This document shows, piece after piece, positions 1 to 38,118 of a DNA stretch of 38,118 bases. Origin of the DNA: a virus. Positions within the stretch are counted from its first letter, which is position 1; the number at the start of each line of letters is the position of its first letter. The notes beneath the pieces were generated by a model. The model was given only the letters and a program-made list of their open reading frames with translations. It had not been told where the DNA came from and ran no database searches. Location: positions 1 to 38,118 of IMG/VR virus record IMGVR_UViG_3300042112_000355, one strand, 5' to 3'. A program made the position numbers and the translations under genes.

Positions 1-577
1 TTAAATCTTTGCTTATCTTTTGCTGTTCGTTTAAAAGCTTAGTATATTCATTAGTATAACTAGCAATACTATTTCGTGCAAAATTTAATTGAGTTTCTAA
101 ATTGGCTAGTCTGGGAATGTCTCTTTTGTCCTCTGGTTTTTCGTATTCTTTGTCTACTAATTTTTGTAGCTTCTCGGTTTCGGCAATATGGCGCTTACGC
201 TCTTTCATGCTACGATTAATTAATATATCAATAGTGATAAACTGTTTAATTTGAAGTTCTTCCGCGGGTAAAACGTCCTCTCGGAATTGTTTAATTAGGC
301 CAACCCACGTATCCTCAAAATACTGTAACTCGCCCGTTTCCTCATCAAACTGCCTCACCACCTCGTTCCAAAAAGTTTTGCTGCGTAACTTGCGCTTAAG
401 AATCTCGTTTTCGCTCTTGTCATCTAAACTATACAATTGATTCTCATCAATATATCGTTTGATTGGATCCACATTGCGATTAAGTTGATCCGCAATATCT
501 TCTATACTTAATATGTTAATATTTTCAGTGATGAATTTTTCTTCATCTAAACTAAGTTGTCCGCGTTTTTTAGCCAT
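1..577 (-). CDS. Partial helical protein with putative N-terminal HTH
   Basis: Reads leftward from ATG at 577 and stays open to the window edge, so at least 192 residues, C-terminus missing. Residues about 10-45 (IEDIADQLNRNVDPIKRYI) look like a helix-turn-helix. The rest is charged and helical, with a long Lys/Glu-rich stretch suggesting a coiled coil. The start overlaps the last 8 bases of the sigma-factor gene upstream, so the two are probably translationally coupled. Function not recognised; a role with the sigma factor is only suggested by coupling. Confidence 0.8.
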   Translation of the reverse strand, partial: MAKKRGQLSLDEEKFITENINILSIEDIADQLNRNVDPIKRYIDENQLYSLDDKSENEILKRKLRSKTFWNEVVRQFDEETGELQYFEDTWVGLIKQFREDVLPAEELQIKQFITIDILINRSMKERKRHIAETEKLQKLVDKEYEKPEDKRDIPRLANLETQLNFARNSIASYTNEYTKLLNEQQKISKDL

Positions 578-1208
578 GATCACTTATTATTTGTTTGAGT
601 TTAATAGATAGTTTATCCATATCGCTTTTGCTAACTTTGGCGCCCCCTTTGACTCTTAAGTAAATTATGCGATCTTCACCAGTAAGATGAGTTTCGCATA
701 GTTCTAGTATTTCATTAGTAGCAATATTATTAAATAATAAACTATCATCGCTACTAAAAACGTTACCATAATCTTTAACTTCGTCTATTGTGGTAAGATG
801 CATAAGGTTCTTCTTGGTACTATTTCTGTTAATCCAAGATGAGTATAGAGTACAATCATCTTTGTTAGAGTATTGTTCGCAAGCGCTAGTGCTTTTTTTG
901 AGGTGAGGGTCGTAAAATGGACAACTCAAACATGGTTTGTCTGGCCTTTGATAGTTGTCTCTTTTATAGTTAAACAACCGATTACGAACATGGGTCCATA
1001 AGAAATTTTCTAGGGGCCTTTTGCTGTCGTAATTTTTTAATCCTTCCAGAGCAAAAATACTGATCTGCTGTTTCATATCATCAAAGTCGTGATATCCAAA
1101 TTTAAATTTATATGCTAATTTTTTTGCTATTATATCAACGATATTAAGAAATTCAGCTTCATCAACTTTCTTGTTTTGAGCTATTGTTTTCTTCGTTTTC
1201 TTTTTCAT
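570..1208 (-). CDS. Phage sigma-70-like factor (region 2 type)
   Basis: A 212-residue protein. Residues 42-84 have the sigma region 2 pattern: FDDMKQQISIFALEGLKNYD, then FLWTHVRNRLFNYKR, as in sigma factors that bind core RNA polymerase and the -10 element. Four cysteines follow (C93, C96, C110, C119) in a stretch that may bind zinc. The C-terminal part has no clear region 4, as in T4 gp55-type late sigma factors; that comparison is by length and pattern only. The gene is second in a minus-strand operon with overlapping ends on both sides. Likely role: redirecting host RNA polymerase to phage promoters. Confidence 0.72.
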   Translation of the reverse strand: MKKKTKKTIAQNKKVDEAEFLNIVDIIAKKLAYKFKFGYHDFDDMKQQISIFALEGLKNYDSKRPLENFLWTHVRNRLFNYKRDNYQRPDKPCLSCPFYDPHLKKSTSACEQYSNKDDCTLYSSWINRNSTKKNLMHLTTIDEVKDYGNVFSSDDSLLFNNIATNEILELCETHLTGEDRIIYLRVKGGAKVSKSDMDKLSIKLKQIISDHG

Positions 1209-1320
1209 CTAGTAATTCTGCTATTGTTTTGGTGGGTTGTGCTTTTAGATCGTCTTCTATATTTAGATTTTGTTTAGCAGTAACGTGTAGTGTGCTGGGT
1301 GAAATGTTGTCAATATTCAT
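1162..1320 (-). CDS. Small acidic protein upstream of sigma factor
   Basis: A 52-residue product (starts MNIDNISPSTLHV). ATG at 1320 is chosen because AGAGG lies six bases upstream on the minus strand; a longer in-frame GTG/ATG-type extension would run into the promoter. Its 3' end overlaps the sigma-factor start by 47 bases. The C-terminus is Glu/Asn/Ser rich. No family recognised; the overlap suggests coupled expression with the sigma factor. Confidence 0.6.
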   Translation of the reverse strand: MNIDNISPSTLHVTAKQNLNIEDDLKAQPTKTIAELLDEKENEENNSSKQES

Positions 1321-1357
1321 AAAAACCTCTTGCGTTAAAGGGACCAAAGTATACTAT

Positions 1358-1385
1358 ATAATATGTTTCGTACACTTTTTGTCAA
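1358..1385 (-). promoter_or_regulatory. Promoter of the minus-strand sigma operon
   Basis: On the minus strand TTGACA (1380-1385) is followed after 16 bases by TATTAT (1358-1363). A plus-strand TATAAT (1357-1362) overlaps it and may serve the divergent gene at 1400, though its -35 is weak. Confidence 0.6.
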
Positions 1386-1399
1386 AAAAGGAAGGTTTT

Positions 1400-1603
1400 A
1401 TGGCCACATATAAAAGATGGAATGATGCTGAGCTTCAGTATATCAAAGACAACTTGGCTCTATTTAGTGATGGTGAGTTAGCAACTAAGCTTAGTGAAAT
1501 GACGGGAGAAACCGTTACTTATGGTATGATTCGCCGTCAACGTCGTAAGTTGGGCGTTAGCAAACCACGAGGCCGACGCAAGAAAAGTCAGGGATCATTA
1601 TGA
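1400..1603 (+). CDS. Small SANT/Myb-like HTH DNA-binding protein
   Basis: A 67-residue basic protein (MATYKRWNDAELQYIKDN...). The pattern W-x3-E-x2-Y-I, a central helix, then MIRRQRRKLG resembles small Myb/SANT-like HTH domains found in phages. It ends in an AT-hook-like PRGRRKK stretch. Start set at ATG 1400, eight bases after GGAAGG. It lies alone at the head of the plus-strand region and is a candidate binder of the repeated sites downstream (inference). Confidence 0.7.
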   Translation: MATYKRWNDAELQYIKDNLALFSDGELATKLSEMTGETVTYGMIRRQRRKLGVSKPRGRRKKSQGSL

Positions 1604-1896
1604 TGAAACTATGCGGATTAGCCGTTTTATTAATGTGTGGTATGGGAGCAGACTGGAGTGTTTATTACAATAATCCACCAGTTCCGGTGTTAGTTCAACC
1701 ACCAGCGGTTGTGACTCATCCGTACTATACTCTAAATTATGTTCCGATAGTTAAGCAGGAGATTGTGATGGTGCCTGTGGTGCAGCAAGGAGTGGTCTAT
1801 GGGTATTATTATGATACTAGGTGGGTTCCTCAGCCAGCTCCTTGGGGATCTGATCCTTATGTTCAATGGTTAAGATGCAAGCAGTATAGATACTGA
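1600..1896 (+). CDS. Secreted Pro/Tyr/Val-rich small protein
   Basis: A 98-residue protein starting in an ATGATG overlap with the upstream stop. Residues 1-17 form a hydrophobic signal-peptide-like segment (LCGLAVLLMCGMGA). The mature part is rich in Pro, Val and Tyr with repeated PVxVxxPP and VPVVQQ motifs, resembling extracytoplasmic low-complexity proteins. No family recognised. A terminator follows at 1928, so genes 1400 and 1600 form one unit. Confidence 0.6.
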   Translation: MMKLCGLAVLLMCGMGADWSVYYNNPPVPVLVQPPAVVTHPYYTLNYVPIVKQEIVMVPVVQQGVVYGYYYDTRWVPQPAPWGSDPYVQWLRCKQYRY

Positions 1897-1927
1897 AAAG
1901 CAAGATAATAGTTTCACGATGAAAAGA

Positions 1928-1958
1928 GGCAAGGGTCATGGTGGCTCTTGCCTTTTTT
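1928..1958 (+). terminator. Rho-independent terminator
   Basis: GGCAAG (1928-1933) pairs with CTTGCC (1947-1952), followed directly by six T. Preceded by an A-rich stretch. It ends the transcript of the secreted protein gene. Confidence 0.8.
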
Positions 1959-2079
1959 ATTTGGGGAAAGTGGCTATTAAACTGGTCAATTATATATGGT
2001 TGGCTTGTTGAGTATGGACCACCGGGCGTTTTTCAGAAAAATCTCGCATTATATACGGAAAACAAAAAAACCCCCTCTT

Positions 2080-2168
2080 ATCCTAACTCATTGCTCTATG
2101 GATACTTAGGATATTTGGGATCCGCAAAATCGCACGTAAGTACTTATGCTGTAAGACTTTACGACGAG
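2080..2168 (+). repeat. Palindromic module copy 1
   Basis: First copy of the intergenic module (consensus given at 6680). Arm 1 is TCCTAAC...ACTTAGGA, arm 2 CGTAAGT...ACTTTACG. Its core lacks the G+C-rich sequence. No gene from 1960 to 2371: this module, an A/T-rich tract and the 2306 promoter fill the space. Confidence 0.7.
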
Positions 2169-2305
2169 TTTTTCTCGAATTGTTAGGATTGCGTTAGATT
2201 TTCATGAATACTAACTGTCCACTGAGCCGGCAAAAAATTCTTATTGATATAAACTATTGAAAAATAATGACTTAGAAAAATCTGAAAATATTTTTAAGAA
2301 GCCTA

Positions 2306-2334
2306 TTGACTTTGGACGATCATATTGGTATAAT
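2306..2334 (+). promoter_or_regulatory. Promoter
   Basis: TTGACT, 17-base spacer containing GACGAT, then TATAAT (2329-2334). Drives the gene at 2372. Confidence 0.85.
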
Positions 2335-2371
2335 TAAGTATCAAAGGAAAAGAGAAGAAAAGGAAAGAAAA

Positions 2372-2617
2372 ATGATCTTCAACACGATGCAAGAAGTTTT
2401 AGACTATATCGCAGATAATCAGCCTGAGAATCTGGATGGACACTACGCTTCGGGCGAGTTGTTCGATATGCTTCGCAATCATGCAGAGAATGCCCGTAAG
2501 GATTGGTGGCCTTCTTGCAAGTATTTTGGATACATGGAAGAATACGATATGGGTGAAGGTGAATCGATGGAAATCGACGAAACCGGAAAGATCATTAATT
2601 CTAGCGTATACTTCTGA
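2372..2617 (+). CDS. Hypothetical acidic protein
   Basis: An 81-residue protein (MIFNTMQEVLDYIADN...). ATG 2372 is used because the longer in-frame start lies inside the promoter. Upstream is a purine-rich AAAGGAAAGAAAA leader. It contains paired Trp (DWWPSCKYFGYM) and ends with ESMEIDETGKII, echoing the WIEIDEMGYVV end of the protein at 3909. No function recognised. Confidence 0.75.
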   Translation: MIFNTMQEVLDYIADNQPENLDGHYASGELFDMLRNHAENARKDWWPSCKYFGYMEEYDMGEGESMEIDETGKIINSSVYF

Positions 2618-2623
2618 ACAGTA

Positions 2624-2651
2624 TTGACAATCTAAAAATATCTGGTATAAT
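2624..2651 (+). promoter_or_regulatory. Promoter
   Basis: TTGACA, 16 bases, TATAAT. It starts seven bases after the previous stop codon, so each small gene here has its own promoter. Confidence 0.85.
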
Positions 2652-2678
2652 TCAGACATAAGAAAGAGAGAAAGAAAA

Positions 2679-2846
2679 ATGACCTACTTTGCTGAAATCG
2701 TGGATCACTGGGAAGAAGAATTGGATATTCTTGGCCCGTTTAAGAGTGAAGAAGAAGCACACAATGCCGCTTATGAGAAGTGGGATGGTGATGCTAATCT
2801 TGCGGAAATTCGAATCATTAAGAGGCTTCCCGCTTTATCTAACTGA
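2679..2846 (+). CDS. Small hypothetical protein
   Basis: A 55-residue ORF (MTYFAEIVDHWEEELDIL...) 27 bases after a consensus promoter, with a purine-rich leader AGAAAGAGAGAAAGAAAA like its neighbours. Sequence resembles small phage domains with FKSEEEAHNAAYEKW (an EAxxAA segment). Function unknown; promoter position supports expression. Confidence 0.7.
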   Translation: MTYFAEIVDHWEEELDILGPFKSEEEAHNAAYEKWDGDANLAEIRIIKRLPALSN

Positions 2847-2873
2847 ACAGGCGTTCATTGGTATACAAAAAAC

Positions 2874-2962
2874 TCGACGTAAACCCTTGTGGGATAAGGA
2901 GTTACGACGAATTTTCGCCCGCAAATTTGACGTAAGTACTTGCTAAGTAACGACTTACGATC
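2874..2962 (+). repeat. Palindromic module copy 2
   Basis: Arms CGTAAAC...GTTACG and CGTAAGT...ACTTACG flank an AT-rich core, GAATTTTCGCCCGCAAATTT, that is itself nearly palindromic. Confidence 0.75.
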
Positions 2963-3029
2963 AGTGTTTTGATGCTTATTGCCCATCTTAACACACAGCA
3001 AATATCATGCCAATCGCAAACAAAAACGC

Positions 3030-3110
3030 TAAAAGTTTTGTCAAAATCTCTTGACATAAAAATTACGATTTTTCTCTTGAACATTCAAGCCGGCATGGTA
3101 TAATACCGAT
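3030..3110 (+). repeat. Duplicated promoter region, copy A
   Basis: About 80 bp (AAAAGTTTTGTCAAAATCTC, TTGACATAAAAATT, then TTTTTCTCTTG) recurs almost unchanged at 3796-3875. Each copy precedes the TATAAT box of a small gene, so a promoter-gene unit was duplicated. Confidence 0.8.
3077..3104 (+). promoter_or_regulatory. Promoter
   Basis: TTGAAC, 16 bases, TATAAT. CCGATA here lies just after the -10, unlike most promoters in the window. Confidence 0.7.
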
Positions 3111-3136
3111 ATAACAAGTAAGAGAAGAAAGAGAGA

Positions 3137-3361
3137 ATGAAAATGGAAAGCATGATGAAAAAGTTTCTGGATACTAAGGCTCAGATTTGGGGCGATGAGT
3201 CCCACGCCTGTACGATTGTTTACGAAGTTTCTACGAAAAAGTTTCGTGCGGAAACTGAGTGTGATTCGCGGATTCTGAACGAGAAGAACTACGAAAGAGT
3301 TCTCAATGATATGTTCTACGATTACTGTGTGGAAAACGCTTCTTATATGGGCGTCTCCTGA
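3137..3361 (+). CDS. Hypothetical protein
   Basis: A 74-residue protein (MKMESMMKKFLDTKAQIW...), 33 bases after a TATAAT box, purine-rich leader GAAGAAAGAGAGA. ATG 3137 or 3143 could start it. Mixed charge, no membrane segment or known motif. Monocistronic between two promoters. Confidence 0.75.
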   Translation: MKMESMMKKFLDTKAQIWGDESHACTIVYEVSTKKFRAETECDSRILNEKNYERVLNDMFYDYCVENASYMGVS

Positions 3362-3376
3362 GACAAACGTACAGTA

Positions 3377-3404
3377 TTGACCACCTAAAAATCTTTGGTA
3401 TAAT
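3377..3404 (+). promoter_or_regulatory. Promoter
   Basis: TTGACC, 16 bases, TATAAT, immediately after the preceding gene. Confidence 0.8.
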
Positions 3405-3428
3405 ATAAAGAAAGAAAGAGAGAAAAAG

Positions 3429-3617
3429 ATGATTACAGAAGTTTTCAAGAATGGTAAAACGATTGGGTTTGTGGTGGGTAAGGATAGACTTTCTTCGGCC
3501 AGTATGGTAGCAAAGGCTTTCCCTCAAGTGGATAAGGTTGAGACTGTTCGTGACTTACCTAAGCATGATCCAAGATGCAAAAAGATTGCAGATAACGTAT
3601 ATGCCTGGGTAAACTAG
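3429..3617 (+). CDS. MITEVF-family small protein, paralogue A
   Basis: A 62-residue protein starting MITEVFKNGKTIGFVVGKDR. It has two close relatives in the window: 6078 (nearly identical) and 5233 (diverged). Shared pattern: V-[YF]-x-N-G-x2-[IV]-GFV at the start, FP(Q/D) in the middle and D-x-R-C-x-K-[IV]-x-[DE]-NVY-x-W at the end. This is a small beta-rich fold of unknown function. Own promoter 25 bases upstream. Confidence 0.82.
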   Translation: MITEVFKNGKTIGFVVGKDRLSSASMVAKAFPQVDKVETVRDLPKHDPRCKKIADNVYAWVN

Positions 3618-3643
3618 GCAACTTACGCACTTTCCTCTAAAAA

Positions 3644-3735
3644 ACTCGACGTAAACCCTTGGTACGTAAGGACTTAGGACGAATTTTGCGGCGAAAATTT
3701 GACGTAACTCCTTATGCTGCAACGACTTACGACGA
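3644..3735 (+). repeat. Palindromic module copy 3
   Basis: Arms CGTAAAC...ACTTAGG and CGTAACT...ACTTACG. The core CGAATTTTGCGGCGAAAATT is a near-palindrome without the usual GGCGCC. Confidence 0.8.
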
Positions 3736-3795
3736 CTTTTTTGGGCATGATTCTTGCAATTAGCAAATACTGTGCCAAACATACTCAAAATAATG

Positions 3796-3875
3796 AAAAG
3801 TTTTGTCAAAATCTCTTGACATAAAAATTCCTATTTTTCTCTTGTAATTTCAAGAAAGCATGGTATAATGTCGAT
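3796..3875 (+). repeat. Duplicated promoter region, copy B
   Basis: Second copy of the 3030-3110 sequence. It contains TTGTAA (3842-3847), 16 bases, TATAAT (3864-3869), the promoter for the gene at 3909. Confidence 0.8.
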
Positions 3876-3908
3876 ATAAGAAAAAGAGAAAGAAAGAGAG
3901 AAAGAAAA

Positions 3909-4142
3909 ATGGAAAACCTTATCGTTCTGAATACTGTGGCTGAGTTGACCGAGTTCCTCAACAATACTTCTCTCGATACTCTAGTGAATAGGGTTGCTTT
4001 TGCTAGCGATCTTCTGGAAAAGGTTCGCGAGAACGAATTCAATCAGATCAACATAGATGAGGAAATCGGATTTATGGATGATGGGGGTTGGATTGAAATT
4101 GACGAAATGGGCTATGTTGTGGATGATGCTTATCTCCCCTAA
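3909..4142 (+). CDS. Hypothetical acidic protein
   Basis: A 77-residue acidic protein (MENLIVLNTVAELTEFLN...). It ends in GGWIEIDEMGYVVDDAYLP, a motif echoed in the protein at 2372. Leader is AGAAAGAGAGAAAGAAAA. It is followed 42 bases later by gene 4185, probably in the same transcript. Function unknown. Confidence 0.78.
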   Translation: MENLIVLNTVAELTEFLNNTSLDTLVNRVAFASDLLEKVRENEFNQINIDEEIGFMDDGGWIEIDEMGYVVDDAYLP

Positions 4143-4184
4143 GTTATCTAACAATCCTAAACCCTAAACAGAAAGAAGAAAGAA

Positions 4185-4499
4185 ATGTATCCGATTATCC
4201 GAAATGCAAAACGACAAGCCCGAATGATTTTCTTGGGGATCGCAATCCCGACCGAAGTGAAAAACATAGACGGTGAAAATATACAGGTTGAGAAGGTTAT
4301 CAAATTCAATCGAACCGCTCTAAAGAATATAGGCAAGCGTAAGGTAGAGAAGAATGATCCTCGTTTCGTAGGGGGTGGTGATCATATGATCATACGCGTG
4401 GGAAAGCCGGGCTCATCTGAGCGTGTACAGGCTCTCTCATCTCAATATGCTGCAATTCTTGCAAGTGGAGAAGAAATATCCCCCTTCGCAGAGGGGTAG
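4185..4499 (+). CDS. FLGIAIP-family protein, paralogue A
   Basis: A 104-residue basic protein. It is clearly homologous to the protein at 6313: both share NAK(R/K)QAR, the FLGIAIP motif, then FNR.AL.N.GK, DPRFVGG, GKPGS.ERV.AL..QY.AILA.GEE and SPFA. Both sit downstream of a MITEVF-family gene, so a gene block was duplicated. No known family recognised; conserved basic residues are compatible with nucleic-acid binding (inference). Confidence 0.8.
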   Translation: MYPIIRNAKRQARMIFLGIAIPTEVKNIDGENIQVEKVIKFNRTALKNIGKRKVEKNDPRFVGGGDHMIIRVGKPGSSERVQALSSQYAAILASGEEISPFAEG

Positions 4500-4530
4500 T
4501 AGGTGAACCAACGTACACTACTGTACAAAA

Positions 4531-4620
4531 ACTCGCCGTAAACCCTTGCTACGTAAGGAGTTACAGCGAATTTTCGCCCGCAAATTTGACGTAAGTGCTT
4601 GTGGCATAACGACTTACATC
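4531..4620 (+). repeat. Palindromic module copy 4
   Basis: Arms CGTAAAC...GTTACAG and CGTAAGT...ACTTACATC around an AT-rich core, like copy 2. Confidence 0.8.
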
Positions 4621-4664
4621 AACCTTCTTGTGGTGCTGAAATTTTAGGCACACTATATATGGTG

Positions 4665-4776
4665 TAGTGCAAAATGCTACACTATGCAATATCTCGGCCC
4701 AAAACACGACGCAAAATGCTACAGCGCTGTAGCAAAATGCTACGCTCAATATCTAGGCACAAAAAGTAGCATAGCG
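4665..4776 (+). repeat. Iteron-like repeats and a 16-bp palindrome
   Basis: GCAAAATGCTAC occurs three times, at 4669, 4711 and 4732, spaced 42 and 21 bp (multiples of two helical turns). CAATATCT follows copies one and three. GCTACAGCGCTGTAGC (4718-4733) is a perfect palindrome joining copies two and three. The layout resembles iterons or clustered operator sites; function unknown. Confidence 0.7.
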
Positions 4777-4864
4777 TTTTTCCCGAAGAAAACACACAAA
4801 AAATATTTTTCGGTTTGGCACAGAAAGTGCATTTATATATGGTATAAGAAAGAGAGAGTGTAAG

Positions 4865-5023
4865 ATGGAAAAGATGATTTTTTACGTTTCGGACTGCTGT
4901 GGTGTTGAGGGTAACCCTGATTATCAGGTCTGCTCATGCTGTGGTGAACATTGTGAGATTGTGACTGATGATAGTCTGGTTTCCGATTATATCCCCGGTT
5001 ATGATGATGGTGAGGCTGTCTAG
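4865..5023 (+). CDS. Cysteine-rich zinc-ribbon-like microprotein
   Basis: A 52-residue ORF. Cysteines are arranged DCCG...QVCSCCGEHCE, giving two Cys-x(1-2)-Cys knuckles likely to bind one zinc ion. The tail is acidic (DYIPGYDDGEAV). A weak promoter (TTGGCA at 4815 with TATATAT-type -10) and the AGAAAGAGAGAG leader typical of this region precede it. Zinc binding is inferred from spacing only. Confidence 0.7.
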   Translation: MEKMIFYVSDCCGVEGNPDYQVCSCCGEHCEIVTDDSLVSDYIPGYDDGEAV

Positions 5024-5045
5024 TCTTGCCTAGTCGGGGTTTGAC

Positions 5046-5157
5046 GCGTCTCAGCCGAACTAGTCGGCTCGCAGTCGTAGCATAGTCAGCGAGTTAGTCG
5101 AGCGTCTCAGCCGAACTAGTCGGCTCGCAGCCGTAGCATAGTCAGCGAGTTAGTCAG
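5046..5157 (+). repeat. Tandem 56-bp AGTCAGC elements, copies 1 and 2
   Basis: Two head-to-tail 56-bp units differ at very few positions. Each has GCCGA/TCGGC as a short hairpin, CTCGC/GCGAG as an outer pair, and the conserved ATAGTCAGC. Six diverged relatives occur at 11836, 16944, 20242, 21076, 21138 and 21259. They lie between the 4865 gene and the next promoter. Confidence 0.8.
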
Positions 5158-5173
5158 ACTAAAGTGTGAGCAG

Positions 5174-5202
5174 TTGACAAGCCGATATTAGTAGTGTAGA
5201 AT
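5174..5202 (+). promoter_or_regulatory. CCGATA-class promoter
   Basis: TTGACA, 17-base spacer beginning AGCCGATA, TAGAAT. This is the common promoter form of the region, with CCGATA directly behind the -35. Confidence 0.88.
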
Positions 5203-5232
5203 CGTGATATGAGAAAGAAAGAGGAAAAGAAG

Positions 5233-5424
5233 ATGACTTTGGAAGTTTATCAGAATGGTTTGGCTGTTGGTTTCGTGCAGGCTAAAAACAAACTGCAAGC
5301 CTATGATCTGGTAAGAAAGTATTTTCCAGATTGCTCTAATGTTCGCACTGGACATTTGCCGATCTCTGATGTAAGATGCGTAAAGGTGAACGATAACGTC
5401 TATACTTGGAACCTTACCAAATGA
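5233..5424 (+). CDS. MITEVF-family small protein, diverged paralogue
   Basis: A 63-residue protein (MTLEVYQNGLAVGFVQAK...). It shares VYQNG..VGFV, YFPD and DVRCVKVNDNVYTW with the proteins at 3429 and 6078. ATG 5233 is used, after GAGGAAAAGAAG; the upstream in-frame start lies at the transcription start. It overlaps the next gene by ATGA, forming a four-gene operon to 5827. Confidence 0.8.
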   Translation: MTLEVYQNGLAVGFVQAKNKLQAYDLVRKYFPDCSNVRTGHLPISDVRCVKVNDNVYTWNLTK

Positions 5425-5627
5425 GTCCTGAACTAATCGCTATGGCTTGCCTGTTTGTGGTGGGTATTATTATCATGGGATTGGTTTGTGCTGTGCTTGC
5501 TATTGGGGATACCATCTGCAAGAAAATAGCCAAAAAGGAATTGAATGATGCAGGATTTGAATCTGATGGGTTTATCCATACAGATGAGGATGGTACTAAG
5601 TGGCTTGTGGGATATAAAAAGGATTAA
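5421..5627 (+). CDS. Single-pass membrane protein
   Basis: A 68-residue protein from ATG 5421, overlapping the previous stop. Residues about 5-33 are a long hydrophobic segment (ACLFVVGIIIMGLVCAVLAI). The short basic/acidic tail FIHTDEDGTKWLVGYKKD is probably cytoplasmic. It is the first of three consecutive small membrane proteins. No family recognised. Confidence 0.75.
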   Translation: MSPELIAMACLFVVGIIIMGLVCAVLAIGDTICKKIAKKELNDAGFESDGFIHTDEDGTKWLVGYKKD

Positions 5628-5642
5628 AGAAAGGAATCACGG

Positions 5643-5753
5643 ATGGTCGATATTAATATAGATTGGATGTGGATGGGTGTGGGATTTGTTATTGGCATTA
5701 GTTGTGCTTGGCTTGTTTCTGACTTGGTTTTTCCTATAAAGGATAAGAAATGA
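5643..5753 (+). CDS. Membrane microprotein
   Basis: 36 residues, mostly one hydrophobic segment (GVGFVIGISCAWLVSDLVF) with a basic tail KDKK. AGGAATCACGG supplies a ribosome site, and the gene overlaps the next by ATGA. Confidence 0.62.
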   Translation: MVDINIDWMWMGVGFVIGISCAWLVSDLVFPIKDKK

Positions 5754-5827
5754 ATCTTTACGATAAGGTAGTGCTTTCTGTTTCTTTTGCTTTTGGTTGT
5801 GTGGTTGCTTGGGTAATTAATTCTTAA
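5750..5827 (+). CDS. Membrane microprotein
   Basis: 25 residues (MNLYDKVVLSVSFAFGCVVA...), essentially one transmembrane helix. It starts in the ATGA overlap with 5643. The stop lies at the first base of palindromic module 5. Confidence 0.55.
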   Translation: MNLYDKVVLSVSFAFGCVVAWVINS

Positions 5828-5911
5828 CCTAAGTGGTTGACATATAAAGACTTAGGGTGAGCCGGCGCCGCCCGATTTGCCGTAAGTTGTTTGATACCAA
5901 CACTTTACGAG
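5827..5911 (+). repeat. Palindromic module copy 5
   Basis: Arm 1 CCTAAGT...ACTTAGG (7-bp perfect ends), core GAGCCGGCGCCGCC, arm 2 CGTAAGT...CTTTACG. A further partial arm (CCTAAAC...ACTTAGGG) follows at 5946-5995. A shared CTGTCCACTG also occurs near 2214 and 5931, so the 2186-2371 and 5912-6070 spacers are related. Confidence 0.8.
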
Positions 5912-6023
5912 CAATTTCTCACGATACCATCTGTCCACTGCGATACCTAAACGAAGCGGGTCGATGCAACATCGGGCCAAATAAGGACTTAGGGAAAATC
6001 CGAGAATTTTCTAAAGATTCCAT

Positions 6024-6052
6024 TTGACTTTTGACGATCTCTTAGGTATAAT
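6024..6052 (+). promoter_or_regulatory. Promoter
   Basis: TTGACT, 17-base spacer with TGACGATC, TATAAT. Sequence relative of the 2306 promoter. Confidence 0.85.
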
Positions 6053-6077
6053 TTAGCATAAGAAAGAGAGAAAGAAA

Positions 6078-6263
6078 ATGATCACAGAAGTTTTCAAGAA
6101 TGGTAAGACGATTGGTTTTGTTGTGAGTAAGGATAGGCTTTCTTCAGTCGATCTAATCATCAAGGCTTTCCCACAAGTGGATAGGGTCAAGACTAATTCT
6201 ACCCTTCCCAAGTATGATCCGCGATGCAAGAAAATCGCTGAAAATGTTTACGCTTGGGCTTGA
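6078..6263 (+). CDS. MITEVF-family small protein, paralogue B
   Basis: A 61-residue protein starting MITEVFKNGKTIGFVVSKDR, about 75% identical by eye to that at 3429. Own promoter; leader AGAAAGAGAGAAAGAAA. The FLGIAIP paralogue at 6313 follows after 49 bases, repeating the 3429-4185 gene order. Confidence 0.85.
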   Translation: MITEVFKNGKTIGFVVSKDRLSSVDLIIKAFPQVDRVKTNSTLPKYDPRCKKIAENVYAWA

Positions 6264-6312
6264 CATTCATCAAAGAGTTTTGCTAGAATCAAACCAACAC
6301 AAAAGGGAAAAC

Positions 6313-6654
6313 ATGAAACAGAAATTTGAGATTATCGAAAACGCTAAGAAACAGGCTCGTATGTGCTTTCTCGGGATTGCGATTCCACACCAACCCTCTC
6401 TTGCGGATGGTGAGTATGGCCCGATTCGTTCGGAAAAAGTTTTGAAGTTCAATCGCAAAGCACTTCGCAACCTTGGCAAAGTGAAGAAAGAAAAGTCCGA
6501 CCCTCGATTTGTGGGTGGTGAGGATACCATGATCGTAAAGACTGGAAAGCCGGGTTCAAAAGAACGGGTTGAGGCTCTGGCTCACCAATATGGTGCGATT
6601 CTGGCTTGTGGTGAGGAAGTTTCACCGTTTGCGTTCAAGGGGAGCGATGAATAA
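6313..6654 (+). CDS. FLGIAIP-family protein, paralogue B
   Basis: A 113-residue basic protein (MKQKFEIIENAKKQARM...) homologous to 4185. ATG 6313 is chosen because AAAAGGGAAAAC precedes it and homology with 4185 begins right after. Conserved blocks: FLGIAIP, KVLKFNRKALRNLGK, DPRFVGG, GKPGSKERVEALAHQYGAIL. Function unknown. Confidence 0.82.
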   Translation: MKQKFEIIENAKKQARMCFLGIAIPHQPSLADGEYGPIRSEKVLKFNRKALRNLGKVKKEKSDPRFVGGEDTMIVKTGKPGSKERVEALAHQYGAILACGEEVSPFAFKGSDE

Positions 6655-6679
6655 TCGTTCACCACTGAACAAAAACTGA

Positions 6680-6763
6680 ACCTAAACCCTTACTGCTAAA
6701 AGACTTAGGGCGAGCCGGCGCCGCGAAAGTTGTTCTAAGTACTGATAGCGTAAGGATTTACAT
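6680..6763 (+). repeat. Palindromic module copy 6 (reference copy)
   Basis: Consensus of the family: four 11-bp half-sites AAGGAnTTAsG arranged as two inverted pairs with 6-8 bp centres. Arm 1 is CCTAAACCCTT-N7-AAGGACTTAGG and arm 2 CGTAAsTsCTT-N7-AACGACTTACG. They are separated by about 20 bp, usually GCGAGCCGGCGCCGCC. An A/T tract and a promoter follow 20-40 bp downstream in most copies. The two central mismatches of each arm are kept across copies, which argues for protein binding rather than only an RNA hairpin. Confidence 0.85.
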
Positions 6764-6787
6764 TAAATAAAAAATTAATGCTCACTA

Positions 6788-6815
6788 TTGACTTATGCCG
6801 ATAATATGTTATACT
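6788..6815 (+). promoter_or_regulatory. CCGATA-class promoter
   Basis: TTGACT, 16-base spacer TATGCCGATAATATGT, TATACT. Drives the PEP-CTERM gene. Confidence 0.85.
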
Positions 6816-6844
6816 GTTAAAAACAAGATTGGAGAGTCAAAAGC

Positions 6845-7417
6845 ATGAAATACTATTTTGGTCTTATCTGTGTTCTGTGTTCAACTGCGGTGTATGCGGA
6901 AACCATTTCGAACACAAATATTGTGCTGTCTAATCAGTTGAGTAATTATTACTCTTTGCTAGTTTATCAAAACGAAGATAAGACAGACTATACGGAAATA
7001 TTTGTAGAATTAAATGGGAATATGCTTTCTGCTATTTCGTCCTGTATGGATGAAGGTTCCGATTGGTACTTAGTAGATTATGCAACAAGTCTGGATTATT
7101 CTAATCCCTTGATTCAAACCACAGAAACGTCTATTGAAACTTACACGCTAGACGTTGGATATGGCAATTTCTATTTGGCAGTTAATACGGGAAATGCATA
7201 TGGATATGGATGGCCGCCTAGAAATATCTATGGATGGGCTGAACTAAATAACACTAATGGCCAGTTAAGCATGATAAATAATAGTATAACCTATGATAGT
7301 GGTATGGTTATGTCTACTGCTTTTATAGGTGTTCCTGAGCCATCTTCTATTATTCTCTTATTCTTGGGCTTGTGTTTTTTGTGCTGTAAAGTATTGTGTG
7401 GTAAGGATTTAGGTTGA
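6845..7417 (+). CDS. Secreted PEP-CTERM-type sorted protein
   Basis: A 190-residue exported protein. Residues 1-18 are a signal peptide ending AVYA. The body is Asn/Tyr/Thr-rich and beta-like. The C-terminus has VPEPSS (163-168), a hydrophobic helix and a short tail with Lys/Cys. That is the tripartite PEP-CTERM sorting signal recognised by exosortases of exopolysaccharide-producing bacteria. GGAGAG lies ahead of ATG 6845. The last codons lie inside palindromic module 7, so the tail KVLCGKDLG is encoded by the repeat arm. A PEP-CTERM protein on a phage suggests host-surface function. Confidence 0.8.
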   Translation: MKYYFGLICVLCSTAVYAETISNTNIVLSNQLSNYYSLLVYQNEDKTDYTEIFVELNGNMLSAISSCMDEGSDWYLVDYATSLDYSNPLIQTTETSIETYTLDVGYGNFYLAVNTGNAYGYGWPPRNIYGWAELNNTNGQLSMINNSITYDSGMVMSTAFIGVPEPSSIILLFLGLCFLCCKVLCGKDLG

Positions 7418-7469
7418 GCCGGCGCCGCCCCGCTCGACGTAACTCCTTATGCTGCAACACTTTAGGAAC
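7386..7469 (+). repeat. Palindromic module copy 7
   Basis: Arm 1 overlaps the 3' end of the PEP-CTERM gene. The core GAGCCGGCGCCGCCCCGCTC is inverted-repeat like (GAGC/GCTC). Confidence 0.82.
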
Positions 7470-7496
7470 AAAATAAAAATCGTCTAAAGATTATGC

Positions 7497-7525
7497 TTGA
7501 CTCTTGCCGATCTATACTATACAAT
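7497..7525 (+). promoter_or_regulatory. CCGAT-class promoter
   Basis: TTGACT, 17-base spacer with TTGCCGATC, TACAAT. Confidence 0.8.
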
Positions 7526-7541
7526 CGAGTGTAGGAGAAAG

Positions 7542-7691
7542 ATGATGAAAACGAAGAAGAAGCCAGTAAGTGGATTTCAGAAAACAGAAGCCAGAATGAA
7601 GCAGGAAACGTGTCGTGCTCTGGCTCAAGTCAAGTTTCTGGAAAAACTGTATCGTGAGATGTTGGAAAGTAAGAAAAAGGAAAGCAAGTAA
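7542..7691 (+). CDS. Small basic helical protein
   Basis: A 49-residue lysine-rich protein (MMKTKKKPVSGFQKTEARMK...). ATG 7542 follows GTAGGAGAAAG. The centre is amphipathic helix (ALAQVKFLEKLYREML). TAATG overlap with the next gene. Unknown; may bind nucleic acid (inference from charge). Confidence 0.65.
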   Translation: MMKTKKKPVSGFQKTEARMKQETCRALAQVKFLEKLYREMLESKKKESK

Positions 7692-7999
7692 TGACACACG
7701 CTGAAGCAACTCGTATGGTTCATGGTAAAGGTAATCGGATGAAGCGAAAGGTGGGAAATAATACCTATGCGGAGATTTTCCGTGATGGCACAGTAGGTAT
7801 CATGTTGCATAGTACGTATGTTGTGAAGATTCATCCCGATAATACCTATACTCTTAATAGTGGGGGTTGGCAAACTCTGACCACCAAGGATAGGATTAAC
7901 CAGTATAGCCCGCGTTATGTTTACCAAAAGAATTTCGAATGGTTCGTGAAGATTAATGATAAATCATATCCGTTTATAGATGGTATGGTTGTGAGTTGA
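7691..7999 (+). CDS. Hypothetical beta-rich protein
   Basis: A 102-residue basic protein starting in a TAATG overlap. It contains a repeated beta pattern: NNTYAEIFRDGTVGIMLHSTYVVKIHPDNTYTLNSGGW then TTKDRINQYSP. This resembles small phage proteins in which a substrate name is followed by aromatic strands, but no family is recognised. Palindromic module 8 begins at its stop. Confidence 0.75.
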   Translation: MTHAEATRMVHGKGNRMKRKVGNNTYAEIFRDGTVGIMLHSTYVVKIHPDNTYTLNSGGWQTLTTKDRINQYSPRYVYQKNFEWFVKINDKSYPFIDGMVVS

Positions 8000-8083
8000 T
8001 CTAAAGCCTTGCCACTAAAGAACTTAGGGCGAGGCCGCGCCGCCCCGCGCGTCGTAACTCCTTATACCACAACACTTTACATC
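7998..8083 (+). repeat. Palindromic module copy 8
   Basis: Arms CTAAAGC...ACTTAGGG and CGTAACT...CTTTACATC. The core GAGGCCGCGCCGCCCCGCGC is G+C-rich. An A/T tract of 16 bases follows at 8086-8108. Confidence 0.85.
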
Positions 8084-8120
8084 AACAAAAATTTTTTTTG
8101 GATTTTTTATAGATACGCTA

Positions 8121-8148
8121 TTGACTTGGCCGATACACTCTGTATAAT
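8121..8148 (+). promoter_or_regulatory. CCGATA-class promoter
   Basis: TTGACT, 16 bases starting TGGCCGATA, TATAAT. Confidence 0.88.
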
Positions 8149-8185
8149 GGTAGTATCACAAGAGAAACCCATAAGGAAGTCAAAA

Positions 8186-8383
8186 ATGTACGATTTTGAA
8201 GAAATCAATTCGATTCTGGATCAAATGGCCCAAGAGGGTACGATTGAGCCTATGGTCGAGCCGATTGACGATCCCGGCGTGGAAGTCAACTTTTGGGATT
8301 GGGCAGATGTTGTGGGTTGTGTGGATGATTTTGCCCCTGTCGAGATGATGGATGAAAACGGCGAAACGTGGATTGTGGAATAG
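8186..8383 (+). CDS. Acidic hypothetical protein
   Basis: A 65-residue strongly acidic protein (MYDFEEINSILDQMAQEG...). It is rich in Glu, Asp and Pro with FWDWADVVGCVDDFAP. ATG 8186 follows AAGGAAGTCAAAA; upstream in-frame codons cross the module and promoter. It ends ENGETWIVE, a motif type seen in other short proteins here. Unknown. Confidence 0.75.
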   Translation: MYDFEEINSILDQMAQEGTIEPMVEPIDDPGVEVNFWDWADVVGCVDDFAPVEMMDENGETWIVE

Positions 8384-8386
8384 GGC

Positions 8387-8415
8387 TTGACAGCCTAAAG
8401 TTTTTAGGATAGAAT
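8387..8415 (+). promoter_or_regulatory. Promoter
   Basis: TTGACA, 17 bases, TAGAAT, directly after the previous stop. It lacks the CCGATA motif in the spacer. Confidence 0.85.
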
Positions 8416-8445
8416 CCCGATAACACTAGTAAAGAGGAAAACAAA

Positions 8446-8709
8446 ATGAGCCATCCTGACCCGTGCTACGATCCCGATAACTCTTATGAGGATGATATGA
8501 ATTACGACGATTACAATGATTTTTATGATGAAAATGAAGATCGTGACGATATTGATAACTCTGGAGAGATCGATTGGTATGATGAAAATGATGATAGTAT
8601 GGATGGGGATCATGAGAGTGGCCTCGCTTCCGCAGGATGGGGAACCGATGAGGACTACGGGTATTATGGTGATGATACCCCGATGAGCGATTACTATGAT
8701 GGTGAATAA
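8446..8709 (+). CDS. Extremely acidic Asp/Tyr-rich protein
   Basis: An 87-residue protein in which roughly 40% of residues are Asp or Glu, with many Tyr and almost no basic residues (for example YDDYNDFYDENEDRDDID). Such composition is typical of DNA-mimic proteins that block DNA-binding enzymes, such as phage Ocr or Arn-type proteins, but no specific relationship can be shown. It has its own promoter and AGAGGAAAACAAA as ribosome site. A related acidic protein is at 18026. Confidence 0.75.
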   Translation: MSHPDPCYDPDNSYEDDMNYDDYNDFYDENEDRDDIDNSGEIDWYDENDDSMDGDHESGLASAGWGTDEDYGYYGDDTPMSDYYDGE

Positions 8710-8737
8710 TTACTCTAAATTCAAAAAGGAAAAAGCA

Positions 8738-8971
8738 ATGGCCAAGTGTGTTGTGACCCATACGGATCTTTTTGGTGGTGAGGCTAATTACGGCTGGGTG
8801 AACCGTTACGAGTTTATCCCCAAGCGTGACGCTTCGCAGCGTAGTATCGTGAAGAAGGCTAAGGAATTGGCAGGCTTTACTGGTGTAAAGTCCGAAACCG
8901 AAGATTATGGCGATAGTTTCAAGATTAAGCCTCGCGGCTACAATCAAGTAATTTTCGTAGACTTTGAGTGA
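8738..8971 (+). CDS. Hypothetical protein
   Basis: A 77-residue basic protein (MAKCVVTHTDLFGGEANYGW...). ATG 8738 follows AAAAGGAAAAAGCA. It has RYEFIPKRDASQRSIVKKAKELAG and a C-terminal KIKPRGYNQVIFVDFE, a pattern seen in conserved phage hypotheticals. Transcribed with the acidic gene upstream; opposite charge makes a pair possible (speculative). Confidence 0.78.
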   Translation: MAKCVVTHTDLFGGEANYGWVNRYEFIPKRDASQRSIVKKAKELAGFTGVKSETEDYGDSFKIKPRGYNQVIFVDFE

Positions 8972-8977
8972 AACTCT

Positions 8978-9062
8978 CCGCAAACCCTTTGTGCATAAGC
9001 ACTTAGGGCGAGCGGGCGCCGCCGGCCTCGACGTAACTCCTTACGCAGCAACACTTTACATC
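8978..9062 (+). repeat. Palindromic module copy 9
   Basis: Arms CGCAAAC...ACTTAGGG and CGTAACT...CTTTACATC. Core CGAGCGGGCGCCGCCGGCCTCG-like, with CGAG/CTCG ends. A8T5 tract follows. Confidence 0.85.
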
Positions 9063-9089
9063 TAAAAAAAATTTTTCTAATGTTGAGGC

Positions 9090-9118
9090 TTGACAAGAGT
9101 CGATACATAGTGTAGACT
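9090..9118 (+). promoter_or_regulatory. CGATA-class promoter
   Basis: TTGACA, 17 bases starting AGAGTCGATA, TAGACT. Confidence 0.82.
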
Positions 9119-9160
9119 CGTGATATGTTGATTGAGGGTTTTCTAACTGAAAGGGTTTTT

Positions 9161-9571
9161 ATGAACGATGTGATTCTGTTTGGTTCGATTTTTGCCTGTG
9201 TGCTTGGTTGTATGATTGCGTTTGCTGGTTTTCATATCTATCGTGGTGTTCATGGTTCACTCGCTAATGCGAAAGTTGGAGAGGTATTCAATTTTGAATA
9301 TCTCCAGCCGCATCATGGTGATCCGGTGCGAGTGCTTGCTAGGGTTATTGAGCCTGCGTATGCCTTGAGCGATGAGAGTATCCGTAGACTTAATGCTACG
9401 AGTAACTATCGTAGTAATGATCCTGAGTTCAAGCGTACTCGTCATCTTATAACGTGTGAGACTCCGAATGGCGAGGTTCGACAGTTCTATGCAGAGCGTG
9501 CTAAGAACGTGCGTCGTCCTCTTCTTGCGGGACTGCTCTTCCGTACAGGTACTGCACACCTGTTCGCGTGA
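9161..9571 (+). CDS. Membrane-anchored hypothetical protein
   Basis: A 136-residue protein. ATG 9161 follows GAAAGGGTTTTT. Residues 6-28 form an N-terminal transmembrane helix (FGSIFACVLGCMIAFAGFHI). The soluble part starts with VGEVFNFEYLQPHHGDPVRVLARV, an SH3/OB-like beta stretch, then SIRRLNATSNYRSNDPEFKRTRHLITCETPNGEVRQFYAER. Conserved-looking, but no named family recognised. Monocistronic with its own promoter. Confidence 0.78.
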   Translation: MNDVILFGSIFACVLGCMIAFAGFHIYRGVHGSLANAKVGEVFNFEYLQPHHGDPVRVLARVIEPAYALSDESIRRLNATSNYRSNDPEFKRTRHLITCETPNGEVRQFYAERAKNVRRPLLAGLLFRTGTAHLFA

Positions 9572-9597
9572 ACGATTGTTCAGTGTGGTTAACCCTG

Positions 9598-9683
9598 GCC
9601 CTAAGTTGTTGCCACGCAATGACTTAGGGTTCGGGGGCGCCGCCCCGCTCGTCGTAAGTGCTTATACCACAACGACTTGCATC
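9598..9683 (+). repeat. Palindromic module copy 10
   Basis: The best arm of all: CCCTAAGT pairs perfectly with ACTTAGGG, extended by a wobble and three more pairs. Core TTCGGGGGCGCCGCCCCG. It lies directly upstream of the large structured RNA promoter. Confidence 0.88.
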
Positions 9684-9710
9684 GCAAAAATATTTTTTCA
9701 AGAAACCCTA

Positions 9711-9738
9711 TTGACAAGCCGATAATAAATAGTAGAAT
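9711..9738 (+). promoter_or_regulatory. CCGATA-class promoter of the large RNA
   Basis: TTGACA, 16 bases starting AGCCGATA, TAGAAT. An A/T tract (9686-9699) lies upstream as a possible UP element. Expected start near 9745. Confidence 0.88.
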
Positions 9739-9744
9739 GATTGA

Positions 9745-10332
9745 AGAACAAGCAAACACTTGTTGGTTGTGTCGGGCCGAGCAGCCGGTAAAAACGGTAG
9801 TTGATGTCCTAGGAAACGTCTTCTACAATCGGTCCTAACAATACAAACTTTCGTGGGTCCATGCTCAGGGACTAGATTGGGATAAGCCATTACGATAAAC
9901 CCCCCGTTCAGCGAAGCAATCGCCGGGGTTGACAACGGGCTTATACGTTGTATAGTAATGCCAATCTATGGGGGATAGCGTCCTCACCACGACCAATACG
10001 AGGACCATCTGTGTACATGCAGGAAAAAATGTGAATAGGGTTTGTTTAAGAACGCGAATGCGTTCCGCCCTATTGTGGTCCTCGCCAATACAACCAGTAA
10101 CCGCTACCTCTGATAAACTGCCTGATATTAGGTACCCGAAAGCAGTGAAGCAGCGTGGGCGGTTTCCATCCGATCCTGACAAGGGGCTATCGTGTGGGTT
10201 ATAGGAACCGGGGCGAAAATGGTTCCGCTGGTTTTAAATCTGCTGATAGTTTCCTTAGATAAGGTAAAACCTTGAGGTTGAAGACAATACAGTACCACGT
10301 ATTCTTCGTAAAACTATCAGTGTGGTGGTACT
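9745..10332 (+). ncRNA. Large multi-pseudoknot structured RNA
   Basis: A roughly 590-nt stretch with no convincing gene but many exact helices: 9747-9752/9759-9764, 9774-9780/9829-9835, 9873-9880/9961-9968, 9888-9893/9955-9960, 9999-10007/10076-10084 (9 bp), 10034-10040/10068-10074, 10050-10055/10060-10065 (GAAT loop), 10092-10097/10228-10233, 10099-10104/10159-10164 and 10204-10209/10221-10226. Pseudoknots: 9898-9903/9925-9930 with 9904-9908/9934-9938; 10105-10109/10130-10134 with 10117-10121/10142-10146; 10243-10249/10314-10320 with 10291-10298/10325-10332. Length, complexity and phage context resemble the ornate GOLLD and ROOL RNA classes, but no class consensus could be recognised. The 3' limit is uncertain. 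Confidence 0.8.
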
Positions 10333-10359
10333 TGACTTGCCGATAAAGAATGATATAAT
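10332..10359 (+). promoter_or_regulatory. CCGATA-class promoter
   Basis: TTGACT, 16 bases starting TGCCGATA, TATAAT. Its -35 touches the last base-paired strand of the large RNA. Starts a six-gene operon to 11617. Confidence 0.88.
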
Positions 10360-10379
10360 GGTGACAAAGGAGAGATAAA

Positions 10380-10520
10380 ATGTGTATGTGGTATGTTTTT
10401 AGAGATAAAGAACTGTTAGGCTATGTTCATGCTCCATCTTTATATCAAGCCAAAGTATTGGCATATAAAGATTTTGGGAATGACGTAACATTAAAGAAAA
10501 GTAAGACAAATGACCGTTAA
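10380..10520 (+). CDS. Small hypothetical protein
   Basis: A 46-residue ORF (MCMWYVFRDKELLGYVHAPS...), preceded by AAGGAGAGATAAA, 20 bases after the -10. It contains VHAPSLYQAKVLAYKDFGNDV, the pattern of small phage domains where a YQAKxLAY helix follows a beta strand. It overlaps the next gene by 11 bases. Confidence 0.68.
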   Translation: MCMWYVFRDKELLGYVHAPSLYQAKVLAYKDFGNDVTLKKSKTNDR

Positions 10521-10734
10521 CGAACTTATCCAGCAGTTGCAGACCTATCCCGGCGATATGAGGGTATTGACTCTTGGGTATGAGGGAGGGTATAATGATA
10601 CTCAACTTCATACAGAAGAGATTGTGTTCAACTTTTCTAAGAATGATGCTTGGTATTATGGGCCTCATGAAAGCGTGAAGTTGACCGATGGCGATATTGG
10701 TACGGAATGTTTGATTATTGCGAGGGGAAAATGA
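10510..10734 (+). CDS. TVNELI-family phage protein, paralogue A
   Basis: A 74-residue protein starting MTVNELIQQLQTYPGDMRVL with LGYEGGYNDTQL. This is a widespread small phage/bacterial family (T-V-x-E-L-I...L..Y..(D/N)M.V...GYE.G..D). Function unknown. A paralogue is at 23246. Confidence 0.82.
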   Translation: MTVNELIQQLQTYPGDMRVLTLGYEGGYNDTQLHTEEIVFNFSKNDAWYYGPHESVKLTDGDIGTECLIIARGK

Positions 10735-10934
10735 ACTGGCATTATGGTAATCCTAGTAAAGATGGAGAATATATTTGTTGTATTAGGGGTTATTCTGAAC
10801 CTATGCCATATAATTGGTATAAAGGACAATGGGGAATCTATAATGCTAATTTTGATGAACTTGACCCCATTGACAACTCCCTAGTTGTATGCTATATTGG
10901 TTTTGATGAGATTCCTATGCCGGAGAATTGGTGA
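10731..10934 (+). CDS. DUF551-like small protein
   Basis: A 67-residue Trp/Tyr-rich protein (MNWHYGNPSKDGEYICCIRG...). ATG 10731 overlaps the previous stop, with GAGGGGAAA upstream. The W...P...GEY(I/V)...W..G.W arrangement resembles DUF551-type small phage domains; this is a weak match. Unknown function. Confidence 0.7.
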   Translation: MNWHYGNPSKDGEYICCIRGYSEPMPYNWYKGQWGIYNANFDELDPIDNSLVVCYIGFDEIPMPENW

Positions 10935-11170
10935 TGAAAATTCTATGTGCTGAAAATAAAAACTTGAATCCTGTTTCTGGTAATTTAGTTAGGGTTTTTG
11001 TTGATGGAGACTATAGTTATGGTTATTGGGTTGACGAAGTTGAACTTTTTGATATATTGACACCTGACCAAAAAAATGATTATGCTCAAAAATCTCAAAT
11101 AGAATTAGACGTTACCAATGAGATAGCAAAACATATTATTGAAATTGGTCTAAATCCTTATAAGAAATAA
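10934..11170 (+). CDS. Hypothetical protein
   Basis: A 78-residue protein (MKILCAENKNLNPVSGNLVR...) starting in a TGATG overlap. It has an N-terminal beta region with YSYGYWVDEVELFDILTP and a helical end. No family recognised. Confidence 0.72.
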   Translation: MKILCAENKNLNPVSGNLVRVFVDGDYSYGYWVDEVELFDILTPDQKNDYAQKSQIELDVTNEIAKHIIEIGLNPYKK

Positions 11171-11172
11171 CA

Positions 11173-11373
11173 ATGAAAACTGAAACCATTAAACTAACTA
11201 AGACTGAACTGGACTATGTATTGACTCTCATATATGAAAATATTAGAGACGGTTGGTACTATGGTAACAAGCAACAGTTTGAAAAAAGGCAATCTAAGTT
11301 GCTTGATAAACTATTAGCGATCAACGACAATGCTATTCTTAGAAAGGTGCGAAGCGCTAATGGAATGGATTAG
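11173..11373 (+). CDS. Small helical protein
   Basis: A 66-residue protein (MKTETIKLTKTELDYVLTLI...). It resembles the 21988 protein in layout: I.LT..EL..., then helices and ...LLDKLL. Small coiled or helical proteins of this kind are common in phages. Overlaps the next gene. Confidence 0.68.
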   Translation: MKTETIKLTKTELDYVLTLIYENIRDGWYYGNKQQFEKRQSKLLDKLLAINDNAILRKVRSANGMD

Positions 11374-11617
11374 TTTTTTCGGCCCTCGTCGCCCTATCAA
11401 CGGCCAGAAAGTTTATTACTGGGGCGAGTATATTGGAGTGTGGCAGGGAAGGTACGAGATTCATCGTGATGATCCTGTGAGTGAACATATTCTTATTTGT
11501 GAGGAAGCCCCTGGTATTGTGGATCGTATGGATGCTCCGTGGTGGATGCCATACGAGGGACAACCAAGACCAAAACGACCACCAACAGATTATCCAGAAG
11601 ATTATCCTAACTCCTGA
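11360..11617 (+). CDS. Trp/Pro-rich hypothetical protein
   Basis: An 85-residue protein (MEWISFFGPRRPINGQKVYY...). P-x-x-G-Q-K-V-x-Y-x-G and GxWxG-type spacing resemble DUF551-like domains. The C-terminus PRPKRPPTDYPEDYPNS is proline-rich. Its end lies inside palindromic module 11. Confidence 0.7.
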   Translation: MEWISFFGPRRPINGQKVYYWGEYIGVWQGRYEIHRDDPVSEHILICEEAPGIVDRMDAPWWMPYEGQPRPKRPPTDYPEDYPNS

Positions 11618-11690
11618 CAGGATAAGGACTTACGACGAGGCGGCGCCGCCCGATTTGCTCTAACTCTTTACGCACCAACAACTTACGATC
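11604..11690 (+). repeat. Palindromic module copy 11
   Basis: Arms TCCTAAC...ACTTACG and CTCTAAC...ACTTACGATC; core GAGGCGGCGCCGCCCG, containing the perfect palindrome GGCGGCGCCGCC. Arm 1 overlaps the preceding gene end. Confidence 0.85.
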
Positions 11691-11715
11691 AAAATTATTT
11701 TTCTAAAGAATCCTC

Positions 11716-11743
11716 TTGACTATCCCGATAATACTGATATACT
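11716..11743 (+). promoter_or_regulatory. CCGATA-class promoter
   Basis: TTGACT, 16 bases with TCCCGATAA, TATACT. The transcript downstream has no gene until 11931. Confidence 0.82.
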
Positions 11744-11749
11744 TAGGGA

Positions 11750-11895
11750 GCAAGTAGATACGGGCCGTTGGCAGAATGACGTCAAAGAAGCCACGGTTAA
11801 ATGCAAAGCCGAGTATGGCATAACCCGATCTATTTGTCTCTGCTAATCCTACGGATTTGGCTGGGGTGGCTGTAGTCAGCGAGAATATTGGACTC
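11750..11895 (+). ncRNA. Short non-coding transcript with AGTCAGC element
   Basis: Between two promoters, about 145 nt with no ORF. CCG-TT-GGC (from 11764) can pair with GCC-A-CGG around a TGACGTCA palindrome. It ends with AGTCAGC element copy 3 (11836-11883), including an AATCC-TAC-GGATT hairpin and GCTG-TAGT-CAGC. Role unknown. Confidence 0.5.
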
Positions 11896-11924
11896 TTGAC
11901 AAACGATTGCCGATAATGTATACT
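11896..11924 (+). promoter_or_regulatory. CCGATA-class promoter giving leaderless mRNA
   Basis: TTGACA, 17 bases with TTGCCGATAATG, TATACT. Only AGAACC separates the -10 from ATG 11931, so transcription should begin at or next to the start codon. Confidence 0.85.
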
Positions 11925-11930
11925 AGAACC

Positions 11931-12356
11931 ATGAAAACAAAACCAACGCATGGCGAAGTACGATTTCATTTGAGCAGTGGCGAGCATTATATGCACTGGC
12001 AAGTGAAAGTGAAAAGGGGCGGTAAGACTATTGATGTCTACTATTACGATCCATCTGAATATCAGTTAGAGATGAGGGGTTGTATCCTGTGGAATAGGCC
12101 GAATAAGGCTAAACAGGTGTTTGAGGCTGGTGTGCATGATGTTAGTGGATGGGTTCGGTGTGAAGAAGTTATGCTGAGAAAGGATTTTCATCCGATTCTG
12201 CCTATTGACAATCTTGAAAAGTTATTTTATAATCCACTTCGTGATCCGCACTGGCGACGAGAAAGCGACAGCAACGAATTCGTTTGGGATGGTAGCGAGT
12301 ATGCTACGCTCCTGACTAACGGCAAACAAGTCTATATTTTGGAAGAAAGGGTTTGA
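11931..12356 (+). CDS. Hypothetical protein, leaderless gene
   Basis: A 141-residue protein (MKTKPTHGEVRFHLSSGEHY...). The N-terminal half is beta-rich (MHWQVKVKRGGKTIDVYYYDP), then a Trp/Cys-containing region and a C-terminal half with LRDPHWRRESDSNEFVWDGSEYATLLTNGKQVYI. Resembles conserved phage hypotheticals; function unknown. There is no ribosome site because the -10 box ends six bases before the ATG. Confidence 0.8.
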   Translation: MKTKPTHGEVRFHLSSGEHYMHWQVKVKRGGKTIDVYYYDPSEYQLEMRGCILWNRPNKAKQVFEAGVHDVSGWVRCEEVMLRKDFHPILPIDNLEKLFYNPLRDPHWRRESDSNEFVWDGSEYATLLTNGKQVYILEERV

Positions 12357-12357
12357 T

Positions 12358-12729
12358 ATGATCAATCTGCAACTGAGCGTTCGTGAGGCTATGAATCTGG
12401 CTACGAACTGCAATCTGGAAATCTATGAGCGGATCGTGGCCGCTTTTGAGGTGGCGTTGGGTGTGAACCAGAACAAGATGGTGACGATCACCAGAGGTAT
12501 GACTCTGGACAATCGTATCTCTTGCATCAAGGCTATTCGACTCCATACTGGTTGGGGTTTGAAGGAGGCCAAGGAGTGGACGGATTTTCTGGTGGGCGGC
12601 TGGAAGTATGACAAGTGGAATCCTGCTCCTGCTGGTAGGACGCAGAGTATCACTCTCAAGACTCCCGAAGCGGCTGAGAATCTGCTCCGCGATCTTGTGG
12701 GTTTGGGTTGCGAAGGCTATCTTTCGTGA
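12358..12729 (+). CDS. Ribosomal L7/L12 C-terminal-domain-like protein
   Basis: A 123-residue protein. Residues about 52-122 read RISCIKAIRLHTGWGLKEAK...PEAAENLLRDLVGLGCEGYL. This matches the bL12 C-terminal domain pattern K..VIK.(I/V)R..TGLGLKEAK followed by ...A....L...GA. In ribosomes that domain recruits translation GTPases. The flexible hinge is absent and the N-terminal half (1-45) is a different helical region. bL12-like genes are known in phages. A role in capturing elongation factors is inferred. Starts one base after the previous stop. Confidence 0.68.
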   Translation: MINLQLSVREAMNLATNCNLEIYERIVAAFEVALGVNQNKMVTITRGMTLDNRISCIKAIRLHTGWGLKEAKEWTDFLVGGWKYDKWNPAPAGRTQSITLKTPEAAENLLRDLVGLGCEGYLS

Positions 12730-12814
12730 CCTAAAGCCTTGCCACTAAAGCACTTAGGGCGAGGCCGCGGGGCCGCGTTCGCCGTAACTCCTTATGCCAC
12801 AACGACTTAGGAAC
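12729..12814 (+). repeat. Palindromic module copy 12
   Basis: Arms CCTAAAGC...ACTTAGGG and CGTAACT...ACTTAGG; core GAGGCCGCGGGGCCGCG. Confidence 0.85.
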
Positions 12815-12842
12815 AATCCGAAAAAATATTCATGTAACCACC

Positions 12843-12870
12843 TTGACTTGCCGATACTATATGGTAGAAT
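12843..12870 (+). promoter_or_regulatory. CCGATA-class promoter (distal)
   Basis: TTGACT, 16 bases starting TGCCGATA, TAGAAT. First of two tandem promoters ahead of gene 13005. Confidence 0.85.
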
Positions 12871-12929
12871 GATAGCATCACACGACAAGACGCTACCTGA
12901 CTGCAACACACAAAAGTTCAGCCTAGCAC

Positions 12930-12958
12930 TTGACAGGTGATGTTGTCTGATGTATGAT
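12930..12958 (+). promoter_or_regulatory. Promoter (proximal)
   Basis: TTGACA, 17 bases, TATGAT; no CCGATA. The RNA between this and 12843 holds no ORF. Confidence 0.8.
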
Positions 12959-13004
12959 TACTTTACTCTGTTCGATTACACTTTTGGAAAGGTTAGGTTT
13001 GACT

Positions 13005-13262
13005 ATGCGTACTTATGATTTTGCGGTTGCTGTTGCTTCTGATTCGCTGGATACTGAGGTGGTTGAGGATACGATCAAGCAGGCTCTTGCTGATGGTCTG
13101 CCCGATGGTACTCTGGTTGTGGTCAAGGCTCAGGGTATCAAGGATTATTCCGAGCAGGGTTGGAAGGTTGCTCGTAACCGTAAGTTTGGCGTGAGTGTCA
13201 AGGAAGCGGGTGATGGTCACAAGGCTAAGACTACCAAGGTTGAAGTTGAGGCTATTGCCTAA
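13005..13262 (+). CDS. Small hypothetical protein
   Basis: An 85-residue protein (MRTYDFAVAVASDSLDTEVV...). ATG 13005 follows GGAAAGGTTAGG; the longer in-frame start overlaps the -10. Pattern: beta strand, helix, beta strand (TLVVVKAQG), then a lysine-rich region ending TTKVEVEAIA. Unknown. A new promoter begins two bases after its stop. Confidence 0.72.
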   Translation: MRTYDFAVAVASDSLDTEVVEDTIKQALADGLPDGTLVVVKAQGIKDYSEQGWKVARNRKFGVSVKEAGDGHKAKTTKVEVEAIA

Positions 13263-13263
13263 G

Positions 13264-13292
13264 TTGACACAACTGGACTATGCCAGTATAAA
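13264..13292 (+). promoter_or_regulatory. Promoter with flanking operator-like palindrome
   Basis: TTGACA, 17 bases, TATAAA. CTATGCC (13278-13284) and GGCATAG (13302-13308) form a perfect 7-bp inverted repeat bracketing the -10 and start site, which looks like an operator. Drives the structured RNA and tRNA-Arg. Confidence 0.8.
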
Positions 13293-13298
13293 TAGATT

Positions 13299-13489
13299 TT
13301 AGGCATAGTGCGGCGGGATTCGTCCCGCGTAATGATGTGGGAAATACCCACCTAGCAGAGTCTAACCAACTAATAACCAGCGTGGTTGCTGGGAAGGGGT
13401 CTGCTGCTAGTATATTGCCGATGGTAAAGTGGCTCCACCATCAACCGCATAACCCGCACGGGACGCCGTGGCGGGCCTGCGGCATTGAC
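13299..13489 (+). ncRNA. Structured RNA leading into tRNA-Arg
   Basis: A 190-nt non-coding stretch made of consecutive hairpins: GCGGGA-UUCG-UCCCGC (13313-13328), GTGGG/CCCAC (13337-13351), CTAGCAGA/TCTGCTGCTAG (13352-13359/13400-13410) enclosing CCAGC/GCTGG, and a compound stem CCGCA/TGCGG, CCCGC/GCGGG, ACGG-GACG-CCGT (13445-13482). It runs directly into the tRNA. Class unknown; could be processed by RNase P at the tRNA 5' end. Confidence 0.65.
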
Positions 13490-13561
13490 GGCCCCATAGT
13501 TAAATGGATATAACAAGTGCCTTCTAAGCACTGGTTAGGGGTTCGATTCCTCTTGGGGCTA
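13490..13561 (+). tRNA. tRNA-Arg (UCU)
   Basis: Complete cloverleaf: acceptor GGCCCCA/TGGGGCT, anticodon arm AGTGC-CTTCTAA-GCACT, T arm AGGGG-TTCGATT-CCTCT. No CCA encoded. Reads AGA, a codon favoured in AT-rich phage genes. Confidence 0.93.
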
Positions 13562-13615
13562 CTATGAAAAACGAAGCAGAAACTACTGAGCAGTTTTTAA
13601 GCATGTGCGAACTAC

Positions 13616-13700
13616 TCCTAAACTCTTTGAGGATAAAGACTTAGAGCGAGCGGGGGCGGCCCGGCTTGACGTAACTCCTTTAGCATCAACGCCTTGCGTC
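13616..13700 (+). repeat. Palindromic module copy 13
   Basis: Arms TCCTAAAC...ACTTAGAG and CGTAACT...CCTTGCGTC; core GCGAGCGGGGGCGGCCCGGC. It follows tRNA-Arg. A 26-codon ORF at 13564 runs into arm 1 and is not called. Confidence 0.82.
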
Positions 13701-13726
13701 AAAAATAATTTCTTCAAGAAAATGCC

Positions 13727-13755
13727 TTGACAGCACCGATAACCTAGTGTAGAAT
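13727..13755 (+). promoter_or_regulatory. CCGATA-class promoter
   Basis: TTGACA, 17 bases starting GCACCGATAA, TAGAAT. Confidence 0.87.
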
Positions 13756-13777
13756 CAGTAGACACGCTAGGAGAAGA

Positions 13778-14485
13778 ATGATGAAAACCGCAGACGGTAA
13801 TGATAAGTTGGGTAAGGGTTGCATTGTGGTTTCGCGTCCGGTTGGCGATACTTGCCCAAGCGATTGCGATTATCTCGGAAACGGCTGTTATGCCGAAGGT
13901 ACTGAACGGCAGTACAAAAACGCCCGTGTCGCTGGTTTTGCTAACGTAGTCACGGAGAAAAACAAAATCCGTGCCATGATTCTTGACGCAAAAAAGCGTG
14001 AGAAATCTATCCGCTGGCATGAGCGTGGCGATTGGTTTCTCAATGGTGAACTTGACACAGACTACGTTGATAATGTAACGTGGGCTTGCGAGAGTATTCT
14101 TGCTAGTGGTGATAGTCTGCCCGATATGTGGTTCTATACTCATATCTACGATAGTCGGCTTGTTGCTCTGGAAAAGTATATGGCAGTCTACGCTAGTATT
14201 CACGACGATAACGATATGAACGAGGCTAAGAATCAAGGCTTCAAGTTGTTTGCGTGGTGCGATAGCGATATGAAAATTGCCCCGAAGCGACCAAAGAACA
14301 AGGCTAAGGCCGACGCTTGGCGACAAGCGTTGCCCAAACTGGTTGTGCTGAACGGTGAGAAGTTTGTGACTTGTCCGGAAATTCGTCGCGGTCGTTCGGT
14401 TATCACTTGCACCGGCACGAAGGATAGTATAAGTTGTGATATGTGCGTAAAAGGATTAGCCAACGTATTATTTCCCTCCCATTGA
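13778..14485 (+). CDS. Cysteine-motif phage protein (GP88/DUF7227-like)
   Basis: A 235-residue protein. It begins LGKGCIVVSRPVGDTCPSDC, then DYLGNGCYAE: a C-x(3)-C-x(6)-CYAE motif like that of phage GP88/DUF7227-type proteins (assignment from memory, not searched). Then WHERGDWF near residue 87. A second Cys set lies at the end (TCPEI, ITCTGTKDSISCDMCVKG). The arrangement suggests a metal or Fe-S site. Start ATG 13778 after AGGAGAAGA. Its last residues LFPSH are echoed at the end of the next gene. Confidence 0.7.
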   Translation: MMKTADGNDKLGKGCIVVSRPVGDTCPSDCDYLGNGCYAEGTERQYKNARVAGFANVVTEKNKIRAMILDAKKREKSIRWHERGDWFLNGELDTDYVDNVTWACESILASGDSLPDMWFYTHIYDSRLVALEKYMAVYASIHDDNDMNEAKNQGFKLFAWCDSDMKIAPKRPKNKAKADAWRQALPKLVVLNGEKFVTCPEIRRGRSVITCTGTKDSISCDMCVKGLANVLFPSH

Positions 14486-14535
14486 GATTTTGGTGTATAT
14501 ACTAGTGGGCTTTAACTCACTAGGAGATATACACT

Positions 14536-15096
14536 ATGAAACATACGAATATAAGCCAATATATAAGAGAAAATAGGGATGAGTTTAAACAGCATATTTT
14601 AAATAGAAAAACAGAAATAGAACTATCTAAAATATATGGTTGTTCTAATGCAACAATCATAGCGATGAAAAAAGAGTTAAAACTACAATCAAGAGATTTA
14701 TTTAAAGAAAATAAGTTCAATCACAAATCTGATATAACGCACTGTAAAAGTTGTGGTAGAAAAAGCAAAAAAAATACTTGCTCTAAGTGTGTACAGAAAA
14801 GAACAAATATAGCCAAGAAAGAACTGTTGATTGAAAAAGCTGGTGGTAAGTGTGTTAAATGCGGATATAAAGAATGTATTGCCGCATTAGATTTTCACCA
14901 TATTAATCCCAAGACTAAAGAAATAAATCTTAATACAAACTTAAATATAAATACTAAGTTAAAAGAAATTAAAAAATGTATTCTATTATGTTGTCGATGT
15001 CATAGGGAACTACATTGGCAAGAGACTATTGACTTTGTTCAAGCAAACAGATATGCTATAGACAAGACGAAAGAAAGATTGTTTCCCGCTCACTAG
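14536..15096 (+). CDS. HNH endonuclease with zinc knuckles
   Basis: A 186-residue protein. N-terminal HTH (IELSKIYGCSNATIIAMKKEL), then Zn knuckles CKSCG and CSKC, CVKCGYKEC, and an HNH core: LDFHHINPKTKEINLN followed by CCRCHRELHW. It is much more AT- and Lys-rich than its neighbours, as expected for a mobile homing endonuclease. It inserts between genes 13778 and 15106. A hairpin CTAGTG/CACTAG and TATACT precede it. It ends RLFPAH, matching LFPSH of the upstream gene. Confidence 0.85.
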   Translation: MKHTNISQYIRENRDEFKQHILNRKTEIELSKIYGCSNATIIAMKKELKLQSRDLFKENKFNHKSDITHCKSCGRKSKKNTCSKCVQKRTNIAKKELLIEKAGGKCVKCGYKECIAALDFHHINPKTKEINLNTNLNINTKLKEIKKCILLCCRCHRELHWQETIDFVQANRYAIDKTKERLFPAH

Positions 15097-15105
15097 GAAT
15101 AATCA

Positions 15106-15696
15106 ATGGCTACTAAATTTAGTTATGTTGGAAAGTATGAGAATAGTGGTAGCAAGAACTCTTTCTATAAACTGTCTGGAAAACCATATGGTTTCAAGAG
15201 TTTTCCTAATAAGAGTTTGGCCGAGTTTGCTCATGCTGTTCAGAGTCATTTAGCCCCATATCTTGCTCCGAAGGTTTATAGTTCTGTGTGTAGGATCAGG
15301 GTTCCTAATTATTTTGTAGACGGCATCAAGAACAATAAGATAAAATATCGTACAGAAATGGTATTGAGCGATTGGGGGTATTTGACCGAGATTGCTAAGC
15401 AGTATGTTTGCTACGATAATGACTGTGACGGGGACTGTGCTCATTGTGACCTATGTTCGCACTATGATGAAATCGGGGATTTGCTCAATGGTATGTGGGA
15501 GTGCGGAGTAGAATATACTGATTGCCATGAGGGTAATCTTGGCTGGGTAAAAAGAGAAAAGAAAAAGATTCTAGTTGCTATTGATTTTGGTAGAGAAAGC
15601 ATAGGGGAAACCGAAGGACATTTTCCAGAAGTTTGTTGGGAAGGCGTAGAAGGTGCTTATTGTAACTGCCCTAAATGTGAGGAATGTTATGTCTAA
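15106..15696 (+). CDS. Minimal kinase-like protein
   Basis: A 196-residue protein. It carries TDCHEGNLGWV (139-149), resembling the catalytic loop D-x-H-x(2)-N of aminoglycoside-phosphotransferase and protein-kinase-like folds, followed by VAIDFGRES (157-165), a DFG-type metal motif. FKSF at 30-33 may hold the beta-3 Lys. The protein is shorter than known kinases, and a CYDNDCDGDCAHCDLC zinc-like loop (102-117) is inserted before the catalytic loop. Substrate unknown. Overlaps gene 15689. Confidence 0.6.
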   Translation: MATKFSYVGKYENSGSKNSFYKLSGKPYGFKSFPNKSLAEFAHAVQSHLAPYLAPKVYSSVCRIRVPNYFVDGIKNNKIKYRTEMVLSDWGYLTEIAKQYVCYDNDCDGDCAHCDLCSHYDEIGDLLNGMWECGVEYTDCHEGNLGWVKREKKKILVAIDFGRESIGETEGHFPEVCWEGVEGAYCNCPKCEECYV

Positions 15697-15931
15697 ATAC
15701 TATATCAAATGTGGTACTCTAGAACTAATCTACTCAACAAGTAAAAATCCTCTTGAGGCAGCAGTAACTACTCTTGGCGAAAGCAATAAGTTCGATGTTC
15801 TAGATGAATACTTCTATATAGATGAGCGTGGTTTTAGAGACTATACTACAGCCGACAAGTTGACGCAGGTTATCAAACTAAATAAGGTCTGTAGGCTGGC
15901 TGGCTGGGAAATCAATAGAGAAGACGAATAA
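15689..15931 (+). CDS. Small phage conserved hypothetical
   Basis: An 80-residue protein (MSKYYIKCGTLELIYSTSKN...). ATG 15689 lies just inside the end of the kinase-like gene. K-x-x-P-x-x-A-A, FxIxERGFR-like (YFYIDERGFRDY) and a C-terminal GWE are typical of a common small phage family of unknown function. Confidence 0.78.
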   Translation: MSKYYIKCGTLELIYSTSKNPLEAAVTTLGESNKFDVLDEYFYIDERGFRDYTTADKLTQVIKLNKVCRLAGWEINREDE

Positions 15932-15936
15932 AGCTA

Positions 15937-16021
15937 ACCGCAAATCCTTTGTACGCAAGTACTTAGGGCTAGCGGGGCCGGCCCGGCTGATCGTAACTCC
16001 TTATGCTTCAACCACTTAGGA
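15937..16021 (+). repeat. Palindromic module copy 14
   Basis: Arms CGCAAATC...ACTTAGGG and CGTAACT...ACTTAGG; core GCGGGGCCGGCCCGGC with a GGGCCGGCCC-type palindrome. Confidence 0.85.
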
Positions 16022-16037
16022 AAAATTAAAGAATGGG

Positions 16038-16066
16038 TGGACGGATACCGATAAGTATGGTATGCT
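16038..16066 (+). promoter_or_regulatory. CCGATA-class promoter with weak -35
   Basis: TGGACG, 17 bases starting GATACCGATAAG, TATGCT. Confidence 0.65.
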
Positions 16067-16088
16067 AATCAGATGCAGAGGAGAAAGA

Positions 16089-16457
16089 ATGATCCAGTGG
16101 ATAGGGGTTATTATTGCCCTATTAGGTTTGGCCTATAATGGTGTAAAAGACTACCAAAAGGGTGATATAAAAATACCCAAACTACCAAAAAAAGAAGTAT
16201 TGACAAAGGTGGTTTATCCGGTACAATACTGTTTAATGGCTTACGATCCTAATATTGACAAGGTTTTCTACTTACACGAAAATGGACAATGGTATGATTA
16301 CGCTCCACAACAACGACGATACCCGACCACGCCGCAAGTACGGCAAGATCAAGGTCAAGGTCAAGCAACCTTGGGAGACTCCTACGGGACACAAGGAGCA
16401 TCGGGATACTACTATGGACAGCAGGCCCAAGCGTCAGCGAACACGACGAGACATTGA
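16089..16457 (+). CDS. Membrane-anchored low-complexity protein
   Basis: A 122-residue protein. ATG 16089 follows GAGGAGAAAGA. Residues 1-18 are a hydrophobic anchor (IQWIGVIIALLGLAYNGV). The middle part has VYPVQYCLMAYDPNIDKVFYLHENGQWYDY. The C-terminal third is low-complexity Gln/Gly/Tyr (QDQGQGQATLGDSYGTQG), in a region overlapped by the ORF at 16282. Function unknown. Confidence 0.7.
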   Translation: MIQWIGVIIALLGLAYNGVKDYQKGDIKIPKLPKKEVLTKVVYPVQYCLMAYDPNIDKVFYLHENGQWYDYAPQQRRYPTTPQVRQDQGQGQATLGDSYGTQGASGYYYGQQAQASANTTRH

Positions 16458-16488
16458 CAAGGCATGGCGTGATGAGTATGATATGTAG
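16282..16488 (+). CDS. Overlapping basic protein in +1 frame
   Basis: A 68-residue ORF (ATG 16282 or 16294) overlapping the end of gene 16089. Its sequence PRRKYGKIKVKVKQPWETPT and DSRPKRQRTRRDIDKAWRDEYDM looks like a real basic domain, more so than the Gln/Gly-rich reading of gene 16089 here. No ribosome site is visible, and it ends beyond the tRNA promoter. Either a true overlapping gene or the ancestral frame; uncertain. Confidence 0.5.
   Translation: MDNGMITLHNNDDTRPRRKYGKIKVKVKQPWETPTGHKEHRDTTMDSRPKRQRTRRDIDKAWRDEYDM
16454..16482 (+). promoter_or_regulatory. tRNA cluster promoter
   Basis: TTGACA, 17 bases, TATGAT, within the last codons of the 16282 frame. First tRNA begins 14 bases downstream. 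Confidence 0.8.
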
Positions 16489-16495
16489 TATTATC

Positions 16496-16568
16496 GCCGG
16501 TATAACTCAGTTAGCAGAGTGTCAAATTTGTAATTTGAATGTCGTGGGTGCAAATCCTACTACCGGCT
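16496..16568 (+). tRNA. tRNA-Thr (UGU)
   Basis: Acceptor GCCGGTA/TACCGGC, anticodon arm TCAAA-TTTGTAA-TTTGA, T loop TGCAAAT. Discriminator T. Reads ACA/ACG. Confidence 0.92.
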
Positions 16569-16573
16569 CTCGC

Positions 16574-16644
16574 TCCGGGATGGTGAAACGGTATCACAAC
16601 TGACTTTGGATCAGTTTTTCTACGTTCGAATCGTAGTCCCGGAA
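16574..16644 (+). tRNA. tRNA-Gln (UUG)
   Basis: Acceptor TCCGGGA/TCCCGGA, anticodon arm ACTGA-CTTTGGA-TCAGT, T arm CTACG-TTCGAAT-CGTAG. Confidence 0.93.
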
Positions 16645-16648
16645 TTAT

Positions 16649-16720
16649 TGTGAGGTAGCATAATGGTAATGCTCAAAACTGTTAATTTTGCCGATGTCAG
16701 TTCGACTCTGACCCTCACAG
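16649..16720 (+). tRNA. tRNA-Asn (GUU)
   Basis: Acceptor TGTGAGG/CCTCACA, anticodon arm CAAAA-CTGTTAA-TTTTG, T arm GTCAG-TTCGACT-CTGAC. Confidence 0.93.
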
Positions 16721-16752
16721 CTTATTATACAGATAGTGTAGAATAATACAAT

Positions 16753-16839
16753 GGAACGTAGGCAGATATCGGCTTGCTGCACCTCTTTGCTAAAGAGGAC
16801 TAGGTAATACTAGTGAAGGTTCAACTCCTTTGCGTTCCG
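16753..16839 (+). tRNA. tRNA-Ser (GCU)
   Basis: Class II tRNA with long variable arm (ACTAG...CTAGT). Acceptor GGAACGT/GCGTTCC, anticodon arm CCTCT-TTGCTAA-AGAGG, T arm GAAGG-TTCAACT-CCTTT. Confidence 0.93.
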
Positions 16840-16869
16840 TTCGGAGGCTGGCGCGTTTGAGTTGCGGAC

Positions 16870-16940
16870 ATTGGCGTAGTTCAATAGTAGAATAACTGTC
16901 TCCAAAACAGTAGATGGTGGTGCAATTCCACCCGCCTTTG
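16870..16940 (+). tRNA. tRNA-Trp (CCA) with mismatched acceptor
   Basis: Anticodon arm ACTGT-CTCCAAA-ACAGT, T arm GGTGG-TGCAATT-CCACC, discriminator G as expected for Trp. The acceptor ATTGGCG/CGCCTTT has T-T mismatches at pairs 2-71 and 3-70. AGTCAGC element copy 4 follows immediately. Confidence 0.82.
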
Positions 16941-16943
16941 CTT

Positions 16944-16990
16944 GTATCATCTAATCCTTCGGATTTGCGGACTTGGCGATAGTCAGCGAA
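16944..16990 (+). repeat. AGTCAGC element copy 4
   Basis: Contains AATCC-TTC-GGATT hairpin, then TTGCGG, CTTGGCGATAGTCAGCGAAA. Starts 3 bases after tRNA-Trp. GACTT/AAGTC could form a second stem ahead of a T8 run (16999-17005), so this copy may terminate the tRNA transcript. Confidence 0.75.
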
Positions 16991-17007
16991 AGTCTCAATT
17001 TTTTTGG

Positions 17008-17035
17008 TTGACAAGCCGATAACGTATGGTACACT
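17008..17035 (+). promoter_or_regulatory. CCGATA-class promoter
   Basis: TTGACA, 16 bases starting AGCCGATAACG, TACACT. Confidence 0.85.
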
Positions 17036-17054
17036 TCCTATAAAGGAGAAAGAG

Positions 17055-17222
17055 ATGAAGCGGCTTCGTATCTATGATATTGTGATGGAGAGCGGAGAAA
17101 AGAGTCTGAATGATATTGTTCTTGAAATGCAGAATGATTTTGATTGGACTGATGTTTTCTTTGCTATTGAACAAAATTTGACATTTCCTGTTGATAGTTA
17201 TAGTTACGAGGAAATTTATTGA
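17055..17222 (+). CDS. Small acidic hypothetical protein
   Basis: A 55-residue protein (MKRLRIYDIVMESGEKSLND...). ATG 17055 follows AAAGGAGAAAGAG. Charged and helical; no family. Seven bases after its stop begins tRNA-Lys, so both may share a transcript. Confidence 0.7.
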   Translation: MKRLRIYDIVMESGEKSLNDIVLEMQNDFDWTDVFFAIEQNLTFPVDSYSYEEIY

Positions 17223-17228
17223 GGATAC

Positions 17229-17301
17229 GGGCGATTCGTATAGCGGTGATTATAGGGGACTTTTAATCCCACAGACCTAGGTTCGAGTCCTAGATCGCCC
17301 A
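17229..17301 (+). tRNA. tRNA-Lys (UUU)
   Basis: Acceptor GGGCGAT/ATCGCCC, anticodon loop CTTTTAA on stem GGGA/TCCC, T arm CTAGG-TTCGAGT-CCTAG, discriminator A. Its 3' half is overlapped on the other strand by the end of a homing endonuclease gene. Confidence 0.92.
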
Positions 17302-17885
17302 TTTAGATGAGACTGTAAAATATTTATACAATCTATAACATCTGTTTTTACTTTATTTGCTGTAAATCTTAAAACGATCCAACCGTTTTGTTTACTAAAA
17401 AGATCTCTACGAGCATCTATTTTTTTTACTTTCTCTGAGAGGTGAGTAGCACCATCAATTTCGACATCTATTTTTTGCTCTGGCCAAGCAAAATCATATT
17501 CATAAATACCATTTTGATAAGCGTATTGCCAACCGGTAATATTTGCTGAAATAAGAGCGTTTTCAAAAATCTGTTCTGGATAACTTTTTTTAGAAGAATG
17601 ATTAATAAGATATGGAACTTTATCTGGATTATTAGTTAAATATTTAATTCTAGCTTTAGATATTTTAATCTTAGTTTCTTCAGAATGTTTTTGACAACCA
17701 CGACCCTTTTTATAAGCAATTTTATTAGCATCGGAATGATTTCTAGAGATAAAATCTCCACGTTCTTTGGCCTTAAAAAGACTAGCCTGAGCAATACCAA
17801 ATTCTTGTTGTATTTCTTTCCATGTGTGTCCAGCATCATAGAATGCTTGTACTTTATTCCAATTATATTTGGTTTTTCTAGGCAT
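17277..17885 (-). CDS. Homing endonuclease, Vsr/DUF559-like with HTH
   Basis: A 202-residue protein on the opposite strand to its neighbours. N-terminal HTH (TWKEIQQEFGIAQASLFKAKE), a NUMOD3-like segment KHSEETKIKISKARIKYL (about 66-83), then a Vsr/DUF559-type nuclease domain: YPEQIFENAL, YEYDFAWPEQKIDVEIDGATH, RRDLFSKQNGWIVLRFTA. The D...(E/D)ID and FT residues match the PD-(D/E)xK-like homing (EDxHD-type) family. Its last codons (NGRSRTRT) are antisense to the T arm of tRNA-Lys. A mobile insertion beside a tRNA is the likely origin. Confidence 0.85.
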   Translation of the reverse strand: MPRKTKYNWNKVQAFYDAGHTWKEIQQEFGIAQASLFKAKERGDFISRNHSDANKIAYKKGRGCQKHSEETKIKISKARIKYLTNNPDKVPYLINHSSKKSYPEQIFENALISANITGWQYAYQNGIYEYDFAWPEQKIDVEIDGATHLSEKVKKIDARRDLFSKQNGWIVLRFTANKVKTDVIDCINILQSHLNGRSRTRT

Positions 17886-17981
17886 AGTATTTAACTTATG
17901 TTTAATAAATTAATTTAAGTTCGGCACACCACTATATAATACACTCGTTGGATAAAAAAACAAGAAAAATTTTCAATCTGC

Positions 17982-18009
17982 TTGACAACTAAGTTCGATG
18001 GTGTATGAT
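17982..18009 (+). promoter_or_regulatory. Promoter
   Basis: TTGACA, 16 bases with TTCGATGG near the -10, TATGAT. Confidence 0.8.
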
Positions 18010-18025
18010 AGGTGAAAAGGAGAAA

Positions 18026-18199
18026 ATGGCCATGTTCGATGATGATATTTATCTTGACTATGAAAGCATCGTAAATGATACTGATCCTCTGTACGATGAT
18101 GAGGAAAATTATAGCGATGATGAATATGATTATATGGATATTAATGAACGAGAATTTGATTCATACTATCATACTATAGCCAATGAATTAATTGACTGA
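18026..18199 (+). CDS. Very acidic Asp/Tyr-rich protein
   Basis: A 57-residue protein (MAMFDDDIYLDYESIVNDTD...) with long Asp/Glu/Tyr runs, similar in style to 8446. ATG 18026 follows AAAAGGAGAAA; the earlier in-frame ATG overlaps the -10. Possible DNA mimic (inference from charge). A tRNA-like structure begins 10 bases after its stop. Confidence 0.72.
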   Translation: MAMFDDDIYLDYESIVNDTDPLYDDEENYSDDEYDYMDINEREFDSYYHTIANELID

Positions 18200-18209
18200 T
18201 CTCCTCCCG

Positions 18210-18299
18210 ATGGGCGCAACTTGGTGGGACAAGTATTCTACTATTAATCATAACGATTATCTTTCCTTTTCTTAGTACGTTCGAATCGTACCGTCCATT
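18210..18299 (+). ncRNA. tRNA-like structure upstream of PRTase gene
   Basis: Acceptor-like stem ATGGGCG (18210-18216) pairs with CGTCCAT (18292-18298). D-like arm ACTTG/CAAGT (18219-18223/18230-18234). T arm is perfect: GTACG-TTCGAAT-CGTAC (18275-18291). The anticodon arm is abnormal: TAATC-ATAAC-GATTA (18245-18259) with a 5-nt loop, a 10-nt linker before and 15-nt linker after it, so no anticodon can be assigned. The start codon of the next gene is 4 bases after the 3' end. Confidence 0.65.
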
Positions 18300-18302
18300 A
18301 TT

Positions 18303-18812
18303 ATGAATATTTTAGATCAGAATATTGAAGATGTTCGTAAGACTGCTGATGGAAAATATATTCAGGGTGCTAGCCACACATGCCATGTGCTAAACCATAA
18401 GGCTAGAAATAAGATTATTATTAAAGCTATTTGTGATCTAAGAAAAATAGCAGACACTTTTGACAGTATCGCCTGCTGCGGTGTAAGTGGATTGATGGTG
18501 GTTCCACAAATCGCAGAGTTACTCAACAAGAATATTGTTGTGGTAAGAAAGGGGGAACGATGCTATTCAGAGTTTCGTACCGAGGGAGCGGCCCCTTTTC
18601 AATATATTATATTAGACGATTTAATCTGTTCTGGTTCAACCGTAAAACACATTAAAAGAGTTATCAAGGATGAATACTCGCGTTCTCATTGTATTGGCGT
18701 ATACTGCTATCTGCCTAACGAATGTGCTTATCTTGCCAATGAGGACGGTTCTAAACTCTGCAAGCGTGATCTTGGGATTCCTCTCTTAAACCTAGACCAC
18801 GAAAAGACTTAA
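18303..18812 (+). CDS. Phosphoribosyltransferase (type I fold)
   Basis: A 169-residue protein. FQYIILDDLICSGSTVKHI (99-117) is the PRPP-binding signature: hydrophobic residues, two acidic residues, then SGST. CCGVSGLMVVPQIAELL (58-74) matches the upstream G-x-S-G substrate loop of orotate/hypoxanthine-type enzymes. Likely a nucleotide-salvage type enzyme; base specificity cannot be told. No Shine-Dalgarno sequence precedes ATG 18303; the tRNA-like structure ends there. The stop lies inside palindromic module 15. Confidence 0.82.
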   Translation: MNILDQNIEDVRKTADGKYIQGASHTCHVLNHKARNKIIIKAICDLRKIADTFDSIACCGVSGLMVVPQIAELLNKNIVVVRKGERCYSEFRTEGAAPFQYIILDDLICSGSTVKHIKRVIKDEYSRSHCIGVYCYLPNECAYLANEDGSKLCKRDLGIPLLNLDHEKT

Positions 18813-18868
18813 GACTAATGCGGCCGGCCCGCCGAAACGTAACCCCTTACGCCATAATCACTTACGTC
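18783..18868 (+). repeat. Palindromic module copy 15
   Basis: Arm 1 (CTTAAACCT...AAGACTTAAG) lies within the end of the PRTase gene; core GCGGCCGGCCCGCC; arm 2 CGTAACC...ACTTACGTC. A6T6 tract follows at 18869-18880. Confidence 0.82.
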
Positions 18869-18894
18869 AAAAAATTTTTTCACAAGTTTTCCTG

Positions 18895-18922
18895 TTGACA
18901 CGCCGATAACATACTGTAGAAT
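18895..18922 (+). promoter_or_regulatory. CCGATA-class promoter
   Basis: TTGACA, 16 bases starting CGCCGATAACA, TAGAAT. Confidence 0.88.
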
Positions 18923-18964
18923 GATAGCATACGAGTGAGAAGTTAACCACGAAGGAGTTTGATT

Positions 18965-19909
18965 ATGCCTGCTGCTGTTGAAAAGATGATGTTTGTTGGT
19001 GAAACGCCTTGGCATGGCCTTGGTAATAGCGTTGACGAAGGTATCACGGTCAATGATGCTATCGTTGCTGCTGGTTTGGATTGGGAAGTTGGTCTAAAGG
19101 ACTTGCAGACCGTTGACGGTACGCCCGTGAACCATCGTGCAACCTATCGCAAGAGTGATGGTAGCATCCTTGGCGTTGTCGGCCCTCGTTATACTCCCCT
19201 CCAGAATAAGGATGCGTTCGATTGGTTCCAGCCTTTTCTTGACGCTAACGAATGTTCGATCCACACTGCTGGGTCGCTGCATCTGGGTCAAAAGGTTTGG
19301 GTGCTTGCTCAACTCAACCGCGACAATAGCGAGATTGTTCCGGGTGATGAGGTTAGTAAGTTTATCCTGCTGAGTAATAGTCATGACGGTACAACGGCTA
19401 TTCGTGTCGGATACACTCCGATTCGCGTGGTCTGCGTGAACACGCTGTCATATGCTCACAAGCATACTAACAGTCAACTGATTCGTATTCGTCATACTCG
19501 CTCCAGCCAGAAGAATCTGGATCAGGTTCGGGATATTATGGATAATATTAATGCTGGTTTTGAGGCTACTGCGGAACAGTATCGATTCCTTGCTAGTAAG
19601 ACTTTTAACCAGAAGGATATTGAGAAGTATGTTAAAGTTGTACTGAATATTAAGGGTGCTGATGAGGATATCAAGACTCGTACCCGTAATATTATGGATG
19701 ATATTCTCGCCCGTATCGAAGGCCCGAAGCAGACTGCGGCTAATGTTCGCGGTACTTGGTGGGCAGCGTATAATGGATTCAATGAATATCTGAACTATGG
19801 TAAGGGTCGCACGACCGACAACCGACTCGATAGCCTCTGGTTCGGACAAAACGCTAACGAGAATAATAAGGCTCTTGAATCTGCTCTGGAGTTTGCTAAC
19901 GCGGTCTAA
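18965..19909 (+). CDS. DUF932 (TIGR03299-type) phage/plasmid protein
   Basis: A 314-residue protein (MPAAVEKMMFVGETPWHGLG...). The opening PWHGLG motif, LKDLQTVDG, the VGPRYTPLQNKDAFDWFQPF segment, VWVLAQL and GYTPIRVVCVNTL are characteristic of DUF932, a family common on phages and plasmids whose role is unknown (often encoded with replication or recombination genes). Full length compared with the family. ATG 18965 follows AAGGAGTTTGATT. An intrinsic terminator follows. Confidence 0.92.
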   Translation: MPAAVEKMMFVGETPWHGLGNSVDEGITVNDAIVAAGLDWEVGLKDLQTVDGTPVNHRATYRKSDGSILGVVGPRYTPLQNKDAFDWFQPFLDANECSIHTAGSLHLGQKVWVLAQLNRDNSEIVPGDEVSKFILLSNSHDGTTAIRVGYTPIRVVCVNTLSYAHKHTNSQLIRIRHTRSSQKNLDQVRDIMDNINAGFEATAEQYRFLASKTFNQKDIEKYVKVVLNIKGADEDIKTRTRNIMDDILARIEGPKQTAANVRGTWWAAYNGFNEYLNYGKGRTTDNRLDSLWFGQNANENNKALESALEFANAV

Positions 19910-19935
19910 TCTTTCTTCTTCGTGATGGTTAATAT

Positions 19936-19980
19936 GAGGGGGTCGTGGCTAGGAAACAGGCTGCGACCCTCTCTTTTTTA
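19936..19980 (+). terminator. Rho-independent terminator
   Basis: GAGGGGGTCG (19936-19945) pairs with CGACCCTCTC (19964-19973) with one wobble, followed by T6. Ends the DUF932 transcript. Confidence 0.92.
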
Positions 19981-19994
19981 TTTGTCTAAGATTT

Positions 19995-20080
19995 GACGTA
20001 AGTGCTTACCACATAAGGACTTACGATTCGGCCGGCCCGCCAATTTCGTCCTAAGTTTAGTAGCCACAAGGACTTACATC
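19995..20080 (+). repeat. Palindromic module copy 16
   Basis: Arms CGTAAGT...ACTTACG and TCCTAAGT...ACTTACATC, in reversed arm order relative to others; core TCGGCCGGCCCGCC. Last full copy in the window. Confidence 0.82.
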
Positions 20081-20114
20081 TAAATCTAGCCAGTTATCTA
20101 AAGTTGCGTCATGG

Positions 20115-20300
20115 ACATTTGTCCTAAGTGCCGATACAATGGAGTGTAAGCCTAGTGGTGGTATGGGTTTAGATAAGATTTAGATTTGACTTATGACTCG
20201 TCTACCAATCCTAAGTAGATTATAAGTCTTAGATTTTTCTTGTATCAGCCTAACCACCGGGTTTGCGGTCGTGGCGATAGTCAGCCAAAAATTAGTGTCC
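20115..20300 (+). ncRNA. Non-coding stretch with RNA-like pairing
   Basis: No gene. TTGTCC then GCCGATACAATG (20119-20142) suggests a weak CCGATA-class promoter. GACTTAT (20188-20194) pairs with ATAAGTC (20222-20228), and GGTGGT near 20158 can pair with ACCACC at 20253. AGTCAGC element copy 5 (20242-20290) lies at the end. Confidence 0.4.
20242..20290 (+). repeat. AGTCAGC element copy 5
   Basis: GTATCAGCC, AACC-ACC-GGGTT hairpin, TTGCGGTCGTGGCGATAGTC AGCCAAAA. Closest to copy 4. Confidence 0.75.
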
Positions 20301-20326
20301 TTTGAAATGGTGCAGGAAAAAGTTGT

Positions 20327-20500
20327 ATGAGAATTGTAAAGATTACTATGGAATTAGTTATAGATGATTTAGAGTGTGTTGATCCTTATCCTGACTATGG
20401 TGCTATTGCTCATTATCTTACTAATAAATTGTATAGTGATCCTGAATTCTTTGGGGATTTTAGTCCTGAGAATATTATTAGTGTTGGAGAATTTGAATAG
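20327..20500 (+). CDS. Small acidic hypothetical protein
   Basis: A 57-residue ORF (MRIVKITMELVIDDLECVDP...). AGGAAAAAGTTGT is its ribosome site. Acidic second half. It follows AGTCAGC element 5. No family recognised. Confidence 0.62.
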   Translation: MRIVKITMELVIDDLECVDPYPDYGAIAHYLTNKLYSDPEFFGDFSPENIISVGEFE

Positions 20501-20540
20501 CACAATAGTTACAAGACTCGTGATCAATAGTCACATCTGA

Positions 20541-20572
20541 TCCTAAGTCGAGTAACACCAAGGGTTTGCGTG
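20541..20572 (+). repeat. Single palindromic arm
   Basis: TCCTAAGT-N14-AAGGGTTTGCG: one arm of the module without core or partner, just before a TATAAT promoter. Confidence 0.55.
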
Positions 20573-20593
20573 TTGCTACCCATATGGTATAAT
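20567..20593 (+). promoter_or_regulatory. Promoter
   Basis: TTGCGT, 15 bases, TATAAT; overlaps the single arm. Confidence 0.6.
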
Positions 20594-20643
20594 GGACGAG
20601 TGGTGCGGTCAACAGCCTTCTTACTCTGTGGAGATTTTATTAT

Positions 20644-20721
20644 ATGACGTATATTATTATTCTTAGCGCCTGTGTGGGTATTGTTAGTTCTTATAGGGAA
20701 CTGGTAGGTAATACTTACTAA
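20644..20721 (+). CDS. Membrane microprotein
   Basis: 25 residues (MTYIIILSACVGIVSSYREL...), one hydrophobic helix. Follows a TATAAT promoter by 50 bases, but the ribosome site is weak (GTGGAG). Confidence 0.42.
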   Translation: MTYIIILSACVGIVSSYRELVGNTY

Positions 20722-20825
20722 GTACTAAGAGTAGTATATCGCCCCCTCTGCATAATATATAACCTGTAACTACTATTTGTCAACAAGAAAAATTTTCTCC
20801 AACCGCCTTTGAGAAATATTTATAA

Positions 20826-20967
20826 AAGAGGATTAAGAATTTTCTTGTGATTATTAGTGGTTTGATAGAGAATAGTCCACGGTCTACTATAGGATAGTCT
20901 GGAACCCACAGAGACCCGTTGCAGAGGCTCAGAATTGCTCCGGATCGGCCAATATTTAATTCTTTCA
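20826..20967 (+). ncRNA. Structured non-coding stretch before tRNA-Ser
   Basis: No gene from 20722 to 20967. AAGAATT (20835-20841) pairs with AATTCTT (20958-20964), closing a region that has GGTCT/AGACC (20881-20885/20912-20916) around ACTAT-AGG-ATAGT and a GTGG/CCAC pair. It directly abuts tRNA-Ser, like the RNA ahead of tRNA-Arg. Confidence 0.48.
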
Positions 20968-21052
20968 GGAGAGATGGCAGAGTGGTTTAATGCACCGGTT
21001 TACTAAACCGACGAACTGAAAAGTTCCGGGGGTTCGAATCCCTCTCTCTCCG
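20968..21052 (+). tRNA. tRNA-Ser with ACU anticodon
   Basis: Class II cloverleaf: acceptor GGAGAGA/TCTCTCC, T arm GGGGG-TTCGAAT-CCCTC, variable arm GAAC/GTTC, discriminator G. Anticodon loop TTACTAA (21000-21006) on stem CGGT/ACCG gives anticodon ACT, with A at position 34. A normal tRNA-Ser(GCU) is already encoded at 16753. Confidence 0.88.
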
Positions 21053-21075
21053 TTTATATTATTAGGGGTAATTTT

Positions 21076-21124
21076 GTCTTACCCAATATAACCGGTTCGG
21101 ATTTATGGATACAGTCAGCCAAAA
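21076..21124 (+). repeat. AGTCAGC element copy 6
   Basis: GTCTTACCC, CCGGTTCGG hairpin, ATTTATGGATACAGTCAGCC. Starts 24 bases after tRNA-Ser. Confidence 0.7.
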
Positions 21125-21137
21125 TAGTCACAGAATT

Positions 21138-21184
21138 GTCTCAGCCCTTGTATCGGGATCGTTTTTGTGGTTGTAGTCAGTCAG
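21138..21184 (+). repeat. AGTCAGC element copy 7
   Basis: GTCTCAGCCC, TATCGGGATCG, GTGGTTGTAGTCAGTCAG. Starts with the same GTCTCAGCC as copies 1 and 2. Confidence 0.68.
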
Positions 21185-21211
21185 ATTAGATGATCTTTAA
21201 GAATACTTTTT

Positions 21212-21240
21212 TGACTTTGCGAAATCGGCCACTATCATAA
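21212..21240 (+). promoter_or_regulatory. Promoter
   Basis: TTGACT, 17 bases with AATCGGCC, CATAAT. Downstream there is no gene until 21421. Confidence 0.65.
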
Positions 21241-21246
21241 TGTAAT

Positions 21247-21400
21247 GAGGGATGGAATTGTCACACTCCATCTTGTCTATTCGGTTTTATGGGAACAGTC
21301 AGTCAAAATGATACTATTGGCACAAACGGTAACTATTGTTAAGAAACCACTTTGTTCATGATGATATATCCAGACTAATAGTTTGTGGTGGCATCCTATA
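21247..21400 (+). ncRNA. Short RNA with H-type pseudoknot
   Basis: After the 21212 promoter: GATGGA/TCCATC hairpin (from 21251), AGTCAGC element copy 8 (21259-21308), then a pseudoknot: AACTATT (21331-21337) with AATAGTT (21377-21383) and ACCAC (21346-21350) with GTGGT (21385-21389). The interleaved order repeats the 3' end of the large RNA at 10243-10332. Confidence 0.5.
21259..21308 (+). repeat. AGTCAGC element copy 8 (diverged)
   Basis: GTCACACTCC, TATTCGGTTTTATGGGAACA, GTCAGTCAAAA. Weakest copy. Confidence 0.55.
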
Positions 21401-21420
21401 TTTTATTATGAGATATTTTG

Positions 21421-21549
21421 ATGGAACATAATGATTTGGGATATCTGAAAGATTATGGCCGGTGGATACTATCAGGACTATTAATATTATATGGTATGTT
21501 ATTCTCTTTTCTGCATAAAGATCTGGAGATAGATAGTGATGATACTTGA
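21421..21549 (+). CDS. Small single-pass membrane protein
   Basis: 42 residues (MEHNDLGYLKDYGRWILSGL...). Residues 14-31 are hydrophobic (RWILSGLLILYGMLFSF), the tail acidic. First of three overlapping small membrane genes. No visible Shine-Dalgarno. Confidence 0.5.
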   Translation: MEHNDLGYLKDYGRWILSGLLILYGMLFSFLHKDLEIDSDDT

Positions 21550-21625
21550 AACCCTAGCGTCTTGTTGCATGATTCTATTCTCCATTTTTTGTATATACTC
21601 ATTCGTAACTCTATCAAGGTTCTAA
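21539..21625 (+). CDS. Membrane microprotein
   Basis: 28 residues, almost all hydrophobic with three Cys (LASCCMILFSIFCIYSFVTL). Overlaps its neighbour by 11 bases. Possible holin/antiholin-like peptide cannot be shown. Confidence 0.42.
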   Translation: MILETLASCCMILFSIFCIYSFVTLSRF

Positions 21626-21626
21626 A

Positions 21627-21803
21627 ATGAAAACCTCAGAATTTCATATCCCTTTCATAAAAAGCCTCCTAATAGTATCACTAGTCACCATACTATGTAT
21701 GCTTTCTGCTCCATATTTTGTGGATAAACTATATTTCATGACGGGCAAGACCCAGGTTTTTACCACAATACAATCTGATGTTTCCATGGAATCTAACGAT
21801 TAA
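21627..21803 (+). CDS. Small single-pass membrane protein
   Basis: 58 residues (MKTSEFHIPFIKSLLIVSLV...). One transmembrane helix (about 10-31), then an extracytoplasmic or cytoplasmic tail. CAAGGTTCTAAA precedes the ATG. No family recognised. Confidence 0.55.
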   Translation: MKTSEFHIPFIKSLLIVSLVTILCMLSAPYFVDKLYFMTGKTQVFTTIQSDVSMESND

Positions 21804-21912
21804 ACTCTTTTCTGCATCAATTCTTTCACAAAATTTCGGTAAATTTACTTATTAAATTGGCCCGTGGTAAAAATGATTAAAGACCACATTAGGAAAAGGC
21901 CGATAATCCCTC

Positions 21913-21940
21913 TTGACAACCCATACTTATCCGGTATATT
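21913..21940 (+). promoter_or_regulatory. Promoter of a long operon
   Basis: TTGACA, 16 bases, TATATT. The next promoter-like site is at 24312, so this probably drives genes 21988-24303. The 21804-21912 spacer is A/T-rich without a gene. Confidence 0.75.
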
Positions 21941-21987
21941 CTGCTATAGTGACTAGTGGGATTTTTCTTAATATTGATCGGGAAAAT

Positions 21988-22173
21988 ATGTATAAACAGA
22001 TTCTATTAACCGACAAGGAACTAGAACTTTTAGCCTCTATAATTCGATATTATATTGGTGAAAAACTGGACAATCCCGGCTTTGAATATCATAATGCTCA
22101 TATTCTATTACGTCATTTAATTGGCAAGAAACCATCCGAAAACAATAATCAAATATCCTTTTATGGCAAATGA
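21988..22173 (+). CDS. Small helical protein
   Basis: 61 residues (MYKQILLTDKELELLASIIR...). ATG 21988 follows GGGAAAAT. LLTDKELELLASII resembles the start of 11173; small helical phage protein. Overlaps 22163. Confidence 0.68.
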   Translation: MYKQILLTDKELELLASIIRYYIGEKLDNPGFEYHNAHILLRHLIGKKPSENNNQISFYGK

Positions 22174-22420
22174 CCCACAAATGAACAAAGAATCAAATTC
22201 CGATAGTTTCCACAAATATGCTCTTAGTGTTGCCGACTATATTGATGCTGAATATGGTGACTCAGAGTTTGATGGGTTGAACGAAGACGAAAAACAAACC
22301 ATTTATAATATGATGGTGGCTCATTATCATTATGATCGTTGTGTTAGTAATGTGGCTAATAAAATTGTTAGTTATCTTAGAATTAGTAGGTCTTATAATA
22401 AGGAGAATGTTAATGACTAG
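22163..22420 (+). CDS. Small hypothetical protein
   Basis: 85 residues (MANDPQMNKESNSDSFHKYA...). ATG 22163 lies 8 bases before the previous stop. LSVADYIDAEYGDSEFDGLNEDE then a Tyr/His-rich helix. It shares SVAxYIxxEYxxxxFxxxN with 36113. Unknown. Confidence 0.7.
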   Translation: MANDPQMNKESNSDSFHKYALSVADYIDAEYGDSEFDGLNEDEKQTIYNMMVAHYHYDRCVSNVANKIVSYLRISRSYNKENVND

Positions 22421-22586
22421 TTATGGGGTTGTTGAGCAGAATGGTAAGTTTGTGGTTACTAAAAACGGCCAACCTATCAATCTTCCTAGTAGCAGCGGAT
22501 CGTCTATTGTTACGGTCTTTGATACTAAGAGTGATGCTGAGAGGTATTTGGGTATTTTGAAAAATTTGACCAAATCAAAGCGATGA
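22413..22586 (+). CDS. Small hypothetical protein
   Basis: 57 residues (MTSYGVVEQNGKFVVTKNGQ...). AAGGAGAATGTTA is a good ribosome site. NGKFVVTKNGQPI....VTVFDTKSDAERYLGIL resembles the small beta-beta-helix domain common in phages. ATGA-type overlap with the next gene. Confidence 0.75.
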   Translation: MTSYGVVEQNGKFVVTKNGQPINLPSSSGSSIVTVFDTKSDAERYLGILKNLTKSKR

Positions 22587-22789
22587 AAAAATTTACCTAC
22601 TCCAGCGACTATCTAAACTTTCATATCATTCAAGATATGTACGGGGGATTTACTGATAATTTAACCAGTTATGAGTTTGGACTTATATTTGGGCCAACAA
22701 AGAATGTTGTTAATCCTCCTATAACTAGAGAAGAATTAAAGGGGTTGGCCGATTTCATCTATAATACTATTGGTGAAAATAATGACTAA
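22583..22789 (+). CDS. Small hypothetical protein
   Basis: 68 residues (MKKFTYSSDYLNFHIIQDMY...). Overlaps both neighbours. Ends ITREELKGLADFIYNTIGEN, the type of tail (LxxLADFIxxTI) also seen in 26752 (LSESLADFVFDN). Unknown. Confidence 0.72.
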   Translation: MKKFTYSSDYLNFHIIQDMYGGFTDNLTSYEFGLIFGPTKNVVNPPITREELKGLADFIYNTIGENND

Positions 22790-22922
22790 ATATAGAATTA
22801 GATTCCAAGATCATTTTATGCAAAAGCATTATGAGACTCTCATTAAGAATGGATACCATTGGAAAACGGCCGAAAGTAAAACTCTGAAAACTTTTAACGA
22901 GTATGATGGAGAAAAGAAATGA
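22782..22922 (+). CDS. Small basic protein
   Basis: 46 residues (MTKYRIRFQDHFMQKHYETL...). Overlaps the previous gene by 8 bases and the next by ATGA. Unknown. Confidence 0.6.
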   Translation: MTKYRIRFQDHFMQKHYETLIKNGYHWKTAESKTLKTFNEYDGEKK

Positions 22923-23164
22923 AATATATTTATATATTATTATTACTATCTATTTCTCCTAATAATAGTTATATCAATTATAATAAACCTTGTGGGCAAC
23001 ATTATACCTTAGAACAAAATACTCCAGTATGGTTTTGTATTCCAGATCAATTATGCTGGACAAAAGGAAAAGTGATATATTTATGGGGATACTATCCTAT
23101 TATATCTAGTAATCATGGTTTAATAAATTTTAATGATGTTATATGGGAAACTAAATATGAATGA
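22919..23164 (+). CDS. Secreted or membrane-anchored small protein
   Basis: 81 residues. Residues 1-17 form a hydrophobic signal (YIYILLLLSISPNNS). The rest is Tyr/Trp-rich with three Cys (CGQ, FCIPDQLCW), possibly exported. Overlaps the next gene. No family recognised. Confidence 0.6.
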   Translation: MKYIYILLLLSISPNNSYINYNKPCGQHYTLEQNTPVWFCIPDQLCWTKGKVIYLWGYYPIISSNHGLINFNDVIWETKYE

Positions 23165-23249
23165 ATTATACTTTTGGTATACTATTCAATTTATTGCTAT
23201 TGGTATCACTGCTTATGCGACATTTAAAAAATACGGAGCCAATAAATGA
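23157..23249 (+). CDS. Membrane microprotein
   Basis: 30 residues (MNELYFWYTIQFIAIGITAY...), one hydrophobic helix with a KKYGANK tail. Overlaps both neighbours. Confidence 0.5.
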   Translation: MNELYFWYTIQFIAIGITAYATFKKYGANK

Positions 23250-23491
23250 CTGTTGGAGAACTTATTTCTAATTTACAAATGTATGACTCTAATATGAGAG
23301 TTGTTGTTGATGGATACGAAGATGGTTGTGATGATCCTAAGCTGAAAATAACAGACGTTGTTTTTGATTCTAATTGGACTGGTAGTGAAAAAATTCATGA
23401 TTGGAGTGGTAGGCATGATTATGCTGATGAGCTTTCATTACTGAGTAATACTAAACACATTTCTACTAAAGCAATATTGGTGGGTCGATGA
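23246..23491 (+). CDS. TVNELI-family phage protein, paralogue B
   Basis: 81 residues (MTVGELISNLQMYDSNMRVV...), with DGYEDGCDDPKL. Paralogue of 10510, closer to the family consensus. Part of an ATGA-linked chain. Function unknown. Confidence 0.85.
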   Translation: MTVGELISNLQMYDSNMRVVVDGYEDGCDDPKLKITDVVFDSNWTGSEKIHDWSGRHDYADELSLLSNTKHISTKAILVGR

Positions 23492-23796
23492 AAGTCTACG
23501 CTATAATTTCTGAACATGGTGCTTGTTCTATTCGTGAAGAATTAGAGATGATTTGTGCATCTAGAGAGGTTGCAGAATCATATATAGATGCAAAAGATAG
23601 TTATTGGAGAAATGCTCATATTGAGGAAATGGAAATTGTTGATAAAATGTGGGGTAGGCCAGAAGGTAATGAACTTATTTGGGGTCGTTTAATTCTCAGG
23701 ATGGTTGGAGTGCATAAGTTTAAAAAGGTGGCCTATTTCGACAACTATAACGATGCTAATAGGGCTTTCTATGAATGGTTGGAGGAGAATAAATGA
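23488..23796 (+). CDS. Hypothetical protein
   Basis: 102 residues (MKVYAIISEHGACSIREELE...). KVYxI, then SREVAESYIDA and a C-terminal FDNYNDANRAFYEWLEEN. Resembles small phage proteins with a VAExYI helix. Unknown. Confidence 0.75.
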   Translation: MKVYAIISEHGACSIREELEMICASREVAESYIDAKDSYWRNAHIEEMEIVDKMWGRPEGNELIWGRLILRMVGVHKFKKVAYFDNYNDANRAFYEWLEENK

Positions 23797-24086
23797 ATAA
23801 ACTAGATTTAGATGATCTAAAAAGTGTGCTAAATGACCAGTTTGACCTTATTCAAAGATTTGGTAAAATGCCTGTGTCTAGTTTGGAAAATTGGAAAGAA
23901 TATCAGAGTATTTATCAAGATATTTTAGAATGTAATAAAGTAATGATGGAGATAGTTTGTGGGTTTTATGGTCAAACTGATCCTAAAGCATGGAATTATT
24001 CTAGGGCAATATTGGGGCTTAATGAAAATGGTGAACCTATTATGTATGATAGTTGGGGGGAAAAGAAAAGAAATGAAATTCTCTAA
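23793..24086 (+). CDS. YQDILECNKVMMEI-family protein, paralogue A
   Basis: 97 residues, helical. IYQDILECNKVMMEI is identical in the protein at 27940. The genes downstream of both copies (24073, 28158) also share a motif, so a gene pair was duplicated. Function unknown. Confidence 0.78.
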   Translation: MNKLDLDDLKSVLNDQFDLIQRFGKMPVSSLENWKEYQSIYQDILECNKVMMEIVCGFYGQTDPKAWNYSRAILGLNENGEPIMYDSWGEKKRNEIL

Positions 24087-24303
24087 ACAACAAACAGAAG
24101 ATACTATTATTACTAAAGATATGCTTGAAAGTATGGCTAAACAAGAGTTTATAGAGTTTTTAACTAGTCAATATAAACAGTATCAGAAAAATATACAACC
24201 AATATGGGTGGGAGAAGGATGGTATAAGAGCGTACCAAACTCTTTTAATTATTTTGTGGGCGGATTTGAAGCAGGAATGAAGTACGCGAAGGAGGGCGGA
24301 TAA
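24073..24303 (+). CDS. Small protein with F.GGF.AGMKY tail
   Basis: 76 residues (MKFSKQQTEDTIITKDMLES...). ATG 24073 follows GGGGGGAAAAGAAAAGAA. FNYFVGGFEAGMKYAKEG resembles FYYFQCGFVAGMNYK in 28158 and related helical tails in 36113 and 37579. Last gene before a new promoter. Confidence 0.72.
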   Translation: MKFSKQQTEDTIITKDMLESMAKQEFIEFLTSQYKQYQKNIQPIWVGEGWYKSVPNSFNYFVGGFEAGMKYAKEGG

Positions 24304-24311
24304 AGTTTTAT

Positions 24312-24340
24312 TTGACAAATGCCGATAAGTGTTGTATACT
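24312..24340 (+). promoter_or_regulatory. CCGATA-class promoter
   Basis: TTGACA, 17 bases starting AATGCCGATAAG, TATACT. The only clear CCGATA promoter in the 21.4-38 kb region, and not preceded by a palindromic module. Confidence 0.85.
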
Positions 24341-24365
24341 TAGTGCAACCTTGGAGGAAATAACT

Positions 24366-24848
24366 ATGGGAATGGGCAGTTTCGCTGTTGGTAGTTTTGT
24401 TATTGAATATAAGGACTTGAAGAAGATTTGTCCTAACGAAATTAAGTCTATTGAACAGGCCAAGTATTTTAAGGAAGTTGGTTGGAACGCTATTGGAAAA
24501 TGGCTGACTTGGGATGATCCTGACCAAATCAAGGATGAACTTTATGCCTCTGTAGAAGAAGATAAATCTAAGCCTGTTATTAGACTTGGACTTTCAGAGG
24601 ATCAGATCGTTGAAGATATTTTTCAAGAGTATGAAACATTAATAGTTGTTCTTAAAAATTCTTTTAACAAAAAAACCAAACTAACTTTGTATTTTGATAG
24701 TTATGATGAAGAAGGGGGCGACCGTTATGATAATCCCGGTGATAAGGATGGATGTATTTTTTGCGTGGATGGTATGGTTCAACTGACTCCCGCTGGAAAA
24801 AAGTTTAAGGATATTATTACTGAAAGAAAGTGGACACAATTTGGGTGA
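24366..24848 (+). CDS. Hypothetical protein
   Basis: 160 residues (MGMGSFAVGSFVIEYKDLKK...). ATG 24366 follows TTGGAGGAAATAACT. It has an IEQAKYFKEVGWN helix and a beta-rich second half (KLTLYFDSYDEEGGDRYDNPGDKDG). Acidic. No family recognised. First gene of an operon that probably runs to 27658. Confidence 0.75.
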   Translation: MGMGSFAVGSFVIEYKDLKKICPNEIKSIEQAKYFKEVGWNAIGKWLTWDDPDQIKDELYASVEEDKSKPVIRLGLSEDQIVEDIFQEYETLIVVLKNSFNKKTKLTLYFDSYDEEGGDRYDNPGDKDGCIFCVDGMVQLTPAGKKFKDIITERKWTQFG

Positions 24849-24851
24849 AAT

Positions 24852-25277
24852 ATGAAAAAAGATATTGCTAAAAAGTGGGTTAAGGCTTTGCGTAGCGGAA
24901 AATATAAGCAAGGCGAAAACTATCTTAAAAAATTTAATAGTAAGGGACAGCCAAGACATTGTTGTTTGGGGGTTCTTTGCGAATTGTATAATGATACTAT
25001 GAAAAAGAATCACAAAAAAACTATCTCAGTAAAAGAATATAACGACGAACCAACATTAGATCATGGTTATGTTAAATTTGCTAATAAAGATGGTTCGCTA
25101 CCAACCATAGTAAGAAAATGGGCTGGCATAAAAAATGAAATGGGTACTTTTTCCTATACTGAAAAAGATGCTTATGGAACATTTAAGAGTACTAAGTGTT
25201 TAGCGGACTTGAACGATACTGGTAAAAAGTTTTCAACTATTGCTGATATTATTGAAAAGAATGTGGAGAATATTTAA
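24852..25277 (+). CDS. Conserved phage hypothetical (WVKALRSGKY type)
   Basis: 141 residues. Starts KKWVKALRSGKYKQG and has CCLGVLCEL, a signature of a widespread small phage protein of unknown function, then KFANKDGSLPTIVRKWAGI and CLADLNDTGKKFSTIADIIE. Ends in TAATG overlap with the next gene. Confidence 0.85.
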   Translation: MKKDIAKKWVKALRSGKYKQGENYLKKFNSKGQPRHCCLGVLCELYNDTMKKNHKKTISVKEYNDEPTLDHGYVKFANKDGSLPTIVRKWAGIKNEMGTFSYTEKDAYGTFKSTKCLADLNDTGKKFSTIADIIEKNVENI

Positions 25278-25495
25278 TGAAAACCAAAACCGAACTAAAT
25301 TATACTGATGCTGCTATGGAGTGTGCTAGATATATTTTTGATAGCGACTGTGAGCAAATTAGTTATCAAGAATATATTCAGGATGGTAGCGATCCTAGAG
25401 ATCATATTTTATATCATGCTGCTGTGGTTTTAGGTCAAGCGGATGAATTTAAGACAGATATTGAGGAATATGAAAAGGAGATTGCTAATGGATAG
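25277..25495 (+). CDS. Small acidic helical protein
   Basis: 72 residues (MKTKTELNYTDAAMECARYI...). Strongly acidic with ILYHAAVVLGQADEF. Overlaps both neighbours. Unknown. Confidence 0.72.
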   Translation: MKTKTELNYTDAAMECARYIFDSDCEQISYQEYIQDGSDPRDHILYHAAVVLGQADEFKTDIEEYEKEIANG

Positions 25496-25700
25496 GTTTG
25501 ATCTGGAAAACAAGATTAATCAAACATCTTTTTTTGCAGATCATCTGAGGTCTGTAACAAATGCTGTACTGGAAAATAAGATGAATAACGATAAACTCGC
25601 TAATGTTTTAGAGGGTTTGGCCGTTTTGATCGAACTTCATACTGATGATACCTTTGAGGCTTTTACCCAAGCACTGAAACTTGATAGCCATAAAGAATAA
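25488..25700 (+). CDS. Small helical protein
   Basis: 70 residues (MDRFDLENKINQTSFFADHL...). ATG 25488 after AAAAGGAG. This matches a common small phage helical protein (DLExxI...D.LR...E.......(N)...L.G...L.E...). Unknown function. Confidence 0.75.
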   Translation: MDRFDLENKINQTSFFADHLRSVTNAVLENKMNNDKLANVLEGLAVLIELHTDDTFEAFTQALKLDSHKE

Positions 25701-25702
25701 TT

Positions 25703-25930
25703 ATGCCAATAGTCACATTGACATTGAGATTTAGTCTACCAGAAGAACAGAGCGAGTTCGATACCGCTATTAACGCGGCGAAAGCCAAGAGTATGCTATG
25801 GTATTTTGCTCAACAACTTCGTTCTTGGCGGAAACATGGTAATGACTTTAAAGATGCTGATGATGCTCTTGATAAAATTCGTGAAGAATTCTATAGACTG
25901 GTGAATGAACATGGGGTGGAACTGGACTAA
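25703..25930 (+). CDS. Conserved phage hypothetical (LPEEQ.EF type)
   Basis: 75 residues. FSLPEEQSEFDTAINAAKAK followed by LWYFAQQLRSWRKHG and DKIREEFYRLVNEHGVELD is a recognisable, widely found phage small-protein pattern of unknown function. The next gene starts one base after its stop. Confidence 0.82.
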   Translation: MPIVTLTLRFSLPEEQSEFDTAINAAKAKSMLWYFAQQLRSWRKHGNDFKDADDALDKIREEFYRLVNEHGVELD

Positions 25931-25931
25931 T

Positions 25932-26672
25932 ATGTTTAAATTAAGCAAAAGAAGTAGAATAAATTATTGGAGTTGCTCTAGTTTAGCAGACTGGATTAGG
26001 GGGACAGATAAACCATATGCACTAGCATGGGAAGATTGGGACGAATGGCGTAAAGAGGCTCAAAATAAGCATCCTTATAGATATTGGGTGGCAGAAAAAC
26101 TGCTTGATCGTTTACAGGATATAGTTTATTTACCTGTTGATATTTACCATACTATAGAGATTTACGTTCGTAATAGATTTATAGATAAAATCCACTATCT
26201 TCATACGGGACTAAAGCCTGGGCAATACTATGACTTAGACTATAGGATTATTCATGGTCTTTTTAATGAACTTGTTGATCTTGTAGAAGTAGAATACGCT
26301 GGTTTATCTAGATGGTATGATAAGAATAAAAAAAAGAAGTATAAGTTTGTTCGTGGTCGTTGTGCTGACGCTGGGCTTGATTATTTAAAGTGGGCTAGTA
26401 GTTTGACCTATAATAAAGACTATGGCTTGAGAAAGGGCGATAAGGGGTTTGGTGAGCCAACTGAACAGGCAGTCTCCGCCCGTAAAACAGTAGAGTTATA
26501 TAACTGGTGGAAAAACAGAGACAACAGACCAGACCCTTACGAAATTTTCTCTGAGGAAAAGCACGGAAAGAGTTATTATAAGCAAATTAGTAAGATGCAA
26601 GACAATTACGAAAAAGAAGATACAAAGATGCTTATTGAACTTATTAAAATCAGAGGAAGCCTTTGGACATGA
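25932..26672 (+). CDS. Conserved phage hypothetical (SLADWIRGT.KP type)
   Basis: 246 residues, Trp/Tyr-rich. Pattern: SLADWIRGTDKPYALAWEDW, then AEKLLDRLQDIVYLPVDIYH, VRNRFIDKIHYL and LDYRIIHGLFNELVDLVEVE. This resembles a conserved family of phage proteins of unknown function. ATG 25932 used; a start at 25905 would overlap the previous gene by 26 bases. Confidence 0.78.
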   Translation: MFKLSKRSRINYWSCSSLADWIRGTDKPYALAWEDWDEWRKEAQNKHPYRYWVAEKLLDRLQDIVYLPVDIYHTIEIYVRNRFIDKIHYLHTGLKPGQYYDLDYRIIHGLFNELVDLVEVEYAGLSRWYDKNKKKKYKFVRGRCADAGLDYLKWASSLTYNKDYGLRKGDKGFGEPTEQAVSARKTVELYNWWKNRDNRPDPYEIFSEEKHGKSYYKQISKMQDNYEKEDTKMLIELIKIRGSLWT

Positions 26673-26779
26673 CATTTCAGCAGTTCAAAAACTATATTGA
26701 TAGCCAGTATCAATTAGACTTTAGTAGCAAGGCATTAGGAAGAACTCACAAATGTCGGAATACAAAAAACAGACGATAG
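26669..26779 (+). CDS. Small basic ORF
   Basis: 36 residues (MTFQQFKNYIDSQYQLDFSS...) in ATGA overlap with 25932. It ends 28 bases inside the next gene. Coding status uncertain. Confidence 0.4.
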   Translation: MTFQQFKNYIDSQYQLDFSSKALGRTHKCRNTKNRR

Positions 26780-27045
26780 ATATAAATAACGATCTGTTGA
26801 TAGAACTACATCATAATCCTCTTCTTAAAGATAGACCATTCTATCTTAGAGTATATTCCTATACTGATTATAGTGAGTACAGGCTAACCCCAAAAGATGT
26901 TTTAAAGTTATCTGAGAGTCTGGCCGATTTTGTATTTGACAACTCAAACGAAATAGACTACACTGATGAGTTAACGGGGCTTGCACGATTATGGCATCAT
27001 AGACGAAATGAATGTTTAGAGCAATTGGATAAAAACAATGAATAA
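26752..27045 (+). CDS. Small acidic hypothetical protein
   Basis: 97 residues (MSEYKKQTIDINNDLLIELH...). Beta start, then LTPKDVLKLSESLADFVFDN and a helical acidic tail. It shares the LADF(V/I) segment with 22583. Overlaps the phosphoesterase gene by 8 bases. Confidence 0.72.
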   Translation: MSEYKKQTIDINNDLLIELHHNPLLKDRPFYLRVYSYTDYSEYRLTPKDVLKLSESLADFVFDNSNEIDYTDELTGLARLWHHRRNECLEQLDKNNE

Positions 27046-27658
27046 AATTACAGTCATAGGAGATTGTCACGGTAAGTATGAGCGTTATCACAAAATTATC
27101 AGAGAGACAGAAAGATACCCATATACTGTTCAGTTGGGGGATTTCGGTTTTAAGTATGACACTCTCAAAAATGTAGACCATACTAAACATATTATTATTG
27201 GAGGTAATCATGATAACTATGATATTTGCAATAACTATCCTCATTTTCTCTCAGATTATGGTTATATGGTTAATTTTAACGGAATAGATTTTTTCTATTA
27301 TCGTGGAGCATATAGTATTGATAGAATATATAGAACTATTGGAATAGACTGGTGGGAAAAAGAACAAGTAGGTATTGAAGATTTTATGAAAGCCAGAGAG
27401 TTGTATCGCTCTATTAAACCAGAGATAATGATAACCCACGATTGTCCAGAACAGATAGCGCATCAAATGATTCCTCCAAATAGTAGAATTTTTCAGAATA
27501 ATACCACATGGGCTTTAGGAGAATTGTTAAATATTCATCAACCAAAACTTTGGATTTTTGGTCATTGGCATCGTTCTCGTACTATAGAATATGGTAATAC
27601 TAAGTTTATCTGTCTTGACGAATTAGAAACCTATGATATAGTTAAGCCGAAAGGTTAG
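27038..27658 (+). CDS. Calcineurin-like metallophosphoesterase
   Basis: 206 residues. All family motifs are present in order: GDCHG (8-12, D9 and H11), GDF (34-36), GGNHDN (55-60), THD (about 133-135) and GHWH (about 175-178). These form the di-metal site of calcineurin-type phosphoesterases. The substrate (nucleotide, nucleic acid or protein phosphate) cannot be told. A terminator-like hairpin follows. Confidence 0.92.
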   Translation: MNKITVIGDCHGKYERYHKIIRETERYPYTVQLGDFGFKYDTLKNVDHTKHIIIGGNHDNYDICNNYPHFLSDYGYMVNFNGIDFFYYRGAYSIDRIYRTIGIDWWEKEQVGIEDFMKARELYRSIKPEIMITHDCPEQIAHQMIPPNSRIFQNNTTWALGELLNIHQPKLWIFGHWHRSRTIEYGNTKFICLDELETYDIVKPKG

Positions 27659-27697
27659 GGTCGCGGGTATCCCTTTCATCAACTGCCGTAGAGGTTT

Positions 27698-27737
27698 AAG
27701 CCCAATTTTCTGTATACATTGAAAAAGAGGCTTTTTT
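27698..27737 (+). terminator. Likely Rho-independent terminator
   Basis: AAGCC (27698-27702) pairs with GGCTT (27729-27733), with inner TTTTC/GAAAA, followed by T6. The 90-base gap around it has no gene. Confidence 0.65.
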
Positions 27738-27749
27738 ATAAGGAAAATT

Positions 27750-27965
27750 ATGGAATGTCCTAACTGTATTACTCCTTGGAAATGTAATGGGCCTCATCTT
27801 GAACAGATGAGTGATTCTATCTATAAGAGTATTCATGGATATTTTCTTATTAAGAATGATAGATGGATATTTACACCTGTAGACAAGGAATTTGATGTAG
27901 ATACTTTATTCTCTATTATTGATACCTTAAGGAATTTAAATGAGTCTCACGCACGAAGATATTAG
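27750..27965 (+). CDS. Small zinc-knuckle-like protein
   Basis: 71 residues starting MECPNCITPWKCNGPHLEQM. The C-P-x-C-x(7)-C-x(3)-H arrangement could bind zinc, followed by a short helical domain. AAGGAAAATT is the ribosome site. Overlaps 27940. Confidence 0.7.
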   Translation: MECPNCITPWKCNGPHLEQMSDSIYKSIHGYFLIKNDRWIFTPVDKEFDVDTLFSIIDTLRNLNESHARRY

Positions 27966-28161
27966 TGACATTAAAATTGTATTAAAGGAACAACTTGATA
28001 GTTTAAACAGACTAAGCAAGATTCCTTTACCTCATCCATTTGAACATTATAAAACTATGAGAATGATTTATCAAGACATTTTAGAATGTAATAAGGTGAT
28101 GATGGAAATAATTAATGGGCCTAGTGGCGGAATAGAAAAAATGATAGAAAGAAACGCATGA
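27940..28161 (+). CDS. YQDILECNKVMMEI-family protein, paralogue B
   Basis: 73 residues. MIYQDILECNKVMMEIINGP matches 23793. Starts inside the previous gene and overlaps 28158 by ATGA. Helical, unknown function. Confidence 0.76.
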   Translation: MSLTHEDISDIKIVLKEQLDSLNRLSKIPLPHPFEHYKTMRMIYQDILECNKVMMEIINGPSGGIEKMIERNA

Positions 28162-28346
28162 GTTCAGAAGAATTAGAAATCATTAAACAAAGATATGAGA
28201 GTGCTAAAAAGTTAGCAAAAGATCTATGGTTGGATGGCGACCATGAGGGTAATGAAAATGACTTTTATTATTTCCAGTGTGGATTTGTGGCTGGTATGAA
28301 TTATAAATTGTATAAGGATTTTTCTGATGAAAACGAAGAAAAATAA
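28158..28346 (+). CDS. Small protein with F.CGF.AGM.Y tail
   Basis: 62 residues (MSSEELEIIKQRYESAKKLA...). Relative of 24073 in its FYYFQCGFVAGMNY segment. Second half of the duplicated gene pair. Confidence 0.72.
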   Translation: MSSEELEIIKQRYESAKKLAKDLWLDGDHEGNENDFYYFQCGFVAGMNYKLYKDFSDENEEK

Positions 28347-28716
28347 GTTTAACTGCGATGTTAATGGTGGTATTATGGTCACGGCAGCATTAAGATATGC
28401 TCTTGGGAGGCATACTTATGTGCCGGGAGCAGTTCAAGATTGGATTAGTCTACACTGGGATAGTCTGGTTAGTAATACTAAAGTTGTTATTGTACGAGAT
28501 GTTTTTGAACATATTTATGATGAAAGCAAATCCAAATATGCTCTTGCAAGCGGTGCTATGGCTCAATATGATTTGTCTACTTGGGAAAAGTTTGGTATTG
28601 AGCATTACTGGAAACTGGATGATATTGAACGTAAAAATGTCGATAGTTTTATCAATGTCGATAAAGATCGTGTTAGATGGTTTGCTGAAAAATTATATGG
28701 AACACAACCAGTATGA
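28327..28716 (+). CDS. Conserved phage hypothetical (GIMVTAALRY type)
   Basis: 129 residues. GGIMVTAALRYALGRHTYVPGAVQDWI is a recognisable segment of a common small phage protein. Trp-rich tail with TWEKFGIEHYWKL. Function unknown. Overlaps both neighbours. Confidence 0.8.
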   Translation: MKTKKNKFNCDVNGGIMVTAALRYALGRHTYVPGAVQDWISLHWDSLVSNTKVVIVRDVFEHIYDESKSKYALASGAMAQYDLSTWEKFGIEHYWKLDDIERKNVDSFINVDKDRVRWFAEKLYGTQPV

Positions 28717-29000
28717 CAACACAAAATATTCCAAATTGGAAAAAGGGCGACATAGTTGCTTTGCTACATAATAGCGGTGGAGTTATCCATATTTTTGAAG
28801 CAGAACATGATCCTTACTATGGAAAAACTTTTTTTAGTTCAGACGAAGATTGGTATTATGGTTTAAGAAACTGTGAAGAAATTAGACTAGCCACCCAAGA
28901 AGATATAGATAGCAAAATAAAATATCAAAAAGAAAACGTAGAAAGAGAAAAAGCGGTCTTGGATCAATTACTTAATTTTCGGGAGCGTTTGTCAAAATGA
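28713..29000 (+). CDS. Hypothetical protein
   Basis: 95 residues (MTTQNIPNWKKGDIVALLHN...). N-terminal SH3-like beta region (WKKGDIVALLHN...VIHIFEAE), then DWYYGLRNCEEIRLATQEDI and a helical tail. Resembles the other KGD/PGTIVVFE-type beta proteins such as 33016. Unknown. Confidence 0.73.
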   Translation: MTTQNIPNWKKGDIVALLHNSGGVIHIFEAEHDPYYGKTFFSSDEDWYYGLRNCEEIRLATQEDIDSKIKYQKENVEREKAVLDQLLNFRERLSK

Positions 29001-29200
29001 AAATACAAAATAAAAAAGAGATTGAACTGTCAGAAGACGATATTAAAAATATACTATATGCATTTCTTCGCCAAGAACATGGAGATGGAGAATATTCTTT
29101 TAGATTTAATATAGTAAATAAACCCATACGAAGCGGTATGTATGACAGTATGGATAATCACGTATTTGATAGTATACAGGTAACAATCACCAATGTCTGA
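28997..29200 (+). CDS. Small hypothetical protein
   Basis: 67 residues (MKIQNKKEIELSEDDIKNIL...). Helix then beta segment ending VFDSIQVTITNV. ATGA overlap upstream, 8-base overlap downstream. Unknown. Confidence 0.7.
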   Translation: MKIQNKKEIELSEDDIKNILYAFLRQEHGDGEYSFRFNIVNKPIRSGMYDSMDNHVFDSIQVTITNV

Positions 29201-29552
29201 AAAAATATTTGAAAATTATGACGAAGCACACAAGTATAGTTTAACTGTGCCATGGAAACTTGCTCATTGTAATACTGGTGAAAGTTGTTGGTGTAGAATT
29301 ATTCTTCCAACCGAAAATATACTATACAAAAATCAGGTAGGAGACTCTGAAACGGTTGTTGAGTTTGATTATATTATACCAGATGGTAGCATAGATAAAG
29401 AAACAGCGGAATATGTTGTAGAATTACACAATAGATCAGTAGCAATATATGCTGGTCAAAAAGAAAGATTAGCAGTCTTAAAAGAATTAAATAGATTAGA
29501 TCAAGAGCTAGGAATTGATATACCAGTAATTAAAAGGAAAGAGATTGATTAG
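29193..29552 (+). CDS. Hypothetical protein
   Basis: 119 residues (MSEKIFENYDEAHKYSLTVP...). Contains HCNTGESCWCRIILP and a long helical C-terminus (ELHNRSVAIYAGQKERLAVL). Unknown. Followed by the antitoxin-like gene after one base. Confidence 0.72.
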   Translation: MSEKIFENYDEAHKYSLTVPWKLAHCNTGESCWCRIILPTENILYKNQVGDSETVVEFDYIIPDGSIDKETAEYVVELHNRSVAIYAGQKERLAVLKELNRLDQELGIDIPVIKRKEID

Positions 29553-29553
29553 G

Positions 29554-29748
29554 ATGTCAATAAAAACCACAGACGAACTTAAAGAAAGACTAAAAAGAAT
29601 AGTACAAGAAACATTTATTGATTCTTGGTTGGACTCTCCTAATCCAGCATTTGATAACAAAACGCCACGACAAATGGTGATAGAACAAAATAGTGATCAA
29701 ATAGAGAAGATGATGTATAGAATAGGTAGCGGTGAGCCATCCACTTGA
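29554..29748 (+). CDS. MbcA/ParS/Xre antitoxin-like protein (DUF2384)
   Basis: 64 residues. DSWLDSPNPAFDNKTPRQMV (23-42) followed by QIEKMMYRIGSGEP matches the toxin-binding domain of MbcA/ParS/Xre antitoxins (W(L)xxPNPAL.G.TP.E.L... ....L.RI..G). ATG 29554 after AGG. No RES-domain toxin gene is seen nearby, so it is an orphan. Possible role: neutralising a host toxin (inference). Confidence 0.72.
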   Translation: MSIKTTDELKERLKRIVQETFIDSWLDSPNPAFDNKTPRQMVIEQNSDQIEKMMYRIGSGEPST

Positions 29749-29749
29749 C

Positions 29750-29777
29750 TTGACAAACCAGAAATTTTTGTTAAACT
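29750..29777 (+). promoter_or_regulatory. Promoter giving near-leaderless mRNA
   Basis: TTGACA, 16 bases, TAAACT. ATG 29787 is nine bases after the -10. ACAAGAACCATG resembles the start site at 11925-11933 (AGAACCATG). Confidence 0.55.
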
Positions 29778-29786
29778 ACAAGAACC

Positions 29787-29957
29787 ATGAGTACCGATAA
29801 ACAAATGAACGTAGGGCAAGAGTTGGTCGAGAGATTACAAAATCTGAATAAGATGCTTGATGCTATTAGATCAGCACAAAATGATGAGTTGAATCTTCCA
29901 GAAATAAACGAACAAAATAAATCTACTGTAAAGCCTAAAAAATTACCCACAAAATGA
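29787..29957 (+). CDS. Small helical protein
   Basis: 56 residues (MSTDKQMNVGQELVERLQNL...). Amphipathic helix then a Lys/Pro-rich tail. No ribosome site; see promoter at 29750. ATGA overlap with the next gene. Confidence 0.62.
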   Translation: MSTDKQMNVGQELVERLQNLNKMLDAIRSAQNDELNLPEINEQNKSTVKPKKLPTK

Positions 29958-30133
29958 AACTTAATATCGAAATAAATGATCTGCTTCTTATCAGTGAAGC
30001 ATTAGTAGTTTATCAGTGCGAGGTTGAAGATGATAAAACAGATTATTATGGATTCCCTTATTCTGTGGAAAGAATTCAAAAGGTAATAGATTATATTGAA
30101 GGAATTTTAGACAAAAATGAAACCAACAACTAA
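29954..30133 (+). CDS. Small acidic helical protein
   Basis: 59 residues (MKLNIEINDLLLISEALVVY...). Overlaps both neighbours. Unknown. Confidence 0.6.
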   Translation: MKLNIEINDLLLISEALVVYQCEVEDDKTDYYGFPYSVERIQKVIDYIEGILDKNETNN

Positions 30134-30329
30134 ACAACTTAAAGTTATAGAGTTTCTAGAACAACAACTAAAGTTCTGGAAGAATACTAATGATATTGAC
30201 TCTCCTACTCATGTTGGTGATATTACAGAGTTTTCACAATATCTGAAAGATGACTTTACAATAGAAGAAGTTTTATCTATTGAGATTCTAACAACGGAAT
30301 TATATTTGAGTATTACGGAGATAGAATAG
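30117..30329 (+). CDS. Small helical protein
   Basis: 70 residues (MKPTTKQLKVIEFLEQQLKF...). Helical with THVGDITEFSQYL. Stop overlaps the GTG start of the next gene. Unknown. Confidence 0.66.
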   Translation: MKPTTKQLKVIEFLEQQLKFWKNTNDIDSPTHVGDITEFSQYLKDDFTIEEVLSIEILTTELYLSITEIE

Positions 30330-30571
30330 TGTCTTGGAACTATCGTGTGGTTAAAACTGTAACTAAAATTCCTCTTGGAGATACTGATATTAGTTATGGT
30401 ATTCATGAGATTTATTATGATGAGAACGGAAACATTGTTAATATTTCTGAAAGTTTAGCCCATCCAATATCTGATGATTTAGAGGGGTTGCAGTGGAATT
30501 TAGAAAGAATGATGGAGGCTTGTAAAAAGCCAGTGATAGAATACGAAACAGGTGAGGAAGTATCTGACTGA
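30329..30571 (+). CDS. YRVVKT-family protein, paralogue A
   Basis: 80 residues from a GTG start overlapping the previous TAG (MSWNYRVVKTVTKIPLGDTD...). The pattern ISYGIHEIYYDENGNIVNIS...L.W.L.RM.EAC.KPVIEY is shared with the C-terminal two thirds of 35244 and with a widespread family of small phage/cyanobacterial proteins. Function unknown. Confidence 0.8.
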   Translation: MSWNYRVVKTVTKIPLGDTDISYGIHEIYYDENGNIVNISESLAHPISDDLEGLQWNLERMMEACKKPVIEYETGEEVSD

Positions 30572-30573
30572 TA

Positions 30574-31149
30574 TTATACAATTTTATTGTATTTTTGATG
30601 ATTATCTTTTGCCCATAATGGTTGTAAATTTGTATAATGAAAACATTCTTTTTGCTGATTTTTATCTGTCATATCAAAACTTGAGCATGGTTTTATGTGA
30701 TCAATATGCCACTTTCCGTAGTTGTCCCAACTCATACCGTCACTAAATTGAGCTGCGAGATATTCCATTAATTGTTCTACTGAACAACCAAGTAATTTTA
30801 CTGCTGAATCCGATTTTCGTACACCTTTTAATACTTTATTCATTCTACTTCTCAAACTATGAGCTATCCTAGCATTTGAATTATTTTTAAAGTATTGTTT
30901 TCTCCAAGCGTTTATTTTATTTCTATTTTTCTTTGTATGTTCTTTTATCCTGTCTTTATTTTCTTCCTGGTATTTTTTTTGTTGCTCTCTAATTTTTTCA
31001 CGATTTTCTTCACGGTATTTTTTCTGTTGTATTTTTTTGCATTCACGACACAGAGCGTCTTTACTAAAAGAAGATTTTTTCCCGTAAACTAATTTATCTA
31101 AAGTTAAATGACTTTCACAAACCCTACACTGTTTTACTATAACAATCAT
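30574..31149 (-). CDS. HNH homing endonuclease
   Basis: 191 residues on the strand opposite to all neighbours. N-terminal CRVC...CREC zinc finger, a long Lys/Glu-rich helical region, then an HNH nuclease core: YGKWHIDHIKPCSSFDM, NLQPLWAKDNHQKYNK. It fits the HNH endonucleases with YGxWHIDHIxP and LQPLWxxDNxxK. Very AT-rich. It ends 3 bases from the convergent gene 30329, which suggests a mobile insertion. Confidence 0.92.
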   Translation of the reverse strand: MIVIVKQCRVCESHLTLDKLVYGKKSSFSKDALCRECKKIQQKKYREENREKIREQQKKYQEENKDRIKEHTKKNRNKINAWRKQYFKNNSNARIAHSLRSRMNKVLKGVRKSDSAVKLLGCSVEQLMEYLAAQFSDGMSWDNYGKWHIDHIKPCSSFDMTDKNQQKECFHYTNLQPLWAKDNHQKYNKIV

Positions 31150-31195
31150 ATTTAAACCTTTAAAAGCAGAAAACCCATGATAATGTCAGTAGGAG

Positions 31196-31224
31196 TTGAC
31201 AAAACCACAGGCTTCTGCTATAAT
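31196..31224 (+). promoter_or_regulatory. Promoter
   Basis: TTGACA, 17 bases, TATAAT. Starts the RNA-repair operon; no CCGATA in the spacer. Confidence 0.85.
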
Positions 31225-31232
31225 CTAATAGG

Positions 31233-31277
31233 ATGTTAGAAAACAAACTCTCTCCTACAAGAGTTAATTTTCACTAA
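31233..31277 (+). CDS. Possible 14-residue leader peptide
   Basis: ATG 31233 lies eight bases after the -10, so the mRNA would start at or near it (MLENKLSPTRVNFH). It opens a roughly 210-nt leader to gene 31442. The leader 31278-31441 holds no other gene; it has GCC-AGAA-GGC and GGTTGAG/CTCACC hairpins. Coding status uncertain. Confidence 0.3.
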   Translation: MLENKLSPTRVNFH

Positions 31278-31441
31278 TGATATATACACCAAAATAACAA
31301 GATCGGAATTAACCGACGCCGCTGGGTTGATCGCCAGAAGGCAACGTCCTTGACCTCTGTTTCCCGTATAATGGTTGAGATTTCTCACCTAGGGTTTCAA
31401 CGTCAGATAATTGGGGCGTTTTCAATACAAAGGAGAAATTT

Positions 31442-31708
31442 ATGAAGAAAAAGAAAATAAGTAAGCCTAAACGAAAGCAAAAGATTGATGTTGTATTAGA
31501 ATCACTACTTAATCTTGAACAGAAGGTCAAAGAACTAACTAAGAAAGTTGAGCAATTGCAATATTCTCAACCATACTATCCTAAAGACGTAAACGAGCCG
31601 GAAAAAAAGTATTGGCCTAATACTGAGCCACCGTTTAAATACAAAGATATAATGTGGAATGATAATTCCAGTTCTCAATGGGATGCCATTGATAAAGGCT
31701 TACAGTGA
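31442..31708 (+). CDS. Basic coiled-coil protein
   Basis: 88 residues (MKKKKISKPKRKQKIDVVLE...). Basic N-terminus, coiled coil SLLNLEQKVKELTKKVEQLQ, Pro/Tyr/Trp-rich tail. AAGGAGAAATTT is the ribosome site. Unknown. Confidence 0.72.
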   Translation: MKKKKISKPKRKQKIDVVLESLLNLEQKVKELTKKVEQLQYSQPYYPKDVNEPEKKYWPNTEPPFKYKDIMWNDNSSSQWDAIDKGLQ

Positions 31709-31992
31709 ATAAACTCACAATCGCTATAGATTATGATGATACATATACTGCCGATCCTCCGTTTTGGGATAAGGTAATAAGATTAGCACAAGATCACGGG
31801 CATAATATAATTTGTATTACAGCACGAAGAAATATTTTAGAACATCGTCAAGAACTTATGAAGTCTTTACCAGAAGGTATAGAAACATATTTTTCTTATG
31901 ACGAACCAAAAGCCGATTATATCAAAAGACAAAATATAGTAGTAGATATATGGATTGATGATAGTCCCGGTTGGATTGTAGGAGTAACATAA
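31705..31992 (+). CDS. HAD-superfamily phosphatase
   Basis: 95 residues, GTG start overlapping the previous stop. IAIDYDDTYT holds the HAD nucleophile motif D-x-D-x-T (D9, D11, T13). CITARR supplies motif II and IWIDDSP motif IV. No cap domain. Directly upstream of an RNA ligase, an arrangement like the phosphatase-ligase partnership of T4 Pnkp and Rnl1 (comparison only). Likely conditions RNA or nucleotide ends. Confidence 0.82.
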   Translation: MNKLTIAIDYDDTYTADPPFWDKVIRLAQDHGHNIICITARRNILEHRQELMKSLPEGIETYFSYDEPKADYIKRQNIVVDIWIDDSPGWIVGVT

Positions 31993-31993
31993 A

Positions 31994-33016
31994 ATGAGAA
32001 AACTAGCTAGTATACAAACTGTTAAATATGTTAAACCTATACCAGATGCAGACAGCATAGAAACTGTGGGCGTTTTAGGTTGGGAGGTTGTTACAAAGAA
32101 GGGTGAGTTCCAACCCAATGATCTCTGCGTATTTTTTGAGATTGATAGTTTACTTCCAGAAGTTCCAGAGTTTGAATTTCTTCGTAAGAGTTGTTGGAAT
32201 GATAGTTTAAAAAAGTATAGACTCAAAACAGTAAAGTTGCGTAAACAACTATCTCAAGGATTAGCATTACCCACAAGTGTCTTTCCTATACTAGCAGGAT
32301 TGACTGCTGGGGCCGATGTTACTGACCTATTAGGAATAGAAAAATATGAACCTCCAATTCCAGCACAGATTCAAGGAGATGCAAAGAGTTTTAGTTGGCC
32401 CATAAGTAAGACCGATGAAACAAGAGTGCAGTTAGATGATGAATACGGATTTATTGAAAGACTAACCGGACAACCATACTATATTAGCCTTAAACTTGAT
32501 GGAACATCTAGTACATTTTTGATTGATCCTAAAGACGAAAGTTATCATGTTTGTGGACGTAATTATAGTTATAAAGAAAGTGAACATCATAAATTTTGGG
32601 TATTGAGTCGAAAGTACAAAATAGAAGAAGGACTACGATGGTTTTGGAATAATGGAGTTAAAATAGCAATTCAAGGAGAATGTGCAGGCCCAGGTATACA
32701 ACAAAACAAATTAGGTTTATCCTCTCATGATTTGTTTGTTTTTAATGTTATTGATATTCCAACTAATCGTAAGTTATGTTTAGAGGATGCTATGGGTGTG
32801 GTAGAGCGTCTTGGGTTGAAATTTGTGCCGATAGTTGACAAAGGCTCAAGTTTCAGTTATACTAAGACCGATCTACTAGAGATGGCGAAGGGCAAATATA
32901 AAGAACACTTTGAGTCTGCTAAACCAAATCAAGATCGTGAAGGAATAGTAATACGAAGCCTTTGCGGAGAAGTTAGTTTTAAGGCTATCAATAACGACTT
33001 TTTATTGAAAGAATAA
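31994..33016 (+). CDS. RNA ligase, DRB0094 (Rnl5) family
   Basis: 340 residues. N-terminal OB-type domain (about 1-120) precedes the adenylyltransferase domain, the order known for Deinococcus DRB0094. The nucleotidyltransferase motifs: K-L-D-G (K167 is the adenylation lysine), GECAGPGIQ (motif IIIa region), REGIVIR (motif IV) and SFKAINNDFLLK (motif V). Seals 3'-OH/5'-phosphate RNA breaks, e.g. in cleaved tRNA. Starts one base after the HAD gene stop. Confidence 0.93.
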   Translation: MRKLASIQTVKYVKPIPDADSIETVGVLGWEVVTKKGEFQPNDLCVFFEIDSLLPEVPEFEFLRKSCWNDSLKKYRLKTVKLRKQLSQGLALPTSVFPILAGLTAGADVTDLLGIEKYEPPIPAQIQGDAKSFSWPISKTDETRVQLDDEYGFIERLTGQPYYISLKLDGTSSTFLIDPKDESYHVCGRNYSYKESEHHKFWVLSRKYKIEEGLRWFWNNGVKIAIQGECAGPGIQQNKLGLSSHDLFVFNVIDIPTNRKLCLEDAMGVVERLGLKFVPIVDKGSSFSYTKTDLLEMAKGKYKEHFESAKPNQDREGIVIRSLCGEVSFKAINNDFLLKE

Positions 33017-33279
33017 TGAATACTTTTACTCCCGGCACAATAGTTGTTTTTGAACCTAATAATTTTAATCCAGATTTTTGGAATAAATTACCAGAAAAAG
33101 ATAGGATTAAATATTATGGTTCACTTGGTTACGGTTCAGATAAAAAGAAATTTTTTGTGTTTCTTACAGAGATTAAAAATGCTCCCGGTCATTGTGTGTT
33201 AGCTGATTTAGATGATGGAAGAATTGAGGTTATGAGACATACGAGTGACTTTAGAGAGGTTAATGAAGATGAGTTCTAA
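33016..33279 (+). CDS. Small beta-rich hypothetical protein
   Basis: 87 residues (MNTFTPGTIVVFEPNNFNPD...). PGTIVVFE start, YYGSLGYGSDKKKFFVFLTEIKNAPGHCVLADLDDGRIEVMRHTSDF: an SH3-like pattern common in small phage proteins. ATGA-type overlap with ligase. Unknown. Confidence 0.76.
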   Translation: MNTFTPGTIVVFEPNNFNPDFWNKLPEKDRIKYYGSLGYGSDKKKFFVFLTEIKNAPGHCVLADLDDGRIEVMRHTSDFREVNEDEF

Positions 33280-33448
33280 TATTAGTGCTTATTACTCAAA
33301 TGAGTTAAAATCGTGGGTTCGCTTAGAAAGATGTGAAGATGGAGAGTATTGTCATACTTCTGGATATGCAACTAAAGAAGAGGCTCTTAATAATTATACA
33401 AATACTGTTGTGTCGTATAAAGTGTTAGCCAACAGGAAGGCAAGATGA
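33263..33448 (+). CDS. Small hypothetical protein
   Basis: 61 residues (MKMSSNISAYYSNELKSWVR...). ATG 33263 after AGAGAGGT. YYSNELKSWVRLERCEDG...ATKEEALNNY, a small domain with EA-helix. Unknown. Confidence 0.7.
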   Translation: MKMSSNISAYYSNELKSWVRLERCEDGEYCHTSGYATKEEALNNYTNTVVSYKVLANRKAR

Positions 33449-33449
33449 A

Positions 33450-33785
33450 ATGACAAAAGAACTCGGTAAAATTGAAAAGGTATATTTCGGATATGGTGGA
33501 TACCAAGATATGCAATTTGGTCTTACTGTTGTATTAAGTTTTGATGGAAAAGGATGTGTTGATTTTATTGAGGGGGGATGGAGCGAAGATATTTGGGTAG
33601 ATCAATATACTAAATGGACAGAAAAAGATCGTCAAATACAAAGAGCAGAGATGGTCAAAAAGATTAATAAGTTACTAAAAGATGCTAAAGTCAAAACTAT
33701 TGATGAACTTCAAGGCAAACCAATAGAAATTATTAATGAAGGACTCAAACTTAAAAGTTGGAGAATTCTTACGGAAGTATTATGA
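33450..33785 (+). CDS. Conserved small phage protein (YGGYQ type)
   Basis: 111 residues. GKIEKVYFGYGGYQDMQFGLTVVLSFDGKG...FIEGGW is a recognisable phage family start. Second half helical with LLKDAKVKTIDELQGKPIE. Function unknown. Overlaps the next gene. Confidence 0.8.
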   Translation: MTKELGKIEKVYFGYGGYQDMQFGLTVVLSFDGKGCVDFIEGGWSEDIWVDQYTKWTEKDRQIQRAEMVKKINKLLKDAKVKTIDELQGKPIEIINEGLKLKSWRILTEVL

Positions 33786-33985
33786 CTAATGAAGAATTTT
33801 TAGATAAACTACGAATTTTAGTAGTAGACTATGATAGGGATCATAGAGAATATCCAGAAAGTGAATTTGAGGGTCTTGCATTTTATTCCCACGTTCTGTA
33901 TGCTTTAGGAATCGAAGATGATTCTGAAACTATAGAAAACAAATATCCAGATATTTATAAAAGAAAACTTCATTATTATGAGTGA
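33782..33985 (+). CDS. Small acidic hypothetical protein
   Basis: 67 residues (MTNEEFLDKLRILVVDYDRD...). ATG 33782 overlaps the previous stop. Helical and acidic. Unknown. Confidence 0.72.
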   Translation: MTNEEFLDKLRILVVDYDRDHREYPESEFEGLAFYSHVLYALGIEDDSETIENKYPDIYKRKLHYYE

Positions 33986-34403
33986 TATTGATACAAAATG
34001 TGTTAATCCTAATGCCCCTACTGAAAAATGCGTTGTTTGTGAGGAAACCATTCATACCTGTGAAAGAGAAAATAGTGTGAATGATAGTTATCTTTGTCCC
34101 GTCAAGAGCCATAATAATGGGGTGGAATCTGTTGGTGGCCTTTGGGTTTGTAATGATTGTCAAGATGAATTTCTAACAGATCACAGAAAATGGTATGATA
34201 ATATTGAAATAAAGTGGTTTCATCCATTCAATTTTGTTGGCATAAAAAAACCAAAGTTTGAACATCCTAGTGATGATCTTTATCAATGGGGCTTTAGCCT
34301 CGACTTAACTACCGAAATATATTATTATACTTATGATTGGGGCTATGGCTTTAATTTTCGCGTTTTGGGATTTGGATTTGAAATAGTAAAGGTGGGTAAA
34401 TGA
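33978..34403 (+). CDS. Zinc-finger-like hypothetical protein
   Basis: 141 residues. N-terminal metal-binding set: KCVVCEE (18-22), CERE, LCPVK, VCNDCQDEF (58-66). The second half is aromatic and beta-rich (YYYTYDWGYGFNFRVLGFGF). Zinc binding inferred from the CxxC pairs. Overlaps both neighbours by 4-8 bases. Confidence 0.72.
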   Translation: MSDIDTKCVNPNAPTEKCVVCEETIHTCERENSVNDSYLCPVKSHNNGVESVGGLWVCNDCQDEFLTDHRKWYDNIEIKWFHPFNFVGIKKPKFEHPSDDLYQWGFSLDLTTEIYYYTYDWGYGFNFRVLGFGFEIVKVGK

Positions 34404-34729
34404 CATTTAAAAAATTTGTTGACAATATTGAGAATATTTATGCGGATCAAGGTGATAAACCTAAGTCTGAACGATTAAGGTATGGTCAAATTATAATGAT
34501 GGAATTATGGGATGTCTGGCCGAAAAAATACCATGAAATTGCGGGATCAGATAAAGACCCGTTTTATTCTGATATAATCCACAAAAAACCATATGATCTT
34601 TTAAGTGAATTGGAAAAAGAATGGCCCGTTTTTCCTGACCAGCGAAATAAACAGAATCATGATGTTCATTCTCCAGAACAAATTAGAATTCAACGACTAG
34701 AAAAAAAAGATCAAGAAACTTCAAAATAG
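34400..34729 (+). CDS. RYGQIIM-family protein, frameshifted at its 3' end
   Basis: 109 residues in frame (MTFKKFVDNIENIYADQGDK...). RYGQIIMMELWDVWPKKYHEIAG matches RYGQIIMNTLYEVWPEKHKQITG of 35905. An A8 run (34701-34708) lies 7 codons before the stop. Skipping one base there continues into an open frame to 35042 that has no start of its own. So this is either the first part of a longer protein or a recently broken gene. Confidence 0.75.
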   Translation: MTFKKFVDNIENIYADQGDKPKSERLRYGQIIMMELWDVWPKKYHEIAGSDKDPFYSDIIHKKPYDLLSELEKEWPVFPDQRNKQNHDVHSPEQIRIQRLEKKDQETSK

Positions 34730-35042
34730 TAACAAGAGACACAGAAAAAATCTAGAATTTTATAAGCGTATTGTTAGAGATTTTCCTTGGATTGAGCCTA
34801 CTTCTCAAACTAGAAAAGAAAATATCGAACTAACAAACGAACTTAGACTAAAAGGCTGGACGATCAAAGGATTAAAACACGATTTGGAATATCTTGACAA
34901 TCAGATCACAGATGATATGATTACGACTATAGAGCAATCCAATGCTGTTTATGATCCTTTAGTAGCACAAGTGATCAAAATTGTCAAAAATATTAAACGA
35001 GGAATTAATTTATATCAAATCAGAAAGGACAAAAATGAATGA
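34701..35042 (+). CDS. Open +1 frame lacking a start codon
   Basis: After a TAG at 34698, this frame stays open for 113 codons without ATG, GTG or TTG before codon 59 (TTG) and 72 (ATG). It reads KKLQNSNKRHRKNLEFYKRI...DFPWIEPTSQTRKENIEL...LDNQITDDMITTIEQ, a plausible basic, helical protein. It can only be made by a +1 frameshift or transcriptional slippage on the A8 run from gene 34400, or an A was added in the sequence. Stop overlaps the start of 35035. Confidence 0.6.
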   Translation, partial: KKKIKKLQNSNKRHRKNLEFYKRIVRDFPWIEPTSQTRKENIELTNELRLKGWTIKGLKHDLEYLDNQITDDMITTIEQSNAVYDPLVAQVIKIVKNIKRGINLYQIRKDKNE

Positions 35043-35247
35043 TTTACCACAAGTATCAGTAATGAGTTTAAAGCCAGAGGATGTATTAGTATTTTCTACT
35101 GTGGATAAACTAAGTGCTGAGGTTTATCACAGAGTTGAACAAAAGATTATTCAATGGAAAAAAGATTGTAATATCCATAATAAACATTTACTATTAACCT
35201 CAGCAATAGAACTAAAGGTATTAAGACAAGAAGAGGTAGAGTCATGA
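35035..35247 (+). CDS. Small hypothetical protein
   Basis: 70 residues (MNDLPQVSVMSLKPEDVLVF...). ATG 35035 after GAAAGGACAAAA. SLKPEDVLVFSTVDKLSAEVYHRVEQKI is typical of a small phage helical family. ATGA overlap with the next gene. Confidence 0.75.
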   Translation: MNDLPQVSVMSLKPEDVLVFSTVDKLSAEVYHRVEQKIIQWKKDCNIHNKHLLLTSAIELKVLRQEEVES

Positions 35248-35609
35248 GTTTTTTAAAGGGCTTTTTAAGCCTATTTGATTGGATGTTTCCGCCCAAAAGT
35301 TATCAAGAACTCACTGATGATCTTGACAATAAAATGCAAGACCTATATGATAGGTGCGGCTGGGGCAAATATAATAATCCACTAAAAGGTTATCAAAATG
35401 CTGTAGATATAAATAGAGTTTTAGAGGCCGATATTAGTTATTCTATTCATTCAGTATATACTGATGAAAATGGTGATATAGTTAATATATCTGAAAAACC
35501 ATCATATACTATTGGCGACGATACTGAGAGTCTAAAATGGCAACTACAAAGAATGACTGAGGCTTGTAATAAGCCAGTTATAGACTATAATACTGGTGAG
35601 CAACTATGA
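35244..35609 (+). CDS. YRVVKT-family protein, paralogue B with extension
   Basis: 121 residues. Residues 60-121 (ISYSIHSVYTDENGDIVNIS...LKWQLQRMTEACNKPVIDYNTGEQL) match 30329 closely. The first 55 residues (FLKGFLSLFDWMFPPKSYQEL) replace its N-terminus with a hydrophobic/amphipathic segment. Function unknown. Confidence 0.8.
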   Translation: MSFLKGFLSLFDWMFPPKSYQELTDDLDNKMQDLYDRCGWGKYNNPLKGYQNAVDINRVLEADISYSIHSVYTDENGDIVNISEKPSYTIGDDTESLKWQLQRMTEACNKPVIDYNTGEQL

Positions 35610-35905
35610 AAGGCCCGTTGATTTATTACGAGATCAAAGATATGTATGGTAGTGATTTGAGTAGCACCAAACTCGCTACTGAATTACGAAAAAGTATACT
35701 TGAAGAAATTGATCTTGGCTTTAATGTTGAGATTGATTTTAAAGATGTCCGCTCATTAAGTAGCGGATGGACACGAAATGCTTTCGGAGTTATTGTAAAA
35801 ACAAATGGTGAAACCTTTTTTAAGAACCATATTCTGCTGAGTAATATGAGTAAAAGCGTTAGGAAAAGCGTTTTAGAAGAAATTGGGGAGGTGCTGAAAG
35901 TATAA
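35606..35905 (+). CDS. STAS-like (DUF4325-type) protein
   Basis: 99 residues. SILEEIDLGFNVEIDFKDVRSLSSGWTRNAFG resembles DUF4325/STAS-like domains (V.IDF.GV..IS.S...A.FG). These are often found beside signalling or defence genes. Assignment is by motif alone. ATGA overlaps both sides. Confidence 0.62.
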   Translation: MKGPLIYYEIKDMYGSDLSSTKLATELRKSILEEIDLGFNVEIDFKDVRSLSSGWTRNAFGVIVKTNGETFFKNHILLSNMSKSVRKSVLEEIGEVLKV

Positions 35906-36120
35906 TGATTATATTTAATGAATTTCTAAAAAAAGTAGACAATACATATAATGATCATTCTTTTGTGTTACGATATGGTCAAATCATAATGAATACTCTA
36001 TATGAAGTTTGGCCGGAAAAACATAAACAAATTACTGGTGGACAATACGATTGTTTTTATGATGATGGTGCAGTAAAATATACTCTTGATCTTTTAGAAA
36101 AGTCGTGGCCCAATGAATAA
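35905..36120 (+). CDS. RYGQIIM-family protein, paralogue B
   Basis: 71 residues (MIIFNEFLKKVDNTYNDHSF...). Homologous to the first 80 residues of 34400 and ends where that protein continues, so it shows the family's short form. Overlaps 36113. Unknown. Confidence 0.78.
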   Translation: MIIFNEFLKKVDNTYNDHSFVLRYGQIIMNTLYEVWPEKHKQITGGQYDCFYDDGAVKYTLDLLEKSWPNE

Positions 36121-36322
36121 ACAACTATGTGATAATATTATGCTTTTTGGCAATAGTGTGGCTGAATATCTACGAATGGAATACGATCCCGTATACTATG
36201 AGAAATTCAATAGTAAAAATCTCCATATGTTTGATTTCATAGGCGGTTATTATATGGGAGGAAATAATGTACCAGATACAGCAAGATATGTCGTGGAATC
36301 AATGAACAATGGAAACCTCTGA
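36113..36322 (+). CDS. Small hypothetical protein
   Basis: 69 residues (MNKQLCDNIMLFGNSVAEYL...). SVAEYLRMEYDPVYYEKFN echoes 22163, and MFDFIGGYYMGGNN resembles the GF.AGM tails. Unknown. Confidence 0.7.
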   Translation: MNKQLCDNIMLFGNSVAEYLRMEYDPVYYEKFNSKNLHMFDFIGGYYMGGNNVPDTARYVVESMNNGNL

Positions 36323-36431
36323 ATCAATAGACGAATTACCTATTTATGGTTTAGAACTTAATGATGGAATTGACGCCCCATTTGCTTATTTGTATCTTGA
36401 TCTTTTTCCAGAACTCTATGAGGTAGAATAA
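36309..36431 (+). CDS. Small acidic ORF
   Basis: 40 residues (METSESIDELPIYGLELNDG...). Overlaps the previous gene by 14 bases; next gene starts one base after its stop. Unknown. Confidence 0.55.
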   Translation: METSESIDELPIYGLELNDGIDAPFAYLYLDLFPELYEVE

Positions 36432-36432
36432 C

Positions 36433-36981
36433 ATGGAATGTGCTACTATAATAAATGATATTAAGCCAATTATAATTGATAATCATATTATTGAAGGATA
36501 TAGTATATCCAAGGATGGAATAGTTTATTCTCATTATAAACGTACAGTTATGGATGAAAATGGTCGCCGTAATAAAATGATAATAGACTATAATCATCGT
36601 AAACCATTAAAAACAAGAGTTATTAGTGGATATTTATCGGTTGAAATAGGTTTTCTGCCAGGAAAATTAGATTATAAATACAGAAAGATGAAAGGCAGCG
36701 ATAAACAACATAAAACTTGCAGAATTCATCAACTGGTAATGGACGCCTGGAAACCATTTGCCCAATACTTACCCAAAGGTATTTCCAGATCAGACTATAA
36801 TAAAACGCCAAAGTCTATTCAAGAATTATTGCCAAGATTATTTTTTATTAATCATAAAGATCATAATAAACTTAATAATCATATTGATAACTTAGAAAGA
36901 GTAACGCCAAGAGAGAATACTAGAAAAGCCAAAAAACATTACAATGGTAATTTTGCTAATACCAACAATAAACAATGCTAA
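36433..36981 (+). CDS. HNH homing endonuclease (HNH_3/NUMOD4-like)
   Basis: 182 residues. NUMOD4-like start (IIEGYSISKDGIVYSHYK), then VMDAWKPF and the HNH core INHKDHNKLNNHIDNLERVT followed by PRENTRKA. This is the classic HNH_3 order seen in phage homing endonucleases. Unlike the other two HNH/Vsr insertions at 17277 and 30574 it reads with its neighbours and overlaps 36975. Confidence 0.92.
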   Translation: MECATIINDIKPIIIDNHIIEGYSISKDGIVYSHYKRTVMDENGRRNKMIIDYNHRKPLKTRVISGYLSVEIGFLPGKLDYKYRKMKGSDKQHKTCRIHQLVMDAWKPFAQYLPKGISRSDYNKTPKSIQELLPRLFFINHKDHNKLNNHIDNLERVTPRENTRKAKKHYNGNFANTNNKQC

Positions 36982-37598
36982 AACTAAAAAAACAACCCTA
37001 TAATAGTGTTTGGATTAGTGCTGACTCTCAAAAAGAGTTAGGAGAAACTTTTATTCGCTTTCAAGAATACTATGAAAGTCCTAGCAGAAAATATCGTAAT
37101 AAAATATTTACGCTTGGAGATATTAAAAATTATTATAGTTTACAATATGGTGCTGATTTGTATACTGATCTATGGATAGGATTTAACTTTCCTAGTTCTG
37201 TTTTAATTCCTTTTAAACAAGGATTGTTTGATCCATTGACCTCTCCAGAAGAAGAACTACTTGGATCTCTTAAATATAGACACGATAATTTCTATATTAT
37301 AGGCGCACAAAATAATAGTACCCTAAGACACGAACTATCTCATGCTCTATATGGTTTTAATACAAAATATAAAAACGAGATAGATAGTCTAATTAAAAAA
37401 TATCATAAAGATTTTGCTAAAGTTTCACAATATATTCTTAAAAAAGGCTATGACAAGAGTGTGCTAAATGATGAACTTCAAGCATATATTACAGACAATG
37501 ACGATGAGTTTATACGAAATAATTTAAACCCTAATAGAATCAATGATATATTTTCTATCTATAAGAGGTACAGAAAACATGATACAAAACTGGGATGA
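36975..37598 (+). CDS. Zinc metallopeptidase-like protein
   Basis: 207 residues. HELSHALYGFN (119-129) is a HExxH zinc motif, and LNDELQAYI (about 164-172) is a likely third-ligand helix (the E of xExxAY). The N-terminal half has no signal peptide, so it acts in the cytoplasm. Similar minimal ABORTED-type catalytic domains are known in phages; substrate unknown. Overlaps the HNH gene by 7 bases and the next gene by 20. Confidence 0.78.
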   Translation: MLKLKKQPYNSVWISADSQKELGETFIRFQEYYESPSRKYRNKIFTLGDIKNYYSLQYGADLYTDLWIGFNFPSSVLIPFKQGLFDPLTSPEEELLGSLKYRHDNFYIIGAQNNSTLRHELSHALYGFNTKYKNEIDSLIKKYHKDFAKVSQYILKKGYDKSVLNDELQAYITDNDDEFIRNNLNPNRINDIFSIYKRYRKHDTKLG

Positions 37599-37773
37599 AC
37601 TAGGAGATGAAGAAAAATCTTTTGATGCTTGGTTTGTTCAAAATAATGCTGAGTTATACAAAGAGATTGATGCCAGAATTATAGATTTGCTTAAAACTAC
37701 ATATATGCAGGGATATGCTGCGGGATTTAGTCATAAACAACAAGTTAATGCTATGGAGCAATTACAAAAATGA
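37579..37773 (+). CDS. Small acidic helical protein
   Basis: 64 residues (MIQNWDELGDEEKSFDAWFV...). ATG 37579 lies 20 bases inside the previous gene. YMQGYAAGFSHKQQ resembles the GF.AGM tails of 24073 and 28158. Unknown. Confidence 0.7.
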   Translation: MIQNWDELGDEEKSFDAWFVQNNAELYKEIDARIIDLLKTTYMQGYAAGFSHKQQVNAMEQLQK

Positions 37774-38036
37774 GTTGGGATGGCAAGTTTAAATATGAGC
37801 CTATGAGTCCAGATAAAGTTAAACTTATTATGGACGCATACAAAAACGATTACGTTTATAATTATATAATGGAACTTTATGAATTAATTAATTATCAAAA
37901 AGATATTATCAATAAACAGAGAGTTGAAATTATAGCACTAAAACATAAAGAAGCATGGCAAAGATATGATAAAAATAACCCATCCGTAACAAAAACGCTT
38001 GACAAACCCAAACGATCTGATACAATGGGTTGTTAA
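37770..38036 (+). CDS. Small hypothetical protein
   Basis: 88 residues (MSWDGKFKYEPMSPDKVKLI...). Helical with coiled-coil potential (ELINYQKDIINKQRVEIIAL). A promoter lies within its last codons. Unknown. Confidence 0.74.
   Translation: MSWDGKFKYEPMSPDKVKLIMDAYKNDYVYNYIMELYELINYQKDIINKQRVEIIALKHKEAWQRYDKNNPSVTKTLDKPKRSDTMGC
37999..38026 (+). promoter_or_regulatory. Promoter inside gene end
   Basis: TTGACA, 16 bases with AACGATCTGA, TACAAT. ATG 38039 lies 13 bases after the -10, so the leader would be about six bases. Confidence 0.72.
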
Positions 38037-38038
38037 CT

Positions 38039-38118
38039 ATGTTTAAGATTAGTGAAATCAAGAGTTGGGCCAAAACTTGGGGATACTCTATAAAAAAAGA
38101 GAAGGATGACACAGTTAA
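38039..38118 (+). CDS. Start of a gene cut by the window edge
   Basis: 26 codons visible (MFKISEIKSWAKTWGYSIKK...), preceded by its own promoter. Likely a short basic protein; function cannot be judged. Confidence 0.65.
   Translation, partial: MFKISEIKSWAKTWGYSIKKEKDDTV

Follow-up and report, generated by a model that had tools for sequence, protein, structure and literature searches.

The window, a 38,118-base IMG/VR virus record from an uncultured phage, was found to carry an RNA locus of ~590 nt at 9745-10332; this locus and all of its features given below are on the + strand. The promoter TTGACA-16-TAGAAT (9711-9738) lay upstream of it, and the promoter of the next gene, TTGACT-16-TATAAT (10332-10359), marked its downstream boundary. 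From 5′ to 3′, the RNA comprised an exchangeable 5′ module, which we have designated type A (9745-9836), the linker CAAUACAA (9839-9846), a four-way junction termed domain I (9851-9992), the linker CCAAUAC (9993-9999), an optional inserted hairpin module (10000-10084), the linker CCAAUACAA (10085-10093), a second junction termed domain II (10092-10233), and domain III, which is the 3′ module of type C (10243-10332). An earlier note on this DNA had placed a strong promoter at 9711-9738. An equivalent promoter was present upstream of the RNA in 51/53 homologues, compared to 3/53 when shuffled, and its positions clustered at -127, -121 and -39 relative to domain I, the homologues of the -39 class being those that lacked a 5′ module. 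The nearest tRNA was 3 kb from the RNA in the window and at most 3 kb away in 48/59 loci (median 2.2 kb). The neighbouring tRNAs were on the strand of the RNA in every case listed, and in some homologues tRNAs were attached to the RNA itself. In the Vibrio phage ICP1 the most abundant transcript comes from ORF-less space of this kind (PMC7567579), so that, by analogy, strong expression of the window RNA would be plausible.

The earlier note had proposed that homologues be collected from phage metagenomes and analysed for covariation. Homologous loci were gathered via two neighbouring proteins, which gave 86 loci from viral contigs, and a scan with the RNA sequence found it to be present in 68/87 loci, some of these being identical contigs. 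A DNA pattern taken from the most conserved stretch matched 50 viral contigs and, in a bacterial genome collection, one 4.6-kb contig from a Lake Lanier metagenome bin. Merging of sequences with ≥97% identity left 61 distinct homologues in uncultured phage contigs, and covariation was detected in domains I and II. Additionally, a covariance model of domain I picked out a single locus per record in 25 long phage records of 95-238 kb; in two of them a second domain I lay in tandem. Megablast of the first 25 kb of the window against 50,697 phage records found nothing. As a blastn search of cultured phages with the RNA returned chance 29-base matches or nothing, and the terminase of a relative matched at ~25% identity, these phages have no close cultured relative. 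By these sequence comparisons the RNA is a conserved feature of a group of large phages, all uncultured.

The locus had been described in the earlier note as a large, ornate non-coding RNA without a credible gene, and both parts of this description were borne out. Over the stretches spanned by the three ORFs of at least 60 amino acids, stop codons were found in every frame in 42, 50 and 36 of 55 homologues respectively, which rules out a coding region. The minimum free energy z-score against shuffles was -3.44 on the + strand and -1.92 on the - strand. In the homologue alignments, G-U cells exceeded A-C cells by 324:44; the functional RNA is therefore the + strand, and the opposite strand was ruled out by this asymmetry. 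The note had also listed at least ten exact helices. The window RNA contained 41 exact helices of ≥6 bp, compared to a mean of 29.9 and a maximum of 37 in mononucleotide shuffles, so the helix count is itself weak evidence; structure beyond chance was established by the folding energy and by covariation. As the raw count was modestly above shuffles, the case for structure depends on the homologues, whose structural alignments were built from sequence alone.

Domain I consisted of helices P1 (9852-9856/9987-9991), P1a (9857-9860/9869-9872), P2 (9873-9880/9961-9968), P3 (9888-9893/9955-9960), P4 (9898-9903/9925-9930), P5 (9932-9937/9946-9951) and P6 (9969-9974/9981-9986), of which P4 is an exchangeable cassette. 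The junction of P2 and P3 was joined to the loop of P5 by a pseudoknot, AUAAGC/GCUUAU (~9882-9887/9939-9944). An alignment of 54 sequences over 46 pairs, pseudoknot included, revealed 91.5% of cells to be paired, and this fell to 34-44% when the partner was slid by 1-3 columns. Changes on both sides were found in 24 pairs, amounting to 161 such cells compared to 47.9 when shuffled. The pseudoknot was paired in 99.7% of cells and showed compensatory changes in three of its pairs (AU to GC and the reverse in two, CG to GC and the reverse in one). The four-way junction has the order of arms found in a tRNA, which may be taken as an analogy only.

Domain II was made up of P7 (10092-10097/10228-10233), P8 (10099-10104/10159-10164), the cassette P9 (10165-10168/10195-10198) and P10, which has a conserved loop (10205-10209/10221-10226). 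Its core also covaried: the 21 pairs were 96.5% paired and both-side changes were present in 7 pairs, compared to 1.8 when shuffled. In simulations along the tree, the column pairs 9888:9960, 9886:9940, 10208:10222 and 9935:9948 lay above all null values; 9886:9940 belongs to the pseudoknot of domain I. Some of the top column pairs (10106-10153) were not counted, being artefacts of alignment between different P8x cassettes. Domain III was available from eight sequences. Its helix P11 (10243-10252/10311-10320) was 100% paired, a second pseudoknot interleaved with P11 (10291-10298/10325-10332) was 93.3% paired, and compensatory change was seen in 4 pairs of the domain. No third conserved pseudoknot was found in the comparison of homologues; of the three claimed in the earlier note, the one in domain I is proven, that of the 3′ domain is supported by its eight sequences, and the remaining one is unsupported.

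The domains were connected by CAAUACAA linkers or close variants of them. The linker following domain I is the left copy, and that preceding domain II the right copy, of a linker duplicated around the insert. The type A 5′ module was common to 10/53 homologues, the others having different 5′ modules or none, and in the window it formed a hairpin, GAUGU-CCUAGGAA-ACGUC, with the palindromic loop CCUAGG at 9808-9813. The optional hairpin at 10000-10084 (stem 9999-10007/10076-10084) was found in 3/53 typed homologues, namely the window, L046 and L047; the others had a different insert or none. This bears on a switch that the earlier note had suggested between a GTCCTC/GAGGAC pairing and the helix 9999-10007/10076-10084. 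GUCCUC lies within P6, which is a conserved helix, and GAGGAC sits in the optional hairpin of those three homologues. The switch was rejected as not conserved because its partner belongs to an optional element.

Typing of the modules separated the 5′ sequences into 17 clusters, P4 into 12 types, the inserts into 17, P8x into 7 and P9 into 11; the 3′ ends were of several kinds, whole domains among them. All four combinations of two types at two positions (four-gamete combinations) were frequent, with 31 quartets for P4 and P8x as an example, from which recombination of the cassettes follows. An alignment of L004 with the window showed 99.4% identity over 9838-9999 and 97.7% over 10085-10170, while most neighbouring stretches were 68-83% identical; the insert was missing from L004 and the breakpoints were at the linkers. 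Additional copies of domains or inserts were found in L024, L010, L103 and L044. In L044 (4633-5748) a small ORF was present within the RNA, flanked by two CAAUAC linkers. The single exception to free cassette assortment was P1a and P6, the types of which never recombined apart, although P4, which lies between them, recombined with both; this suggests a tertiary contact between the P1a and P6 loops. As judged from the alignments, the peripheral hairpins are cassettes that have been swapped between phages around two conserved cores.

Within domain II, the P8x cassette (10105-10158) ends in an apical loop with the palindrome GGUACC (10131-10136), for which we propose a homotypic kissing interaction. 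Differing palindromes of 6-8 nt were present in the P8x apical loop in 7/10 loop types; the palindromes were GGUACC, UGCUAGCA, UUCAUGAA, UGAUCA, UUCCGGAA and UGCGCA. With related types counted once, palindromes were present in 6/9 loop types (shuffle P = ~5e-5). We saw the pattern first and tested it afterwards, having examined about six hairpin classes, so the corrected P is nearer 3e-4. The test was confined to apical loops because the longest palindrome was uninformative when taken from P8x as a whole, and the P4 and P9 loops showed no such palindromes. Type E has a 3-nt loop with no palindrome, and type F2 and the shortened loop of L053 were without a palindromic hexamer; with these exceptions, the self-complementarity of the loop persisted while its letters changed. 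In GOLLD and OLE RNAs, covarying palindromic loops make symmetric bridges between subunits (PMC12286853). Because the P8x palindromes vary as these subunit-joining loops do, self-association is favoured, and the RNA probably associates with its own copies. The mosaic of exchangeable hairpins, together with the CAAUACAA linkers and the palindromic loop, is the main novelty of this RNA.

To our knowledge, few large ornate phage RNAs have been described, and none with a known function. The earlier note had likened the RNA to GOLLD and ROOL, perhaps as a new class, and had proposed a search against Rfam covariance models including those two. This search gave no match for the window RNA (9745-10332) even at E ≤ 10, including none to tmRNA, RNase P RNA or group I/II introns, and ARAGORN found no tmRNA. 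GOLLD and ROOL were likewise unmatched at E ≤ 10 in the homologues L020 and L123, and at the gathering threshold in 10 loci. Apart from tRNAs located terminally in some homologues, no Rfam family was found with the RNA, and no Rfam link connected the window RNA to any RNA shown to oligomerise. The likeness that the note had drawn holds in that the RNA is phage-encoded, structured and near tRNAs, with its own promoter and no Rfam family. It is best read as a new GOLLD/ROOL-like family of phage RNA that falls outside both families by their Rfam models.

GOLLD RNA forms a 14-mer RNA nanocage and ROOL RNA an octameric one, the solved ROOL being 659 nt (PMC12286853). Like the window RNA, GOLLD is a large phage RNA found near tRNAs and sometimes bearing them, and its conserved and variable domains evolve separately. 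In GOLLD the subunits are joined by symmetric self-kissing loops whose palindromic letters vary (PMC12286853), much as proposed for P8x. It differs in domain order and sequence, with no covariance-model match at E ≤ 10, whereas the window RNA has two conserved cores of ~140 nt, arms that are swapped singly and a repeated CAAUACAA linker motif. GOLLD also has a universally conserved 3′ region and a less conserved 5′ region; the window RNA instead varies in its 5′, middle and 3′ modules. ROOL is of similar size, with a phage setting near tRNAs and an ornate pseudoknotted fold, but it gave no covariance-model match, and its 5′ and 3′ regions are intertwined and co-evolving (PMC12286853) whereas the modules of the window RNA recombine freely. 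OLE, a dimeric RNA that is likewise large and ornate, has a symmetric palindromic kissing loop with the variants GGCC/GAUC/AGCU (PMC12286853). It differs in being bacterial and protein-associated, and showed no sequence or model match to the window RNA.

What the RNA does can be approached through its surroundings. A promoter lay between the RNA and the next ORF in 32/54 homologues, window included, and was absent from the other 22. These 22 homologues run into an ORF that has a Shine-Dalgarno sequence, with the start codon (ATG) 26-29 nt past the end of domain II in 14 of them and the linker motif AAUACAA abutting AGGA. Such an arrangement would fit a cis-acting 5′ leader, that is, an untranslated leader that controls translation of the next gene or shields the mRNA from decay. 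The downstream ORFs, however, differed among the phages and were of several unrelated kinds while the RNA itself was conserved, which makes a gene-specific leader unlikely. As the downstream genes vary and 32/54 homologues have an intervening new promoter, the conserved unit is the RNA. We consider the leader reading unlikely, and give similarly little weight to the RNA being a decoy or sponge. Its variable hairpins would then look like the targets of RNA-binding proteins or defences of the host, and their exchange would reflect an arms race. A decoy would account for the speed at which peripheral hairpins are exchanged while the core stays constant, for the terminal tRNAs, or units like them, of some homologues and for the P6 loops of types B and C, which were T-loop-like (UGCGAUU, UUGGAUU or close variants) in 11/53 homologues. 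By itself, it leaves both the recurrent palindromes in one loop and the strongly conserved pseudoknotted core unexplained.

The attached tRNAs could also point to a role in carrying phage tRNAs or as a scaffold for their processing: tRNA-Gly ends beside domain I in L134, in L020, L024 and L010 the 3′ domain has tRNA-like units after it, and GOLLD linkers contain tRNAs (PMC12286853). Most homologues, the window included, have no tRNA inside the RNA, and this role appears improbable. That there is no functional RNA at all, the locus being chance structure or an unrecognised coding region, could draw on the modest helix count, but it is contradicted by the covariation, the conserved promoter, the strand-specific G-U excess and the broken frames, and we regard its probability as negligible.

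The reading we prefer, to which we would assign a probability of roughly 0.55, is that the locus encodes a free-standing, trans-acting RNA of ~590 nt with its own promoter, serving as a scaffold that associates with its own copies. GOLLD and ROOL RNAs are thought to act in trans, and this RNA would do likewise. The self-complementary loop of the P8x arm would kiss the identical loop on another copy, the conserved cores would form the body of the particle, and cargo or lineage-specific surfaces would be supplied by the variable arms, along with the tRNAs that are occasionally attached. By exchanging cassettes, the phages would change the self-recognition loop and the arms but retain the core. 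A bolder extension of this scaffold model, which we hold as tentative and on balance doubtful, is a self-recognising, combinatorial RNA in which swapped kissing-loop cassettes let the RNA of each lineage assemble with its own kind only. If true, the RNA would be an identity tag, or a lineage-specific RNA particle diversified by cassette shuffling. The locus brings one more family to the large ornate phage RNAs, with a proven pseudoknotted core and with many variants and domain swaps that occur in nature. These natural chimaeras are a ready set for testing what RNA-only assembly requires and for what reason phages retain RNAs of this kind. Whole-hairpin exchange at a short linker is documented here as a way in which a structured RNA evolves, comparable to protein domain shuffling.

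Several other elements were observed in the window and its relatives. A ~65-nt, nearly invariant RNA element (GGGCCGYUGGCAGAAUGAUAUCAAAG..) with a covarying closing stem was found among 65 viral contigs, for example at 6512-6608 of L016, 7919-8015 of L004 and 82-178 of L066. It was found as the 5′ module of the large RNA, standing alone under a promoter of its own, and immediately 5′ of tRNA-Lys. It had no Rfam match in the loci scanned and is possibly a new ribozyme or processing element. Stand-alone copies of it in relatives were followed by a repeat resembling a hairpin, with TAGTCAGC(G/C)AAA or close variants at its end, which was present in the window at 5077-5150, 20270-20295 and 21095-21310. 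The region between 19910 and 21912 of the window, 2 kb without ORFs of 60 amino acids, contained tRNA-Ser(act) and TAGTCAGC-type repeats, and may hold further non-coding RNAs. A dispersed repeat of ~80-130 bases (CCTAAGT..ACTTAGG type) preceded promoters in many copies per phage, those in the window being at 8982-9094, 9609-9741, 11622-11721, 12727-12873 and 13620-13714. A Pistol self-cleaving ribozyme (Rfam RF02679, 55.7 bits) was located between a gene and tRNA-Arg at 13272-13334 of the window, and was also found in L112 and L012. Finally, the window encoded an RNA ligase of the PHA02142/RNA_ligase family (31994-33016), with ~40% identity to its counterpart in Microcystis phage Mic1.
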